From NCBI GenBank assembly GCA_004292515.1, contig RDXB01000047.1, positions 1 to 58,836 on the forward strand: a DNA stretch of 58,836 bases. The letters run 5' to 3'. Position numbers and translations under genes: made by a program. Of this stretch, positions 1 to 58,836 are shown in pieces (position 1 is the stretch's first letter; every line of letters starts with the position of its first letter). The notes under the pieces are model-generated. The model saw only the letters and a program-made list of their open reading frames with translations, had not been told where the DNA came from and ran no database searches. This DNA comes from Oscillatoriales cyanobacterium. GTDB taxonomy: Bacteria > Cyanobacteriota > Cyanobacteriia > CACIAM-69d.

Positions 1-101
1 GAGCGGATGAAGCCGACTTCGCCGCGATGAAGCAGGAAGCTTCCTGATTGCTGCATTTGCTAGTCAATTGCAGCAATTGTTAGTGAATTAGTGACGGTTG
101 A

Positions 102-1670
102 GTGTTCTGGGTCACAGATCTTGCCGCCTTGGTGGCTGATGCTCTGGACGTTGACCCTACGCGAACTGGATCAAGTCCCTTACGTTCCATTGCAGGTGCA
201 TCAGAGATAGCGTTTATGACAGCCGCCCTTCATTCAGCCCTTCATTCAGCCCCTCCTGCCACCCCTGACTCAGGCATGGACTCGGGCATGGACTCGGGCA
301 CAGGATTGGATCGCCATTCTGGCCTTGAACCACCCCCTACCCGACGAGTCCCGAGGCTCGATCGCTGTAGTCCCCCCGAATTGCTCGCTTACTTTCAAGA
401 TGCTTGGACATTGGAGGACACCTTATTTAACAGTTTGCTGGATTCAAAAACCTTTTATTTACAGCCGGATGCCCTCCGAAATCCACTGATTTTCTACCTG
501 GGGCATTCGGCTGTTTTTTATATCAACAAATTGGTGCGTGTGGGGCTAATCACAGACCGCCTCAATCCCGCCTTTGAAGCCCTGTTTGAAGTGGGGGTTG
601 ATCCAGAAACCGCCGATGATTTAAATGATGCGATCGCCACGGTAGCTTGGCCCGAGGTGGCTGCGGTTTGGCACTATCGCGATCGGGCACGCGGGGCGAT
701 CGAGCAGTTGATCCAAACGATCGATTTCGGTTTGCCGATTCATGCCGACCATCCCCTGTGGGCGCTGTTGATGGCGATCGAACACCAGCGAATCCATGTG
801 GAAACCTCATCAATGTTGCTGCGCCAGTTACCCCTAGGTCAACTCCAGCGGCCTAACGGTTGGCAGGAAGCCCCTAGCCGAGGAGCAACGCCGCCTAACC
901 CGCTGATCGCGATTCCGGGGGGAACCGTGACCCTGGGCAAACCGGCGAGCGATCGCACCTATGGTTGGGACAGTGAGTATGGCCAGCGCGTCGTTGAGGT
1001 CGAGCCATTTGCGATCGGGCAATACCCCGTGACCCACGGCGAATATCTCGAATTTGTGGCGGCGGGGGGCTACGATCGTGCCGACTATTGGAGCGCTGAG
1101 GCCTGGGCTTGGAAACAGGCGAATGGGGTGCAGCATCCCAAATTTTGGCGATCGACCCCCGAGGGCTATGTCTATCGATCGACCTTTGCAGAACTGGCCT
1201 TGCCCCTCGATTGGCCGGTCGAGGTGAACTATTACGAGGCGATCGCCTTCTGTGCTTGGCGAGGGCCCGACTGTCGGTTAATGACCGAAGCCGAATGGAA
1301 CCGGGCTTGTCAGTTTGCCGAGGGCGATCGGTTCCCCGAGCAAGGCAATTTGAACTGGCGGTGGGTGTCGCCCTGGCCGGTGGGTTGGAGCCAAACGAGC
1401 GATCGTGCCCATTTGCCCGCAGATCTGCGGGGCAATGTTTGGGAATGGATGGGTGAGTCTTTTTATCCGCTTCCGGGTTTCCAACCCCACCCGCTTTATC
1501 TCGATCAATCAGCACCCTTTTTTGATGATTGTCACCAACTGATGTTAGGTGGATCTTGGGCCACCAATGGTGCGATGGCATTACCCAGTTATCGCAACTG
1601 GTTTCGTCCCTATTTCTATCAACATGCTGGGTTTCGGATTGCCCAGTCCCTTCCGCACCATCAGCCCTGA
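102..1670 (+). CDS. egtB: OvoA-like EgtB, ergothioneine sulfoxide synthase candidate
   Basis: Non-haem iron sulfoxide synthase that should couple cysteine or gamma-glutamylcysteine to N-alpha-trimethylhistidine. An N-terminal DinB-like helical domain (about residues 88-245) carries a likely iron triad: His135 in GHSAVFY, and His228 and His232 in EHQRIHVE. A formylglycine-generating-enzyme-like domain follows (about 268-520, ending GGSWATNGAM...AGFRIA). The segment LFEVGVDPETADDL and the block around VWHYRDRA look more like the OvoA branch than actinobacterial EgtB, but there is no C-terminal methyltransferase domain as in OvoA. The egtD gene lies 83 bp downstream, so ergothioneine rather than ovothiol is the likely product. 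The GTG start at 102 is uncertain; an ATG at 216 would remove a poorly conserved tail. Residues 56-66 are a low-complexity DSGM repeat. Confidence 0.82.
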   Translation: MFWVTDLAALVADALDVDPTRTGSSPLRSIAGASEIAFMTAALHSALHSAPPATPDSGMDSGMDSGTGLDRHSGLEPPPTRRVPRLDRCSPPELLAYFQDAWTLEDTLFNSLLDSKTFYLQPDALRNPLIFYLGHSAVFYINKLVRVGLITDRLNPAFEALFEVGVDPETADDLNDAIATVAWPEVAAVWHYRDRARGAIEQLIQTIDFGLPIHADHPLWALLMAIEHQRIHVETSSMLLRQLPLGQLQRPNGWQEAPSRGATPPNPLIAIPGGTVTLGKPASDRTYGWDSEYGQRVVEVEPFAIGQYPVTHGEYLEFVAAGGYDRADYWSAEAWAWKQANGVQHPKFWRSTPEGYVYRSTFAELALPLDWPVEVNYYEAIAFCAWRGPDCRLMTEAEWNRACQFAEGDRFPEQGNLNWRWVSPWPVGWSQTSDRAHLPADLRGNVWEWMGESFYPLPGFQPHPLYLDQSAPFFDDCHQLMLGGSWATNGAMALPSYRNWFRPYFYQHAGFRIAQSLPHHQP

Positions 1671-1753
1671 CATTGCCACCATTTGGGTAGGGGCGAGTTT
1701 GAAACCTGCCCCTACGATCAATGACTATTGTTCGACATTTCAACAATTATTCT

Positions 1754-2791
1754 ATGTCTTTACTGACACCGCCTGAACTAACAGCAACTGCCGCTGATAC
1801 CGCTGATGTCGCTGAAGTTTCCGAGTCGCTGATTGTGCTCGATCGCACCCATGCCGAGCTGAACAATCCTGGCGAAGATGTGATTGCCGGATTGGGGCGA
1901 TCGCCTAAAACTCTGCCGGCCCAGTATTTCTATGACGATCGCGGCTCAGAATTATTTGAGCAAATTTGTCAGCTTCCGGAATATTATCCCACCCGCACCG
2001 AAGCCTGGATTTTGCAGCACTATGCCGCAGAGATTGCTCAAGTAACGAATAGTCATGAGCTGATTGAACTGGGTAGCGGCAGCTCTACCAAAACCCGCTT
2101 GCTGTTGGATGCTTACCGCGACACATTGGGGCGCTGTCACTATCTTCCCGTTGATGTCAGCGGGGGAATTTTGGGCAGCACGGTCAATCATTTACAGGTG
2201 CAATATCCTGAGTTTTCCATCCAAGGATTGTGGGGAACCTATGATCAAGCTTTGGCTTATTTGGGCACGACCCAAGCGCCATCCCGCATGATTTCCTTTT
2301 TGGGAAGTTCGATCGGTAATTTCAACGCGATCGAGTGCGATCGCTTCTTGCAAAAAGTGGCCGCCGCCCTCACACCCAATGATTGGTTTTTGTTGGGCAT
2401 TGATCTACAAAAAGAAACCAGCTTGCTCGAAGCCGCCTACAACGATCGCCAGGGTGTAACGGCGGCTTTTAATTTGAATATGTTGTCCCATTTGAATTGG
2501 CGCTTTCAAGGCAATTGCAATCCCGATTGGTTTGTGCATCGTGCCCGTTACAACACGGTAGATGGGCAAATTGAGATGTATTTGGATTGCCAGCGAGCCT
2601 GTGATATCACCTTCAAAACCCTCGATTTTCAGGTGTCATTTGCTGAGGGCGAAGCGATGTTGACCGAAATTTCGCGCAAGTTTCAGTTAACTCAACTAGA
2701 ACAGCAACTGAACCGCCAAGGTCTGAAAACGGTTCAATGCTGGACTGATCCTCAATCTTGGTTTGGGTTGGTGTTGTGCCAAACTCAATAA
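1754..2791 (+). CDS. egtD: EgtD, histidine N-alpha-methyltransferase
   Basis: SAM-dependent enzyme that trimethylates histidine to hercynine, the first step of ergothioneine synthesis. The family pattern is clear: the N-terminal block LPAQYFYDDRGSELFEQICQ and YYPTRTE, the SAM-binding loop ELGSGSSTKTR, the VDVSG strand, FLGSSIGNF, and the C-terminal FAEGEAMLTEISRKF. The protein is about 345 residues from the ATG at 1754; an upstream in-frame ATG at 1721 would add 11 residues. It follows the egtB-like gene on the same strand and the two probably form one transcript. Family assignment is secure; the start is not. Confidence 0.9.
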   Translation: MSLLTPPELTATAADTADVAEVSESLIVLDRTHAELNNPGEDVIAGLGRSPKTLPAQYFYDDRGSELFEQICQLPEYYPTRTEAWILQHYAAEIAQVTNSHELIELGSGSSTKTRLLLDAYRDTLGRCHYLPVDVSGGILGSTVNHLQVQYPEFSIQGLWGTYDQALAYLGTTQAPSRMISFLGSSIGNFNAIECDRFLQKVAAALTPNDWFLLGIDLQKETSLLEAAYNDRQGVTAAFNLNMLSHLNWRFQGNCNPDWFVHRARYNTVDGQIEMYLDCQRACDITFKTLDFQVSFAEGEAMLTEISRKFQLTQLEQQLNRQGLKTVQCWTDPQSWFGLVLCQTQ

Positions 2792-2869
2792 ACACTCAAG
2801 ACGGCTGCGGGCAACTGGGTTTCAGTCGATCGCTTAAGTCGATCGCTTAAGTCGATCGTTGCTCCAACC

Positions 2870-3097
2870 ACGGCAGACAAGGGGCTTAGGGCCTGTCGTC
2901 ATTTCTGGATGTGCGGCTGAAGCGGTTGGTTTTTCGTGCCCCAACCGTCGTAACAAGGGGCTTAAGCCCCTTGCTCCCAACGATCCCGTAACGGCGGAAT
3001 CAGAGTTTTGGGCGATTTGATGACAGTCCCTAAGACCCTTGCCCCTCAAAATCTGCTCACGGTGGCATCAGGGTTTTAGGTGCTTGGATCACATCCC
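2870..3097. repeat. Nested miniature element: complete copy inside an older copy
   Basis: The inner element spans 2889-3030 (142 bp), with ends GGGCCTGTCGTCA and TGATGACAGTCCC in inverted orientation and a TA on each side (2887-2888, 3031-3032). Its centre is the palindrome CAAGGGGCTTAAGCCCCTTG at 2954-2973. Flanking sequence is an older copy: on the left, ACAAGGGGCT; on the right, AGACCCTTGCCCC then ATCTGCTCACGGTGGCATCA, ending near 3097. Removing the inner copy plus one TA restores GGGGCTTAAG, the centre of the outer copy. No ORF of its own. The spacer between egtD and the glycosyltransferase (2792-3155) holds nothing else recognisable, apart from a triple CGATCGCTTAAGT at 2827-2856. Confidence 0.85.
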
Positions 3098-3155
3098 CGA
3101 AGCCGATCGCCCTGATCATGCCGTCTTGCTGAGTGGGTTCCCATTGAGTTGCCCT

Positions 3156-4808
3156 ATGGCTGTCGATGTTGATTCTCGATCGCCCCGATCGATCGCCCCG
3201 CTTTGGCTCCGATCACTCGCGATCGGCTGTTTGGTGCTGGGGATTGGGTTGCGGGTTTGGGTGCTCGATCGCCCCGTGATTTGGCATGACGAAGTGCTGA
3301 CGGCGATCGAATCCTCGGGCTACAGCTTGGATGCGATTAAAACCCAGCACTTTACGGGCCAACTGGTCAGCCCCGCCACCCTCACGGCCTACTTGCACCC
3401 CCAGGGTCAGCCCTGGAGCGCCACCCTCACATCCGTCACCAGCACCCCCGAGCATCCACCGCTCTATTACCTGCTGACGCGGCTGTGGCTGGATGGGTGG
3501 GGAACCGGGCCGATCGCCCTGCGGAGTTTGGCAGTGGTGTTTGGCTTGGCGCTGATCCCGGCGGCGGCTTGGTTGGCTTGGGAATTGAGCCGATCGGCTT
3601 CGGTGGTGTGGTGGGCGATCGCCCTGGTCTCCCTGTCACCGTTTCATGTGCTCTATGCCCGAGAAGCCCGCGAATATAGCCTGTGGGCGGCCTTGGTGGC
3701 GGCGGCGGGGGCGGCCCTGTTGCGGGGATTGCGACTGCACGACCGTACTGCAACCTGGAGCGATCGCTTGCGGGCTTGGTGGCCCTATGGCTTGACCCTG
3801 GCCCTGGGGTTTTATACATCTCTGTTGATGGCCTACGTGGCGATTGGCCATGGTTTCTATGGACTGATGCTCGATCGCGGGCGACTGGGCGGGCGAACTT
3901 GGGCGATCGGGCTGTCGGGCTTGGCGGCGACGGCGGCCTTTGGCCCCTGGTTGGCGGTGCTGATTCCCGGTTGGGAACGGGCCAAAAACCTGACGATTTG
4001 GATGACCCAGTTTCATGAGCCGCGCGATCGCGTGATTCGCCGGTTTGCTGAACAACTGGCCCGGGGTCTGGGTGAGTTGCAACCCGAGCCAACCACCGGC
4101 TGGACGATCACCACGATCGCCCTAGCAGCCATTTCCCTTGGATCGCTTGGCTGGCTGGTGTGGCGGCGGCCTTTGCGGGTTTGGGCCTTTGGGCTGACCT
4201 TGGCGATCGTGCCGGTCAGCTTCTTGGCGGTTCCCGATTTGCTGGACGGAGCCCTGCGCTCGATCGCCACCCGCTACTGGACTCCCACCTTGCTGGCCGT
4301 GCAGTTGGCCCTCGCGATCGGGTTCGGAGCGATCGAGCGTGATCAGCTCCCCTGGCGACGCATCGCAATCACGGCCGGAGCGATCGCCCTGTTGACGGTG
4401 GGGGGCAATGCCAGCCTGCACCTAAGCCAAGCGATCAACCCCTCAATGACCAAAGGGATCAGCGCCAGCCTGCCAGCCATGGCCGCGATCGCCAACCAAG
4501 CCGATCGCCCCGTAATTCTCACCGACGGCATGATCTACCACCCGGCCAATGCGATCGCCCTCGCCCTGCGGCTGAAACCCACCGCCGAGTTTTATCTGAT
4601 TCCCGACTTCGATCAGCTCACACCCACTGACCTAGCACCTTTGCAAGCCCGCTGGACTGCCGCGAACCCACCCACCCTATACGCCCTGAATCTGAGTCCC
4701 CGCGCGCGCCAACAACTCGAAACCCAACTGCAATGGGCGATCGAGGGAGTGTTGGGCGACGGCATGGCCTGGCTCGATCGACTCAAACCGGGGCGATCGC
4801 TCAATTAA
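3156..4808 (+). CDS. GT39/ArnT-like membrane glycosyltransferase
   Basis: Predicted multi-pass glycosyltransferase using a polyprenyl-phosphate sugar donor on the outer face of the membrane. An N-terminal membrane helix (about residues 16-34) is followed by VIWHDEVLTA, the acidic Asp-Glu pair expected in the first external loop of the PMT/ArnT superfamily. Then EHPPLYYLLTRLW and a long series of Leu/Ala/Trp-rich helices to about residue 430, and a soluble C-terminal part. I use the ATG at 3156 (551 aa); a longer reading frame begins in the nested repeat just upstream and is unlikely to be native. The acceptor is not evident from context, since the neighbours are unrelated. Confidence 0.7.
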   Translation: MAVDVDSRSPRSIAPLWLRSLAIGCLVLGIGLRVWVLDRPVIWHDEVLTAIESSGYSLDAIKTQHFTGQLVSPATLTAYLHPQGQPWSATLTSVTSTPEHPPLYYLLTRLWLDGWGTGPIALRSLAVVFGLALIPAAAWLAWELSRSASVVWWAIALVSLSPFHVLYAREAREYSLWAALVAAAGAALLRGLRLHDRTATWSDRLRAWWPYGLTLALGFYTSLLMAYVAIGHGFYGLMLDRGRLGGRTWAIGLSGLAATAAFGPWLAVLIPGWERAKNLTIWMTQFHEPRDRVIRRFAEQLARGLGELQPEPTTGWTITTIALAAISLGSLGWLVWRRPLRVWAFGLTLAIVPVSFLAVPDLLDGALRSIATRYWTPTLLAVQLALAIGFGAIERDQLPWRRIAITAGAIALLTVGGNASLHLSQAINPSMTKGISASLPAMAAIANQADRPVILTDGMIYHPANAIALALRLKPTAEFYLIPDFDQLTPTDLAPLQARWTAANPPTLYALNLSPRARQQLETQLQWAIEGVLGDGMAWLDRLKPGRSLN

Positions 4809-4938
4809 CCCCTTGCGCGGGTCAGAGGGATTTAGGGTGTTGATTCTCGCTCCCATGCACCAAAGATGGAGGCGGCCCAGGCGATCAGGGGCGATCGTTT
4901 CTTCGGAATGGGTTGCGGTAAATCGATAAATCGTTGTT

Positions 4939-7900
4939 CTAGGCGATCGGGTTAATGGCAGCGTAGTGCCAGGTTTCTGCGTGCTGAATCGCAAGGCCAA
5001 ACCATTCGAGCCGATCGAGGTTTTCGCGAATCACTTGTCTGCGTTTGTCGGTGATTTTGCCTTTGAATTGGGCGGCGATTTGGTCGATCGACCAGTTGCC
5101 GGGGTTGCTGCGTAGGAGGTCGCGGATCGCGGCGAGTTGGGCCTTGGGCTGGGTGGGCCAGGGCTGTGGCTCGGCGGCGGGGGCGATCGGCTCGGGGCTG
5201 TCGATTAGGTTGGCGATCGCGGTTTGGGTGGTTTGGGTGGCGGGGGCTTGGTAGTCGGGCCGCAGCCAGCGGATGTGGCCGTTGCGTTCTTCGGCGGCGC
5301 GTTCGGCGTTGAGTTTCACGAGCCGTTCCAAGATTTGTTCATCGAGGCTGTTGGCGGGTTCCTCGTCGGGGGGCAAGGGGCGATCGTCGTTGGGGGGCAA
5401 GGGGCTTAAGCCCCTTGTCTGGGTCAGTAGGGGGATGAGGTCGTCCCAACCGTAGGCGCGGAAGACGGCGCGATCGAGGTCGTCGTGAATTTGTTTGAGG
5501 GTGGAGACGAGGGCGCGATCGTTGAGTTCGCGGTCTTTGTCGGTGAAGGGTTGACCGGCGCGGAGTTTTTCGAGCAGGTTATACATCCCGGTGATGGTGA
5601 TGTCGGGGTGGTTGGCCTGCACGGTTTTGCGATGGGCATCGAGCCGATCGCCCAGTTCGCGAATTTCTTGTTTGAGGCGATCAGCCGGATCAGGAAATGG
5701 AAACGGATCAAAGCAAACGGTTTTGTTATAGCGTGGGTCATTTCCAACACCCAATCGCCCACCGGCTGCCAATGCCCAAGTAACATGAATTTTGCTGGAA
5801 AGAACACCTAAAAAGTACGCATCTTCCAAAGCGATCATGACGGTTGTACTATCACAAATCGTTTTCGATGATGAAAATACAAAAAATCTGTGTCGCGATG
5901 TTAAGGACGTGACCAAGAATTGATCAATTTTTTTTAAGGCAGGGCGAAAGGTGTTTCTCGATTTTTCAAAAATCCACCATTTTTCTCTCAACACTGGGTT
6001 GTTGTTTCTAGATCTTTCGGGATATGCCCTGTCAAGCAACCATTGAAATATTAATGGTTCATTTTTTGACAATTCCTCTTTTTGGATTTCAAAACAATCA
6101 ATCGCATAATAATTTCGATTGGCTTGAGTTATATCCCTGCCCGAAAGAAGAGGATGAACTATATCTAACACTCTGGGTTTGATTGATTGAGCCTCTTGAG
6201 AGGTTAGTACAAATCCTTTACCTGTTAATTGATAACCAACACAAGAAATGCCTGAATTAGATTTCAAAACAGAGCAAGAGCATGGATCATGAAAAAGTTT
6301 GAGACCAGCACCAATATCGCCGTAAAATAATCTAAAGCCAATATCTTCGTTGTATATATCTTTATCTTCTTTTGCAATCAATGCCAGTCTACCTGACTTA
6401 TTAACATTGCTTGTAACAACCGTCATTGCAATTCGTACTGAAGCACTTCCCTCTTCATCAATCCAGGGATGATCAGGAATTGCATAACTTATGCAAAGAT
6501 CTCTTTTGTTAATAAATTTTTCAATAACTCTTCGATTGTATGTTTGACTAATTGAGTTGGTTGATATCAGTCCAAACGACTTAACCAGTCTCTTAATTGT
6601 TAAATTGGCAGCATGGTTCCACCAGTACATTACAAAATCGACTGCATCAGGTAGTGATTTATTGATTTTTCGTAGAGCCTCAACATAGCCATCATTGAGT
6701 TCTTCTCTCATATTAATTTTCCCAATAAATGGAGGATTCGAGACAATATAATCAGCCGCTGGCCATTCAGCAGGACGCGGATTTAAATAACGATAAATCA
6801 CCTTTTGATCGCTCGGATCAGGAACCTCCTTTCCCGTCACCGGATGAATCATCGTCTTGCCACCCCAACGAGTCCGCACCTGCCCCGTTTTCGGGTCAAC
6901 ATCCGGCTCCACCCCGTCATAGGCCAACACCGCATCGCGATTTTCAATATTCCCAAACGCCTGCAACACCGGCTCCGGCGGCTCCGCATTGCCAAACCGT
7001 TTGAAATGCCACTGCAAATAACCAATCCAAATCACCAACTCCGCGATCGCCGCCGCCCGAGGATTAATTTCAATTCCTAAAAATTGCGACGGATTCACCT
7101 GCTCCAAGACATTCAGTTGCACGTCTCCCGCCACATCCACCAGCCGCTTCAAAACCTCCTGTTCTAACCCCTTCAGCAAATCCAACGACACATACAAAAA
7201 ATTCCCCGTCCCACAGGCCGGATCGAGAATCCGAATCGATCGCAACTGCTCCAAAAACCCCTGAATTTCCGCCGCCGCCTTCGCCACCGCCCCCGTACTG
7301 CCATCCAATAGCCGCTTCACCTCCAACTCGATCGCCTCCCACTGCGATCGCAACGGCTCCATCACCACCGGCCGCACCAATCGCTCCACATACGATCGCG
7401 GCGTGTAGTGCGCCCCCAACCGGCTGCGCTCCGCCTTGTCCAGCGCCCGTTCCAACAACGTGCCAAAAATCGCTGGCTCCACCTGGCTCCAATCCTTCGC
7501 CGCCGCCCCATACAAAATTTCCAGTTGTTCCTTGGGCAGGGCGATCGCCGTCGCATTCTCAAAAAAACTGCCGTTAAACTTCAGCACCTTCTCGAAACCA
7601 AAGGAGCCACCCCGATTCATCGTTTCCCACAGCGCCTCAATTTCCGGTTGGAAAGTCGCCGGGTTGGGAATCCAGCGATCGCGCAGTGCCTTCGTAAACA
7701 TCTCCCCCTTCAGCAACGCCACATCCTCCGCAAACATCGTGAAAATGCAGCGCATCAGGAAACTTGCCGTTACCTGGGGATCGTGGCCCTGCTCCTCCAG
7801 CCAGCGCGACAGCTTGGCCAACTCTGCCGCCACTTCCCGCGTCACCCGTGCCCGCAGCTTTTCGGGGTTCAGCGCCTGCGGATCGGTGAAGATTTTGACG

Positions 7901-8418
7901 AAGCGATCGAACACCTCCGGCTGGGCCAAGTCCGCCAGGTTGACCGTTTCCCGCGCCCCATAGCCGCCATATTCGCCGCTGAACCCTTGCCAAATCTCGA
8001 AATGGGAGCCAATGTCGCACACCATCAAAAACGGCGGCAACGATCCCAGCATTCGGTTGTAGGCGTAGGATTTCGCTTGGTTAAAGGCCCTGTGCAGGTT
8101 GTCACGATAGATCTTCGTGCCCCGTTTGCCATGACCCTTGGCCGAAGAATCACTACCCTGCTTGGCTTCAATCAGGAAACAACCGGCCTTATAAAAATCC
8201 GCAAACCGCGTGGATTCGGCCTTGTCGCTGTAGAACTTAATATCCTTGTCAAAGCAATAGGGATCGCCGGGAACCGTTCCTTTCGGTGGTGGTTCTTCGA
8301 CCCCCAGCGCCCGACACCAATCCCCAAAGAATGATTGATAATTCGCCCGTTCGTTGCCTTCCGAGCCTTGCCATTTTTTGAGGAATGCTGCAACGCGATC
8401 GCGATCGTCCGGGGTCAT
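4939..8418 (-). CDS. MmeI-like one-polypeptide restriction-modification enzyme
   Basis: An 1159-residue protein that combines nuclease, adenine methyltransferase and specificity regions, as in type IIG/IIL enzymes. The N-terminus has a PD-(D/E)XK-like site: Asp74 in FADFYKAG and Glu84-x-Lys86 in FLIEAKQG. A helical linker leads to GAHYTPRSYVERLVRP (about 335-350), SAM motif I DPACGTGNF (399-407) and catalytic motif IV NPPF (561-564) of gamma-class N6-adenine methylases. The segment after NPPF to about residue 905 is the expected target-recognition region and is markedly AT-richer, without HIP1 octamers. The C-terminus (about 1090-1159) looks like a small helix-turn-helix module. A 20-bp repeat core is embedded in frame near 5400. 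No separate R, M or S gene adjoins it. Confidence 0.8.
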   Translation of the reverse strand: MTPDDRDRVAAFLKKWQGSEGNERANYQSFFGDWCRALGVEEPPPKGTVPGDPYCFDKDIKFYSDKAESTRFADFYKAGCFLIEAKQGSDSSAKGHGKRGTKIYRDNLHRAFNQAKSYAYNRMLGSLPPFLMVCDIGSHFEIWQGFSGEYGGYGARETVNLADLAQPEVFDRFVKIFTDPQALNPEKLRARVTREVAAELAKLSRWLEEQGHDPQVTASFLMRCIFTMFAEDVALLKGEMFTKALRDRWIPNPATFQPEIEALWETMNRGGSFGFEKVLKFNGSFFENATAIALPKEQLEILYGAAAKDWSQVEPAIFGTLLERALDKAERSRLGAHYTPRSYVERLVRPVVMEPLRSQWEAIELEVKRLLDGSTGAVAKAAAEIQGFLEQLRSIRILDPACGTGNFLYVSLDLLKGLEQEVLKRLVDVAGDVQLNVLEQVNPSQFLGIEINPRAAAIAELVIWIGYLQWHFKRFGNAEPPEPVLQAFGNIENRDAVLAYDGVEPDVDPKTGQVRTRWGGKTMIHPVTGKEVPDPSDQKVIYRYLNPRPAEWPAADYIVSNPPFIGKINMREELNDGYVEALRKINKSLPDAVDFVMYWWNHAANLTIKRLVKSFGLISTNSISQTYNRRVIEKFINKRDLCISYAIPDHPWIDEEGSASVRIAMTVVTSNVNKSGRLALIAKEDKDIYNEDIGFRLFYGDIGAGLKLFHDPCSCSVLKSNSGISCVGYQLTGKGFVLTSQEAQSIKPRVLDIVHPLLSGRDITQANRNYYAIDCFEIQKEELSKNEPLIFQWLLDRAYPERSRNNNPVLREKWWIFEKSRNTFRPALKKIDQFLVTSLTSRHRFFVFSSSKTICDSTTVMIALEDAYFLGVLSSKIHVTWALAAGGRLGVGNDPRYNKTVCFDPFPFPDPADRLKQEIRELGDRLDAHRKTVQANHPDITITGMYNLLEKLRAGQPFTDKDRELNDRALVSTLKQIHDDLDRAVFRAYGWDDLIPLLTQTRGLSPLPPNDDRPLPPDEEPANSLDEQILERLVKLNAERAAEERNGHIRWLRPDYQAPATQTTQTAIANLIDSPEPIAPAAEPQPWPTQPKAQLAAIRDLLRSNPGNWSIDQIAAQFKGKITDKRRQVIRENLDRLEWFGLAIQHAETWHYAAINPIA
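5393..5424. repeat. Miniature-element core inside the restriction-modification gene
   Basis: GGGGGGCAAGGGGCTTAAGC and the mirrored CCCCTTGTCTGG match the centre of the miniature elements found elsewhere in the window. The reading frame is not broken; the core encodes the peptide TQTRGLSPLPPND within a Pro/Asp/Glu-rich linker (about residues 1005-1018). Only the core is present, without the terminal inverted repeats. Confidence 0.75.
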
Positions 8419-8527
8419 CTTGGGGCCTAAAACACCTATCGCTGATCTTACTGATCTAAATTAATCCCTAGCCACACCAAATCTCATTACTGATCATGCA
8501 CCACGCTGGGCCACCGCCCGATCGCCC

Positions 8528-9376
8528 CTAGGTCGGGCCAAGCGGGTCGAGCCAGCGTAACAGTTCCTGGCTTAAACGATTCAGATCGCGGAACAAAAAT
8601 TCCTGCTTCGCCCACTGACCGATCGCATCCAACGGACTAAAAGCCCCGCTCGTTTGCCACTGAATATCCTGACCCAACGGCGTGAGGTGATTTCCCGGCA
8701 AATCTTGGATCGCCAGCCAGCCCGGAAAGCGCCGCTGCAAAATCGGTGCGAGGCGGGCGGATTGGTCTAAATCGTCCGTGCCGAATCGCACCAGCAAGTT
8801 GCGCCGAATGCCGTACTGACTGGCAATCAGTTGCTCCGTTTCTGCGGGTGAGGGGGTGAACTCGGCGTTTAGTTGCTTGTCGAACACATCGGCGGGGATC
8901 GCTCCGGGCACGGCGCGGTTAATCGACTCCAGCACGGGGCCGAAGCGATCGAACAGCGGAATCGCCCGTTGCGCCGAATAGTTATTGAACGCCATCAGCG
9001 CATTGCCGGCCCGCTCCACTTCAAAGATGCTGCCGATTAATAAATGCAGCTTGCAGCCCATGCTGTGGCCGAGGCCATAAACCGGGAGCGATCGCCGCCG
9101 TAGCTGGCCGTGCCGGTAGAGCCAATCGATCGCCCGATCGAACCGGATCAACACATCCTCCGCGATCGCCTCATGGTCAAACCCAGAATTGACAAAGGGC
9201 GTGGCGATCGTCCCGTAGCCGCGATCAGCCAGCCGCTCCAGCAGCCAGCGATAGGTGAACTGCGGCGCGGCCCCCACAAAGGCCCCGCCCAAGAAATGAA
9301 TGACTCCCAACGGATTCGCTGGAATCAGAACCCAAGCGCCATCCAATTCGCGCCACTGTGCCGCTTGTCCCGCCAT
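8528..9376 (-). CDS. DUF1350 family alpha/beta-hydrolase-like protein
   Basis: A 282-residue protein of the DUF1350 family, widespread in cyanobacteria and plastids. It has an alpha/beta-hydrolase look: VIHFLGGAFVGAAPQFTY early on, then the nucleophile-elbow-like GLGHSMGCKLHLLIGS with Ser105, then NNYSAQRAIPLFDRFGP and a C-terminal histidine in LPGNHLTPL. The substrate is not known for the family. The ATG at 9376 gives a sensible N-terminus. It is divergent from dapL across a repeat-containing spacer, so it is probably transcribed alone. Confidence 0.78.
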   Translation of the reverse strand: MAGQAAQWRELDGAWVLIPANPLGVIHFLGGAFVGAAPQFTYRWLLERLADRGYGTIATPFVNSGFDHEAIAEDVLIRFDRAIDWLYRHGQLRRRSLPVYGLGHSMGCKLHLLIGSIFEVERAGNALMAFNNYSAQRAIPLFDRFGPVLESINRAVPGAIPADVFDKQLNAEFTPSPAETEQLIASQYGIRRNLLVRFGTDDLDQSARLAPILQRRFPGWLAIQDLPGNHLTPLGQDIQWQTSGAFSPLDAIGQWAKQEFLFRDLNRLSQELLRWLDPLGPT

Positions 9377-9561
9377 CGATCGCCCGTCCTATCTCGCCCA
9401 TTGCCAAATCCTTGGCATTGTAGCGCTTTGCTTATGGAGCGGGGTTTCAGCGGGATTTTCCCCACCAACTCGCCAGAAGATCCCGCCAGGGCCGTAGGCT
9501 GGTTAGACACTACAACTCCGGGAAACATTCACTCCATCAAACCTGTGACGAGCGATCGCCG

Positions 9562-9645
9562 TGGGGCAAGGTGTTCAAGCCCCTTGTCTGGCTGGTCGGT
9601 CGGGTCAGGGGCAAGGTGCTCAAGCCCCTTGTCTGGTTGGTTGGG
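9562..9645. repeat. Two tandem cores of the miniature element upstream of dapL
   Basis: GGGGCAAGGTGTTCAAGCCC plus CTTGTCTGG and, 45 bp on, GGGGCAAGGTGCTCAAGCCC plus CTTGTCTGG. Both resemble the central palindrome of the miniature elements with a few changes, and both lack the terminal inverted repeats. They fill the 328-bp gap between the DUF1350 gene and dapL and must lie in the dapL leader or promoter region. Nothing else is recognisable in that gap. Confidence 0.7.
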
Positions 9646-9704
9646 TCAGTGAACCGGGTGAGTGAGTGGTGAACATTCCCGATCGCAACCCCCAGGGGCA
9701 AACC

Positions 9705-10940
9705 ATGGCCAGAATTAACGACAACTACCTGAAGCTAAAAGCCGGTTATCTGTTTCCCGAAATCGCCCGCCGGGTGAATGCCTTCGCCGCCGAGCATCCC
9801 GACGCGCCGATTATCCGCCTGGGCATTGGCGACGTGACCGAGCCGCTGCCGGAAGCCTGCCGCACCGCCATGATCAACGCGGTCAACGACATGGGCGATC
9901 GGGGCAGCTTCAAGGGCTACGGCCCCGAGCAGGGCTATGCCTGGTTGCGCGAGGCGATCGCCAAGCACGACTTCCAAGCCCGGGGCTGCGATATTGATGC
10001 CTCGGAAATCTTCATCTCCGACGGCTCCAAGTGCGACTGCGGCAACATTTTGGACATTTTCGGCAACGACAACACGATCGCTGTCACCGATCCGGTCTAC
10101 CCGGTCTATGTGGACACCAACGTGATGGCCGGCCACACAGGCGACGCAAACGGTCGGGGCGAGTATGGCGACTTGGTTTACCTGCCCATTTCCGCTGAAA
10201 ACGACTTCACCGCCCCAATCCCCAGCGAAAAAGTCGATCTAATCTATCTCTGTTTCCCCAACAACCCCACGGGAGCCGTCGCCACCCGCGAACACCTGCA
10301 AGCCTGGGTCGATTACGCCCGCAGCAACGGCTCGATCATCTTCTTCGATGCCGCCTACGAAGCCTTCATCACCGATCCGGCGATCCCCCACTCGATTTTT
10401 GAAATTGAAGGGGCCCGCGACTGCGCGATCGAGTTCCGCTCCTTCTCCAAAAATGCTGGCTTCACGGGAACCCGTTGCGCCCTCACTGTTGTGCCCAAAA
10501 CCCTGAATGGCACAACAGCCGATGGTCAATACATCGATCTCTGGAGCCTCTGGAACCGTCGCCAATCCACCAAGTTCAACGGCGTGTCCTACATCGTCCA
10601 GCGCGGAGCCGAAGCGGTCTACTCACCGGAGGGTCAAGCCCAAACCCAGGCTCTGGTCAGCTTCTATCTAGAAAATGCCCAAATTATTCGCAACAAGCTG
10701 ACCGAAGCAGGCTTGGCGGTCTATGGCGGCATCAACGCGCCCTATGTGTGGGTGCAAACGCCGAATGGTCTGTCGAGCTGGGATTTCTTCGATAAGTTGC
10801 TGCACACCTGCCATGTGGTGGGCACGCCGGGTTCGGGCTTCGGGGCGGCGGGCGAAGGCTATTTCCGCATTTCGGCCTTCAACAGCCGGGCCAACGTGGA
10901 AGAAGCGACCCGCCGGATCGTGGAAACCTTTAAGGCGTAA
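9705..10940 (+). CDS. dapL: LL-diaminopimelate aminotransferase
   Basis: PLP-dependent enzyme converting tetrahydrodipicolinate directly to LL-diaminopimelate, the one-step lysine and peptidoglycan route used by cyanobacteria and plants. 411 residues, the normal length. Visible family signatures: [20 protein letters not shown] at the N-terminus, [18 protein letters not shown], the PLP-region [19 protein letters not shown], and the Schiff-base lysine Lys249 in [12 protein letters not shown]. The start is the ATG at 9705, which gives the canonical [10 protein letters not shown]; the 13 upstream in-frame codons are repeat-derived spacer. Confidence 0.96.
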
Positions 10941-10967
10941 CCGCTAAAACTGCGTCATAACCCGTAG

Positions 10968-10992
10968 GGGCGCACCGATCCGATGTGCGCCC
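10968..10992. terminator. Stem-loop after dapL, possible terminator or REP unit
   Basis: GGGCGCAC paired with GTGCGCCC around a nine-base loop, 28 bp past the dapL stop. There is no T-run after it, so it may be a repeat palindrome that acts as an mRNA 3' end rather than a classic terminator. The sequence between it and the transposase gene carries a further palindrome. Confidence 0.4.
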
Positions 10993-11018
10993 TCAACTTC
11001 TACCTGTAGTAGTAGTAG

Positions 11019-11035
11019 GGTGGGCAATGCCCACC
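11019..11035. repeat. REP palindrome, left flank of the RAYT gene
   Basis: GGTGGGCAATGCCCACC is a near-perfect palindrome preceded by GTAGTAGTAG. Related palindromes occur at 11661, 11815, 20601 and 23679. It lies 36 bp before the REP-associated transposase start, as expected for its substrate. Confidence 0.8.
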
Positions 11036-11071
11036 ATTCATTAATAGGAACTTAAGAAATAGGAATTTAAG

Positions 11072-11647
11072 ATGTCGGACTATCGACGATCGCGAATTTC
11101 TGGCGGCACATTCTTCTTAACCATTGTCACCTACAGAAGACGACCATTATTTAGAGATAGGACACCAGTAGAGAAACTGCGACGAGCGATCGCAACTGTC
11201 AAGGCCGAGACCCCATTTGAGATAACTGCCGCCGTCGTTTTGCCAGATCACTTGCATTTTATTTGGACATTACCACCGGGGGATTCCAATTTTTCCCGGC
11301 GAGTGGGCCGTCTAAAAGTACTATTCACTCAATCTCTATTTGGAATAGGTGCTTCAGCCAGAGCAGATTCAGAATCAAGACGTAAGCATCGGGAAAGTGA
11401 TGTTTGGCAGCGTCGTTTCTGGGAGCACACCATTCGAGATGAAGTTGAGCTAGAAGACTGTTTAAATTACATTCACTACAACCCTGTAAAACATGGACTA
11501 GTGTCATGTCCACATGATTGGGGGTATTCCAGTTTTCGCCAATGGGTCGAGAAGGGTCATTACCCAACAGATTGGGCCTGCAATTGCCAGGGTCAACTAT
11601 CCACGAAACTAGAGTTTAACAATCTTGCTTCCTACACTAAGGAATAG
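11072..11647 (+). CDS. REP-associated tyrosine transposase (RAYT)
   Basis: Single-stranded-DNA transposase of the IS200-like Y1/HUH superfamily that acts on REP palindromes. 191 residues, full length. The signatures are GGTFFLTIVTYRRRPLF at the N-terminus, the HUH metal site His60-Leu-His62 in VLPDHLHFIWTLP, WQRRFWEHTIRDE, and the conserved YIHYNPVKHG block (133-142) carrying the catalytic tyrosine. Typical WGYSSFRQWV follows. The gene is flanked on both sides by GTGGGCAnTGCCCAC palindromes, the arrangement known for active RAYTs. Its extra C-terminal 30 residues show no motif. Confidence 0.93.
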   Translation: MSDYRRSRISGGTFFLTIVTYRRRPLFRDRTPVEKLRRAIATVKAETPFEITAAVVLPDHLHFIWTLPPGDSNFSRRVGRLKVLFTQSLFGIGASARADSESRRKHRESDVWQRRFWEHTIRDEVELEDCLNYIHYNPVKHGLVSCPHDWGYSSFRQWVEKGHYPTDWACNCQGQLSTKLEFNNLASYTKE

Positions 11648-11660
11648 GCTGCAGCCGTAG

Positions 11661-11831
11661 GGCGGGCACTGCCCACCAACAACCACCATTTCACAACCAC
11701 CATTTCAAAGAAACGCAATCGTACTCCAAACAAGGAACTGTAGTCTTCCAGTCAATTTCATTTTTGGGGAGAGTGGTGGGCAGTGCTTCCAGTCGATTTC
11801 ATTTTTTGGGGAGTGGTGGGCAGTGCCCACC
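11661..11831. repeat. REP cluster, right flank of the RAYT gene
   Basis: Two full palindromes, GGCGGGCACTGCCCACC (11661-11677) and GGTGGGCAGTGCCCACC (11815-11831), bracket a direct duplication of about 40 bp: each copy begins CTTCCAGTC and ends GTGGTGGGCAGTG (near 11747-11786 and 11787-11826). The first duplicate ends in only half a palindrome. The 262-bp gap to the next gene holds nothing else. Confidence 0.75.
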
Positions 11832-11909
11832 CTACTAAGCTTCACTAGGCGGTTGATTCCATCGTTCCCACGCAGAGCATGGGAACGATAAAAATTTTGT
11901 GCGATCGCC

Positions 11910-13850
11910 TCAGCGTCTCCAGGTACGGCGCAAATCTTCCCAGGGACTGAGGGCGCACCCCCAAAAAAACGATCGCCGCACCGATCGCACCCAATCATCC
12001 TGGGTCGGGTTGGTGGGTAGCAGGCGCAGGGCTTTGGAGCCATTGGCCACCATGATCCGCAGGGCCAAAAGCGGCCAGGCGATCGGGGGCGTGACAATTC
12101 GTTTGAGGGCAAAGGTCGCCAACCCGCAGGCCCGCGCCAACTGGCATAGATAGGCCCGATCGAGTCGCCAAGCGGGAATTTGGTGGTGGGTACGCAGGCG
12201 GGGTGCAAAACCAATCCCATAGCCTGATCGCGCCAAGTAAAGCAGCGGTTCGTAGTCGTCGCCCTGGACAAAGCGCCCGGCCCGCTTCCCGCCTAGGTGG
12301 GGTTCTGGGGGCACGGCGGCCAGCCAGGCGGCGCGGTTGACCACCAAGGCGGCCGCCGGGGGCAACCGTAACTGGTGCGCGTCAAATTGGCCGGGGCGAT
12401 CGGCAAATTCCGGGTAATCACGAATCGCTAAGTATCCTGCCAGCTCGTGCAGGGCCGGGGGCGGCTCGACTGCATAAGCGCCCAGAATTTTGCCGCCAAA
12501 GGCTCCCAGTTCCGGGTGGGCTTGGGCAAAGGCGATCGCCTCTCGCAGCCAGGCCGGTTCTGGCCAGTTGTCGTCATCCAACAGGGCCACCCAGCGGGCC
12601 CCACTCAGACGCATGGCCCGTTGGCGAGCAAAGGCGGCTCCTTGGCGGGGTTCTTGGCTGATGTGTAGCGGGCAGGCCGTCCAAGTTTGCTGAATCTGGA
12701 TCAAGACTTCCCAGGTGCGATCGCGGCTGTTGTTGTCGATCGCCCAAATTTCCCAGGTCAGTCCCTCGGGAATCTCCAGATCCCGCAAGCGATCGAACAG
12801 GGCTGGTAACCGTGCCGCGCCGTTATAGGTGGGAATGGCGATCGCGATCGAGTCGGCCGCCAGCAACGGGGCCGGACTGCGGGCCAGGGTGGCCTCGCGA
12901 TCGTGCAGCCAGCGTCCCATCACCCCAGGACTGGTGAGGGTGCTGATCAGGAGCGATCGCTCGCAAACCAGCACCGGATCGGGCGATCGCCAGCCTCCGG
13001 GATGGGCCAGCGCCCATTGCCAGCAGCGCCGGAGGTCAGACAAAAAATAGAACCCCGTGGCGATCGGGCGGCGGGGGCGATCGACCCGCAACATCCGCAC
13101 CACATACCGACTCCAGCCAATGCCCCGGGCAAAGGGCCGCAGATAATCCGCCGTCAGTCGCTGGGCTGGGATTTGGTGGATCAACTGCATCGTGGGGCAA
13201 TAGGCGATCGCATAGCCCGATCGCTGCAAGTAGACCAGGGCTTCGAGATCTTCCGAGGTCAGCCAGGTGTCGCCCGTGCGGCCGCCCAGGATCAACCGCC
13301 GGGGAACGCAGGCCAACCAAGCCGATCGCCGCACCACCAGCCCCGCCGACGGGGGCAGCAAGCCTGGGTGGGGATCGTAAACAAAGGGTCGATCGCCCCG
13401 ATCGACAATGGCAAACAGCGATCGAATCCGTCCAAAGCCTACCGGCTCCGGCCCCGCCAACTCCGGCAAAATCCGCCCACCAAAGGCCCCCACCAAGGCG
13501 CGATCGACCCAAGCACTTTGGGCAAAGGCCCAGACCTGGGCCACCCAATCGGCCGCAGGCACGGTGTCATCATCCAAGAACGCTACCCATTGCCCTTGGG
13601 CCCGCTCGATCGCCCGTTGTCGTCCAAAGGCCGCGCCCTGCTCCGGTTCGCAGTCCCAATGGATCAAGGGCGATCGCTGCTGAAAGTCCCGCAGCACCTC
13701 CAGGGTGCGATCGCGGCTGTTGTTGTCGATCACCCAGATTTCCCAGTCGATCGCTTCGGTATTGATTTGGGCCAACAGGGCCGCCAGCACCATCGGCAGG
13801 CGATCGGCTCCGTTGTAAGTGGGAATGGCAACTGTCAGCGCACAAGTCAT
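11910..13850 (-). CDS. Double-domain HpsE-like glycosyltransferase 2
   Basis: Two complete GT2 domains of the HpsE type (hormogonium polysaccharide family) in one 646-residue protein. Domain 1 (about 1-330) has VAIPTYNGADRLP, IDNNSRDRT, QGAAFGRQRA, the metal-binding LDDD at 92-95, GAFGGRIL, LPPSAGLVVRRSAWLA and SEDLEALVYLQRSGY. Domain 2 (about 334-646) repeats the same order, with LDDD at 424-427. The usual family length is about 320 residues, so this is an internal duplication or fusion. Both halves keep the acidic triplet and may be active. I start at the ATG at 13850; an ATG at 13859 and a TTG at 13868 are also in frame. Role: extracellular polysaccharide synthesis, inferred from the family. 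Confidence 0.82.
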   Translation of the reverse strand: MTCALTVAIPTYNGADRLPMVLAALLAQINTEAIDWEIWVIDNNSRDRTLEVLRDFQQRSPLIHWDCEPEQGAAFGRQRAIERAQGQWVAFLDDDTVPAADWVAQVWAFAQSAWVDRALVGAFGGRILPELAGPEPVGFGRIRSLFAIVDRGDRPFVYDPHPGLLPPSAGLVVRRSAWLACVPRRLILGGRTGDTWLTSEDLEALVYLQRSGYAIAYCPTMQLIHQIPAQRLTADYLRPFARGIGWSRYVVRMLRVDRPRRPIATGFYFLSDLRRCWQWALAHPGGWRSPDPVLVCERSLLISTLTSPGVMGRWLHDREATLARSPAPLLAADSIAIAIPTYNGAARLPALFDRLRDLEIPEGLTWEIWAIDNNSRDRTWEVLIQIQQTWTACPLHISQEPRQGAAFARQRAMRLSGARWVALLDDDNWPEPAWLREAIAFAQAHPELGAFGGKILGAYAVEPPPALHELAGYLAIRDYPEFADRPGQFDAHQLRLPPAAALVVNRAAWLAAVPPEPHLGGKRAGRFVQGDDYEPLLYLARSGYGIGFAPRLRTHHQIPAWRLDRAYLCQLARACGLATFALKRIVTPPIAWPLLALRIMVANGSKALRLLPTNPTQDDWVRSVRRSFFWGCALSPWEDLRRTWRR

Positions 13851-13951
13851 GACCGGCATTCTAACCAAGAGCGATCAAACGGCTTGCGATCGTCACCAGC
13901 AATCCTGGCGCGCGATCGCCTTGGTTTGTTTTCGGCCAGGCCCGCCCCCGG

Positions 13952-14434
13952 TCAGGGTTGGGTTTGCTGCACGATTTCGACCCGGAAAGTGTCAATCGCT
14001 GACCATTGCTGGCGTGTGGCGATCGGGGTTTCGCCGGAATACATCGCAATTTGATAGGTGATGCCGCGATCGTCCCGATAGGAACCCAGCTTTAGCAGGC
14101 GTGCATCCCCCTTGGCCACCACCGGCTCCCAGCCACAACATATAAACCGCAGGGGAGCCATACCAAACTCCCGCTGCAAAAATTGCTCAATCACGATCGC
14201 ATCATTGCCCTCTAGGCGATAGCGGGCTTTGGGAACAGCATCAGGCTCAGACGGTTCGAGCTGACAACCCGCAAAAGCCAGTTGCTTGGGCTTTTTGTTC
14301 CAGACAGCGGCAAAGTCCCCACAGGTATTTGCAGCGACAGGGAATGCTGCTTTGGATTGATGGGCAAAGGCGGAGACGATCACCGCTCCGGCTACAGTCG
14401 TGCAAACGAGGGAAACTTTAGATCGATCGCGCAT
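13952..14434 (-). CDS. Secreted DUF4952-like protein
   Basis: A 160-residue protein from the ATG at 14434, which gives a clean signal peptide: MRDRSK, a hydrophobic run VSLVCTTVAGAVIVSAFA, and a likely cut near SKA-AFP. The mature part has CGDFAAVWNKKPKQLAFAGC and a conserved FICCGWEP, a pattern I associate with DUF4952. The four cysteines suggest disulfides in the periplasm. Function unknown. It lies 101 bp upstream of the double glycosyltransferase on the same strand, so co-transcription is possible. Confidence 0.62.
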   Translation of the reverse strand: MRDRSKVSLVCTTVAGAVIVSAFAHQSKAAFPVAANTCGDFAAVWNKKPKQLAFAGCQLEPSEPDAVPKARYRLEGNDAIVIEQFLQREFGMAPLRFICCGWEPVVAKGDARLLKLGSYRDDRGITYQIAMYSGETPIATRQQWSAIDTFRVEIVQQTQP

Positions 14435-14911
14435 GGCTGGTGTCACTCTCGCTAGGGCGTTGGATCGCAAAGGAAGCAAACACCGAAACCATTTCGACGG
14501 CTGTTCAATCAATCTTGGAATCACTTGTTCCAGGGCATCGCGCCAGTGAGTTGCGAGGTCATGCTGTTTCTTTCAGGGCAATTGCGAAGCTATCCGCAAT
14601 TGACCGATTCCAAAATGTCATGAAATCTTGGAATGCCAAAATGTCGTGAAATCTTGGAATGATGGATCGAGATCCTCGCATATAAAAATCCGATGAACTG
14701 TTCATCCTGGCCCCTTTTTCCATTGCTGTTCCTGGGGTCGATGTACCAGTCCATCCTATTGGTCAAAATTGGTCAAAATCAGTACATCAGCCCGTCCAAT
14801 GCTCTACTTAGATTGCCAGTGATAGCGCCTCGTGCCAGTAACTTTCCTGACCGAGAGGGTAATGAATGGCACTCGCCAAAATGGGTATGGAATGGGCTGG
14901 CGCGATCGGGT
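14435..14911. other. Spacer without a recognisable gene
   Basis: No frame here has family resemblance. It contains a 26-bp direct repeat (CCAAAATGTC then RTGAAATCTTGGAATG) at about 14612-14663 and a shorter duplication GGTCAAAATT near 14761. The promoter of the secreted protein gene, which is transcribed leftward, should lie in this spacer, but I see no convincing -35/-10 pair. Confidence 0.5.
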
Positions 14912-16147
14912 CTATTGAGCATTCCCAGGAGCGCGATCGGGATCAAAACCCAATTCCCGCAGCGTTTGGCGAATGCGATCACCCTCGGGAGACTGCTGGG
15001 CTTCGTAGAGAACAATGGCGCACTTAAAGGCCTTCAGGCTTTCGGGTACATTACCGCCCTTGAGGAACGCGGCCCCGAGGTTTTGATAAAACTCCGGTTT
15101 TTGGGGATCAAGTTCGATCGCCCGTTCATAGTGGGCGATCGCTTCCATCGTGCGGTTCATCGCCCGCAAAGTCGATCCCAAACTGTAGTGAGCGATCGCA
15201 AAATTCGGATCGATCTGGGTAGCTTTTTGATAGGAATCACAAGCCGATCGTAAGTCCCCCTGTTGTCGATAGAGTCCCCCTAAATTAATCAGCGATCCGA
15301 GGGTCAAAATCGGCAACACGGGTTGCTTCAGCGCCGCCCGATAATGGGCACGGGCGAGATCCAGTTGTTGTTGCTGGCTATAAAAAATCGCCAAGTGATA
15401 GTGCAACTCATAAAGCACTTCCACAAGCTGTTCTTGTTCGGCCCGTTTGAGGCCAGTTTTCAGCAGTTGGCGGCCTTGCTCCACCTCGCCAAAGTCAATC
15501 AGCAACGCACCCAATTTGCTGCAAACGTAGGGATCATCCGGGTGAGCCTGCCAAAATTGCTCCATGGCCGCGCGTGCTCGCTCCGCTTTCGATTCGCTGG
15601 CGATCCGATCGAGCCGATAGCCATCATGGTCGATCGCCGGAATCGCCAGGGAGGCAATTTTCCAGTGAGGTTCCCGTTGCAACAGGGCCATCACGCTGTC
15701 GTCAATGATCGCGTGGTAGGGGCGATCGAACTGCACCCCAGGATGGCGACGAAACAAGCGCGACACCAGGGAGTAGGGCGATTGCACTGCGCCAATTTCC
15801 CGACGCACCAGGTTCACCACCAAATGCTCAGGCGGGGCGATCGCCTCCCGAAGCGCCGGCCCCACCGCTGGCAACAGCCACTCATCCGCATCCAACACCA
15901 GCACCCAATCCGCTGTGATCTTGGCTAGGGCTGCATTGCGCGCCGCCGCAAAGTCATTGCACCAGTCAAAAAATTCCACCTGCGCCCCGTAGGCCCGCGC
16001 CTTGTCCACGGTGTCATCGGTGGAGCCGGTGTCCAGCACCAAAATTTCGTCAACCCAATCGCGCATACTTGCCAAGCAGCGATCGATCTGGTGCGACTCG
16101 TTTTTGACCACCAGCGATAGACAAAGACGTGCAGAATCGGAACTCAT
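14912..16147 (-). CDS. SunS-like GT2 glycosyltransferase with TPR tail
   Basis: An N-terminal GT2 domain (about 1-215) of the WaaE/SunS-like type: LSLVVKNESHQIDRCLAS, ILVLDTGSTDDTVDKA, FFDWCNDFAAARNAAL, and the metal-binding LVLDADEWL. A tetratricopeptide region follows (about 220-395), with repeats such as YQKATQIDPNFAIAHYSLGS and HYERAIELDPQKPEFYQNLG. Such proteins glycosylate proteins or build surface polysaccharide; the target is not evident here. The ATG at 16147 sits next to a repeat-rich spacer. Confidence 0.8.
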   Translation of the reverse strand: MSSDSARLCLSLVVKNESHQIDRCLASMRDWVDEILVLDTGSTDDTVDKARAYGAQVEFFDWCNDFAAARNAALAKITADWVLVLDADEWLLPAVGPALREAIAPPEHLVVNLVRREIGAVQSPYSLVSRLFRRHPGVQFDRPYHAIIDDSVMALLQREPHWKIASLAIPAIDHDGYRLDRIASESKAERARAAMEQFWQAHPDDPYVCSKLGALLIDFGEVEQGRQLLKTGLKRAEQEQLVEVLYELHYHLAIFYSQQQQLDLARAHYRAALKQPVLPILTLGSLINLGGLYRQQGDLRSACDSYQKATQIDPNFAIAHYSLGSTLRAMNRTMEAIAHYERAIELDPQKPEFYQNLGAAFLKGGNVPESLKAFKCAIVLYEAQQSPEGDRIRQTLRELGFDPDRAPGNAQ

Positions 16148-16198
16148 GATGCAAGGGAAGGAAATGGCGGTTAAAGCAAGCGCAACAATAATCTTGAC

Positions 16199-16246
16199 AA
16201 ACTCAGGCTTGATAAACTCAGGCTTGGCAAACTCAGGCTTGGCAAA
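16199..16246. repeat. 15-bp tandem repeat, about three units
   Basis: The unit AAACTCAGGCTTGRY is repeated with an exact 15-bp period at 16199, 16214 and 16229, then decays. It lies just upstream of the start of the leftward GT2-TPR gene, so it may be in its promoter or leader. Translated, it would read as a pentapeptide (NSGLA) but no credible gene covers it. Confidence 0.8.
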
Positions 16247-16475
16247 CTCAAAAACGTCAACAAACTCAGACTAGAAACCCAGACCCGTCAGACCCAGGCA
16301 ATTCAGACCCAGACAACAGTAGGTTGGGTTGAGCTTGCGAAACCCAACGCGATCAATGCGAACTTTGCGGGCGTTGGGTTTCGTACCTCAACCCAACCTA
16401 CTCAAAAACGTCAACAAACTCAGACTAGAAACCCGGACTCGTCAGACCCAGGCAATTCAGACCCAGACAACAGTA
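16247..16475. repeat. 80-bp inverted-repeat element between 75-bp direct repeats
   Basis: Positions 16247-16321 and 16401-16475 are direct repeats of 75 bp differing at two positions (both begin CTCAAAAACGTCAAC and end CCCAGACAACAGTA). Between them lies a paired palindrome: AGGTTGGGTT...GAAACCCAACGC and GCGTTGGGTTTCG...AACCCAACCT. This looks like a BIME-type REP doublet. The rest of the 16148-16712 spacer shows no gene. Confidence 0.8.
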
Positions 16476-16712
16476 TCGTAGACAAGGGATTTCTAGGTTT
16501 GACTCCCCATTAGCAAGACCCTGGTTGTCAACGGGTTCATGATGTTGATATGACACCTCAATCATGACCGAATACCCGTTAAAAATTTGCCCAATCCTGA
16601 GCCTAATCAAGTTTGTTCCTGAGTCGCTAGATGCAAGGGGGCCGATCTAGGCTTGGGTGAGGAGCAAATCGCCAATATTTTCATCACTGGTTTATTCGAT
16701 CGCATTCATCCT

Positions 16713-18497
16713 ATGGCTCCCGATGCACCGCTTGGCTCCATCATTCAAGGTTCCCTCAGCGACGGCTTAGAGGTGCGGTTGCATCCCGATGTTTCGGTCG
16801 AAGAAATGCGGGTGGGTAAATTTTTGGTGGTGCGCGGGCGGCGATCGCACTTTTTCTGCATGCTCACCGATGTGGCACTCGGTACATCTAGCCAACGAAT
16901 TACGATCGATCCACCCCATCCCGACGATGATTTTTTGCGGGATGTGCTGGCCGGGAGCGGCACGTTTGGCACGATCGAACTAGCACCAATGTTGATGTTT
17001 GTGCCCCAATCGCCCGAGGATTTGGCACTCTTTTCGCAATCTGCCTTCGATCCAAATGGCAGTACCGATGCGACTAATGCGCCCAAGCATGGGAAGGCAA
17101 ACGGCAAAAAAAATGGGCGATCGGCGAGTAATCTGACCTCGTTTGCTGCTAACACCAGTGCCAACATTGAGCTGCTGCCGGTTAAAACCATTCCCAGCCA
17201 CTTTTCCCAGGTCTATGAGGCGAGCGATCGGGATTTTCGGATCGTCTTTGGTTGGGAAGATGACACCCAGCGCCGCAACTTTGCGATCGGGATGCCGATC
17301 GATACCGATGTGCCCGTTTGCATTGATCTCGATCGGTTTGTGGAGCGCAGCAACGGCGTATTCGGCAAGTCCGGCACGGGTAAGTCCTTCCTAACTCGCT
17401 TGCTGTTGGCAGGCACGATTCGTAAGCAAGTGGCGGTGAATTTGATCTTTGATATGCACTCGGAATATGGCTGGGAAGCCATGCGCGAAGGCAAAGGGAT
17501 CAACACCGTCAAAGGCTTGCGGCAATTGTTTCCCGGTCAGGTAGAAATCTACACGCTAGACCCGGAATCGACCAAGCGGCGAGGCGTGCGTGATGCCCGA
17601 GAACTCTACATCAGCTATGACCAAATCGATGTGGAAGATTTGATGTTGGTCAGTGCCGAGCTGAACTTGTCGGAAGCTAGTGTCGAAAACGCCATTATTT
17701 TACAAAACGAATTTGGCAAAGCTTGGATCTCTCGATTATTGAGCATGAGCAATGAAGATATCCAAGATTTTTGCGAAACGAAAATGGGCAGCAAGTCTTC
17801 AATCATGGCGCTGCAACGCAAGCTAAACCGCCTCGATCAAATTAAATATATGCGGAATGCTGGCCCGGACTACATTAAGCAAATCTTGGAGTCTCTGGAA
17901 GCGGGCAAGCATGTGGTGATTGAGTTTGGTTCGCAATCGAATATGTTGGCCTACATGCTGGCTACCAACATTATTTCCCGACGAATTCATGGCATCTATG
18001 TGCGCAAAGCCGAGCGGTTTTTGCAAACCAAAGATCCCAATGACAAGCCGCGCCAATTGATGATCACGATCGAGGAGGCCCACCGCTTTCTCGATCCCGC
18101 CACTGCCAAGCAAACGATCTTCGGGACGATCGCCCGGGAAATGCGCAAATATTTCGTGACGCTGTTGGTGGTGGATCAGCGACCCTCGGGCATCGACAAC
18201 GAGGTGATGTCGCAAATTGGCACGCGGATTACGGCCTTGCTGAACGACGAAAAGGATATTGAGGCCATTTTCACCGGGGTGGCTGGTGGCCAGAGCCTGC
18301 GATCGGTCTTGGCCAAGCTGGATTCCAAGCAACAGGCCCTAGTGCTGGGCCATGCGGTCCCGATGCCGGTGGTAGTTCGCACCCGTCCCTACGATGAGCG
18401 TTTTTATGCGGAAATCGGCGACGTGGCCTGGGAAGAGCTACCCGATGACTTGGCGATCGCCGCTGCCGATCGCGCCAAGGCCGACTTGGGCTTCTAG
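16713..18497 (+). CDS. HerA-like ATPase/helicase (DUF87)
   Basis: Hexameric FtsK/HerA-type ATPase expected to act in DNA end processing or translocation. An N-terminal HAS-barrel-like part (LGSIIQGSLSDGLEVRLHP) is followed by a variable Asn/Lys-rich linker, then the RecA-like core: Walker A GKSGTGKS (218-225) in GVFGKSGTGKSFLTR, FDMHSEYGWEA, and the Walker-B-type segment ITIEEAHRFLDP, then TIAREMRKYFVTLLVVDQRPS and a sensor-like QIGTRI. I prefer the ATG at 16713 (594 aa) over a TTG 60 bp upstream. The usual nuclease partner NurA is not adjacent. Confidence 0.83.
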   Translation: MAPDAPLGSIIQGSLSDGLEVRLHPDVSVEEMRVGKFLVVRGRRSHFFCMLTDVALGTSSQRITIDPPHPDDDFLRDVLAGSGTFGTIELAPMLMFVPQSPEDLALFSQSAFDPNGSTDATNAPKHGKANGKKNGRSASNLTSFAANTSANIELLPVKTIPSHFSQVYEASDRDFRIVFGWEDDTQRRNFAIGMPIDTDVPVCIDLDRFVERSNGVFGKSGTGKSFLTRLLLAGTIRKQVAVNLIFDMHSEYGWEAMREGKGINTVKGLRQLFPGQVEIYTLDPESTKRRGVRDARELYISYDQIDVEDLMLVSAELNLSEASVENAIILQNEFGKAWISRLLSMSNEDIQDFCETKMGSKSSIMALQRKLNRLDQIKYMRNAGPDYIKQILESLEAGKHVVIEFGSQSNMLAYMLATNIISRRIHGIYVRKAERFLQTKDPNDKPRQLMITIEEAHRFLDPATAKQTIFGTIAREMRKYFVTLLVVDQRPSGIDNEVMSQIGTRITALLNDEKDIEAIFTGVAGGQSLRSVLAKLDSKQQALVLGHAVPMPVVVRTRPYDERFYAEIGDVAWEELPDDLAIAAADRAKADLGF

Positions 18498-19173
18498 GGC
18501 TGGCTGCATCCTGGCCGCTTGGGTTCACCCCACGCTCATCGACCCGAGTCAGGGAGCGATCGGCTGCAAAATCTGCCCGCATGTCCCCCATGACAATCGA
18601 CATGACAAAAAATTCGCACCCTTGCCATAGGAATGTCGCATGGGCTGGCTATATCTAGGTTGGAACCTCTGGTGCTGCTCAGTTCCGTGTTCCGATGGGC
18701 GGCATACCAATCCTTGGAGTTCGGTTATTCCACCCAAGCTCGCTATAGTCGATCGCTCATCTTCCTTTCACCATAGAAACAGTTGATTGTCAAAACGACC
18801 AAGATTCAGACTGCAATTTCTGATGGACTAGTGACCGCGTTTTAACTAGTGATTGTGTCATTTTTGTAAGTGGTCATTCCCGATCAACCCTAAGTTCAGG
18901 TGGTAGATCAATTACCCCTTAGTCCAGGCTGATTCAACGAAAATTTAGCGAACTTTTTGAGGCGATCGCCGTCTAACTCTCTACTCGGATCTCGATCGAC
19001 TGTGACGGTTTTCCCATCCTTGTTCACCGTAACGGGCATTAAGCAGCCGCTGAGGCTGTGCTCTGCCCCTCACTGATCTCTTCTGCACCATTCCCACCAA
19101 TTACCCATTTGGGTACTGCTTCTAATCCCTGACACAACGCTCATGTGTCTTTTGATTGAATAGGATACCGACC
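18498..19173. other. Long leader/promoter region of the sigma-factor gene
   Basis: A 676-bp stretch with no supported gene. It includes AT-rich tracts at 18830-18960, a short hairpin ACCCATTTGGGT at 19105-19116, and AGGA just before the sigma-factor ATG. I see no riboswitch or small RNA I can name. Confidence 0.5.
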
Positions 19174-20166
19174 ATGCCGACCGCTATGACTCGCCCCCAA
19201 CCGCAACGCTCCAAGTCGCGCGTCGGTGACAGTGCCGATTTGGTTCGCTCCTACTTGCATGAAATTGGTCGCGTGCCACTGTTGACGGATGAACAGGAAA
19301 TTATCTTAGGCAAGCAAGTCCAACAAATGATGCGTTTGCTGGCGATCCAAGAACAATTGATCAAGCAATTGGATCGATCGCCCACCACCGAAGAATGGGC
19401 AGCAACCGCCAAGATTTCTACTGAAGAATTGCAGCACCAACTGCGGGTGGGCGATCGCGCCAAGAAGAAAATGATCGAGGCGAATTTGCGCCTAGTGGTT
19501 TCGATCGCGAAGAAATATCAAAAGCGCAATCTTGAGCTGTTAGACCTAATTCAAGAAGGCAGTCTGGGCCTTGAGCGTGGGGTCGAAAAATTCGATCCGA
19601 TGATGGGCTACAAGTTCTCCACCTATGCCTACTGGTGGATTCGCCAAGCCATCACCCGGGCGATCGCCCAACAATCACGCGCCATTCGCTTGCCGATCCA
19701 CATCACCGAAAAGCTGAACAAACTGAAGCGAGTGCAACGCGAGTTGACCCAAAAACTCGGGCGTGCGCCCAAGCTTTCGGAAGTGGCGGTGGAGCTGGAG
19801 TTAGACCCGGCCCAAGTGCGCGAGTTCATGATGATGTCGCGACAACCCGTGTCACTGGAACTGCGCGTGGGCGACAACCAAGACACGGAACTGCAAGACT
19901 TGCTGGAAGACGAGGGTGATTTGCCCGAAGACTACGCCAGCCGGGAAGCCCTGCGCCTCGATCTGCAATCCTTGCTGGCGGAACTCACGCCCCAGCAACG
20001 GGATGTGATTATGTTGCGCTTCGGTCTCGAAGACGGTCTCGAACTATCCCTGGCCAAGGTGGGCGATCGCCTCAACATTAGCCGTGAGCGCGTGCGCCAA
20101 CTAGAGCACCAAGCCCTGAAGCAACTGCGTCGCCGCACCGATGTGCGCGAGTATCTGGCCAGCTAG
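19174..20166 (+). CDS. Group 2 sigma-70 factor, SigB/SigD-like
   Basis: Alternative RNA polymerase sigma factor of the RpoD family, dispensable group 2 type. Regions in order: 1.2 ([19 protein letters not shown]), 2.1-2.4 ([54 protein letters not shown]), 3 ([17 protein letters not shown]), and 4.2 ([20 protein letters not shown]). 330 residues from the ATG at 19174, preceded by AGGA. The short N-terminus without region 1.1 argues against the primary sigma factor SigA. The [19 protein letters not shown] run is closest to SigB/SigD as I recall them. No anti-sigma gene is adjacent. Confidence 0.9.
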
Positions 20167-20412
20167 CCCGCTAGCTTGACTGGGGCGATCGCTATTTTGC
20201 TGTCGATCGCGCCCGGTTAATGCTGATGAAGCTGGCAAAAACATCCAAAAGTTTAATCACGCGATTGATTACGTGATCGCGCGATCTTCACACCAAAATT
20301 AACATTCTGGCTTGGGGGGCATCGTTCTCCCAAGTCATTTCTATTTAGTTCTATTTGGTCAGCACTACCCCTGCTCCTATGATCAACACAAACAAGGGGC
20401 TTCAGACTATTA

Positions 20413-20502
20413 CCATCCAGATTGCTGCCATCCAGATTGCTGCCATCCAGATTGCTGCCATCCAGATTGCTGCCATCCAGACTGTTGCTATCCAGATTGT
20501 TA
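20413..20502. repeat. 15-bp tandem repeat, six units
   Basis: The unit CCATCCAGATTGCTG is repeated with exact 15-bp phase at 20413, 20428, 20443, 20458, 20473 and 20488; the last two units are degenerate. On the minus strand it would encode NLDGS pentapeptides, but the surrounding frame has no start context or family match, so I treat it as an intergenic repeat. Confidence 0.85.
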
Positions 20503-20600
20503 ATATTCTGCAATGGCCTCAAGCTACTTTCAGATATCCAATTAGCAAATAGAGAGCAAATACAGCCATTACCTCTCTTAAAAAGTACAGCAGCCTGTAG

Positions 20601-20617
20601 GGTGGGCCTTGCCCACC
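20601..20617. repeat. REP palindrome
   Basis: GGTGGGCCTTGCCCACC preceded by GTAG, the same family as those flanking the RAYT gene 9.5 kb away. Confidence 0.75.
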
Positions 20618-21028
20618 GACTAACAGCTTCATAGCATCGGCGATCTGATGTACCAACCGTTTGAGGGAAAGGCTGTATAGATCCAATCCAAAGCCTGGGC
20701 ATTGGAGATGGCTTGTGCTAGATTGCCGGGCGACTCATTGATTGATCAACCATCGAGATCAGTAATTCATCAGTAATTCATCAGTAATTCATTGAAATCA
20801 TGCGTCAATCGAGTTACCGACCAGTCCTGTGAATTCAGATATGTACCAAAATCATTTTGTCGGTCATTTTAGTTAGTCAGTTCCGTTGGGTATTAAGTAT
20901 TAATCAACCCTGAGCAGGAACTCAATTTCTCGGCACTCAATTTCTCGGCATGGGGTAACTAGGGACTATTGTAGGTTTGACGATTTTGCCTTGGACGATT
21001 ACACCAATTCAGTTTTGATAATTTGCTA

Positions 21029-22558
21029 ATGTTTGGCTCAGAAAATACTCACAGTCATCACAACTATGTGGAGTCGGTTGGTCAAGTTCACGCAATCCTT
21101 GATCAAATCGATGAAAAAACGCCGATCATTATTGACTTTGATGAGACGCTTTTTTTAAGAAACTCCACCGAAGAATATCTCAATAGCTTGCGACCGCGAT
21201 CCCTAGCACTTGTGTTGTTGCTGGTGCTCGACAAGCTGAAGCCCTGGCGATGGTTGCCTGGATTGCGAGGCCATCGCGACGCACGCGACTGGTTGCGGGT
21301 GGTGTTGAGCACGGTGTTATTTCCCTGGACTTGGTTTCGGTGGCCGGCGATCGCCCGTCGCCTGGCCCAAACCCAGAGCAATCAGGCATTGATCGATCAC
21401 CTACAACAGCAACCACGCGATCGCATTATTGTGGCGAGCAATGGTTTTACAGCGATCGTGCAGCCGATTTTGACCGCTATGCCGATTCAAATCGATCAAT
21501 TTTTGGCCTGTCGGTTGTGGCGTGGAGGACTGATTGATCGCGATCGCAACAAACTCGATCGACTACAACAGCATCTTTCAGCCGAAACCATTGCTCGATC
21601 GGTGGTCATTACCGACTCGATCGATGATCAACCACTACTAAACCAATCTGCTTACCCTTGTTTGGTCGTGTGGCCCCATGCCACCTATGTGGCAGCACTC
21701 AGTCAGGTATATTTGCCTTTTGTTTATCTAGAAAAAGCAAAGCATCCCGGTCAGCGATTTCTACTCAGGGCAATTTTATATGAAGACTGGATCACCTTAG
21801 TTTTAGGGATTAGCCTGGTCAGTTCCCAACCGGTTTTACATGCTTTAGCAACGCTATGCTTCATGCTTTCGCTGTGGTGCATCTATGAAGTGGGCTACAT
21901 CGAAAATGATCGAATTGCAGAACAATACGAAGAACATCCACAACTATCTGAAACCTATCATCAGTATATCGAAAACTATGATCATCGATCGCCTTGGCTA
22001 TGGGCAAGTTTGTTTGCTTTGCCAGGTCTAGCATTAGTGACCGCAATCAATACAGACTTATTCAGTCACTTCCAAGAGTTATATGCAGGACGATTTGCAT
22101 TTGATCTAGGCAACTACCTTCAGCAGGGTTTGATCACCGCCATCCAGTGGGCAGCCCTCTTGGTTTTATTGAGATTGACCTACCGGGTTTATAACTTAAT
22201 TGATGTGGATACTCGAACTTGGATGTATCCCATTTTGCACGTCTATCGGCGTTTTGGATTTTTGGTCATTGGTGCTGCCAGTTTAGTAGGAATGTTATTT
22301 TTCACGTCCTACATTTTTGCCCGATGGCTACCCTATTTGATCTATCGCCGTGGGGGAGATCGTCGCCATTTTCCTGAGCAGTTGGTTTGGTTGGTCTTGT
22401 TTACAATGTTGTTAACGGTGGTTGGCTCAGGAACCCACCACTTCGATGAAGTCTTCAATCACCAAGCCCTATTAGCGATCGCTTGGTTACTGTTCAAATC
22501 GCGCCATCAAATTGGTGAACACACCAAGCGAATTCACTTCTTGGGCCCCTTGTTTTAA
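21029..22558 (+). CDS. HAD phosphatase fused to a multi-pass membrane domain
   Basis: About 509 residues. The N-terminal third is a haloacid-dehalogenase fold of the phosphoserine-phosphatase type: motif I IIDFDETLF with Asp36 and Asp38, motif II IIVASNG, and motif IV-like VVITDSIDDQPLL. A membrane region follows from about residue 245, with roughly six to seven helices (for example WITLVLGISLVSSQPVLHAL and LVIGAASLVGMLFF) and a conserved-looking loop YEVGYIENDRIAEQYEEHP. HAD proteins fused to membrane prenyltransferases are known, but I cannot confirm that the second domain is one. The likely role is lipid or polyprenol phosphate chemistry; this is inference. Confidence 0.68.
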   Translation: MFGSENTHSHHNYVESVGQVHAILDQIDEKTPIIIDFDETLFLRNSTEEYLNSLRPRSLALVLLLVLDKLKPWRWLPGLRGHRDARDWLRVVLSTVLFPWTWFRWPAIARRLAQTQSNQALIDHLQQQPRDRIIVASNGFTAIVQPILTAMPIQIDQFLACRLWRGGLIDRDRNKLDRLQQHLSAETIARSVVITDSIDDQPLLNQSAYPCLVVWPHATYVAALSQVYLPFVYLEKAKHPGQRFLLRAILYEDWITLVLGISLVSSQPVLHALATLCFMLSLWCIYEVGYIENDRIAEQYEEHPQLSETYHQYIENYDHRSPWLWASLFALPGLALVTAINTDLFSHFQELYAGRFAFDLGNYLQQGLITAIQWAALLVLLRLTYRVYNLIDVDTRTWMYPILHVYRRFGFLVIGAASLVGMLFFTSYIFARWLPYLIYRRGGDRRHFPEQLVWLVLFTMLLTVVGSGTHHFDEVFNHQALLAIAWLLFKSRHQIGEHTKRIHFLGPLF

Positions 22559-22698
22559 GGCTGATCGCTGATGTTTGGAATCCAGCATCGGCGATCGCCC
22601 ATAGTATGGCCTGAGGCGATCGCCCGTAACTGAGCTACAGTGCTGTTGAGAGGCTCGAAACCATCCCTCCATCCCACTGACTGGGATGTTTGAAACTC

Positions 22699-23601
22699 AT
22701 GCAGTTGACTCGATTGAAACTGAGCGATCGCCAACGCACAGCTCTGATTCCTTATTTATTTTTGCTGCCAGCCCTGTTAATGCTGACGGCGACAACGTTT
22801 TATCCAGCGTTGCAGGCGTTTTATCTCAGCTTCATGCGCTATGACTATGACCTCACCGAAGCACCTCGCTGGGTGGGATTCGCCAATTTTGTGCGGTTGT
22901 GGGGCGATCGCCTATTTTGGAAAACCCTGGGGCAAACGGTGCTCTATCTCATAACGGTCGTGCCCATTTTAACGATCGCCCCCTTGGGGTTAGCGATTTT
23001 AGTCAACCAAAAATTGCAGGGCATTCGCTGGTTTCGCGCTGCCTATTATGTGCCGGTGATTGTGTCGAGCGTCGTCGCAGGTATCGCCTGGAATTGGATG
23101 TATGCCGAGAACGGTTTGCTCAATCAATTACTAGTGGGATCGGGCTTGCTCAAAACCCCAATTCCCTGGCTAACGAGTCCCCGGTTTGCCCTCTGGAGTG
23201 TGATGGCCGTGACCATCTGGAAAGGTCTGGGCTATTACATGGTGGTTTATTTAGCAGGATTGCAAGCCATTCCTGGCGATCTCTATGAGGCAGCGGCCCT
23301 AGATGGTTCCGATGGTTGGCGCAAACATTGGGATATTACAGTACCTTTGATGCGGCCTTATTGGTTGTTGGTATCCACCATTTCAGCGATTTCGGCAACC
23401 AAGGTTTTTGAAGAGGTCTTTATTATGACCCAAGGGGGGCCGCGCAGCAGCTCCAAAACCGTCGTGTATTATCTCTATGAACAGGCATTTGAGAATCTAG
23501 AGATGACCTATGCCTGTGCGATCGGGCTGGTGTTGTTTTTAATTGTGCTGGGACTATCAGCGTTGCGGTTGGCGCTGCCTAGTAATGCCCAGCCCCTATA
23601 A
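22699..23601 (+). CDS. MalF/UgpA-type sugar ABC transporter permease
   Basis: About 300 residues, six predicted membrane helices, starting at the ATG at 22699. The EAA loop that docks to the ATPase is clear: LYEAAALDGSDGWRKHWDITVP. Other family signs are the N-terminal YLFLLPALLMLTATTFYPAL and the VIMTQGGP-like segment FIMTQGGPRSSSKTVVYYLY. It belongs to the first-permease (MalF/UgpA/GgtC) group. The MalG-type permease, binding protein and ATPase expected next to it are absent; the neighbours are an HAD-membrane gene and a convergent gatC. The substrate cannot be told. Confidence 0.85.
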   Translation: MQLTRLKLSDRQRTALIPYLFLLPALLMLTATTFYPALQAFYLSFMRYDYDLTEAPRWVGFANFVRLWGDRLFWKTLGQTVLYLITVVPILTIAPLGLAILVNQKLQGIRWFRAAYYVPVIVSSVVAGIAWNWMYAENGLLNQLLVGSGLLKTPIPWLTSPRFALWSVMAVTIWKGLGYYMVVYLAGLQAIPGDLYEAAALDGSDGWRKHWDITVPLMRPYWLLVSTISAISATKVFEEVFIMTQGGPRSSSKTVVYYLYEQAFENLEMTYACAIGLVLFLIVLGLSALRLALPSNAQPL

Positions 23602-23678
23602 ATTCACTCTTGATCTTGATAGGAATTTTGATGAGAATTTCGGCTATTCCTTAATGTCAATTGAGCAGAAAAATAGCA

Positions 23679-23700
23679 GGGTAGGCAATGCCCACCCTGC
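23679..23700. repeat. REP palindrome between convergent genes
   Basis: GCAGGGTAGGCAATGCCCAC followed by CCTGC: a variant of the RAYT-linked palindrome, placed between the convergent permease and gatC genes, where it could form an mRNA 3' hairpin on either strand. Confidence 0.7.
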
Positions 23701-23749
23701 TGACTCACTATGCCTAATCCGGAAGGTCAAGGCTTAAATTGTGTAGCAA

Positions 23750-24040
23750 TTAGCCGTTGAGAATTTTGGGCACTTTGAAGAAGTCTTCATCCCGATCGGG
23801 CGCGCAACCCAACAAGCCTTCGCGATCGGTGTAGGGATCAAGGCGATCAACTCGCATCACATTGTTGACATCAATCGCGCGGGTGGTGGGTTCCACACCG
23901 GTTACGTCCAACTCGCTCAACTGTTCAACGTAGGTCAAAATATTGTTGAGTTGGGTAGCAAATCGTTGCTCTTCATCGGCGGTTAGTTGAATTCGCGCCA
24001 GATGGGCAACTTTACGCACTTCGTCTAGGCTCAGGCTCAT
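23750..24040 (-). CDS. gatC: Aspartyl/glutamyl-tRNA amidotransferase subunit C
   Basis: Small subunit of GatCAB, which converts Glu-tRNA-Gln (and Asp-tRNA-Asn) to the correct amide forms. 96 residues from the ATG at 24040: SLDEVRKVAHLARIQLT, the LNNILTYVEQLSELD segment, and the C-terminal KVPKILNG, which matches the family end. A TTG 18 bp upstream would add six residues. gatA and gatB are not in the window. Confidence 0.95.
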   Translation of the reverse strand: MSLSLDEVRKVAHLARIQLTADEEQRFATQLNNILTYVEQLSELDVTGVEPTTRAIDVNNVMRVDRLDPYTDREGLLGCAPDRDEDFFKVPKILNG

Positions 24041-24116
24041 GGCAGATTGTGATGTCAACGGGGCGGAGTTTCACCCCAAATTGTAGCTCTAGGCGCAAAC
24101 TCCTAGCAGCACATCT

Positions 24117-24638
24117 CTAGAAGAAAATATCCATGTTCGATCGCCCGGTGGTTTTCAGCCAGTTTTGGGCTTCGATGTAGTTGTTGGGAGCCAGGCGAAT
24201 GGCGCGCTTCCAATAGTCTGCGGCCTTTTCAAACCAATCTTCGGCTGCCTCTTCTTCCCCAGCCGATTGGGCCTGCTCACCGTTGTAGTGATAGATCACT
24301 GCGATGTTGTTGAGGGCTTGGGGCATACGCGGGTTTTCGTCGAGTGCTCGATGATAGTAATCAATCGCTTTTTCGCGCTCGCCGTTACTCGCAAAAATCA
24401 GCGCCATGTTATACAAAATGAAGCTGCGATCGTAGGTGTCTTCTTCGAGTTTGAGGGCTTCTTCATAGTTTTGCAGCGCTTCTGCATATTCACCCTCGCC
24501 CTGGGCTGACATACCATCGCGGTAATACACAAAGGCTTCTTTGGCTTTTTGACTGGTGGGCAGCACCTTCAAAATCAAGTCCGCCATCACCGTAAATGTT
24601 TTATCGATGAAGTTGTCGTTTTTTTGAGTTCTAGGCAT
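24117..24638 (-). CDS. ycf3: Photosystem I assembly protein Ycf3
   Basis: TPR chaperone for photosystem I assembly at the thylakoid. 173 residues, standard length. Begins [20 protein letters not shown], then three TPR units (about 35-68, 72-105, 120-153) with [40 protein letters not shown] and [16 protein letters not shown], ending [20 protein letters not shown]. Orthology is unambiguous. gatC lies 76 bp downstream on the same strand, so the two may be co-transcribed. Confidence 0.96.
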
Positions 24639-25034
24639 GGGTCAAGGGGATTTTGAAATTGAGTTTTGAAGTTGGGTTGGGCATCCAACAAATCATTCGG
24701 CTGCGATCGCTAGGGGCGATCATTGGGGCCAATCTAATGGGGTCAATCACAATTGCTATGGCTGACGATCAATGGCTGACGATCAATGGCAGTGAATGCA
24801 ATGGCAATAACTGCAATGGCCGTGAATGCAATGACAGTGAATGTCTAGCGATCGCAATTGTTGGGGAATGATCCCGTTGGACAAATGGTTGCTGAATGGT
24901 TCGTGGTGATGTGTTTGATCGCGCGGTTCGCTCCCGGTGGGTAACGATGGGCGCGGACGGGCTGCGATCGCATACAATCCCGCCCAATAGCTTAACGCTA
25001 TGGGTTGCCTGATCGCGCGATGAGGAACAGTGCT
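24639..25034. other. Spacer with low-complexity repeats
   Basis: 396 bp between the divergent ycf3 and the pentapeptide membrane protein gene. The only structure is the 14/15-bp array at 24758-24844. Promoters for both genes must lie here. A 72-codon rightward frame (24653-24871, TTG start) covers the array; its composition is entirely repeat-driven and I do not accept it as a gene. Confidence 0.55.
24758..24844. repeat. 14/15-bp tandem repeat, six units
   Basis: Two identical 14-mers ATGGCTGACGATCA (24758, 24772) are followed by 15-mers ATGGCAGTGAATGCA, ATGGCAATAACTGCA and ATGGCCGTGAATGCA (24786, 24801, 24816) and a degenerate final unit. Every unit begins ATGRC. Confidence 0.8.
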
Positions 25035-26222
25035 ATGCAAGAGTCGGAGTTGCGAGGAGCCATTGATCGCGGACGGCGGGAATTTCCTTGGGTTGACCTA
25101 GCGGGCTGTTGTTTTCGGGGTTGGTCGTTGGCGGGGCTGTCGTTGCGTCAGGCCAAGCTCGATCGCACCGACTTCAGCGAGGCCGATTGCACCGGCATCT
25201 CTTTGTTGAAGGTGTCGGCGATCGCGAGCCAATGGGTGGCAGCCCGGCTCGATCGCGCCAATTGCCAACGGGGCAACTTCCAGCAAGCCACCTTTGCGGG
25301 CGCACAGCTCACGGCCGCCCAGTTGCAAAATGCCGATCTGAGTGCCGCCGATTTTCGACAAGCCAAGCTGTTGCAAGCCAACCTGAGCGGGGCGATCGTG
25401 CTGGGGACTTGCTTTGTGGGGGCTGACTTGACCGGGGCTACCTTGGATTGGGAGGCGATCGCCCAGGCCGACTTCACCGATGCCACCATGCCAGACGGTC
25501 GGGGGTTCAGCGCTGATTGGCAACCGGCGATCGCTGACCCGGCGGACGATCTCGACGACGATCTTGACGGTGATGCAAACGAGCCACTGGCGGCAACCCT
25601 GGGCGATCGACCCAACCGCCACCTGATGGCCAATCCCAGTTTCGCGGTTCCCAATGGGGGCCCGCCGCCCCCGCCGCCAACTCCCGCTTCCTTCAAAGAG
25701 GCCTGGCAACGCTTGCCGGGGCCGCTGTTGTGGCTGTGGGTGTTTGGCTATTGCCTATGGGGAGGCAGCTTGGGCTTGATCGATGCACCGATTGTGAGCT
25801 GGCCCCTGTTGGCAGCAACTTCGCTGATGGGCTTGTTGGGGTTGGATTGGAGCTTCTTGGCCTTGCCGGGGGGGATGGTGTTGATTGTCTTGGCTGCACC
25901 GATCGGCAATCAAATTATGAGTTTTTTGTTGGGGGGCAGTACGGGCATTGTGGTGGGACTGGGGACGAAGGTGTTGATGAATGTGTCTTGGTCAATGGCG
26001 TTGCGCAATGGCTTGCTGTCTACGGCCTCGGCGATGGCGATCATTAACATCAGTTTGGGTCTGGCGGGTTTGAGCGCGATCGGGGCGATGGCCTTCACCT
26101 TTTCGGCCATGCCCCTGTGGACGATCGCCCGCCAACAAAGCCTGACCTCTGCGCAACAGGTGGGGCTGTTGGGCGGCTTGGCGATCGGGGCGTTGCTTGT
26201 GGGGGGCTGGTTGGGAACCTAG
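25035..26222 (+). CDS. Pentapeptide-repeat protein with C-terminal membrane domain
   Basis: About 395 residues. Residues about 15-160 are pentapeptide repeats forming a right-handed beta helix (LSLRQAKLDRTDFSEADCTG, LQNADLSAADFRQAKLLQAN, and similar). A Pro-rich linker (GGPPPPPPTP) leads to four or five hydrophobic helices (about 235-395) rich in Leu, Gly and Ala, including LLGGSTGIVVGLGTKVLMN. This layout is common in cyanobacterial membrane proteins of unknown role. I chose the ATG at 25035 because GAGGAAC lies eight bases upstream; ATG at 25020 is an alternative. Confidence 0.75.
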   Translation: MQESELRGAIDRGRREFPWVDLAGCCFRGWSLAGLSLRQAKLDRTDFSEADCTGISLLKVSAIASQWVAARLDRANCQRGNFQQATFAGAQLTAAQLQNADLSAADFRQAKLLQANLSGAIVLGTCFVGADLTGATLDWEAIAQADFTDATMPDGRGFSADWQPAIADPADDLDDDLDGDANEPLAATLGDRPNRHLMANPSFAVPNGGPPPPPPTPASFKEAWQRLPGPLLWLWVFGYCLWGGSLGLIDAPIVSWPLLAATSLMGLLGLDWSFLALPGGMVLIVLAAPIGNQIMSFLLGGSTGIVVGLGTKVLMNVSWSMALRNGLLSTASAMAIINISLGLAGLSAIGAMAFTFSAMPLWTIARQQSLTSAQQVGLLGGLAIGALLVGGWLGT

Positions 26223-26258
26223 GGCGATCGCCACTCGCGTTGAATCGTGCGTGCTATA

Positions 26259-26351
26259 CCTTGATCCCTGGCCCTCCTTCCAACCCTGTTTATCACCCCA
26301 ATCCTTGATCCCTGGCCCTCCTTCCAACCCAACCCTGTTTATCACCCCAAT
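26259..26351. repeat. 44-bp direct repeat before aroE
   Basis: A 44-bp unit beginning CCTTGATCCCTGGCCCTCC and ending TATCACCCCAAT occurs at 26259-26302 and again at 26303-26351, where the second copy has a five-base AACCC insertion. It fills the gap between the pentapeptide gene and aroE. Confidence 0.85.
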
Positions 26352-26369
26352 CCTTGATTGTGACGCGGC

Positions 26370-27248
26370 ATGACTTCCCTCCCCATTACCGGCAAAACCC
26401 AGTTACTCGGCGTGATTGGCTATCCGATCGCCCATTCCCTGTCACCCGTGATGCACAATCAGGCGATCGCGGCGCTGGGAGTGGATGCGGTGTATGTGGC
26501 CTTTCCGATCGCCCCGGCCAATCTGTCGGTGGCCTTGGCGGGGCTGGCCACCGTGGGAACGATCGGTCTCAGCGTCACCATCCCGCATAAACAAGCCGTG
26601 ATCCCGCTGCTGGCCGAGATTTCTGACCAAGCCCGTGCCGTGGGTGCGGTCAATACCCTTTGGCAAACCGATCGCGGCTGGGCCGGCACCAACACCGATG
26701 TGGATGGCTTCATGGCTCCCTTGTTGGCCCTGCGATCGAGTTGGCAAGGATCAACAATGGTGGTGTTGGGCAGTGGCGGGGCTGCCAGGGCCACGATCAC
26801 CAGTGCGCGGCTGTTGGGCTGCGATCGAGTGGTGGTGATTGGGCGCGATTCGGCCAAGCTGGCAGCCCTGCAACGGGACTTTAGTCCGCCGAACCCCCTG
26901 GCGATCGCCCTAGAAGTCTCTGGCTGGGATGACTGCGATCGTTGGTTGTCCCAAGCCGACTTGTTGGTGAACGCCACGCCTGTGGGGATGCCCCCGCGTG
27001 CCGATGAGTTGCCGCTGTCGATCACGCAGTTGGCCCTGTTGCCGGCCAGGGCGATCGCCTACGACCTGATTTACACACCACGCCCCACCCGGTTTTTGCA
27101 AGCCGCTGCCGATCGCGGTTTGCAGGCAATCGATGGCCTGGAAATGTTGGTGCAGCAGGGAGCTGTAGCCCTAACCCGCTGGCTCGATCGCCCAGCCCCC
27201 ACCGACATCATGCGCGCCGCCCTCGATCAGTTTTTGCAACAGCACTAG
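26370..27248 (+). CDS. aroE: Shikimate dehydrogenase
   Basis: NADPH-dependent reduction of 3-dehydroshikimate to shikimate in aromatic amino acid synthesis. 292 residues. The N-terminal substrate domain has GVIGYPIAHSLSPVMHNQA, catalytic Lys74 in VTIPHKQAV, and Asp110 in TNTDVDGF. The NADP-binding domain has the glycine-rich VVLGSGGAARA. Later motifs are DLLVNATPVGM and DGLEMLVQQGA. The start at 26370 gives the usual N-terminus. Confidence 0.95.
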   Translation: MTSLPITGKTQLLGVIGYPIAHSLSPVMHNQAIAALGVDAVYVAFPIAPANLSVALAGLATVGTIGLSVTIPHKQAVIPLLAEISDQARAVGAVNTLWQTDRGWAGTNTDVDGFMAPLLALRSSWQGSTMVVLGSGGAARATITSARLLGCDRVVVIGRDSAKLAALQRDFSPPNPLAIALEVSGWDDCDRWLSQADLLVNATPVGMPPRADELPLSITQLALLPARAIAYDLIYTPRPTRFLQAAADRGLQAIDGLEMLVQQGAVALTRWLDRPAPTDIMRAALDQFLQQH

Positions 27249-27409
27249 AACATCCCCCGCAGGATCAAGCGGCCGTTTGGGGGCGACCAAAACGGTTATG
27301 CATAGAATGGAACCGAGCATCAAGTCGGCTTCTACCTGATCCTGACTCCCTAATTTCCCGCCCCGACCCGCCATGGGGCCGGCCGACATCCGCTTTGGGT
27401 AATGTTTGA

Positions 27410-29329
27410 ATGAATCGATCGATCATTCTGCCCGCGCTGGCAGCCGCCACCTTTGCGGTCACTGCTTCGGCTGTTGCCTGGATGGTGGATGGTGTCGTGC
27501 GCGATCGGTTTGTGGAACAGGCGCGATCGAACCTCTTGGCCCTGCTCAGTGGCAAGCGCGCCAAGCTAGAGTCGGCCTTGAGTGCCCGCAGCCAACTGGC
27601 CCAGGGATTAGTTCCCTACGAACTGAGCGCAGGCCCCCTGTCGTCTGAACAATTTCAGTCCTTTGCCCGATCGCTCCTGCAACAGCGCCAAGGGATCGAA
27701 GCGATCGCCCTGATTCGGGCCAACGGCCAGCACCTGAGCTATCCCCGTGAGACCAACCCAGCCCCGATGCTGGAAGCCTATCGCCAGCAGCGGCAGCGCT
27801 TTCCCACCGCCATCCCCAATGGACTGTTGACGCGGCGGCCCCTGCCCTACACCAGTCGCAGCAGTTATTTCACCTACGCCGCCATTTGTGATGGCCGCTG
27901 TTCGGTGCGGCGACCTGCCCAGGGCACAGTGGTGTTGATGTTTGATGAACTGGCCCTGTTGGCCGATGCCGATTTGTTAAACCAATCATCCGAGATCCAT
28001 TACGCCCTGCGCGAGGAGTCTGCCAAGGACTCCTACCAAGTATTGTTTGGTCTCGCTGATACCTTTGAGCGAGATCCAGTCGTGCTGTCGATTCCGTTGC
28101 TGAAGGGGCAGTGGCAACTGGCGGCCGCACCTGCGGCCGGATGGGGAGCGGGATTGTTGCCGGTGACCTGGTTGCGGGTGGGTGGGGCGATCGGGATCTT
28201 GCTGGGAACCGGGTTGACCTTTTTGTTAGTGCGGCAGCCCCTGTGCTTACGGGTAGCGATCGAACAAACCAGTCAGAGCAACCGCCTGCTGCGCGAAGAG
28301 ATTTTGGAACGGCAACTGGCCGAATCGAAATTGCAGGCCCTAGCCGAAAAGCTGGAGCAACGGGTCAGCGAACGGACCCAGGCACTGTCGAACACGCTCG
28401 ATACCCTCAAGCGCACCCAGGTGCAGGTGGTACAGGCGGAGAAAATGTCGAGCCTGGGGCAATTAGTGGCCGGGGTGGCCCACGAAATCAACAATCCCGT
28501 CAGCTTTATCTATGGCAATCTGTCCCACGCGCGCGACTACATCCGCGATTTGCTGAGTTTTGTGGCCCTGCTCCATCAGGAATATCCGCAACTGCCTCCC
28601 AAGTTGGCGGCGGGGGCAGCGGCGATCGACCTAAAGTTTTTAGAGGATGATTTGCCCAAGTTGCTGTCATCCATGGAGGCGGGGGCGGAGCGCATTCAGG
28701 GCATTGTGCGATCGCTGCGGGTGTTTTCGCGGCTCGATGAATCAGATCTGAAGGTGGTGGATCTGCACGATGGCATCGACAGTGCCCTGACCATTTTGAA
28801 CCATCGGCTAAAGGCGATCGAGGGCGATCGCACCGTGCAGGTCGATCGCCAATATGCTGCCAACTTGCCCATGATCGAATGCTACGCCGGTCAGCTCAAT
28901 CAAGTGTTTATGAACCTGTTGGTCAATGCGATCGATGCCCTAGAAGACCATGCAACCCAGCGAGACTGTCGGATCGTGATTAGTACAGTAGCCACCGATC
29001 GCCACACGGTTTGCATCAGCATCCATGACAACGGCCCCGGCATGGATGAGTCTGTTCGATCGCGGATTTTTGATGCGTTTTTCACCACCAAAGAAGTGGG
29101 TAAAGGCACAGGCATGGGCCTCTCGATCGCCTACCAAGTGATTACCGAGCGTCACCAAGGCTCCCTGACCTGCCAAACCGCACCGCGCCAGGGCACAACC
29201 TTCACGATCGAAATTCCCCTCACACAAAGCCTGGCCGCCCCCATGCCTCAACCCATCGAGGCAATGGACAAGACTCAGACCAGCAATCAACTGACAGAGA
29301 TTTCGGAAACTGCCCTCACAGATCGGTGA
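27410..29329 (+). CDS. Membrane sensor histidine kinase, CHASE-like input
   Basis: A 639-residue two-component sensor. Membrane helix about 4-25, an extracytoplasmic region resembling CHASE ([20 protein letters not shown], about 80-100), a second helix about 250-273, then a long coiled-coil linker (about 280-345). The HisKA box [15 protein letters not shown] carries phospho-acceptor His358. The ATPase part shows the N box [13 protein letters not shown]1 DNGPGMDES and G2 [14 protein letters not shown]. This is the HEINNP subclass common in cyanobacteria. No response regulator is adjacent; a signalling protein gene follows 126 bp downstream on the same strand. Confidence 0.88.
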
Positions 29330-29455
29330 GGCTCTGGACTGGGTCGGTGGGTGGCGGGTGGCTGTTAGATTTCGATTATTGGAGTTCGATTGCAACATTT
29401 CATCGATCAATGCGATCGTGTAATCAGTTGGCCAGGGATGCTGGGAAGCAACACC

Positions 29456-31636
29456 ATGTCAGATCCAACCGCAACGTTAGGGGTGTCGGATATGCCTACT
29501 CAATTGCTATTGCCAGCGGAATCATTGGCAGCACGGGCCGCCATGGAGCAATCAGGGATCGCTGCAATGGCCGATGCGATTACGTACAGTCAGGTGTTGT
29601 TGGCCGTTGTGCAATATCCGGCACTGACGGTGGAGTTAGCCAATCAAGCCTTCTGCCGAGCGGTGGAACTGCTGAATCCCAATCCAAGTGAGCCTGGGCT
29701 GCTAACGGTGGGTCAACCGTTGGCGGAGTTACTGCCCTTGTCGGGGCCAGACTGGTTGGATTGGTTGCGACGACAGGTGACCTATCGGTTGTTGTTGGAG
29801 CGTCACCCGGGCGATCGCCGAGTGCGCCGGTTGCTGAATGCGCCGCAGTTAATCCAAGTGGGCGATCGCTGGGTGGAACTGTGGTTGCGGCCCGAATCCC
29901 TCACGATTCAAGCGATCGCCCCGGAGGTGCAAGGGCTGATGGAGTCGGCTCCGTCGCTGCCGGCCTTTGAGGCCGCGTTTCAGTTGGACTGGTGCGAACT
30001 AGCGGGGCAGTTTTTGCTCGAAGGCTGGGACGTGACGGCCCGCGAGCAACTGCGCCGACTAGGGCGGCTGCTGCTGAATGGCCATTCGATTTTGCAGCCG
30101 GAAAAATTTCGCGAGGTGGGCCAAACCCTCCGATCGCTCTTTGCGGCCGAGGCCAGTTTTGTGTTGCGCACCGATGGCGATCGGCTCCAGTTGACCTTTG
30201 GCAGCGACACCCGGATGCGAATGGTGCGGGGCTATGATTTGGCGGACTTGACCGAATCGCCCTGTGTGATGGCCATGCAACGGGAAAAGGTAGCGATCGT
30301 GCGGGATTTGGCGGTGGAAGCCTCAACGCCCTTGGAACAGGATTTGCGCGATCGCGGGGCCCGATCGCTCCTCTTGATCCCCCTGGTGATGCGCGACAAA
30401 ACGGGCGATCGCCCTACGCAGTTGATGGGCTTGGTTGGGATTGCCAGCCGTTTGCCCGATAACTTCGATCGACTCGATTGCGATCGCGCCGAACTACTCC
30501 AACCCTCCCTGGGTGTGGCCCTGCGCCAAGTGGGGCAATATCACTTCAGCAACATTCACCCGGCGGTGGAATGGCGCTTTCTGCAAGAGGCCGAGCGGCG
30601 CAGTTGGGGCCTGATGCCCCAGCCGATCGCCTTCGAAAACGTCTATCCGCTCTATGGCATCTCGGATATTCGCGGCTCATCGGTGGCCCGCGATCGCGCC
30701 ATCCAAGCCGACCTGCTCGATCAATTTCGCCAAGCGCTGCATATTCTCGACTGTGCCTGCGCGGCCAAAGACTTGCCCCTGTTGCAGCAACTGCGGTTTG
30801 ACTTGCAGGACTACATCACCAACCTAGAAGTCAGCATCACCGTGGAAGCCGAAGTGCGCGGCACCCAATACCTGCGCGATTGCATCGAAGGGGATTTGGA
30901 CTATTTAGCCAAACTGGATGAGGCAACTGGTGAGGCCGTCGCCGCCTATCGCCAAGCCTGCGACAATCCCAGCCGCAGCGTCTATCAAGCCCGCGCAGAA
31001 TACGATCGACTCGTGGGCGAAATTAACCGGCGGATGCGAGAAACCTGGGATCACTGGCAAGCCAAAATGCAGGCGATCGCCCCCCACTATTGTGATGCGG
31101 AATCCACCGATGGCATTGATCACATGATCTATGCCGGAGCCTCCATCTATCCCGAGTTCACCAGCTTCCACCTTCGCAGCCTGCGCTACGAGCAGTTGCG
31201 CGGGGTCTGTGCCTGTGCCCGTGAGGGTTTTGATATTGAAGAAACCCTCAGCGACAGCCTGCGCCTCACCCATTTGGTGTTAGTGCAAGGCTCCACCGTG
31301 GATATCTTGCACGACGAAAACACCGAGAAGCTCTTTGATGTGCGCGGCACTCGCGACACCCGCTACGAAATTGTCAAAAAGCGGATCGACAAGGCCCGCG
31401 ATGCGATTACCGGCGAGCGAATCACCCAGCCCGGAGCCTTGACGGTGGTTTATGCCACCGAGGATGAGGGGCAAGAATATCAGGAATATTTGCGCTACCT
31501 AGAGCGCGAGGGCTGGGTGGGGGCCGATCGCCAGTCCGGGGAAGTGGAAGCCCTCCAAGGGGCCAACGGTTTGCGCTTTATTCGCGTGCCAGTCTTGCCC
31601 GCTGCTGCACCGGTTGCGGCAGTTGAGTTGCACTAG
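29456..31636 (+). CDS. GAF-domain signalling protein of unknown output
   Basis: About 726 residues from the ATG at 29456 (a TTG at 29390 and an ATG at 29438 are also in frame). The N-terminal part looks PAS-like (ITYSQVLLAVVQYPALTVEL... PLAELLPLSG). The middle is GAF-like: KFREVGQTLRSLFAAEASFV through SLLLIPLVMRDKTGDR to LLQPSLGVALRQVGQYHF. The C-terminal half (about 370-715) has YPLYGISDIRGSSVARDRAI followed by mostly helical sequence, with no kinase, cyclase or phosphodiesterase motif that I can see. I recall similar YPLYG.DIRGSS segments in GAF proteins, without a known role. It is probably a partner of the upstream kinase. Confidence 0.62.
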   Translation: MSDPTATLGVSDMPTQLLLPAESLAARAAMEQSGIAAMADAITYSQVLLAVVQYPALTVELANQAFCRAVELLNPNPSEPGLLTVGQPLAELLPLSGPDWLDWLRRQVTYRLLLERHPGDRRVRRLLNAPQLIQVGDRWVELWLRPESLTIQAIAPEVQGLMESAPSLPAFEAAFQLDWCELAGQFLLEGWDVTAREQLRRLGRLLLNGHSILQPEKFREVGQTLRSLFAAEASFVLRTDGDRLQLTFGSDTRMRMVRGYDLADLTESPCVMAMQREKVAIVRDLAVEASTPLEQDLRDRGARSLLLIPLVMRDKTGDRPTQLMGLVGIASRLPDNFDRLDCDRAELLQPSLGVALRQVGQYHFSNIHPAVEWRFLQEAERRSWGLMPQPIAFENVYPLYGISDIRGSSVARDRAIQADLLDQFRQALHILDCACAAKDLPLLQQLRFDLQDYITNLEVSITVEAEVRGTQYLRDCIEGDLDYLAKLDEATGEAVAAYRQACDNPSRSVYQARAEYDRLVGEINRRMRETWDHWQAKMQAIAPHYCDAESTDGIDHMIYAGASIYPEFTSFHLRSLRYEQLRGVCACAREGFDIEETLSDSLRLTHLVLVQGSTVDILHDENTEKLFDVRGTRDTRYEIVKKRIDKARDAITGERITQPGALTVVYATEDEGQEYQEYLRYLEREGWVGADRQSGEVEALQGANGLRFIRVPVLPAAAPVAAVELH

Positions 31637-31678
31637 TTCGTCGGGGATGGTTGCGACTGAGGGGGTTGCCTAGGTGTG

Positions 31679-32806
31679 ATGGATCGGCGACGGTTTGGCA
31701 AAACGAATCTAGAGCTGTCCGTGTTTTCCCTGGGCACGATGCGTTGTCTAAGCTCCCCTGAGCAGGCGGCGACGGTGTTGCAATCGGCGATCGCCCTGGG
31801 GATCAATCACCTGGAAACGGCGCGCGGCTATGGGGCCAGCGAGGCCTTTTTGGGCCAGGCGATCGCGGCGGGACTCGTGCCGCGAGATCGCGTTGTGATC
31901 ACCACCAAGCTGTTGCCAGCGGGGGATGTAGCGGAGATCGATCGCGCCCTAGATGAATCGCTCGATCGCCTGCAAACGGACTACATCGACTGCCTAGCGA
32001 TTCACGGGATCAATCAACCTGAGCATCTAGACTGGGCGGGCGATCGCACCTCGGGCATGGCCGCGATCCATCGTGCCCTAGCCGATCGCCGGATTCGACA
32101 TTTGGGCTTTTCGACCCACGGCCCCTTGGAACTGATTTTGCAGGCGATCGCCAACGAGCCATTCGAGTTTGTGAACCTGCATTTCAACTACTTCTTTCAG
32201 CGCAACGCCGCCGCCATCCAAGCCGCCAGCGATCGCGATCTCGGCATTTTCATCATTTCCCCCGCCGACAAAGGGGGAAAACTCTATCAGCCACCCGCCA
32301 TTCTCAGCCAGCTTTGCGCGCCCCTGTCACCCTTGGGGGCCAGCTACCGTTGGTTACTCGCCGATTCCCGGATCACCACCCTCAGCGTGGGCCCGGCCCA
32401 AGCCGATGAGCTAGCAGCGATCGCCCCTTGGATCGATCGCACGGAGCCGCTGAGTCCCGATGAGCAGGCAATTTTCGATCGGCTCGATCAGCACCAAATT
32501 GCAGCGCTAGGGCCCGATCGCTGTGCCCAATGCTATGCCTGTTTGCCCTGCCCAGAAGCGATCCAAATTCCCGAAGTGTTGCGACTGCGTAATCTCGCTG
32601 TCGCCTTCGAGATGACAGACTTTGGCAAATATCGCTACGGCATGTTTGAAAATGCCGGCCATTGGTTTCCCGGTCGTCGGGGCGATCGCTGCACCGATTG
32701 TGGGGATTGCTTGCCGCGTTGTCCCGAACAGTTGCCGATTCCCGACCTGCTAGCCGACACGCACGATCGCCTCAGTGGCCGTTGGGGCCGGCGACTGTGG
32801 AATTAG
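31679..32806 (+). CDS. Aldo/keto reductase with 4Fe-4S ferredoxin cysteines
   Basis: 375 residues. The N-terminal AKR barrel starts RRFGKTNLELSVFSLGTMR and has the TTKLLP lysine segment and LAIHGI histidine. The usual catalytic Asp-x-Ala block appears as HLETARGYG, with Glu in place of the typical Asp. The C-terminus carries two ferredoxin-like cysteine sets, CAQCYACLPCP and CTDCGDCLPRCP. This AKR-plus-iron-sulfur type is common in cyanobacteria; substrate unknown. The ATG at 31679 is used; a GTG three bases before it is an alternative. Confidence 0.82.
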   Translation: MDRRRFGKTNLELSVFSLGTMRCLSSPEQAATVLQSAIALGINHLETARGYGASEAFLGQAIAAGLVPRDRVVITTKLLPAGDVAEIDRALDESLDRLQTDYIDCLAIHGINQPEHLDWAGDRTSGMAAIHRALADRRIRHLGFSTHGPLELILQAIANEPFEFVNLHFNYFFQRNAAAIQAASDRDLGIFIISPADKGGKLYQPPAILSQLCAPLSPLGASYRWLLADSRITTLSVGPAQADELAAIAPWIDRTEPLSPDEQAIFDRLDQHQIAALGPDRCAQCYACLPCPEAIQIPEVLRLRNLAVAFEMTDFGKYRYGMFENAGHWFPGRRGDRCTDCGDCLPRCPEQLPIPDLLADTHDRLSGRWGRRLWN

Positions 32807-33197
32807 GAACCACTATGAAACACTCCCATGTGCAATGCTCCCATGCTCCGGTAGGGACATCAAAATTTCTAGAACTCCATCAAAGTGCCGCTGATTGCCA
32901 TTTTTCATCTTGAAGGCAGTGCTGAAATCAAACAACGCGCCCAACTTTTAAGCCGCCCCCATCATCTAAGCCACCTAAGCCACCTAAGCCACCCGATCAT
33001 CACACCATCAGTAACGCCGCACTCAGCACAATCGCTCGGCAGCTATCTTTTGCACCCAACTTGTCAGCATCCCTGCCACGATCCTGCGAGTCCATCAGGT
33101 CGGGAAGCCTTGTGAGACAATCAATGCGATGTTGATGCGATATTGATGCGATACAGTATAGAATCGCCAACCGTTGCCCCCAGGAGGATCGATCGCC
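32807..33197. other. Spacer before leuS
   Basis: 391 bp with no supported gene. It includes a triple CCACCTAAG-type 9-bp repeat at about 32964-32991 and a doubled TTGATGCGATA near 33131-33151. The leuS ribosome binding site is at its end. I see no T-box or other leader structure I can name. Confidence 0.5.
33182..33187 (+). promoter_or_regulatory. Ribosome binding site that fixes the leuS GTG start
   Basis: AGGAGG, ten bases before the GTG at 33198. It rules out the upstream in-frame TTG at 33174, which lies before the site. Confidence 0.8.
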
Positions 33198-35786
33198 GTG
33201 GACGCTCGCTATAATCCCAACGAAATCGAAGCAAAGTGGCAAGCCGTTTGGGCCGAGCAAAACACCGATCGCACCCCTGACCTAGCTGATCACACCCCAG
33301 CACCCCAAAAGTTCTACGCCCTGTCGATGTTCCCCTACCCCTCAGGGAACTTGCACATGGGCCATGTCCGCAACTATTCGATCACTGATGCGATCGCCCG
33401 GGTGCGCCGAATGCAGGGTTACCAGGTACTGCACCCAATGGGTTGGGATGCTTTTGGGTTGCCCGCTGAGAATGCGGCGATCGATCGGGGGGTGCATCCC
33501 GCCATTTGGACGGAGCAAAATATTGCCCAGATGAAGAGCCAGCTCCAGCGCTTGGGTCTTTCCTACGACTGGGAACGGGAAGTGGCCACTTGCCGCCCGG
33601 ACTATTACCGCTGGACTCAGTGGATTTTCCTGCAATTTTTCGCTGCCGGTTTGGCCTACCAAAAGGAAGCCACGGTGAATTGGGACCCGATCGACCAAAC
33701 CGTGTTGGCCAACGAACAGGTAGACAGCGAGGGCAAATCCTGGCGATCGGGCGCATTGGTCGAAAAACGGCTGCTGCGTCAGTGGTTCTTCAAAATTACC
33801 GACTATGCCGAACAACTGCTGACGGATTTGGACAAGCTGACCGGCTGGCCCGATCGCGTAAAAACAATGCAAGCCAACTGGATTGGTAGATCCACTGGCG
33901 CGCTGCTGGACTTCCCGATCGTCGGTAACGAGGCCCTGACCGGCGAAAAAATTACCGTCTTCACCACCCGTCCCGATACGGTCTATGGCGTGACCTACAT
34001 GGTGTTGGCTCCCGAGCATCCCTGGGTGGCGCAGGTGACAACGGCCGATCGCCAGGCAGCCGTGGCAGCCTTTGTGCAAGAAATTTCGGCCCAAAGCGAG
34101 ATCGATCGCACCGCCGACGACAAACCCAAGCGCGGCATCCCCACGGGCGGCACAGCGCTGAACCCCTTTACCGGCGAAGAAATCCCGATTTGGATCGCCG
34201 ATTATGTACTCTACGAATACGGCACGGGCGCAGTGATGGGCGTGCCCACCCACGATCAGCGGGACTTCCAATTCGCCAAAAACAACGGCTTACCCCTGAA
34301 GGTGGTGATCGTGCCGGAAGTGGGCGCTTCGGCCGACGCAGCAGCCCTGACAGCGGCCTACACCGAAACGGGCCTGCTGGTGAACTCGGGACAATTCGAC
34401 GGCACACCTTCCCCGGAAGCCAAGGCCAAGATCACGGAATTTGCGGAGGCCCAAGGCTGGGGCAAAGCCAAAGTGCAATACCGGCTACGCGATTGGCTGA
34501 TTTCCCGCCAACGCTATTGGGGCGTGCCGATCCCGATCGTCCATTGCCCCAACTGCGGTGCAGTGCCCGTACCCGATCATCAATTGCCAGTGGAACTGCC
34601 CAGCAATGTGCAGTTCTCCGGGCGCGGCCCCTCGCCCCTGGCCAAGCTGGACGACTGGGTGAACGTGCCTTGCCCCACCTGCGGCACGCCGGCCAAGCGG
34701 GAAACGGACACGATGGATACTTTTGTCGATTCCTCTTGGTATTTCCTGCGCTATCCCGATGCTGGCAATGAGTCTGCTGCCTTCGACCCGGCCAAGACCA
34801 ATGCTTGGGCCCCGGTCGATCAATACGTGGGTGGCATTGAGCACGCGATTTTGCACCTGCTCTACTCGCGCTTTTTCACGAAAGTGCTGCGCGATCGCGG
34901 CTTGCTGAACTTCGATGAACCCTTCAGCCGTCTGCTGACCCAAGGCATGGTGCAAGCCATGGCTTACAAAAATCTGGCTACGGGCAAATATATCGCTCCG
35001 GCCGATGTGGATTTCAGCGATCCCAGCCAGCCGAAAGACCCGGCCACGGGCGATCCGCTGGTGTCGGTCTACGAAAAAATGTCCAAGTCCAAGTACAACG
35101 GCGTTGATCCTGAGGGTGTGCTCGCGAAATATGGCGCGGATACCTCGCGGATGTTTGTGCTGTTTAAAGCCCCGCCGGAGAAGGATTTGGAGTGGGACGA
35201 TGCGGATGTGGAAGGGCAGTTCCGCTTCCTAAATCGGGTTTGGCGGTTGGTGAGTCACTATCTGGAAGCCCGGGCTGGCGAGGCGATCGCCCCCGATCCA
35301 AAGGCCGAAAAAGACCTGCGCCGCGCGATCCACATTGCTATTAAAGAAGTCTCGGAAGATTTAGCCGAAGACTATCAATTGAACACGGCCATTTCCGAGT
35401 TGATGAAACTCAGCAATGCCTTGAACGATTACACCAACAAAACCACGCCGGTTTTTGCGGAAGGAGTCCAAACCCTGGTGTCGTTGCTGGCTCCCTTTGC
35501 GCCCCATTTAACTGAAGAATTGTGGGGGGCGATCGGGCAGTCCGGCTCGGTGCACACCGCCAGTTGGCCCACCTTGGATGAATCCGCATTGGTGGCCGAT
35601 GAGGTGACGATCGTGATTCAAATCAAGGGCAAAACGCGCGGCACGATCCAGGCCCCGGCAGGCATCGACAAGGACACCCTAGAACAGCTTGCCCTCAATA
35701 GTGATGTGGCCCAAAAGCACATTGCGGGGCAGGAAGTGAAAAAGGCGATCGTCGTCCCCGGCAAGCTAGTGAACTTTGTGGTGTAG
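33198..35786 (+). CDS. leuS: Leucyl-tRNA synthetase
   Basis: Class I aminoacyl-tRNA synthetase charging tRNA-Leu. About 862 residues from a GTG start chosen by the AGGAGG site. The HIGH-type motif is HMGH (53-56) in [16 protein letters not shown]; the editing (CP1) domain lies in the middle ([36 protein letters not shown]); a zinc-like CPNCGAVP...CPTCGTPAK pair is present; KMSKS is at 627-631. The C-terminal end [13 protein letters not shown] is normal. Full length and intact. Confidence 0.97.
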
Positions 35787-35881
35787 CGATCGCCTAATTG
35801 CTTGAGTTTGAATAGAGATTGGATCGAGCGATCAATTCCTTCGATCCAATTTTTGTTGAATTCATCGTCTTGGCAAGATCA

Positions 35882-37597
35882 ATGGACATTAAGGCTTCGA
35901 TTATTGATCAGCAGGTCGAGAGCCTAGCCGAACGCTTACAACCTGAGTTTCAGACACAGCTTGGTCTCAACTTGCAGGGTGATCGCGGGCGACTGAAATC
36001 CTTAGCCTTTATCCATTTGTGTGTGCGATCAATCCTAGATCTTAACGACCTAGCCACCCTCGATTGCATTGTGGATGGGGGTCAGGATTTTGGGGTGGAT
36101 GGGATCTATGCTTCTGAAGAGCAGGATGGTGAATTCACGGTTTATTTATTTCAGGGTAAATATAAACAGAAACTAGATCGAACTAGTCATTTTCCCGAAG
36201 AAGGAATTAAGAGCTTAATTAATGCCATTCAATATTTATTTGATCCGAGTATTAATTTAAATCAGAGCTTGAATCGTCGGCTCCAAGCCAAAGTCGAAGA
36301 AATTAGAAGCCTGATTCGAGATGGCTATATTCCCCAGGTACGGGCGATCGCCTGTAATAACGGGCTGCGTTGGAATGATCAAACTGACCGCCTAGTTCAA
36401 ATTGCCGGATTCGGTGATCAAGTGGAGTGGGAACACCTCAACCCCGATCGCCTGATTAAATTACAGCAATCCAAAAAGCCCGTTAATGATAAGCTCCAAC
36501 TTTCCGGGAAAATCTTGGTTGAGGATATCGAGTTCAACCGAATTCTCGTGGGGCGCGTGGCAATTAGCGAAATTGCTGCGTTAGTCGATCGGCACGGAGA
36601 GCGTCTATTCGAGCGTAATATCCGCCGATATTTAGGTCTCCAAAGTAACCGGGTGAATGATGGCATTCGGCAAACCATTGAAACCAATGCTAACTATCTC
36701 TATTTCTATAACAATGGACTCACTTTGATTTGCGATAAATTTGAATACAATGCCCTGCAAGGAAGTGATCACCAGGTGCATATTCAGAATTTACAAATCA
36801 TTAATGGTGGACAAACTTGTATGACTATTTATAAAACATTGCTGAATGCCCAGCGACGATTATTCAATGAAACCGACCCATCAAATGCTTATATTTTAAT
36901 TCGCCTGTATCAGTTATCCAGTTTTAATACCGACCTAGTTCAACAAATTACCTTTGCTACAAACAATCAAAATCCAGTTGATTTGCGGGATCTCAAAGCA
37001 AATGATCAACGCCAAGAGGAATTGGAACTGGATCTTGAACAACTGGGCTATCGGTATTTGCGAAAGCGTGGCGCAGAGATGCTAGCGGAGCAAGATATTA
37101 CCTCTTCCGAGGCTGCTGAATCGGTTTTAGCTGTTTGGCGCAAAGCTCCCCATCAGGCTAAGTTCCAGACTCGTGAACATTTTGGTAAGCTCTATAACCG
37201 AATTTTCACCCATCAACTCAATGGTGCTCAGGTTGGTTGTGCGGTTTTGCTTTGCCGATGGGCTGAAAATCGTCGTCGCCATCCCGAGAGTTCTGATCCG
37301 GATTTTGTGCGATACGCAGCTTATTTTGTCGCCATGCAAATGGGTGAATATCTATTGCAGGATTTGCGACTTTCAAACTTGACCGATCTCAATCATCGAA
37401 ATTTTCCAAAGGCTCGGGATTACATTCAGCGTCATGGATTGGCTTACTTTCAGTCCGGTGTGGTAGATATTCAGCGCGCGATTTCTGCCTTATATTCCGA
37501 GTCGGCTATCTCATTGCAGCAATTGGCTGCTACCTTTCGGCGCGGTGATTTAATTCAATGGCTGAATCGCGCCAGTCCGCAATCACGCCAGCACTGA
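35882..37597 (+). CDS. AIPR-family phage-defence candidate
   Basis: 571 residues from the ATG at 35882. The central and C-terminal parts match the AIPR (abortive infection phage resistance) family: ERNIRRYLGLQSNRVNDGI, TNANYLYFYNNGLTLICDKF, LQIINGGQTCMTIYKTLL, TFATNNQNPVDLRDLKANDQ. The N-terminal 100 residues contain IVDGGQDFGVDGIYA followed by YLFQGKYK, giving Asp73 and Gln91-x-Lys93, an arrangement like Mrr-type PD-(D/E)XK nucleases. The gene has few HIP1 octamers and is AT-richer than its neighbours leuS and rsmE, which suggests later acquisition. No partner defence gene is adjacent. Mode of action is not known to me for this single-gene form. Confidence 0.8.
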   Translation: MDIKASIIDQQVESLAERLQPEFQTQLGLNLQGDRGRLKSLAFIHLCVRSILDLNDLATLDCIVDGGQDFGVDGIYASEEQDGEFTVYLFQGKYKQKLDRTSHFPEEGIKSLINAIQYLFDPSINLNQSLNRRLQAKVEEIRSLIRDGYIPQVRAIACNNGLRWNDQTDRLVQIAGFGDQVEWEHLNPDRLIKLQQSKKPVNDKLQLSGKILVEDIEFNRILVGRVAISEIAALVDRHGERLFERNIRRYLGLQSNRVNDGIRQTIETNANYLYFYNNGLTLICDKFEYNALQGSDHQVHIQNLQIINGGQTCMTIYKTLLNAQRRLFNETDPSNAYILIRLYQLSSFNTDLVQQITFATNNQNPVDLRDLKANDQRQEELELDLEQLGYRYLRKRGAEMLAEQDITSSEAAESVLAVWRKAPHQAKFQTREHFGKLYNRIFTHQLNGAQVGCAVLLCRWAENRRRHPESSDPDFVRYAAYFVAMQMGEYLLQDLRLSNLTDLNHRNFPKARDYIQRHGLAYFQSGVVDIQRAISALYSESAISLQQLAATFRRGDLIQWLNRASPQSRQH

Positions 37598-37667
37598 ATG
37601 CGGTCTAATTTTGCGCTGGGTAATGTGGAATAAATGTGCTGGATTAGACCTGACGAATTGCACAAAA

Positions 37668-38408
37668 TCAGGCCCTTTCGCTGGCGGCGGCGATCACGGC
37701 GAGGGCGGCGAGGGGGGCGGTGACGGCGCGGAGGACTTGGGGCCCGAGGGAGACTAGTTGCCAACCTGATCGCTCGGCTTGCGTGACTTCGTCGGGAGTC
37801 CAGCCGCCTTCGGGGCCGATCGCCAGCACGATCGAACTGTGGGGATCAGTTGGTGGATGCGCCTGCAAGCAATGGAGCAGGTGGGGAACCGATCGCCGGG
37901 CCACACAGAGATAGCGCGGGTAGGTTGATTCGGCGGCGGCGATCGCCTCGGCCCAAGATCGGGGATCGGCGATCGGTGGGATCGTGGCCCGTTCGGCTTG
38001 TTCGGCGGCTTCTCGGGCAATCCGTCGCCAGCGATCGAGCCGGTTAGCATTCGGTTGCAGCACCGTGCGATCGCTCAGGACGGGCCAAATTTCCGCCACA
38101 CCCAGCTCCGTCGCTTGGCGCACCACCTCGTCAAAGCCCGATCCCTTGGGCAAGGCCGCCACCAGCGTGACCCGCCAACCAGACTCGATCGGTTCCGGTA
38201 GCGGCTCGATCGGGCTAGCACCATTGACCGTCAGAGCTGCCAACCACCAGCGACTCCCCGCGATCGGCTGCTCACCGATCACGACCAAGCGATCGCCCAC
38301 ATTCAGTCGCAGCACTCGCCGCAAATAGCGATTCTGTTCCGAGGTTAGATCAATCCCAGCCGCCTGCCATTGCTCAGTAGCGATCGTGATCCGTTGCAGT
38401 TCTTTCAT
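37668..38408 (-). CDS. rsmE: 16S rRNA m3U1498 methyltransferase
   Basis: SPOUT-class methylase for U1498 of 16S rRNA. 246 residues. Signatures: HxLRRVLR-like RYLRRVLRLNVGDRLVV, ALPKGSGFDEVVRQATELGV, the SAM-knot segment IGPEGGWTPDE, and the C-terminal LGPQVLRAVTAPLAALAV. The usual REV/RET triplet of the last motif reads LRAVTAP here, a small departure from what I would expect (LRTETAP). It is convergent with the AIPR gene (70 bp apart). Confidence 0.9.
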   Translation of the reverse strand: MKELQRITIATEQWQAAGIDLTSEQNRYLRRVLRLNVGDRLVVIGEQPIAGSRWWLAALTVNGASPIEPLPEPIESGWRVTLVAALPKGSGFDEVVRQATELGVAEIWPVLSDRTVLQPNANRLDRWRRIAREAAEQAERATIPPIADPRSWAEAIAAAESTYPRYLCVARRSVPHLLHCLQAHPPTDPHSSIVLAIGPEGGWTPDEVTQAERSGWQLVSLGPQVLRAVTAPLAALAVIAAASERA

Positions 38409-38446
38409 GGAGCATTCACCAGTCAGGCAAAGCGCGCGGCCCGGCC

Positions 38447-38995
38447 TTACAGCCGAAAACCAGCGGGCAGCCGCGCCCCAGAGAGTTTGGCCCCACCCAA
38501 CTCCGCAAGGGTCAGGTCTGCGCCGGTTAAATCCGCATTGGTCAAATCCGCATTCCGCAAATTGGCGTAGAACAAGGTCGCCTGATCGAGCTTGGCCCCA
38601 CGCAGAAACGCTTGGAATAGATTGGCATCAGTCAAGTCTGCACCCGACAGATTCGCGCCAATCAGGTTCGTGGCTTGCAGCTTGGCTTCAAATAACTTGG
38701 CTCCCGACAGATCCGCCCCTTCCAAATTCGCACCGCTGAAGTCGGCTCCCGACCAATCGGTATTAGCAAGCTTGGCTTTTGAGAGGTTGACACCCACCAG
38801 CCGCGCGCCGCTGAAGCTGTTGCCGGTCAGGTCGGCTTCACTGAGGTCACAACCACTGCATTCATTGGTGCGACGCAGTTTCAGCAAGTCGTTTTCCGAA
38901 AAGGCGCGGGCAGGGTCGATGGCGATCGCCCCTGATCCGGCAACCCAAACAGCCCACAGCAGGGCCAGCGATCGACAGTGGCTGAACATAGGCAT
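38447..38995 (-). CDS. Secreted pentapeptide-repeat protein with CxxC motif
   Basis: 182 residues. Signal peptide with hydrophobic LALLWAVWVAGSGAIA and a probable cut near ARA-FSEND. Then LRRTNECSGCDLSEADL, a Cys-x-x-Cys pair at the start of a continuous beta-helix of pentapeptides (about 50-175, for example NLEGADLSGAKLFEAKLQAT). A second protein in the window (49056-50219) shares the N-x-C-x-G-C-x-L start. It lies just upstream of rsmE on the same strand, 38 bp away. Periplasmic; function unknown. Confidence 0.8.
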   Translation of the reverse strand: MPMFSHCRSLALLWAVWVAGSGAIAIDPARAFSENDLLKLRRTNECSGCDLSEADLTGNSFSGARLVGVNLSKAKLANTDWSGADFSGANLEGADLSGAKLFEAKLQATNLIGANLSGADLTDANLFQAFLRGAKLDQATLFYANLRNADLTNADLTGADLTLAELGGAKLSGARLPAGFRL

Positions 38996-39662
38996 GGGAT
39001 GGATCTCAACCCCGATCGAGCAGGAATGATTGAAGCTGTCCTTAGATTAACGTCAAGATTAACGTCAGTTCGGGATCGGGGAAAACTGGGGTGGCGGCTG
39101 GAACAACTGGGGGGGCGTTCCCTAAATCAGAGGTGGTGATCCCAGCCAGGGGGCGCAGATTTTTGGGCTGCTGGTGGCGGTGAACGGCCTGGCCAACACC
39201 CAGCCGATCGTAGGCCACTCAAGGCCGGGTGCCCGACTGGGGTGCGCGATCGGGAACAATGCAAAATGGGGGCAATCAAAGCGGCCCAACCCGTGTGGTT
39301 TTGTCAATTACATCAAGAACTCGGTCTACTAAAATTCAGATTTGAAGATCCGCTAAAATTCCGTAATTTATTCTCAAGTGTTGCAAAAACTGCTTTAAGC
39401 TTTTGGCAGCAGCCGCAAAGATTCACCCAGTAGACAACTACCAGGCAAGATTCTTTGCTCAATCAGTGCTGAATTAGGTTTCAAAGGCTCAATCAAAGCA
39501 AATCATGGGGGGATTTGTTGCTTTGGTCGGTGAGCAATCACAAACGATCTTGGGGGGAAACTATCCCAGCAACCGGCGAGTAATATATCTGGGAATCACG
39601 CATTTCTAGATTGCTCAGTGGTGTTGATGGAATTGTCCAAGAGGAGAAATGGTGTGACATCG
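38996..39662. other. Spacer without a supported gene
   Basis: 667 bp between divergent genes. A doubled AGATTAACGTCA is at 39044-39068. The right part (39300-39600) is AT-rich and probably carries the promoter of the HTH gene. No RNA or element is recognisable. Confidence 0.5.
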
Positions 39663-40328
39663 ATGAGCGATCGCGAGCGGCTGTTAAAGCGTTGGATGTC
39701 AGCCGCCAAGATTCGGAGCTGGCGATCTTTGACAGAACTGGCGCGGGTTTCCATGTACCAAGTGCGACTGTTGCGCCAGGGGAATCTCGATCGATTACGG
39801 CTAGATGCGATCGGCCGCATTGCCAAAGCCTTGGGCGTAACGCCGATCGACCTGTTGAGCATGGCCGATAGCCCTGCGGTCACAGCACCACAGGGTTTGC
39901 TGTCCATGGACGATCCCACACCTGAGTCCCATGCTGCCGGAATCGTGCAACTACAACAGGAATATCGTCGCCTCAAAACACGCCTTGAAAATGAGCGCGA
40001 ACAACTCCTCGCAGAATTTCAGCGATCGAGCCTACAAACACTCGAATCCTGGCTGCTCAATTGGTATAAAGCCGTGGCAGCCGTGCATCACAACCCCCAA
40101 ATCCCAGCCACGAACCTTTTACCGTTGATGGATCCGCTCGATCGGCTCCTAGAGCAATGGTCCGTTGAGCAAATTGCCCCCATTGGCGAAGAAGTTGCTT
40201 ACGATCCCCAATGGCATCAGCTAGTCCGGGGAACGGCCAAACCAGGCGATCGAGTGCGGGTTTCCATGCCAGGATTTCGACATCAGGGTCGTCTGCTCCA
40301 CCGCGCCCAAGTGAGCCTGATGAGTTAG
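39663..40328 (+). CDS. HTH protein with GrpE-like C-terminal domain
   Basis: About 221 residues from the ATG at 39663 (an ATG at 39627 is an alternative). The N-terminus is an XRE-like helix-turn-helix (SWRSLTELARVSMYQVRLLR ... LRLDAIGRIAKALGVTPIDL). A coiled-coil region follows (LQQEYRRLKTRLENEREQLL), then a part resembling GrpE's helix bundle and beta domain: PLMDPLDRLLEQW, VAYDPQWHQLVRGTAKPGDR and RHQGRLLHRAQVSLM. I read it as a DNA-binding protein with a DnaK-nucleotide-exchange-like fold. This is from pattern, not from a known function. Confidence 0.65.
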   Translation: MSDRERLLKRWMSAAKIRSWRSLTELARVSMYQVRLLRQGNLDRLRLDAIGRIAKALGVTPIDLLSMADSPAVTAPQGLLSMDDPTPESHAAGIVQLQQEYRRLKTRLENEREQLLAEFQRSSLQTLESWLLNWYKAVAAVHHNPQIPATNLLPLMDPLDRLLEQWSVEQIAPIGEEVAYDPQWHQLVRGTAKPGDRVRVSMPGFRHQGRLLHRAQVSLMS

Positions 40329-41148
40329 CCATTCATGCATCAGCCATTTTAATTGCCCCACGGCAATCCCAATCGAGCTATACAGCCCAGGCAATAGAAC
40401 CATACTCGCTCAGTCCTGATGCCGATTAGCTATCAGCCCACCTACTCGATCGCCCTTCCTGCCATGATCACCAATTAGTCACATAATACCCATTACACCC
40501 TTTCATCTTGAGCAAGGGGGGTTTATAAAAAGATCAGCATTGAGTATCTTCTCGTCCTAGTTCCTGCTGCCCTTGGGAGCATGAAGGTCACTCGTTTAAA
40601 GCACTTATGGTCAATCATGATTTCCAACCTGATGGTGATCATGATCAATCCGTCCCACAGCAGTCGGCACACCCATCGCGACCGGGTGACAATAACAGCA
40701 AGCAACAACTGCACGCGATTTGGCCAGTTCACTCACCCGATCGAGGGCGACATGATCAGCGACACCGTGAATTTCATTCCCCTAGCAGGTCTGATTCACT
40801 GACAAAACGCTCAGGACTCTGCTTTTGCCGCAGGTTGGGTTCAGCATTGCAGAATCCCACTCGAATCCCACTCGAGCGATCGCTCCTGCAACTTTTGTCA
40901 GTTAATCAGCAAATAAAATGAGTTGGATCGGCGCGATCAGCGCGATCGGTGTGACTCCGTCAGCTCACCATTCAGGTTTAACCCACTACCCCGCATGACC
41001 TTTACTGACTCGAATGCAGACTCAAAGGGTTGCACTCGATGGCTTGTTCTCGATCGCAGGAAACTTGCACCTTTCATTCAGCAAATTATTCAGCAAACTC
41101 TGAGGATGCTGTCGCGTGGCTGCTCACCCCCATCGTTCCTACGGCCCC
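40329..41148. other. Long spacer without a supported gene
   Basis: 820 bp. Short frames on both strands have no family resemblance. Palindromic ATGATTTCC...GGTGATCATGATCA near 40617-40645 is the only local structure. The first PAS-GGDEF-EAL codons could begin at a GTG at 41116, but I place the start at 41149. Confidence 0.5.
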
Positions 41149-42849
41149 ATGCCTCACGTTAATCCCTATCGGCTCGAGTCTCTACTCGCCAATGCCAGCG
41201 ACATCATTGTCATTCTGGACCAGCAAGGAACATTTTGTTATGTCAGCTCTTCCGCCGAGCGCATTTTGGGCTACACCCCAGGAGAGTCTGTGGGCAAGCA
41301 TCTCAGCACATTTGTTCATGAAGATGATGTGCCCGTTGTCTTGCAAACCCTGCTGGGGGCATTGGCAGAACCGGGGATCAGCCAGCCCGCTGTGCGCTAT
41401 CGGGTGCGACATCGCAATGGTGAGTGGAATTTGCTAGAAGCTGTGACTACAAATTTGCTTGATGATCCATCCGTGGGCGGCGTGGTGGTCAATTGCCACG
41501 ACATTACGGCCCACGAACTGGCAGAAAGCTGGCTTCGCTACCACGCCCTCTACGATGCATTGACGGCGCTGCCCAATCGGCGGGCCCTGGCCGATCGCGT
41601 GCAGGCATTGTTGGAGGCGGGTGGCCAGCCGTTTGCGCTGTTGCTGTTAGATCTCGATCGCTTCAAGCTGGTCAACAGCAGCCATGGCCACAGCACGGGC
41701 GATCGCCTGTTGCAAATGACGGCGCGGCGGCTGATTGCCGCGTTGCCCAAGCAGGGTGTGGTGGCAAGGTTGGGGGGGGATGAATTTGCGGTGCTGGTGG
41801 AAGATGCGACGCTGCCAGGGATTGTGGAGGATGTGACCGATCGGGTGCATCAGGCCCTGAGTGCGCCATTTGCCATCGATGAAATGGAGGTGTTTGTCAG
41901 TGCCAGCGTGGGGGTTGTACTCAGCAGCTTGGATCGATCGGTAGCGGGCTATCAACGGGCTGAGGAGTTGCTGCGCGATGCCGATATTGCGATGTATCGA
42001 GCCAAGACCCTGCGCCAAACTCACTCGGTGGTGTTTGACTCCAGCATGCGCGATCGCGCCGTGACTCGTTTGCAACTGGAAAGTCAACTGTGGCGAGCGA
42101 TCGAACGGGGTGAACTGGAGCCTTATTACCAACCCGTAGTTTGCTTAAAAACCGGACGGATTAAGGGGTTTGAAGCGCTGGTGCGGTGGCATCATCCCCA
42201 GCGCGGTGTGGTGTCACCGGCAGAATTTGTGCCGATCGCGGAGGAAAGCGGGGCGATTGGTCAAATTGGCGAATGGGTGCTGGAGATGGCTTGTCATCAT
42301 GTCCGAGCCTGGAACCAAGGGACTTCGCGCTCAGATATGCCAATCACGATCGGGGTGAATCTCTCAGTTCAGCAGTTGGCCCAACTGGACTTGGCCAAGC
42401 ATATGCATTCGATCTGCCTGAGCGCTGAGGTGGAACCAAGCTGGATTGGGTTTGAGGTGACTGAGAGCATGATGCTCGATCGCGAAGATACGATCGCCTC
42501 CACCTTGGCGGAGTTTCGGCGCTTGGGATTTCGGATCAGCATCGATGACTTTGGCACGGGCTATTCATCCCTCAGTCGCTTGCACCAATTGCCGATCGAC
42601 ACCCTCAAGATCGATCGCGCCTTTGTCGCACCCATTGAAGCAGACGGTCGCAACGTGGCGATCGCCCGCACAATCCTAGCCCTAGCCGAAAGCTTAGGGA
42701 TGGATGTGGTTGCTGAGGGAATCGAAACTCCCGACCAAGCACGCGAGTTGCAAAGTCTGGGTTGTCAGTATGGTCAGGGGTTTTGGTTTTCGCCCCCCGT
42801 GGATGGGGCAACGGCGACGCAGATGCTCGATCGGATCTTTGAGCTTTAA
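41149..42849 (+). CDS. PAS-GGDEF-EAL cyclic-di-GMP protein
   Basis: About 566 residues, no membrane segment. A PAS domain (about 5-115: LLANASDIIVILDQQGTFCY, SSSAERILGYTPGESVGKHL) is followed by a GGDEF domain with intact RLGGDEFAVL and DALTALPNRRAL, and an EAL domain with GFEALVRWHHP, ESMMLDREDT, ISIDDFGTGYSSLSRLHQLP and VVAEGIE. Both catalytic sites look complete, so it could make and degrade cyclic di-GMP, with PAS tuning the balance. Soluble, presumably cytoplasmic. No adjacent partner. Confidence 0.92.
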   Translation: MPHVNPYRLESLLANASDIIVILDQQGTFCYVSSSAERILGYTPGESVGKHLSTFVHEDDVPVVLQTLLGALAEPGISQPAVRYRVRHRNGEWNLLEAVTTNLLDDPSVGGVVVNCHDITAHELAESWLRYHALYDALTALPNRRALADRVQALLEAGGQPFALLLLDLDRFKLVNSSHGHSTGDRLLQMTARRLIAALPKQGVVARLGGDEFAVLVEDATLPGIVEDVTDRVHQALSAPFAIDEMEVFVSASVGVVLSSLDRSVAGYQRAEELLRDADIAMYRAKTLRQTHSVVFDSSMRDRAVTRLQLESQLWRAIERGELEPYYQPVVCLKTGRIKGFEALVRWHHPQRGVVSPAEFVPIAEESGAIGQIGEWVLEMACHHVRAWNQGTSRSDMPITIGVNLSVQQLAQLDLAKHMHSICLSAEVEPSWIGFEVTESMMLDREDTIASTLAEFRRLGFRISIDDFGTGYSSLSRLHQLPIDTLKIDRAFVAPIEADGRNVAIARTILALAESLGMDVVAEGIETPDQARELQSLGCQYGQGFWFSPPVDGATATQMLDRIFEL

Positions 42850-43085
42850 TTACCACCCTTTAGCACCCTCAGTTTGAGGATCCAACGATCTAGCAGAGAC
42901 TCAAAAACCAGACATCTATCAATGAGTTCTATCAATTCAGTTCATTTTTATCTGATTGACTGATGCTTTTCGATCCTAAAAATACAGAGCTAGTAGCAAG
43001 TCTGGGTAGTCCGAAACCTATATCCCGTAAGCGATACAGATAGTGGCTTACCGCCGGCTCTAGCCGAAATTATCCAAACTCTTGA

Positions 43086-43157
43086 AGCCTCTGACGAGGA
43101 TTGAACTCGTGACCTCACCCTTACCAAGGGTGCGCTCTACCACTGAGCTACAGAGGC
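43086..43157 (-). tRNA. tRNA-Thr (GGT)
   Basis: On the minus strand a full cloverleaf: acceptor GCCTCTG with CAGAGGC, D arm GCTC/GAGC, anticodon stem CACCC/GGGTG with loop TTGGTAA (anticodon GGT), T arm ACGAG TTCAATC CTCGT. No CCA is encoded. It follows tRNA-Tyr after nine bases and is probably co-transcribed with it. Confidence 0.96.
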
Positions 43158-43166
43158 GGTTGGAGG

Positions 43167-43248
43167 TGGGCCGAGCTGGATTTGAACCAGCGTAGGCATA
43201 GCCAACGGATTTACAGTCCGTCCCCATTAACCACTCGGGCATCGACCC
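43167..43248 (-). tRNA. tRNA-Tyr (GTA)
   Basis: On the minus strand, 82 nt with the long variable arm typical of tRNA-Tyr: acceptor GGGTCGA, anticodon stem ACGGA/TCCGT with loop CTGTAAA (anticodon GTA), T arm GCTGG TTCAAAT CCAGC, 3' end CGGCCCA. Confidence 0.95.
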
Positions 43249-43280
43249 ATTCCGCCGAGGCGCTTCCGCCACGGGAGATA

Positions 43281-43309
43281 AGAATAACATACCGATCGCG
43301 AAATCCCAA
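43281..43309 (-). promoter_or_regulatory. Possible promoter of the tRNA-Tyr/Thr pair
   Basis: On the minus strand TTGGGA (43309-43304) and TATTCT (43286-43281) are separated by 17 bases, and the tRNA-Tyr 5' end is 32 bases further on. Matches are imperfect at -35. Confidence 0.45.
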
Positions 43310-43470
43310 GCAAATTTTTGACTTTTTTTCGTTGAGTTTTTTTGAACTGATTCAGAATCACTAATATTTGCTGGATGTGCTGCAACCCCCTCTAGAAGCC
43401 AGTGCAGGGATCGCCTCTGAGTTCCACGTTCCGGGCGATCGCTCCCATAATGTAAAGAGATTAAGAATCA

Positions 43471-44973
43471 TTGAACGTTCGAGCAGCTACCGTGCAACTT
43501 GAGTCCCAGCCCGATGTGAAGCGCGCCGAGTCTAATGGTCGCCCCAGCAGCAGCAATACGAGCACCGGAGCGGCATCACCGGGCCAAGGCGACAGCACCC
43601 TAGATACTGTGGGGCAATTGGAGCAGCGATCGCGCAGAATTTTTTGGCCCCTGATCGGTGTGGCAACGGCCACGATCGCCGGAGCTGTTGTTTGGGGAGT
43701 GGTGCAACTGCGTCAGCCCCAAACCCCCAAGGTCGATCCCCTCGCATCCCTCACAGTGCCCGTGAAGTCGGAGGATCTAACCGTCAAAATCGATGCTAGC
43801 GGCACAATTCGCCCGATTCAAACGGTGAACCTCAGCCCCAAAACCTCTGGTCGGCTGCTAGAACTCTATGTGCAGCAGGGCGATCGCGTGCAGAAGGGGC
43901 AGCTAATTGCACGGATGGATGCGGCGGAGTTGCAGTCCCAGTTGGCGCGGGCGCGGGCGGGGGTAGCCCGGGCCCAGGCTCGGTTGCTAGAAACCCAACG
44001 GGGCAATCGACCCGAGGAAGTGGCCGAAGCCGAAGCTCGTGTGGCGCGATCGCGGGCGGATGTGGCCAGTGCCCAAGCTCGGCTGAATCTGGCTCGCGAA
44101 CGATTGGAACGAAACCGGCTGCTGGCCGATGAGGGGGTGATTGAGCGTGATCGCCTGGATGGGTTTGTGCAAGAAGAGCGCAGCGCCCAGGCTGATGTTG
44201 ACCGCGCTAAGGCTCTGTTGGTGGAGTCCCAAAGAGGGCGCGATCGCATCCGTAGCGGTTCGCGCGCCGAGGACATTGCTGCCGCCCGCGCGGACTTGGC
44301 CGAGGCCCGGGCCCAGGTGAATTTGGTGCAAACCCAAGTGAACGACACGATCGTCCGTGCGCCCTTTGGGGGCTTCATTTCCCAAAAATACGCCGAGCCA
44401 GGCTCCTTTGTGACTCCGACCACCTCCGCTTCGTCGGGCAGTGGGGCCACATCAACTTCGATCGCCGCGCTGGCTCGGGGGCTGGAAGTCCTGGCCCGCG
44501 TGCCGGAAGTGGATATCCGACTGGTTTCGCTGGGGCAAACGGTGGAGATTACGGCTGATGCCTATCCCGACCGGGTCTTTCAGGGCCGGGTGAAGCTGGT
44601 GGCCCCCGAGGCGATTCGGGAGCGCGATGTCACCTCCTTTGAAGTGCGGGTGGCGATCGCCTCGGGGTTGGATGTGTTGCGATCGGGCATGAATGTGGAT
44701 TTGGTGTTTGTGGGCGAGCGGTTGCCCCAGGCGATCGTGGTGCCGACGGTGGCTGTGGTGACCGATCGCGGTCAGGCGGGGGTGCTAGTCCCCAACTCTG
44801 AGCGCAAACCGGTCTTTTTGCCGGTGACGCTGGGGCCGTCTTTGGGCGATCGGGTGCAGGTGTTGCAGGGTCTGAAGCCAGGCGATCGGGTGTTTACGGA
44901 TTTGCCGTCGGACACCACCCTCGAAAAAATCCTGAAGGATCGACCAGCCAGGGGCCGATCTCAGCGTCCCTAA
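43471..44973 (+). CDS. RND/HlyD-type efflux periplasmic adaptor
   Basis: About 500 residues. A Ser/Gly-rich cytoplasmic leader, one membrane helix (about 58-78, LIGVATATIAGAVVWGVVQL), then a barrel-sandwich lipoyl half (VKIDASGTIRPIQTVNLSPK, GDRVQKGQLIARMD), a long alpha-hairpin coiled coil (about 155-275, many ARARAGVARAQARL-type heptads), the second lipoyl half (IVRAPFGGFISQKYAEPGSF), and beta-barrel and membrane-proximal domains. The start is TTG at 43471 with no good alternative; uncertain. No transporter pump or permease gene is adjacent. Confidence 0.83.
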   Translation: MNVRAATVQLESQPDVKRAESNGRPSSSNTSTGAASPGQGDSTLDTVGQLEQRSRRIFWPLIGVATATIAGAVVWGVVQLRQPQTPKVDPLASLTVPVKSEDLTVKIDASGTIRPIQTVNLSPKTSGRLLELYVQQGDRVQKGQLIARMDAAELQSQLARARAGVARAQARLLETQRGNRPEEVAEAEARVARSRADVASAQARLNLARERLERNRLLADEGVIERDRLDGFVQEERSAQADVDRAKALLVESQRGRDRIRSGSRAEDIAAARADLAEARAQVNLVQTQVNDTIVRAPFGGFISQKYAEPGSFVTPTTSASSGSGATSTSIAALARGLEVLARVPEVDIRLVSLGQTVEITADAYPDRVFQGRVKLVAPEAIRERDVTSFEVRVAIASGLDVLRSGMNVDLVFVGERLPQAIVVPTVAVVTDRGQAGVLVPNSERKPVFLPVTLGPSLGDRVQVLQGLKPGDRVFTDLPSDTTLEKILKDRPARGRSQRP

Positions 44974-45000
44974 AAATCAGCGTCCCTAGAAAACCGTGAG

Positions 45001-45450
45001 TTAGTCGAAATCTTGGTTGCTGGTGCACTTGCTGGGGTCGATCGGCCAATCTTCATCTTCGCCCCCAATGCTGACCCGGCGAAGCTCTAGGAATTCGCGA
45101 CTGAGCTGGGCTAAGGCGTTTAACAACACATCCAGGGCGATCGCGTCACTCGTACCCAAATCAAACCAACAGCGCGCCCGCAAGCCTTCAAATTCCACTT
45201 CACCCATGTTGTGCATCAGCGCCATCATGGAGCGATCAAGATTATCACCGTCATATTCCATGTAGCTAAGGTCTAGGCCCACTTCTTGAACTTGGGTATT
45301 TTCTGCATTGAATCCGCCTAGTTTCCCTAGGAAGAACCACGAGTCAAAAACCTCTTCAATATATTGCTGTTCAACGTGGCCGGGAACAGTGGAAAACTCC
45401 AGCCAAATCCAAACATTAAACGGATCAAATTCGCGAAATTGAATATCCAT
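45001..45450 (-). CDS. DUF3531 family protein
   Basis: 149 residues, full length for the family: begins MDIQFREFDPFNVWIWLEF, with VFDSWFFLGKLGGFNAENTQ and MMALMHNMGEVEFEGLRARC, then CWFDLGTSDAIALDVLLNAL. Found across cyanobacteria and plastids; function unknown. Convergent with the adaptor gene, whose stop is 27 bp away. Confidence 0.88.
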   Translation of the reverse strand: MDIQFREFDPFNVWIWLEFSTVPGHVEQQYIEEVFDSWFFLGKLGGFNAENTQVQEVGLDLSYMEYDGDNLDRSMMALMHNMGEVEFEGLRARCWFDLGTSDAIALDVLLNALAQLSREFLELRRVSIGGEDEDWPIDPSKCTSNQDFD

Positions 45451-45499
45451 GAGATGAGTCTATTTCTTGATTTCAGCTAGGAGTTGAAAGACTGGCTTC

Positions 45500-45690
45500 A
45501 TTGCCCGAGTGCAAGCTAAAACAGTTGATTTTCCATGCCCCAATCGTTGTAACAAGGGGCTTAAGCCCCTTGCTCTCCACAATTTGCTCACGGTGGGAGC
45601 GGGGCTTCAGGGAGTTGGACGACTAGCCCTCAGCCCCTTGCCCCCACGATGTACGATCGCAGGGTTCAGCAAGCGGTCAATACTGGGATC
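45500..45690. repeat. Decayed nested miniature elements
   Basis: The central palindrome CAAGGGGCTTAAGCCCCTTG is at 45554-45573, followed by sequence like the right half of the family and the end GTTGGACGACTAGCCCT (about 45616-45632). Immediately after comes CAGCCCCTTGCCCCCACGAT, the right half of a second copy. So one copy lies inside another at its centre, in the same way as at 2.9 kb. The left end is no longer clear. This makes up most of the 45451-45730 gap. Confidence 0.65.
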
Positions 45691-45730
45691 GATGCTAGCT
45701 GTTTCGAGAGATTTGCAAGCCGGGTGATGA

Positions 45731-46732
45731 TTAGGCGATCGCCCCACCACAGCTTGAGCCACTGCCAGCGGTGCAACCATAGCAATGGCGATCGGTCTGC
45801 ACAGTGGTGACTAGATCCAAGGAATTAGCCGCCAACAAATCCGCGAGGGTGAGCATCTTACCATCGGGCGAGCGTGCCGGAATATCCTCCATCTGATTGA
45901 AATCGCAATCGTAGAGATAGCCGCGATAGTCCACAGAAAGCTGATTTAAACACATCAGCCCGGCTAAAGTTTGGGCATTAAAATTACTGGCTAAAAACTG
46001 ACAGTAATCCTCCTCAAGATTGCGCTGGCGCAGGGCGAGCTTCGTGCGGCCAATCGGTAGATTGGTAATGGTCAGTAGGTGATTGAAATCAATGTTGTGG
46101 TCTGCTTTGAGGCGTTGCCGGTAGGCTTGCTCAAGGCTGGATTGGGCGGGCGGCAAGCTAAAGGAGCGATCGCGCGGAACCGGTGGGTTATAAACCAAAT
46201 CCAATTGCAGCGCCGGATCTTGACCATAGCCCAACTGGTTCAAGCGCTGGATGGCTTCAATGGAGCGATCGAATACGCCACTGCCGCGTTGGCGATCGAC
46301 ATTCTCTGCCAAATAACAAGGTAAGGAAGCCACAACCCGGACATCATGTTGTGCAAAAAAGTCGGGCAAGTCCTCAAAGCCCTCCACAAAAAAGATCGTC
46401 AGATTGGAGCGCACAATAATCGATTTCTGGTTGTCGAAGGCTGCTGCCACTAACTCCCGAAATCCATAGTTCATTTCAGGCGCACCCCCTGTTAGATCAA
46501 CCGTTTCCAACTGGGGAAACTGCTGAATAATATCAATCAGTTGTTGAGTGATTTCGGGAGTTAGTTCCTCAGTGCGGTGGGGTCCCGCTTCCACATGACA
46601 GTGACTGCAAGCCAAATTGCAACGCTTGCCCAAATTGATTTGTAAAACTCGCACCAACTGCTTGGCTAAGGGTTGGTTAATGGCGCGATCAAACGGGAGC
46701 AACTCTAGCGCGGCAGAGGGGGTGATTAACAT
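45731..46732 (-). CDS. arsS: ArsS-like radical SAM protein (arsenosugar branch)
   Basis: 333 residues. The radical SAM motif CNLACSHC (Cys-x3-Cys-x2-Cys) is in LGKRCNLACSHCHVEAGP, followed by VDLTGGAPEMNYGFRELV and RSNLTIFF. The C-terminal half has NFNAQTLAGLMCLNQLSVDY, DCDFNQM, and the end CYGCTAGSGSSCGGA, which is the ArsS-type SPASM-like tail. Arsenosugar synthesis is the annotated role of the family; no arsM is nearby. The start is the ATG at 46732; a longer frame runs back into coaE and is rejected. Confidence 0.85.
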   Translation of the reverse strand: MLITPSAALELLPFDRAINQPLAKQLVRVLQINLGKRCNLACSHCHVEAGPHRTEELTPEITQQLIDIIQQFPQLETVDLTGGAPEMNYGFRELVAAAFDNQKSIIVRSNLTIFFVEGFEDLPDFFAQHDVRVVASLPCYLAENVDRQRGSGVFDRSIEAIQRLNQLGYGQDPALQLDLVYNPPVPRDRSFSLPPAQSSLEQAYRQRLKADHNIDFNHLLTITNLPIGRTKLALRQRNLEEDYCQFLASNFNAQTLAGLMCLNQLSVDYRGYLYDCDFNQMEDIPARSPDGKMLTLADLLAANSLDLVTTVQTDRHCYGCTAGSGSSCGGAIA

Positions 46733-46775
46733 CTCAAATCCCGGACAGCATGACTGCAAAAATCCTACAGAATCC

Positions 46776-47384
46776 CTAGTGTAGCGATCGGGCTGCTGCT
46801 CGATCGACCTGCGTAACGAGATAGTCAAGAGATTGCGTATTTTGCAACACAACATCGGCGCGATCGCACTTTTGGGCCAGGGGCCATTGGCTGGCGATCC
46901 GTGCTTCGGCTTCGGCAACGCTCAGGCGACTGCGGGCCATCAACCGCGCCAGTTGCTGCGATCGGTCGCAAGTCACCACCCAAATCTCGCTGGGTAAGTC
47001 GGTGAAGTTTGCTTCAAACAGCAACGGCACTGCCAGCACTAGCGTGGATTCGTGATGGCATCGATCGGTAATACCAGCTTCGAGGCCTGCCCGCACCAGT
47101 GGATGAATTTGAGCTTCTAGCCACTGCCGCTCCGCCGTGTCATGGAACACGATGTCACCTAGGCGGGGGCGATCAAGCGATCCATCCTCGCGAATCAAGT
47201 GGGAGCCAAACCGCTCGGCAATGGCTGCCAAAACCGGCGAACCCGGTTCCATAGCCGATCGCGCCAGCTCGTCTGCGTCCAACACTGGCCAGCCATAGCG
47301 CGTTGCCAAGTAATCGGACAAGGTGGTTTTGCCTGTGGCGATGCCGCCGGTCAGGCCGATGATCCGCATCGCAGCTTTGGTCAT
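46776..47384 (-). CDS. coaE: Dephospho-CoA kinase
   Basis: Last step of coenzyme A synthesis. 202 residues. P-loop GLTGGIATGKTTLSDYLA, then VLDADELARSA, IHPLVRAGLE and VPLLFEANFTDL, and the lid motif LARLMARSRLSVAEAEARI. It lies 43 bp upstream of the arsS-like gene on the same strand. An ATG 15 bp downstream is an alternative start. Confidence 0.95.
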   Translation of the reverse strand: MTKAAMRIIGLTGGIATGKTTLSDYLATRYGWPVLDADELARSAMEPGSPVLAAIAERFGSHLIREDGSLDRPRLGDIVFHDTAERQWLEAQIHPLVRAGLEAGITDRCHHESTLVLAVPLLFEANFTDLPSEIWVVTCDRSQQLARLMARSRLSVAEAEARIASQWPLAQKCDRADVVLQNTQSLDYLVTQVDRAAARSLH

Positions 47385-47656
47385 TGGTGGAGGAGGTGGG
47401 GAAGTTGCACGCTAAAAAACCCATGACTGGCGACCGTGGCACGGTTCAGCCGTTGGCGACAACGCTAGTTGGCTCAAGGCTGATTAGGTATTAATCCTGA
47501 TATCAATCCCGATATCGAGATTGATATCAATCTGGTCAATCCTGGTATCAATTATGACCGGTTGGCTGGAGCACGATCGCCCCCTGTGGTTTCGGAGCGG
47601 TGATTCGGTATGGTTTACTGCGATCAGTTCCTGCATTTGATCACTCGATCGCTGCT

Positions 47657-48925
47657 ATGCCACCTGAGGAAAATCTCGATTGCCCCTTGCTTGATCGCGC
47701 CTTGCTGGCGTTGGCGGAGGGCGATTTCTATGGGCGCTGGCAGGCGATCGCCCAGCTCAAAGCCCTAGGATCCGCCGCAATTCCGCCCCTTGTGGCCCTG
47801 TTGGCCGATGAGACGGTGGATTTGGAGCAATGTTGGTTTGTGGCGCGGGCCTTGGGGGAATTTGACGATCCGTTGGCGGTGCGATCGCTGGTGGGGTTGT
47901 TGTCGATGACGGACGACCCGGCGGTGCAGGCAGCGGCGGCCGAGGCCTTGGGCAAAGTGGCCGATCGATCGGCCACCTTGCGGGCGGTAGCGCTCGATCG
48001 GCTCGGAGCCTATCTCACAGATTCACAACTGGGGCCCGTGGTGTTGCGGGCCGTGGCGCAAATTCAACATCCCGAGGCGATTGAACTGCTGTTCGCGGGG
48101 GCACAATCACCCGATCCAACCTTGCGGGCAGCGGCGATCGGGGCTTTGGGCGGCTTTCTCGATCAGCGCGTGCCACCCTTGCTGGCGGCGGCCCTCAGGG
48201 ATCCCGCCTTGACCGTGCGCCTCGAAGCCGCCGCGTCCCTGGGAGCCAAGGCCGCCGACATTCCCCCAGCCGAACAACCGGCCGTAATCAGCGCCTTGGC
48301 GACCTTGCTTGAGGATCCAACCACCGCCGCCGTGGCCGCAGCGGCCCTGGGGCGCTGGGGTGACGAGCAAGCCGTGGCTGCTCTGGCGGCGGCTTGGGAT
48401 CACGGGGCCACCGCCCCAGCATCACTGCTAGCCCGAACCTTGGCCCAAGTCGGGAGCCGTGCGGCCTTGACAACGTTAGCTGATCGCCTGCCCCACAGCG
48501 ATCGCACCTGCTTGCTCGACGGGATTCGGGCGATCGGCCAGCACCCAGCCCTGAATGAAGCCAACCAATTGCAAGCGGCGGATCTGTTGCTAGATTGGCT
48601 CGATCGCCCAGATGATCCCTTTGTTGACCCCACCGTGCGCGGGGCGATTATCGAAGCCTTGGGCAACTTGGGCGCGCCGGCCGCCTTCGATCGCCTGCTG
48701 CCTGGTCTCACTCAAGCCACACCAGAGGCCCTGCGCTGGCAAATCCTGGCCGCCCTGCGCCAAATCGATCCGATCGCCGGTCTCGATCGGCTAGCGGCCT
48801 GGGTCGATCGCCTAACTAACCCGCAAGCGGCCGCCCCTGTGCGCCAAGCCTTGGCAGAGTGGCGGGCGATTGTCACCGCCCAGATCGGGGAGATCGATAC
48901 CGATGCCGCTTTTGGAGAAAGATGA
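47657..48925 (+). CDS. HEAT/PBS-lyase-like repeat protein
   Basis: About 422 residues, starting at the ATG at 47657. Composed of repeating helical pairs of the HEAT/PBS-lyase type (ALGEFDDPLAVRSLVGLLSM, EALGKVADRSATLRAVALDR, GAIIEALGNLGAPAAFDRLL). Such proteins include phycobilin lyases and scaffolds. Sequence alone does not tell which, and no phycobiliprotein gene is nearby. Confidence 0.75.
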   Translation: MPPEENLDCPLLDRALLALAEGDFYGRWQAIAQLKALGSAAIPPLVALLADETVDLEQCWFVARALGEFDDPLAVRSLVGLLSMTDDPAVQAAAAEALGKVADRSATLRAVALDRLGAYLTDSQLGPVVLRAVAQIQHPEAIELLFAGAQSPDPTLRAAAIGALGGFLDQRVPPLLAAALRDPALTVRLEAAASLGAKAADIPPAEQPAVISALATLLEDPTTAAVAAAALGRWGDEQAVAALAAAWDHGATAPASLLARTLAQVGSRAALTTLADRLPHSDRTCLLDGIRAIGQHPALNEANQLQAADLLLDWLDRPDDPFVDPTVRGAIIEALGNLGAPAAFDRLLPGLTQATPEALRWQILAALRQIDPIAGLDRLAAWVDRLTNPQAAAPVRQALAEWRAIVTAQIGEIDTDAAFGER

Positions 48926-49055
48926 CCACAGCAGGTGGCCGCAGTCGTCTGCGAATGCTAAAAAGACGGAAAGCAATTTAATCGCGATCAGCGGTTTCAC
49001 CCCCGCGATCCTGACCCAATTGCCATCCCTTGGCCTTTTCCGTGATGTGTTAGCC

Positions 49056-50219
49056 ATGCCTGCGATCCATCGTCCCCGATTGACCCAAGCCCTAGCTCCG
49101 ACCCCTCTTCGGTGGAATGTTGTGGGGGCGATCGCAGCCCTAACGCTCGGAAGCTGGGTCACACCTGCCCAAGCCAGCGACCTCAATCAGACCACCTTTA
49201 ACCGGCGCGGCCTCGTACAAAGCAATCAATGCCCCGGTTGTAATTTGCAGGGCAATGATCTCAACGGTCTCGATTTGCGCGGCGCGAACTTGCGGGGAGC
49301 CAACCTGCGGGAAACCCTCATCATTCGGGCTAATCTACGGGGCGCTGATTTAACCGGTGCCGACCTGCGCGGAGCCTACCTATGGGGTACTGATTTAACA
49401 GGCACGCGGCTGGATGGAGCGAACCTTTGCGGGGCGATCGTTCCCAGTGGAGCGCGATCGGACGTGGGATGCAGCAGCTTTTCCACCACCGATTTCCGCC
49501 CCCCCGTTCCCAGCAGCGACAACAGCACCACCCAAGTGGTGGCCCTGAACGCCGCTGGCACCGCCGGCCTAGCCAAAGGCACGGTCTACCCCAACCGCAG
49601 CGATGTCTGGTTGGTGAATGCCCGCCCCGGCAAGATGCAAGTGCTGATTTCTTCCATGAGCAGCAATGCACGTTTCAGCGTCCTGGGGCCCGACGGCGCA
49701 ACCCTGGCCACCAACACAGGTGAAGCCTTCGTGGATATTCCCAGCGAAGGTCAATATCAGGTCGTGATCAGCAGCCTGCGGGGCCCGGAAGCCTACGAAC
49801 TAAGTGTGGAAATCATGCCCGCCGGTAATAGCAGCAGCGGCGTGGGGGATGTGAATTCCTGGGAATACAGCACGTCGGGCCCGCGCGTGGCTCCCTACCA
49901 AGCCAACCCAGCCGCCAGCACCGACACCTACGCCCTGTCGGTGGATCCCCTCAGTCGCTATGGCACGGCCCAAGGCAGCATCAGCTCCGGTGAGCAGGAT
50001 ATTTGGCAGGTGGATTTGCCCTCGGGTCAGGTGGAAATTCGGGTCGATTCCAACAACGATCGCGCCCGCTTTGACCTCACCAGCCAAGACGGCCGAGTGC
50101 TAGCTCGCCAAGTCCGTAAAACCAAGTTCCGCGCCCCCGAGGATGCTCGCTACGACATTTCCGTAGGTTCCACAGGCGGGTTTAGCAACTATCGTCTTTG
50201 GGTGAGTTTCGATCGCTAG
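49056..50219 (+). CDS. Secreted pentapeptide-repeat and PPC-like protein
   Basis: 387 residues from the ATG at 49056. Signal peptide with hydrophobic VVGAIAALTLGSWV and a cut near AQA-SDLNQ. Then NQCPGCNLQGNDLNGLDLRG, the Cys-x-x-Cys start shared with the protein at 38447-38995, and a short beta-helix of pentapeptides (to about 130). A Thr/Ser linker leads to two similar modules (about 165-265 and 295-385) of the pre-peptidase C-terminal (PPC) type: VYPNRSDVWLVNARPGKMQV and ISSGEQDIWQVDLPSGQVEI. Periplasmic or surface; function unknown. The longer upstream frame overlaps the HEAT gene and is rejected. Confidence 0.75.
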   Translation: MPAIHRPRLTQALAPTPLRWNVVGAIAALTLGSWVTPAQASDLNQTTFNRRGLVQSNQCPGCNLQGNDLNGLDLRGANLRGANLRETLIIRANLRGADLTGADLRGAYLWGTDLTGTRLDGANLCGAIVPSGARSDVGCSSFSTTDFRPPVPSSDNSTTQVVALNAAGTAGLAKGTVYPNRSDVWLVNARPGKMQVLISSMSSNARFSVLGPDGATLATNTGEAFVDIPSEGQYQVVISSLRGPEAYELSVEIMPAGNSSSGVGDVNSWEYSTSGPRVAPYQANPAASTDTYALSVDPLSRYGTAQGSISSGEQDIWQVDLPSGQVEIRVDSNNDRARFDLTSQDGRVLARQVRKTKFRAPEDARYDISVGSTGGFSNYRLWVSFDR

Positions 50220-50245
50220 GAACCCCAGCAACAGGAACAGGATTA

Positions 50246-50388
50246 GGGCGTGTCATCAAATGAGCTTGATTGGGGCTGGAACGACCGATTTTCCTAGCCC
50301 AACCGCTGTAGACAATTAGCTTAAGCCCCTTGCCCCTCACGATCAAGCAACGTAAGAATCAGGGTTTCAGGGACTTGATGACAGCCCC
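50246..50388. repeat. Complete miniature inverted-repeat element, TA-flanked
   Basis: 143 bp. Left end GGGCGTGTCATCAAA, right end TTGATGACAGCCCC, with TA on both sides (50244-50245 and 50389-50390). The centre AATTAGCTTAAGCCCCTTG is a partly decayed palindrome. The flanks ACAGGAT and ACAGGGAC are not element-derived, so this copy inserted into unique sequence. No ORF. Confidence 0.85.
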
Positions 50389-50505
50389 TAACAGGGACAG
50401 GATTAACAGGGACGCACTTCAGCAGAAACCAATCACCGATCCACGGCCCCAAAAACCGTCTCAAGACCCAACACCAGCAAGCCGTAAAAACACCCATACA
50501 AACAA

Positions 50506-50534
50506 AAGAGGCTGATCGTTGCGATCAGCCTCTT
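50506..50534 (-). terminator. Strong terminator of the secreted hypothetical gene
   Basis: A 13-bp perfect stem, AAGAGGCTGATCG with CGATCAGCCTCTT and a three-base loop. On the minus strand it is followed by TTTTG, so it ends the leftward gene at 50603-51268, whose stop is about 70 bp before it. Confidence 0.8.
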
Positions 50535-50602
50535 CTGAATGACCAACATGACCTCAACCAACGCCTACCCAATGAGACGCTGGCCAGCCAGCCAGGTTTG
50601 AA

Positions 50603-51268
50603 TTACCACAAACCTTGAATCGGCGAGGACATCGGGGCCATCGGCACATCCGACTGAGCAGGGGCCAGGAATGGACGTTGTTCCACCACCACATCACGGC
50701 ATTGACGATCCATGCTCACGGGGGTCGCACGGCCAATGAACTGACGGCACACAGCCTTGCCCGAAGCGTTCAGCACGATGTCGCGCGACAGTTGCTGACC
50801 GTCTTTGTTGTGGATGTACACTTCGTTGCCGGTCAGATCACGGATCAACACCGGGCCGGCCTTCATGCACTCTTGCACTTCACGCGACCAAGCTTGGAAG
50901 CGCGAGTTGCAGATGCCACGGTGGATATCAAGATCTTCAAAGGTAATTTTGTTGTCGCTGTTGCAATCACCAAATTGGTGAATCTTGTAGCGATCGGTGA
51001 CCGGGGTGCTGGTGGTGATGCTGCTCTCTTTTTTCATCGAGAGTTCGATCGGGAACTCAAAGCTCTTGCGCAGAGCTGCACCCGTCGGGTCGGTCACTAC
51101 GCGCAGGCGGGGGCCATCGTAGTAGGTGCCGTAAACAACTTCTTGGGCCAGGCTTTGTTCATGGTAGTCAACCATGATGTGGGGATTCAGCGCCGGTGCA
51201 GCTTGGGCAACCGTAGGCACGCTAGCCGCCACCAGGGAAACAAAGCCCCAAAATGCTTTCGATTTCAT
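50603..51268 (-). CDS. Secreted protein of unknown function
   Basis: 221 residues from the ATG at 51268. Signal peptide KSKAFWGFVSLVAASVPTVA with a cut near AQA-APAL. The mature part is polar with four or five cysteines (FGDCNSDNKITFEDLDIHRG, GICNSRFQAW, KAVCRQFIGRA, RQCRDVVVE). The segment DCNSDNKITFEDLD resembles a dockerin/EF-hand-like calcium loop. I do not recognise the family. It has its own terminator. Confidence 0.6.
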   Translation of the reverse strand: MKSKAFWGFVSLVAASVPTVAQAAPALNPHIMVDYHEQSLAQEVVYGTYYDGPRLRVVTDPTGAALRKSFEFPIELSMKKESSITTSTPVTDRYKIHQFGDCNSDNKITFEDLDIHRGICNSRFQAWSREVQECMKAGPVLIRDLTGNEVYIHNKDGQQLSRDIVLNASGKAVCRQFIGRATPVSMDRQCRDVVVEQRPFLAPAQSDVPMAPMSSPIQGLW

Positions 51269-51817
51269 AGGTGCTGTGGGTCTTTCTCGTCGGTTGGAAA
51301 CGAGCATACCGCTTGGACGGCAGCCCGCGAGGTCGGTGGTGCGGAGCTTCCACATACTCTAACAGATCGATGCCGGATGACCAGGGCGCAAAGGCCAGCC
51401 AGATGACCATCCCATGCGTAGCAGTGCAACGCCTGACCCAGGCTGATGCCTGTCCAATTTCCCAGACATCGGAACCGATCGAACAGACCCCAAACACTCC
51501 CGAAACACTCCCGAAAAACTTCATCCCTACGAAAAAAGGTAGGCCAGTTTGGCCTACCCGGGGTCGTCGTCGTTGTGCAGGGGCTAGGAGGCAGCCCCAA
51601 CCTTGGTGCTAGCGCGATCGCCAGCAAACTTGAAATTCTTTTTGAAAGCCTTGAGCGGTCAGCAAAGCTTACACACTTTACTAGCACGGCTGCCTTAATT
51701 CATTGGGTCAAAGTTGCGGGGTCAGTCGTCGCAACAAGGGGCTTAAGCCCCTTGCTGCCTAATGATCTGGTAACGGCAACAGTCAACTTGACCTATCAAG
51801 ATGAGCTTGCTGTGCTA
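51269..51817. other. Spacer with an unassigned minus-strand terminator and a decayed element
   Basis: 549 bp between the secreted protein gene and hetZ. It contains a hairpin at 51538-51558 and a decayed miniature element at about 51715-51800 (centre CAAGGGGCTTAAGCCCCTTG at 51735-51754). Short frames here have no family resemblance, though a minus-strand run reading KAFKKNFKFAGDRAST (51600-51660) is preceded at once by a stop and might be a gene remnant. Confidence 0.5.
51532..51558 (-). terminator. Hairpin with T-run, minus strand
   Basis: GGTAGGCCA paired with TGGCCTACC around GTT; on the minus strand it is followed by TTTTTT (51537-51532). It lies 260 bp beyond the hetZ stop, so it may end the hetZ transcript or that of an unrecognised short gene. 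Confidence 0.75.
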
Positions 51818-53062
51818 CTACGCTTGAGCCAAGGGTGCTTCCAGGCTGACTTCGCCATTGCGCACTTGCCAAGCCAGGGTCAGCAGCTTAAACCAGCGCT
51901 TTTGGACTTGTTTGGGGGTGCAGCCGATCGCCTTAGCGATCGCCTTGTCGGTTTGTTGGGCTTGTTTCAGTTCCACCAACGCTTGCTGCTCGGGAGCCAG
52001 TTGGGCCCAGAACTGCCGCCACAGGGGGGTGGGCATCCCCAAGCGATCGTCCACATCCGCGCCCAACCATTGGTGCACCAATTCCCAGTTGTGCATCCGC
52101 GAGAAGCGCTCCACATGGTACTTAAAGCGCTGTTGCAAGTAGTCCCGTTGGCGAGGAGTCAGACCCAAAATTTCATCAATTTCGGGAGCCGACAGGTCTT
52201 GCATTTTCAGCACCAAGTAGTCCACGCAATCGTTGTGGCCTTGGCTGCGGAGATACTCGGTCAGCTCATTGAGGACGCGATCGCGCAGGACAGCTTCGGC
52301 GGGGTCAACGGTCTCAGACACCATCTGTTCGCGCACCTGTTGAACGGCGCTGCTGCGGGCATATTGCTCGGCTTCTTCGCCCTTGCCGCCTTCCACCGCC
52401 AGTTCCATGTCGATCGCCACTTCCGGCGGTTGGCGACGGGCAAAGCTCTTGGCTCGCAACACAATCAACTGCTGATTACGGCAACCGGGCAGGGAAATTC
52501 GGCGCTTGGCATACTGTTCCGCAAAAGCCAGGTATTCAGCCAACTCCAGGCGGGTGCGGGGTTGGTAGGTGTCGCCCAGGTCGTTTTCCCGACGGAAGGC
52601 GCGCAGGGACTCGATGTAGAAGGCTTGCATGAAGTCTTCAATCAAGATGTAGCGGGCTTGGAAGCTCAGTTCCGCTTGGGCCGGGGCAATGTAGCGGTAG
52701 ATCATGGCGCTGAGGGTGCTGTGCAGTTCCACTCGACCGCGCTCGGAACCCCGCTTGTAGTAGACCAGGCACTTTTGCAGGCGGTGACGCGCCAGGGACA
52801 TGGCCCAGTCGTTGATTTGACCAGAGGACTGAATCCGATCGCTCTTTTGGCAAACTCGGCTGACTTCCTTCAGGATCCGCTCAACGGTGGCCATGGCACG
52901 GGCGGGCTTTTGACCCACGGCGCTGACCAACTCATCCATCAGCAGTTGAATCCGATCAGCCAATTCAGCCGGAGCTGGTACTGAACTGAGCGTGAGCGTG
53001 ACGGTGGGTGCAGGGGCGGTGGAGCGACGAACTTGGGGAGCAGTGGCCAATTGAGCGTTCAC
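51818..53062 (-). CDS. hetZ: HetZ, heterocyst-differentiation regulator homologue
   Basis: 414 residues from a GTG at 53062 with GAGG about ten bases upstream; the ~401-residue length known for HetZ fits. Strong family blocks: SDRIQSSGQINDWAMSLARH, RGRVELHSTLSAMIYRYIAP, IEDFMQAFYIESLRAFRREN, RTRLELAEYLAFAEQYAKRR, and the helix-turn-helix-like ILGLTPRQRDYLQQRFKYHV then NWELVHQWLGADVDDRLGM. HetZ acts early in heterocyst commitment in Anabaena, and homologues exist in filamentous species without heterocysts. Its role here is open. Confidence 0.85.
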   Translation of the reverse strand: MNAQLATAPQVRRSTAPAPTVTLTLSSVPAPAELADRIQLLMDELVSAVGQKPARAMATVERILKEVSRVCQKSDRIQSSGQINDWAMSLARHRLQKCLVYYKRGSERGRVELHSTLSAMIYRYIAPAQAELSFQARYILIEDFMQAFYIESLRAFRRENDLGDTYQPRTRLELAEYLAFAEQYAKRRISLPGCRNQQLIVLRAKSFARRQPPEVAIDMELAVEGGKGEEAEQYARSSAVQQVREQMVSETVDPAEAVLRDRVLNELTEYLRSQGHNDCVDYLVLKMQDLSAPEIDEILGLTPRQRDYLQQRFKYHVERFSRMHNWELVHQWLGADVDDRLGMPTPLWRQFWAQLAPEQQALVELKQAQQTDKAIAKAIGCTPKQVQKRWFKLLTLAWQVRNGEVSLEAPLAQA

Positions 53063-53661
53063 GATTCTGACCTCGGGGATGCACAAACAACGGGACGACG
53101 AAGGGCTGGGCAGCCGGTGTTGAAAGGCTTGCGGGGGAAGCGTTTTGCCCTTCAACACCCTTACTCTACGAATCAGGGCTGGTGAGCGATCGCCCGGCTG
53201 TGTCACTGGCTCGATCGCAATCGACACCACCCGGCAACCCGATCGCCCTCAGCAACAGCGAACTCATCCCTAAGCCCCTTCCCATCAGGGATTGAGTGAT
53301 TTCGACAACTGTTTAGCCATCCGGTCAACCGGCCCCAATTCCTCGGGCAGAGTGAACCAATTTGGCAACCGGATCGAAAAAGCAGTGGGCAGGCTCCAGG
53401 GCGGAGCAATACCCACTGCCACTGCTTCAGAAAAGTGCGCTGCCGATCCGGATCGCCCCCCTCAATCGATCGGGTGTTGATTGGGGATGAATCGGGGATG
53501 GGCGATCAGTTGTCGGAGCGGTGCTTGTCGGAGCGGCGCTTGTGGGGTGATCGGGGAGGCGGTGCTGGGCAGTAATTTACTTTTTTGGGACTTTTTTTGG
53601 TCAAACCGCTTGACAAACCAGGTTTATCGCCGTTATCTTTGATTCCGCGTTGAACACGCAT
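53063..53661. other. hetZ upstream region and tRNA-Asn promoter region
   Basis: 599 bp between divergent hetZ and tRNA-Asn. No supported gene. A possible remnant CTAAGCCCCTTCCCATC is at 53271-53287, and a doubled TTGTCGGAGCGGYGC at 53510-53540. The right end holds a good sigma-70 promoter, listed separately. Confidence 0.5.
53610..53639 (+). promoter_or_regulatory. Sigma-70 promoter of tRNA-Asn
   Basis: TTGACA (53610-53615), an 18-base spacer, and TATCTT (53634-53639), ending 22 bases before the tRNA 5' end. The -35 hexamer is perfect. Confidence 0.75.
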
Positions 53662-53733
<72 letters not shown>

Positions 53734-53806
53734 TTCTGACCAAGCCCATCAAAGCTACAGCCTTTGGAACTGGGTTCTTAAGGGTCTCTGGCGCGGCACA
53801 GCCATG

Positions 53807-53846
53807 CTGAACCCCCTGAGCGCCAATACCGATCTGGGGGGTTCAG
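53807..53846. terminator. Possible terminator between tRNA-Asn and the ABC ATPase gene
   Basis: CTGAACCCCC pairs with GGGGGGTTCAG across a 19-base loop. It sits between convergent units. There is no T-run, so the call is weak. Confidence 0.35.
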
Positions 53847-53880
53847 TTCTGTGGGGCAATGTCTAGGGCTACGCCCAAGG

Positions 53881-54831
53881 CTACTGGGGCTGGACTCCCC
53901 GATCGCGCACCAATTGCACAAAGAAATCCTCCAGAGACGGGCGCTGCATATTCAGCCCCAACACCTGCGCGCCCATGGTGACTGCGGCCGCCATAAACGC
54001 CGCCGGATCGCCCTTGAGGGAACCCGTCCAATAGTCGCCTTGTAAATCAAAGTCCCGCAGCCAACTCGCTAAGGAATCGGCCTTGCCGCCGCGGCCTTTG
54101 ACCCGGTAGCTGGAACCTGGCCCCAACAATTCATCCAAGGAACCAACACACAGCAGCTCGCCCTTGTTCAAAATGGCAACGCGATCGCACAGTTGCTCCA
54201 CGTCCGACAGAATGTGGCTGTTGAAAAAAATCGTCTTGCCCCGCTGCCGCAATTCCAGCAAAATTTCGCGGAATTGATGCCGCCCGATCGGGTCGAGGCC
54301 CGACATCGGCTCATCGAGGAAAATCACCTCAGGGTCATTGATCAGCGCCTGCGCCATGCCCACCCGCTGCAACATCCCTTTGGAATATTGCTTCATCAGC
54401 TTCTTGCGAGCGGCGCTTTCGGGCAGCTCCACCCAATGCAACAGCTCCACAATCCGTTTGTGGGCGATCGGGCGGGGAATTTGGAACAGGGCCGCCGCTT
54501 GTTCGAGGTATTCCCAGCCGGTGAGGTGATCGTAAAAATAGGCGCTCTCGGGCAAATATCCCACCCGTTGCTTGGCGGCGCGATCGCCCAGGGGCCTGCC
54601 CAACAACGTGCCGCGGCCACTGCTGGCCGTGGCAATGCCCAACAAAATTTTCAGCAGGGTGGTTTTGCCCGCACCGTTGGGGCCCAACAAGCCAAAGGTT
54701 TCACCCGATCGCACCGAGAGCGACACGCCCGAAAGGGTCGTCACCGGTTGGTTGAGCCAAAACCCTGTGCGGTAGGTTTTGCGAATATCGTGGGCTTCCA
54801 CAATGGGGATGTCTGACCAGGCTTCGATCAT
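53881..54831 (-). CDS. ABC transporter ATP-binding protein
   Basis: 316 residues. Walker A GLLGPNGAGKTTLLK, Q-loop region VGYLPESAYFYDHLTGWEYL, a degenerate signature YSKGMLQRVGMAQAL, Walker B EVIFLDEPMSGLDPIGRHQF, and a His switch in FNSHILSDVEQLCDRVAIL. The C-terminal extension (about 230-316) is typical of multidrug/ABC-2 exporter ATPases. The permease partner is not adjacent on this strand. Confidence 0.92.
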   Translation of the reverse strand: MIEAWSDIPIVEAHDIRKTYRTGFWLNQPVTTLSGVSLSVRSGETFGLLGPNGAGKTTLLKILLGIATASSGRGTLLGRPLGDRAAKQRVGYLPESAYFYDHLTGWEYLEQAAALFQIPRPIAHKRIVELLHWVELPESAARKKLMKQYSKGMLQRVGMAQALINDPEVIFLDEPMSGLDPIGRHQFREILLELRQRGKTIFFNSHILSDVEQLCDRVAILNKGELLCVGSLDELLGPGSSYRVKGRGGKADSLASWLRDFDLQGDYWTGSLKGDPAAFMAAAVTMGAQVLGLNMQRPSLEDFFVQLVRDRGVQPQ

Positions 54832-55027
54832 GATGCAGTCCTAACTGAACAGTCCAAGTCCGGGTGGCGCAAGGGTGATGGGGTTGCACCATCACTGCGA
54901 TCGCGATTTTAAGCTAACCCAACCCATCGATCGACCCTGCTACCGACCGGCGTAGACTGAAGGATGCCCAAAGCTGGCCACGCTCCGGGGTTGCAGCTCA
55001 GGCATTTGGGAATTGTGGAGAAGCGTC

Positions 55028-55177
55028 ATGATGCGATCGAAGTGGGTAGCCATTGCCACGGGGGCGATTTCGCTCTTGCTCGGTGTGATCTATTTAGTCG
55101 TAGTGCAATTGCTCGATTTTCGGACGGAAATGATTCCCGCCCCGATCGTGGAGTGGTTGCCGTTTCTGGGGTCTTAA
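55028..55177 (+). CDS. Small single-helix membrane protein
   Basis: A 49-residue protein beginning MMRSKWVAIATGAISLLLGV, with one membrane helix (about 7-28) and a short tail LLDFRTEMIPAPIVEWLPF. The pattern ATGAISLLLG...YL..VQLLDFR.EM.PAPI recurs, as far as I recall, in short cyanobacterial proteins, which supports a real gene despite its size. Function unknown. The adjacent second ATG at 55031 is an alternative start. Confidence 0.6.
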   Translation: MMRSKWVAIATGAISLLLGVIYLVVVQLLDFRTEMIPAPIVEWLPFLGS

Positions 55178-55184
55178 AAGTGGT

Positions 55185-55382
55185 CTGGAATAGGCTAAAC
55201 CCTGATACTGCCATTGCGAGATTGATTGGGAGCGAGGGGACTAGGGCCTGTCGTCCAATCGTCTGAAACCCTGATACTGCCGTGACGGAATCGTGGGGAG
55301 CAAGGGGCTTAAGCCCCTTGTCTACAGTGGTTGGGGCATGGGCAATCAACCGATTTAGCGGTCTTTTGATGAGTGACCTCAG
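55185..55382. repeat. Miniature element inserted in the centre of an older copy
   Basis: The inner copy begins GGGCCTGTCGTC at 55244 after TA (55242-55243), has the palindrome CAAGGGGCTTAAGCCCCTTG at 55301-55320, and ends in a decayed TTTTGATGAGTGACCTC at about 55380. To its left, CTAAACCCTGATACTGCC and GGGAGCGAGGGGAC are the left half of an older copy. It fills most of the gap before pcyA. Confidence 0.75.
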
Positions 55383-55455
55383 TAATCGGATTGGACTGAT
55401 TTTTTAAGTGGTTTTGACGCTGATTTTGAATTTCGTTTTTTAGGACTGGTTAATC

Positions 55456-56193
55456 ATGACTACAGTTGCTCCTAGCTCCCTACGCGATCGCCTACATCCA
55501 ACCATTGCCGCATTGTCTGATGTGATCAAAAACATTTGGCAAGCCGAGTTAACCCTCGAACCCTACCAAATGCCCGAGGATTTGGGCTATGTGGAAGGAA
55601 CGCTTGAAGGGGAGCGGCTGACGATCGAAAACTGCTGTTTCCAAACTCGGGAATTTCGCAAAATCCATTTGGAATTGGCCCAGGTGGGCAGTGCGCTGGA
55701 TATTTTGCATTGCGTGATGTTTCCGCGATCAAGCTTTGCCCTACCGATGTTTGGCACAGACTTGGTGGCGGGTCGGGGTCAACTGAGCATGGCGATCGCT
55801 GATTTGTCTCCGATCATTGATGAGCGAGCCTTGCCGGAACCCTACGACCAAGCCTTGGCATCCCTGCCGGAATTGGTGTTTGCACAAGAGCGTACCTTCC
55901 CCAGTTGGGGCACGATTTTCTCATCCCATTGTTTGTTTGTGCGGCCGTCTAATGCGGCTGAGGAAAGCCAAATTCTCGATCGCGTTGGTGACTTTTTGCG
56001 GATTCATTGTCGGCAAGCAGTCGCCATGACCCCCACCACCGAGATGGCAGAAATTGAGGCGATCGAGTTGGGGCAGCGTCGCTATTGCCAACAGCAATTA
56101 CAAAACGACAAAACCCGCCGCGTGCTCGAAAAAGCCTTCGGGGTAGATTGGGCAGAACGCTACATGACCACCGTGCTATTTGATGTGGTTTAA
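55456..56193 (+). CDS. pcyA: Phycocyanobilin:ferredoxin oxidoreductase
   Basis: Ferredoxin-dependent four-electron reduction of biliverdin IX-alpha to phycocyanobilin, the chromophore of phycobilisomes. 245 residues, normal length. Catalytic positions are present: Glu73 in IHLELAQVG, His85 in LDILHCVMFP and Asp102 in MFGTDLVAG, matching Glu76/His88/Asp105 of the Synechocystis enzyme. The C-terminal QLQNDKTRRVLEKAFG and WAERYMTTVLFDV are typical. Confidence 0.97.
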   Translation: MTTVAPSSLRDRLHPTIAALSDVIKNIWQAELTLEPYQMPEDLGYVEGTLEGERLTIENCCFQTREFRKIHLELAQVGSALDILHCVMFPRSSFALPMFGTDLVAGRGQLSMAIADLSPIIDERALPEPYDQALASLPELVFAQERTFPSWGTIFSSHCLFVRPSNAAEESQILDRVGDFLRIHCRQAVAMTPTTEMAEIEAIELGQRRYCQQQLQNDKTRRVLEKAFGVDWAERYMTTVLFDVV

Positions 56194-56261
56194 CGGCTGG
56201 TTACGATCCAAGTTTTAGGAGTGCTATCAAAACACCCAAATTCCCCATCCCATCATCACAA

Positions 56262-56312
56262 GCCGTGGGCCAGCAAGGGGCTTCAGCCCCTTGTTACGAC
56301 GACTGAAGCATG
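56262..56312. repeat. Decayed miniature-element core
   Basis: CAGCAAGGGGCTTCAGCCCC followed by TTGTTACGACGACTGAAGCA: core and right-of-centre sequence of the family with one change in the palindrome. It lies between the convergent pcyA and pgeF genes and could act as a 3' hairpin for either. Confidence 0.7.
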
Positions 56313-56341
56313 GACAATCAATTGTTTCTGTTACTGACTAT

Positions 56342-57121
56342 TCAGGCACTAACAATGCCCGACCATTGCACGGTTTTGGTGCCATCTCGGCGATAGGAAA
56401 AGAAGCGATCGCCCTCGCTGTAGGTGCAGTGGGGTGCGATCGCCAGTTGATCATCTGCTAATCCCAATTGGCGCAATTGCTGGGCGATCGTTTGGCGCAC
56501 ATCCAACCGCGCCTTGCCGGGTTCCGGGTCGGGCAACACGGGCGGCTGCTCCCACTGTTGCGCTTCCGGTAGCGACGTATTCAAGGAAGCCACCACCTGT
56601 TCAGCCACCTCATCCGCCACCTGGTAAACGGGGCCAGAAATCGCCGGGCCCAGCGCCACCCGCAAGTGCTCCAGGCGGCTACCTTGGCGACGCATTTGCT
56701 CGATCGCCTTGGGCACAATCCCGGCCGCCGTGCCGCGCCAGCCCGAATGCACCGCCGCCACCTGACCCCGCTCCAGATCCGCGATCAGCGCCGGGGTACA
56801 GTCAGCGCTACAAACCCACATCGCTTGGCCAGGGCGATCGCTGATCAATCCATCGGCGTGGGGATAGGTAGACTGCTCACTATTGCTGGCTGTGGCCTCG
56901 CTCATCACTTGGCCCGCTTGGATTTCGGCAGGAACTAGCACGCGATCGCCATGTACCTGCTTGACGCGAAAGGTTTGGGCGCGATCGTCCAAAATTACCG
57001 ACAGTTCCGCCGGAGTCCGGGGCGAAAAATCCCGCGTAAAAAAGCCGTGGGGCAGCGGTTCCAGCAGCGAACAGGTGAGGTAGGGCAAGCCTTGCCAATT
57101 GCACCAATGCCAGCGAGTCAC
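56342..57121 (-). CDS. pgeF: Peptidoglycan-editing factor PgeF (YfiH/laccase-domain)
   Basis: 260 residues from a GTG at 57121 with GGGAGG about nine bases before it; the longer frame upstream overlaps the Uma2 gene and is rejected. The zinc ligands of the family are present: His in VKQVHGDRV, Cys in VCSADCTPAL, and His in AAVHSGWRGTAAGI. Other signs: ALGPAISGPVYQV and the end HCTYSEGDRFFSYRRDG. The family removes misincorporated residues from peptidoglycan precursors and has also been called polyphenol oxidase. Confidence 0.92.
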   Translation of the reverse strand: MTRWHWCNWQGLPYLTCSLLEPLPHGFFTRDFSPRTPAELSVILDDRAQTFRVKQVHGDRVLVPAEIQAGQVMSEATASNSEQSTYPHADGLISDRPGQAMWVCSADCTPALIADLERGQVAAVHSGWRGTAAGIVPKAIEQMRRQGSRLEHLRVALGPAISGPVYQVADEVAEQVVASLNTSLPEAQQWEQPPVLPDPEPGKARLDVRQTIAQQLRQLGLADDQLAIAPHCTYSEGDRFFSYRRDGTKTVQWSGIVSA

Positions 57122-57206
57122 GATCGAGCCTCCCAAGGATTCTGGGTTTGCATGATAGGCGGAATAGTCGCCGAACCCAATGATTTTTGGATGCTTTCCA
57201 GTAGCG

Positions 57207-58043
57207 CTATTGCGGATCGGCATCCAGTTGTTGCAGTCGCTCCCGCAATTCCGCCAATTCCGCCAGGGCCGCTTCTTTGGCTTGGCGTTCTTGTTCCAGT
57301 TCAGCCGCTGCTCGATCGCGATCAGCCAACACATCCCCGATCTCATCCGGTATTGGCAGCCATTGCCCCGTTGCCTCATCCACAAATCGCAAGAGCGGCC
57401 CACAGATTTCTAAACGCAACCCCAGCACGGCACTTTTGCTGTCGGTAATTGGTAAGTATGCCTCGCAAGGATCGCCATCGGGTGTGCGGCTCGGACCCAA
57501 TTGATAGCCGCGTAGCTGTCCTTTAATCCACTCGTTTTTAGGGTCGAACAACCAATATTCCCGCACACCCATTTGCTGATAGAGCCAATGTTTATGGTGT
57601 TGGTCTTCCTGACGAGTGCCAGGGGAAGTGACTTCAAAAATAACGCTGGGAATTTCCCCCTCTTCCCAGATTTTGTAGTTGTCTCGACCACCAGGAGCCA
57701 CATTAAAAATCACCATCACATCAGGAGCCACTCGCAGGCGGGGATAGCCCTGGCTGTAATAGAGAAATTGATCGGCCAGGACGGTGGCTTGCTGGCCCTG
57801 CAAGTGAAATTGCAGCGCTTTCAGAATCGCAATGATCGCGTTGAGGTGCAGGTAAGTTTCAGCCAAGGGTTTTCCATCAGCAGAAGGATAGACAATATCC
57901 GCCGGTTGGGGTCGGTTGGCGGTGACAATCAGTGGCGCTACATCATTGGGGGCGATCGCGCTGTCAGGGGTGAGTTTCTGGGAGGTGGACAAGCTCGACA
58001 TCGGCAGGGCGATCGACCGATCGCGGGTCAATTCAATCCCCAT
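57207..58043 (-). CDS. Uma2 family (DUF820) endonuclease
   Basis: About 278 residues from the ATG at 58043 (58001 is an alternative; the frame further upstream overlaps a miniature element). PD-(D/E)XK-type core: QGYPRLRVAPDVMVIFNV, IPSVIFEVTSPGTRQEDQHH, KHWLYQQMGVREYWLFDPKN. The C-terminus is a short coiled coil (AAELEQERQAKEAALAELAE). Cyanobacteria carry many paralogues; role unclear. It lies 85 bp upstream of pgeF on the same strand. Confidence 0.85.
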   Translation of the reverse strand: MGIELTRDRSIALPMSSLSTSQKLTPDSAIAPNDVAPLIVTANRPQPADIVYPSADGKPLAETYLHLNAIIAILKALQFHLQGQQATVLADQFLYYSQGYPRLRVAPDVMVIFNVAPGGRDNYKIWEEGEIPSVIFEVTSPGTRQEDQHHKHWLYQQMGVREYWLFDPKNEWIKGQLRGYQLGPSRTPDGDPCEAYLPITDSKSAVLGLRLEICGPLLRFVDEATGQWLPIPDEIGDVLADRDRAAAELEQERQAKEAALAELAELRERLQQLDADPQ

Positions 58044-58108
58044 TCTAGAGATCCCCAATGAGAGATCCCAAACGCCTGCGGGATCTGGCTTGCTGGGGGC
58101 AAGGGGTT

Positions 58109-58254
58109 TAGGGCCTGTCATCAATTACCCTGAAACCCTGATTCCACCGTTAGCGGATCGTGGGGGCAAGGGGCTTAATCCCCTTGTTACGACCATTGAG
58201 GCGCGGGAAATCGACGATTTCAGACTCAGTTACGGAAAATGATGACACCCCCTA
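58109..58254. repeat. Complete miniature element nested in an older copy
   Basis: Inner copy 58111-58252 (142 bp): GGGCCTGTCATCAATTACC at the left, AAATGATGACACCCCC at the right, TA on each side (58109-58110, 58253-58254), and a near-palindrome CAAGGGGCTTAATCCCCTTG at 58169-58188. The flanks GCAAGGGGTT and AACCCCTCGTCTG rejoin to GGGGTTTAAACCCC, the centre of an older copy. The surrounding 58044-58350 spacer has otherwise only the tnpB leader hairpin. Confidence 0.85.
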
Positions 58255-58292
58255 AACCCCTCGTCTGATTGATCACCAAAAGAAAAGGGTTT

Positions 58293-58322
58293 GAAGCCCC
58301 GTCCTTCTAGGGCGGCTTTTTT
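58293..58322 (+). promoter_or_regulatory. Hairpin and T-run upstream of tnpB
   Basis: AGCCCCGTCCTTCTAGGGCG followed by GCTTTTTT. The stem CCGTCC/GGGCGG (with a G-T pair) and T-run could be an intrinsic terminator or the left-end hairpin of an IS200/IS605-type element. A likely -10 (TATAGT) lies at 58339-58344, just before tnpB. Confidence 0.5.
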
Positions 58323-58350
58323 CGATTAACCCTACTGTATAGTGTTAACC

Positions 58351-58836
58351 ATGAAGGCACGATTTCGCTACCGAATCTATCTGAATCGCCCGCAAAGATT
58401 AATGCTGGCGAAAACATTCGGCTGCGCTCGCGTGGTTTACAACGATGCAATTCGCTTGCGTCAAGACCTTTATCGACAGGGAGAAAAAGTCAACGACACT
58501 GAACTGCAAAAGCGGGTCATCACTCAAGCTAAGTTAACTGCTGAACGCGGGTGGCTGTCGGAGGTGGGATGCGATCCACTGATTCAGTCTTTGCGAGATT
58601 CCTGTCAAGCACTGAAGAATTTCTTCAAGAGCCTGAAGGGTGAGCAAAAAGGTCGCAAAGTCGGATTTCTCAAGTTCAAAAAGAAACACTCAACTCAATC
58701 CATTCGCTTCACAAACAACGGCTTTTCGGTTAAACCTAATTCGGTTTACCTAGCCAAGATTGGTTATATACGAGTGAAATGGTCTCGGGAGCTGCCATCC
58801 GATCCTTCATCGGTCACGATCATCAAAGATGCGGCG
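58351..58836 (+). CDS. tnpB: TnpB/OrfB (IS200/IS605 family), cut by the window end
   Basis: An open frame of 162 codons without a stop. It starts MKARFRYRIYLNRPQRLMLA and continues FGCARVVYNDAIRLRQDLY, LRDSCQALKNFFKSLKGEQK, GFLKFKKKHSTQSIRFTNNG and IGYIRVKWSRELP, all typical of the TnpB N-terminal part. The catalytic RuvC and zinc parts lie beyond the window. No tnpA is visible upstream, so it is a tnpB-only element, or tnpA lies elsewhere. TnpB proteins are RNA-guided nucleases; the guide RNA would be encoded at the 3' end, outside the window. Confidence 0.88.
   Translation, partial: MKARFRYRIYLNRPQRLMLAKTFGCARVVYNDAIRLRQDLYRQGEKVNDTELQKRVITQAKLTAERGWLSEVGCDPLIQSLRDSCQALKNFFKSLKGEQKGRKVGFLKFKKKHSTQSIRFTNNGFSVKPNSVYLAKIGYIRVKWSRELPSDPSSVTIIKDAA

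Follow-up and report, generated by a model that had tools for sequence, protein, structure and literature searches.

A miniature cyanobacterial element carrying at its centre the preferred target of its likely transposase

Does a miniature mobile element settle by preference in the centre of its own copies? The question is raised by an insertion in the window, the whole stretch of 58,836 bp analysed here, which is contig C82 of the 3.98-Mb draft genome (G000) of a Limnothrix-group cyanobacterium. The insertion is a 142-bp non-coding MITE (family 1) that matches the family profile over its full length, has imperfect inverted ends GGGNNTGTCRTCA and lies between two copies of TA. It was originally described as an element nested within an older copy of itself.

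A nested copy and its family

Features of the window are as follows.

2889-3030, + strand: non-coding inner copy of the family-1 MITE, 142 bp (full profile match, TA on both sides)
2887-2888, unstranded: left TA of the target duplication (TA flanks 42 of the 77 full copies in this way)
3031-3032, unstranded: right TA of the target duplication (from the sequence)
2889-2901, + strand: left inverted end GGGCCTGTCGTCA (from the sequence)
3018-3030, - strand: inverted end on the right, which reads GGGACTGTCATCA in - strand orientation (from the sequence)
2954-2973, unstranded: central palindrome CAAGGGGCTTAAGCCCCTTG, preferred target of family 1 (sequence, target counts)
2857-2888, + strand: remains of the host's left part, with half palindrome ACAAGGGGCTTA at their end (profile positions 46-140 only)
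3031-3098, + strand: the host's right half, from half palindrome TAAGACCCTTG onward (71% identity to 2963-3030)
58112-58253, - strand: second full family-1 copy, in a TTTAAA-centred variant palindrome (profile, flanks)
50246-50388, + strand: full family-1 copy, not nested, between GATTA and TAACA (profile, flanks)
45488-45629, + strand: diverged full-length family-1 copy (profile)
51736-51753, unstranded: further exact palindrome (pattern search)
55302-55319, unstranded: further exact palindrome, near a family-1 end at 55244 (pattern search)
5399-5416, unstranded: exact palindrome with no recognisable MITE around it (inside ORF 4939-8418, - strand, open throughout)

The ends of the inner copy, GGGCCTGTCGTCA and TGATGACAGTCCC, form inverted repeats with 11 of 13 positions in agreement, and its central palindrome is perfect across 20 bp. 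Flanks ACAAGGGGCTTA and TAAGACCCTTG together make up another such palindrome: when the element is taken out together with one TA, ACAAGGGGCTTA meets AGACCCTTG and CTTAAG is restored. Both the TA-flanked 142-bp element and the restored centre are thus as originally described. The host was described as an older copy, and this holds in part. Once the insert is removed, the rebuilt host matches the element profile with 60 bits, from position 46 to 140 of 141 only. The older copy is therefore real, with its left 45 bp lost, including the left inverted end, which is no longer recognisable. Folded as single-stranded DNA, the element does better than shuffled sequence (z -3.5). Just left of the element, a 13-bp unit (ATCGCTTAAGTCG-like) is repeated in tandem at 2816-2859, and two of the units contain CTTAAG.

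Recurrence of the palindrome is not due to chance. Allowing for at most 3 mismatches, its 18-mer AAGGGGCTTAAGCCCCTT occurs 10 times in the window, where 0.03 occurrences are expected, and 482 times in the genome, compared with 3 for a reversed-pattern control.

Family 1 was surveyed by profile search of stretches covering 1.66 Mb, or 42% of the genome. The search retrieved 77 full-length copies, mostly of 140-145 bp, 42 of them with TA on both sides. A recognisable palindrome is kept in 72; an ancestral palindrome-free copy was sought among all 77, but the remaining five lack the palindrome through divergence or indels. Some variants have altered palindrome arms, e.g. CAAGATGCTTGAGCATCT (G000, C49 81046-81186), with changes in both arms that preserve pairing. 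Exact ends TAGGGNNTGTCRTCA number 176 genome-wide; 75 exact matches continue as far as GGGGCTTAGGGNNTGTCRTC, which means that a half palindrome borders at most about two fifths of the ends. Another genome of the same genus (G001) contains 111 exact family-1 ends, and 21 exact nested junctions were counted in records of Limnothrix sp. CACIAM 69d. The family thins out elsewhere: G002 has 29 exact ends, and the sister genus G004 has 16.

Family 1 is thus short (142-143 bp), multi-copy and non-coding, with no ORF of at least 80 aa inside, and it has the terminal inverted repeats (11 of 13 positions in the window) and target duplication (TA in 42 of 77 copies) typical of MITEs. An autonomous element with the same ends was not found in the same host; the matching IS occurs in the sister genus only. 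Many accepted MITEs have no surviving autonomous partner.

Insertion at TA is visible where two related species have the empty site of a single-copy insertion, which is the case at two loci. At the first, C42 43692, their sequence is GAAGACTAGGTGC and that of the window's genome is GAAGATTA-element-TAGAAC. This copy (C42 43692-43833) hit a gene at the TA of its TAG stop codon, which is restored by the first G of the element. At C31 20541, the relatives read CCATAAGATCCAACCC, corresponding to GGTTA-element-TAAGATCCAACCC. For nested copies, no empty site was found in the two species: several of the loci were located, but between the genes the sequences have diverged and contain no palindrome. 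At the window's own locus, the left-hand gene (1721-2790) is 68% identical in both relatives, and the surroundings of the element gave no two-sided match in them.

Preference for the palindrome

To be counted as an insertion into a palindrome centre, a copy had to show at most 3 mismatches per 12-bp half. Among the 42 TA-flanked copies, 14 lie in a palindrome centre and 22 at other sites; the last 6 are bordered by a half palindrome at one end only. In the same DNA, palindrome centres represent 150 of 44,650 TA sites (0.34%) and 150 of 13,266 YTAR sites. At least 14 of 36 insertions would fall into palindromes by chance with binomial P of about 1e-25 (TA) or 2e-18 (YTAR). The listing of flanks proposed with the original prediction, carried out for 42% of the genome, yields 14 of 42 TA-flanked copies in palindromes, as against 0.34% of TA sites. 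Insertion is thus biased towards the central palindrome, and copies do nest within copies.

Is it the element or the palindrome that is preferred? If the TA on both sides is allowed to be imperfect, the same mismatch limit gives 18 nested copies. Nine of their hosts belong to family 1, four to family 2 and five to neither. Taking the insert out of the nine family-1 hosts restores a family-1 element, end to end or nearly so in six of them. Family 2 is a second MITE (131 bp, ends GAGGATGTCTGAAAAG, TNA duplications TTA, TCA, TAA and TGA) that carries the same central palindrome; 37 full copies were found in 42% of the genome (e.g. C16 47629-47759 and C56 21106-21236), two of which (C31 44017 and C36 32387) are themselves inserted in such palindromes. 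Because hosts include family 2 and sequence matching neither family, the preferred target is the palindrome, not the element's own copies as such. The idea that the element uses its own copies as target therefore stands as to the preference for the central palindrome and the nesting, and has to be widened in that the palindrome is preferred anywhere, only half of the hosts being family 1.

The 22 insertions outside the palindrome have a target consensus of their own, RRGGNYTARNCC, with Y before and R after TA nearly always and G/A at -4 to -6. The palindrome is the best match to this wider consensus. A preference for CTTAAG centres, also predicted, is seen as nine insertions into palindromic CTTAAG (142 intact sites) and none into non-palindromic CTTAAG (104 sites; Fisher P 0.012); it is one case of the wider rule RRGGNYTARNCC, which extends beyond palindromes. 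A weight matrix was built solely from the 22 non-palindrome insertions, using 4-6 flanking bases. No other TA site scores at or above the median palindrome, and the matrix predicts that 16-44% of insertions fall into palindromes, compared with 1% for random YTAR site sets. Sequence preference thus explains much, perhaps all, of the nesting. If only the strictest set is used (the 10 targets that resemble the palindrome least), the predicted share in palindromes is 2-10% and the observed share 33%, so the modelled sequence preference may not be all of the preference.

A transposase could recognise an extruded hairpin or cruciform rather than base sequence; the palindrome is perfect over 20 bp, and IS elements targeting REP palindromes are known (PMC1525189). 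Targets outside the palindrome, however, contain 2.2 of 8 self-complementary pairs, compared with 2.4 in background YTAR sites, and still display base preferences. This lack of excess speaks against a pure hairpin signal, and we regard recognition of structure instead of sequence as unlikely.

Selection might also produce the pattern, if palindromes were harmless intergenic DNA and insertions elsewhere were lost, so that nesting reflects survival and not targeting. Many palindromes are indeed located in repeats, and insertions into genes are selected against. Nevertheless, palindromes make up 0.34% of TA sites, a share that rises to about 3% even on the assumption that nine tenths of the others are not tolerated. 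Moreover, single-copy targets independently give the same consensus, and none of the CTTAAG sites that are not palindromic was hit. Survival is thus a very improbable account of the nesting. We infer that the preference is caused by target recognition by the transposase and not by DNA structure or selection alone.

A candidate transposase and the proposed cycle

The original prediction attributed mobilisation to a TA-targeting transposase, either IS630/Tc1-like or of the IS5 group, and proposed a search for a full-length IS with the same ends. Such an IS was found in the sister genus (G004) and not in the genome of the window. It is 862 bp long, has ends GGGGGTGTCGTCATTT and GGGGCTGTCGTCAAAA, and is located exactly within ACAAGGGGCTTA^TAAGCCCCTTGC, at the same locus as in the metagenome-assembled genome Cyanobacteria bacterium MS008 bin-008. 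Its transposase is encoded by two overlapping frames with the run AAAAAAGGGGG at the overlap, which suggests a programmed frameshift, and belongs to the IS5 family by PF13340 (101 bits), PF01609 and NCBIfam NF033580 (135 and 140 bits). The IS resembles the MITE in ends, TA duplication and palindrome target, both elements using the TA in ACAAGGGGCTTA^TAAGCCCCTTG. They differ in that the MITE has no transposase, and beyond the ends no likeness is discernible by eye. An IS5-family derivation of the MITE is indicated by both the ends and the target.

When the C-terminal half of the G004 transposase was used as query, matches were retrieved from 46 of 242 genomes of the class. Relatives in other cyanobacteria, whose transposases are about 60% identical, carry GGGCGTGTCATCAAT ends and lie mostly at YTAR sites. 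No relative was detected in the three genomes of the genus (G000, G001 and G002); G000 is a draft, from whose assembly a multi-copy IS can drop out. Likewise, none of the DDE transposases fetched from the genome of the window has the ends of the MITE. On the strength of shared ends and target, an IS5 lineage of the G004 type presumably moved the Limnothrix copies.

Two further elements were noted during these searches. A different IS (L165 1058-1971, G000:C98) is bounded by perfect inverted ends of 16 bp, GACCTCTTGCACGAAT, and flanked by TA at either end; its transposase frame is interrupted by TGA. Far outside cyanobacteria, Psychrobacter (L251 476, L280 5456) contains a 170-bp element with similar ends, GGGCGTGTCATCAAT next to TA, which adjoins a hairpin-like sequence.

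The IS630/Tc1 half of the original attribution fared worse. IS630-type DDE_3 domains are present at two places in the genome, and TA duplication with a YTAR- or CTAG-like target is compatible with IS630 as well. Neither place, however, has ends like GGGNNTGTCRTCA, and the sole full-length IS found with matching ends is of the IS5 family, as are the relatives with the same ends; mobilisation by an IS630/Tc1/mariner-type enzyme is accordingly highly improbable. It is scarcely credible that the half palindromes belong to a longer element of about 166 bp and that nothing was inserted into a palindrome: both halves do lie outside TA in about one third of clean copies, but 22 clean copies are without them, the autonomous IS stops at GGG, the sequence past the halves belongs to a further copy of family 1, to one of family 2 or to neither, and the two single-copy empty sites end at TA.

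Taken as a whole, the best explanation, which we hold to be very probably correct, is that the element carries the palindrome that its likely transposase prefers as target. Palindrome CAAGGGGCTTAAGCCCCTTG, present at the centre of the element and in some hundreds of other repeats, fits the target best, so that a large minority of insertions fall into its centre. Each insertion splits the palindrome of the host yet supplies an intact one; landing sites are thus not exhausted and nesting can go on. Such an element can keep spreading without using up its landing sites, with insertions steered into other mobile DNA and away from genes. This would be a simple route to high copy number with low damage to the host, and it is directly testable, as candidate transposase, ends and target are all named.

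The machinery is known; what is new is the arrangement, in which the element carries the preferred target of its likely transposase. IS1397, ISPpu9 and other IS elements of several families, including IS5-family ISNm1106, target REP palindromes (PMC1525189). They similarly enter a short high-copy palindrome, but in Limnothrix what inserts is a MITE, which has the target palindrome within its own sequence. In Coxiella, the target of IS1111 is a palindrome of the MITE QMITE2 (reviewed in PMC10969869), so that there too a palindrome within a MITE serves as IS target. The inserter in that case is an IS with a name distinct from that of the MITE; in Limnothrix, insert and host are of one family or have the palindrome in common. 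Small mobile repeats lying within one another, in some cases with a strong preference for certain targets, are also described in the available parts of the reports on pneumococcal BOX, RUP and SPRITE (PMC3049150) and Haloquadratum PATE and SMR (PMC3119063); those parts describe no element with its own preferred target at the centre. Nezha and other cyanobacterial MITEs are thought to be moved in trans (as cited in PMC10969869 and PMC3049150); a difference from family 1 is the ISNpu3-like partner proposed there. A literature search covering few subscription journals retrieved no description of a MITE with the preferred target of its likely transposase at the centre.

The palindrome outside family 1

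Genomes of other cyanobacterial families contain the same palindrome in many copies, without family 1. In G017, it is found inside a repeat of about 98 bp beginning with TATAGCGCCGC; in G022, inside a repeat bounded by CTAGTA and TACTAG, most other copies there having unrelated flanks; in G027, inside a repeat with TATAGCAATCCTAAAT-like ends. Since the palindrome is common to unrelated MITE families, one may ask how so short a sequence spreads. Pooled stand-alone palindromes are conserved over about 24 bp, RRCAAGGGGCTTAAGCCCCTTGYY, and not beyond; this conservation partly results from their having been found by similarity. With about 480 genome sites of about 24 bp, these copies have the high copy number, the palindromic structure and the length (20-40 bp) of REPs. 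The GTAG/CGTC tag at one end of REPs (PMC3733652) has no counterpart, as stand-alone RRCAAGGGGCTTAAGCCCCTTGYY copies share no tag.

We tentatively consider, while thinking it rather doubtful, that the 24-bp palindrome RRCAAGGGGCTTAAGCCCCTTGYY is an independent tiny mobile repeat spread across cyanobacterial families, which settled in the centres of unrelated MITEs, was spread by them and in Limnothrix became a landing site for one. If the palindrome were mobile by itself, two levels of selfish DNA would feed each other.

Individual loci at which the palindrome was observed near the centre of MITE-like repeats with other ends are L297-L303 (G017), L305, L306, L310 and L314 (G022), and L319 and L321 (G027).
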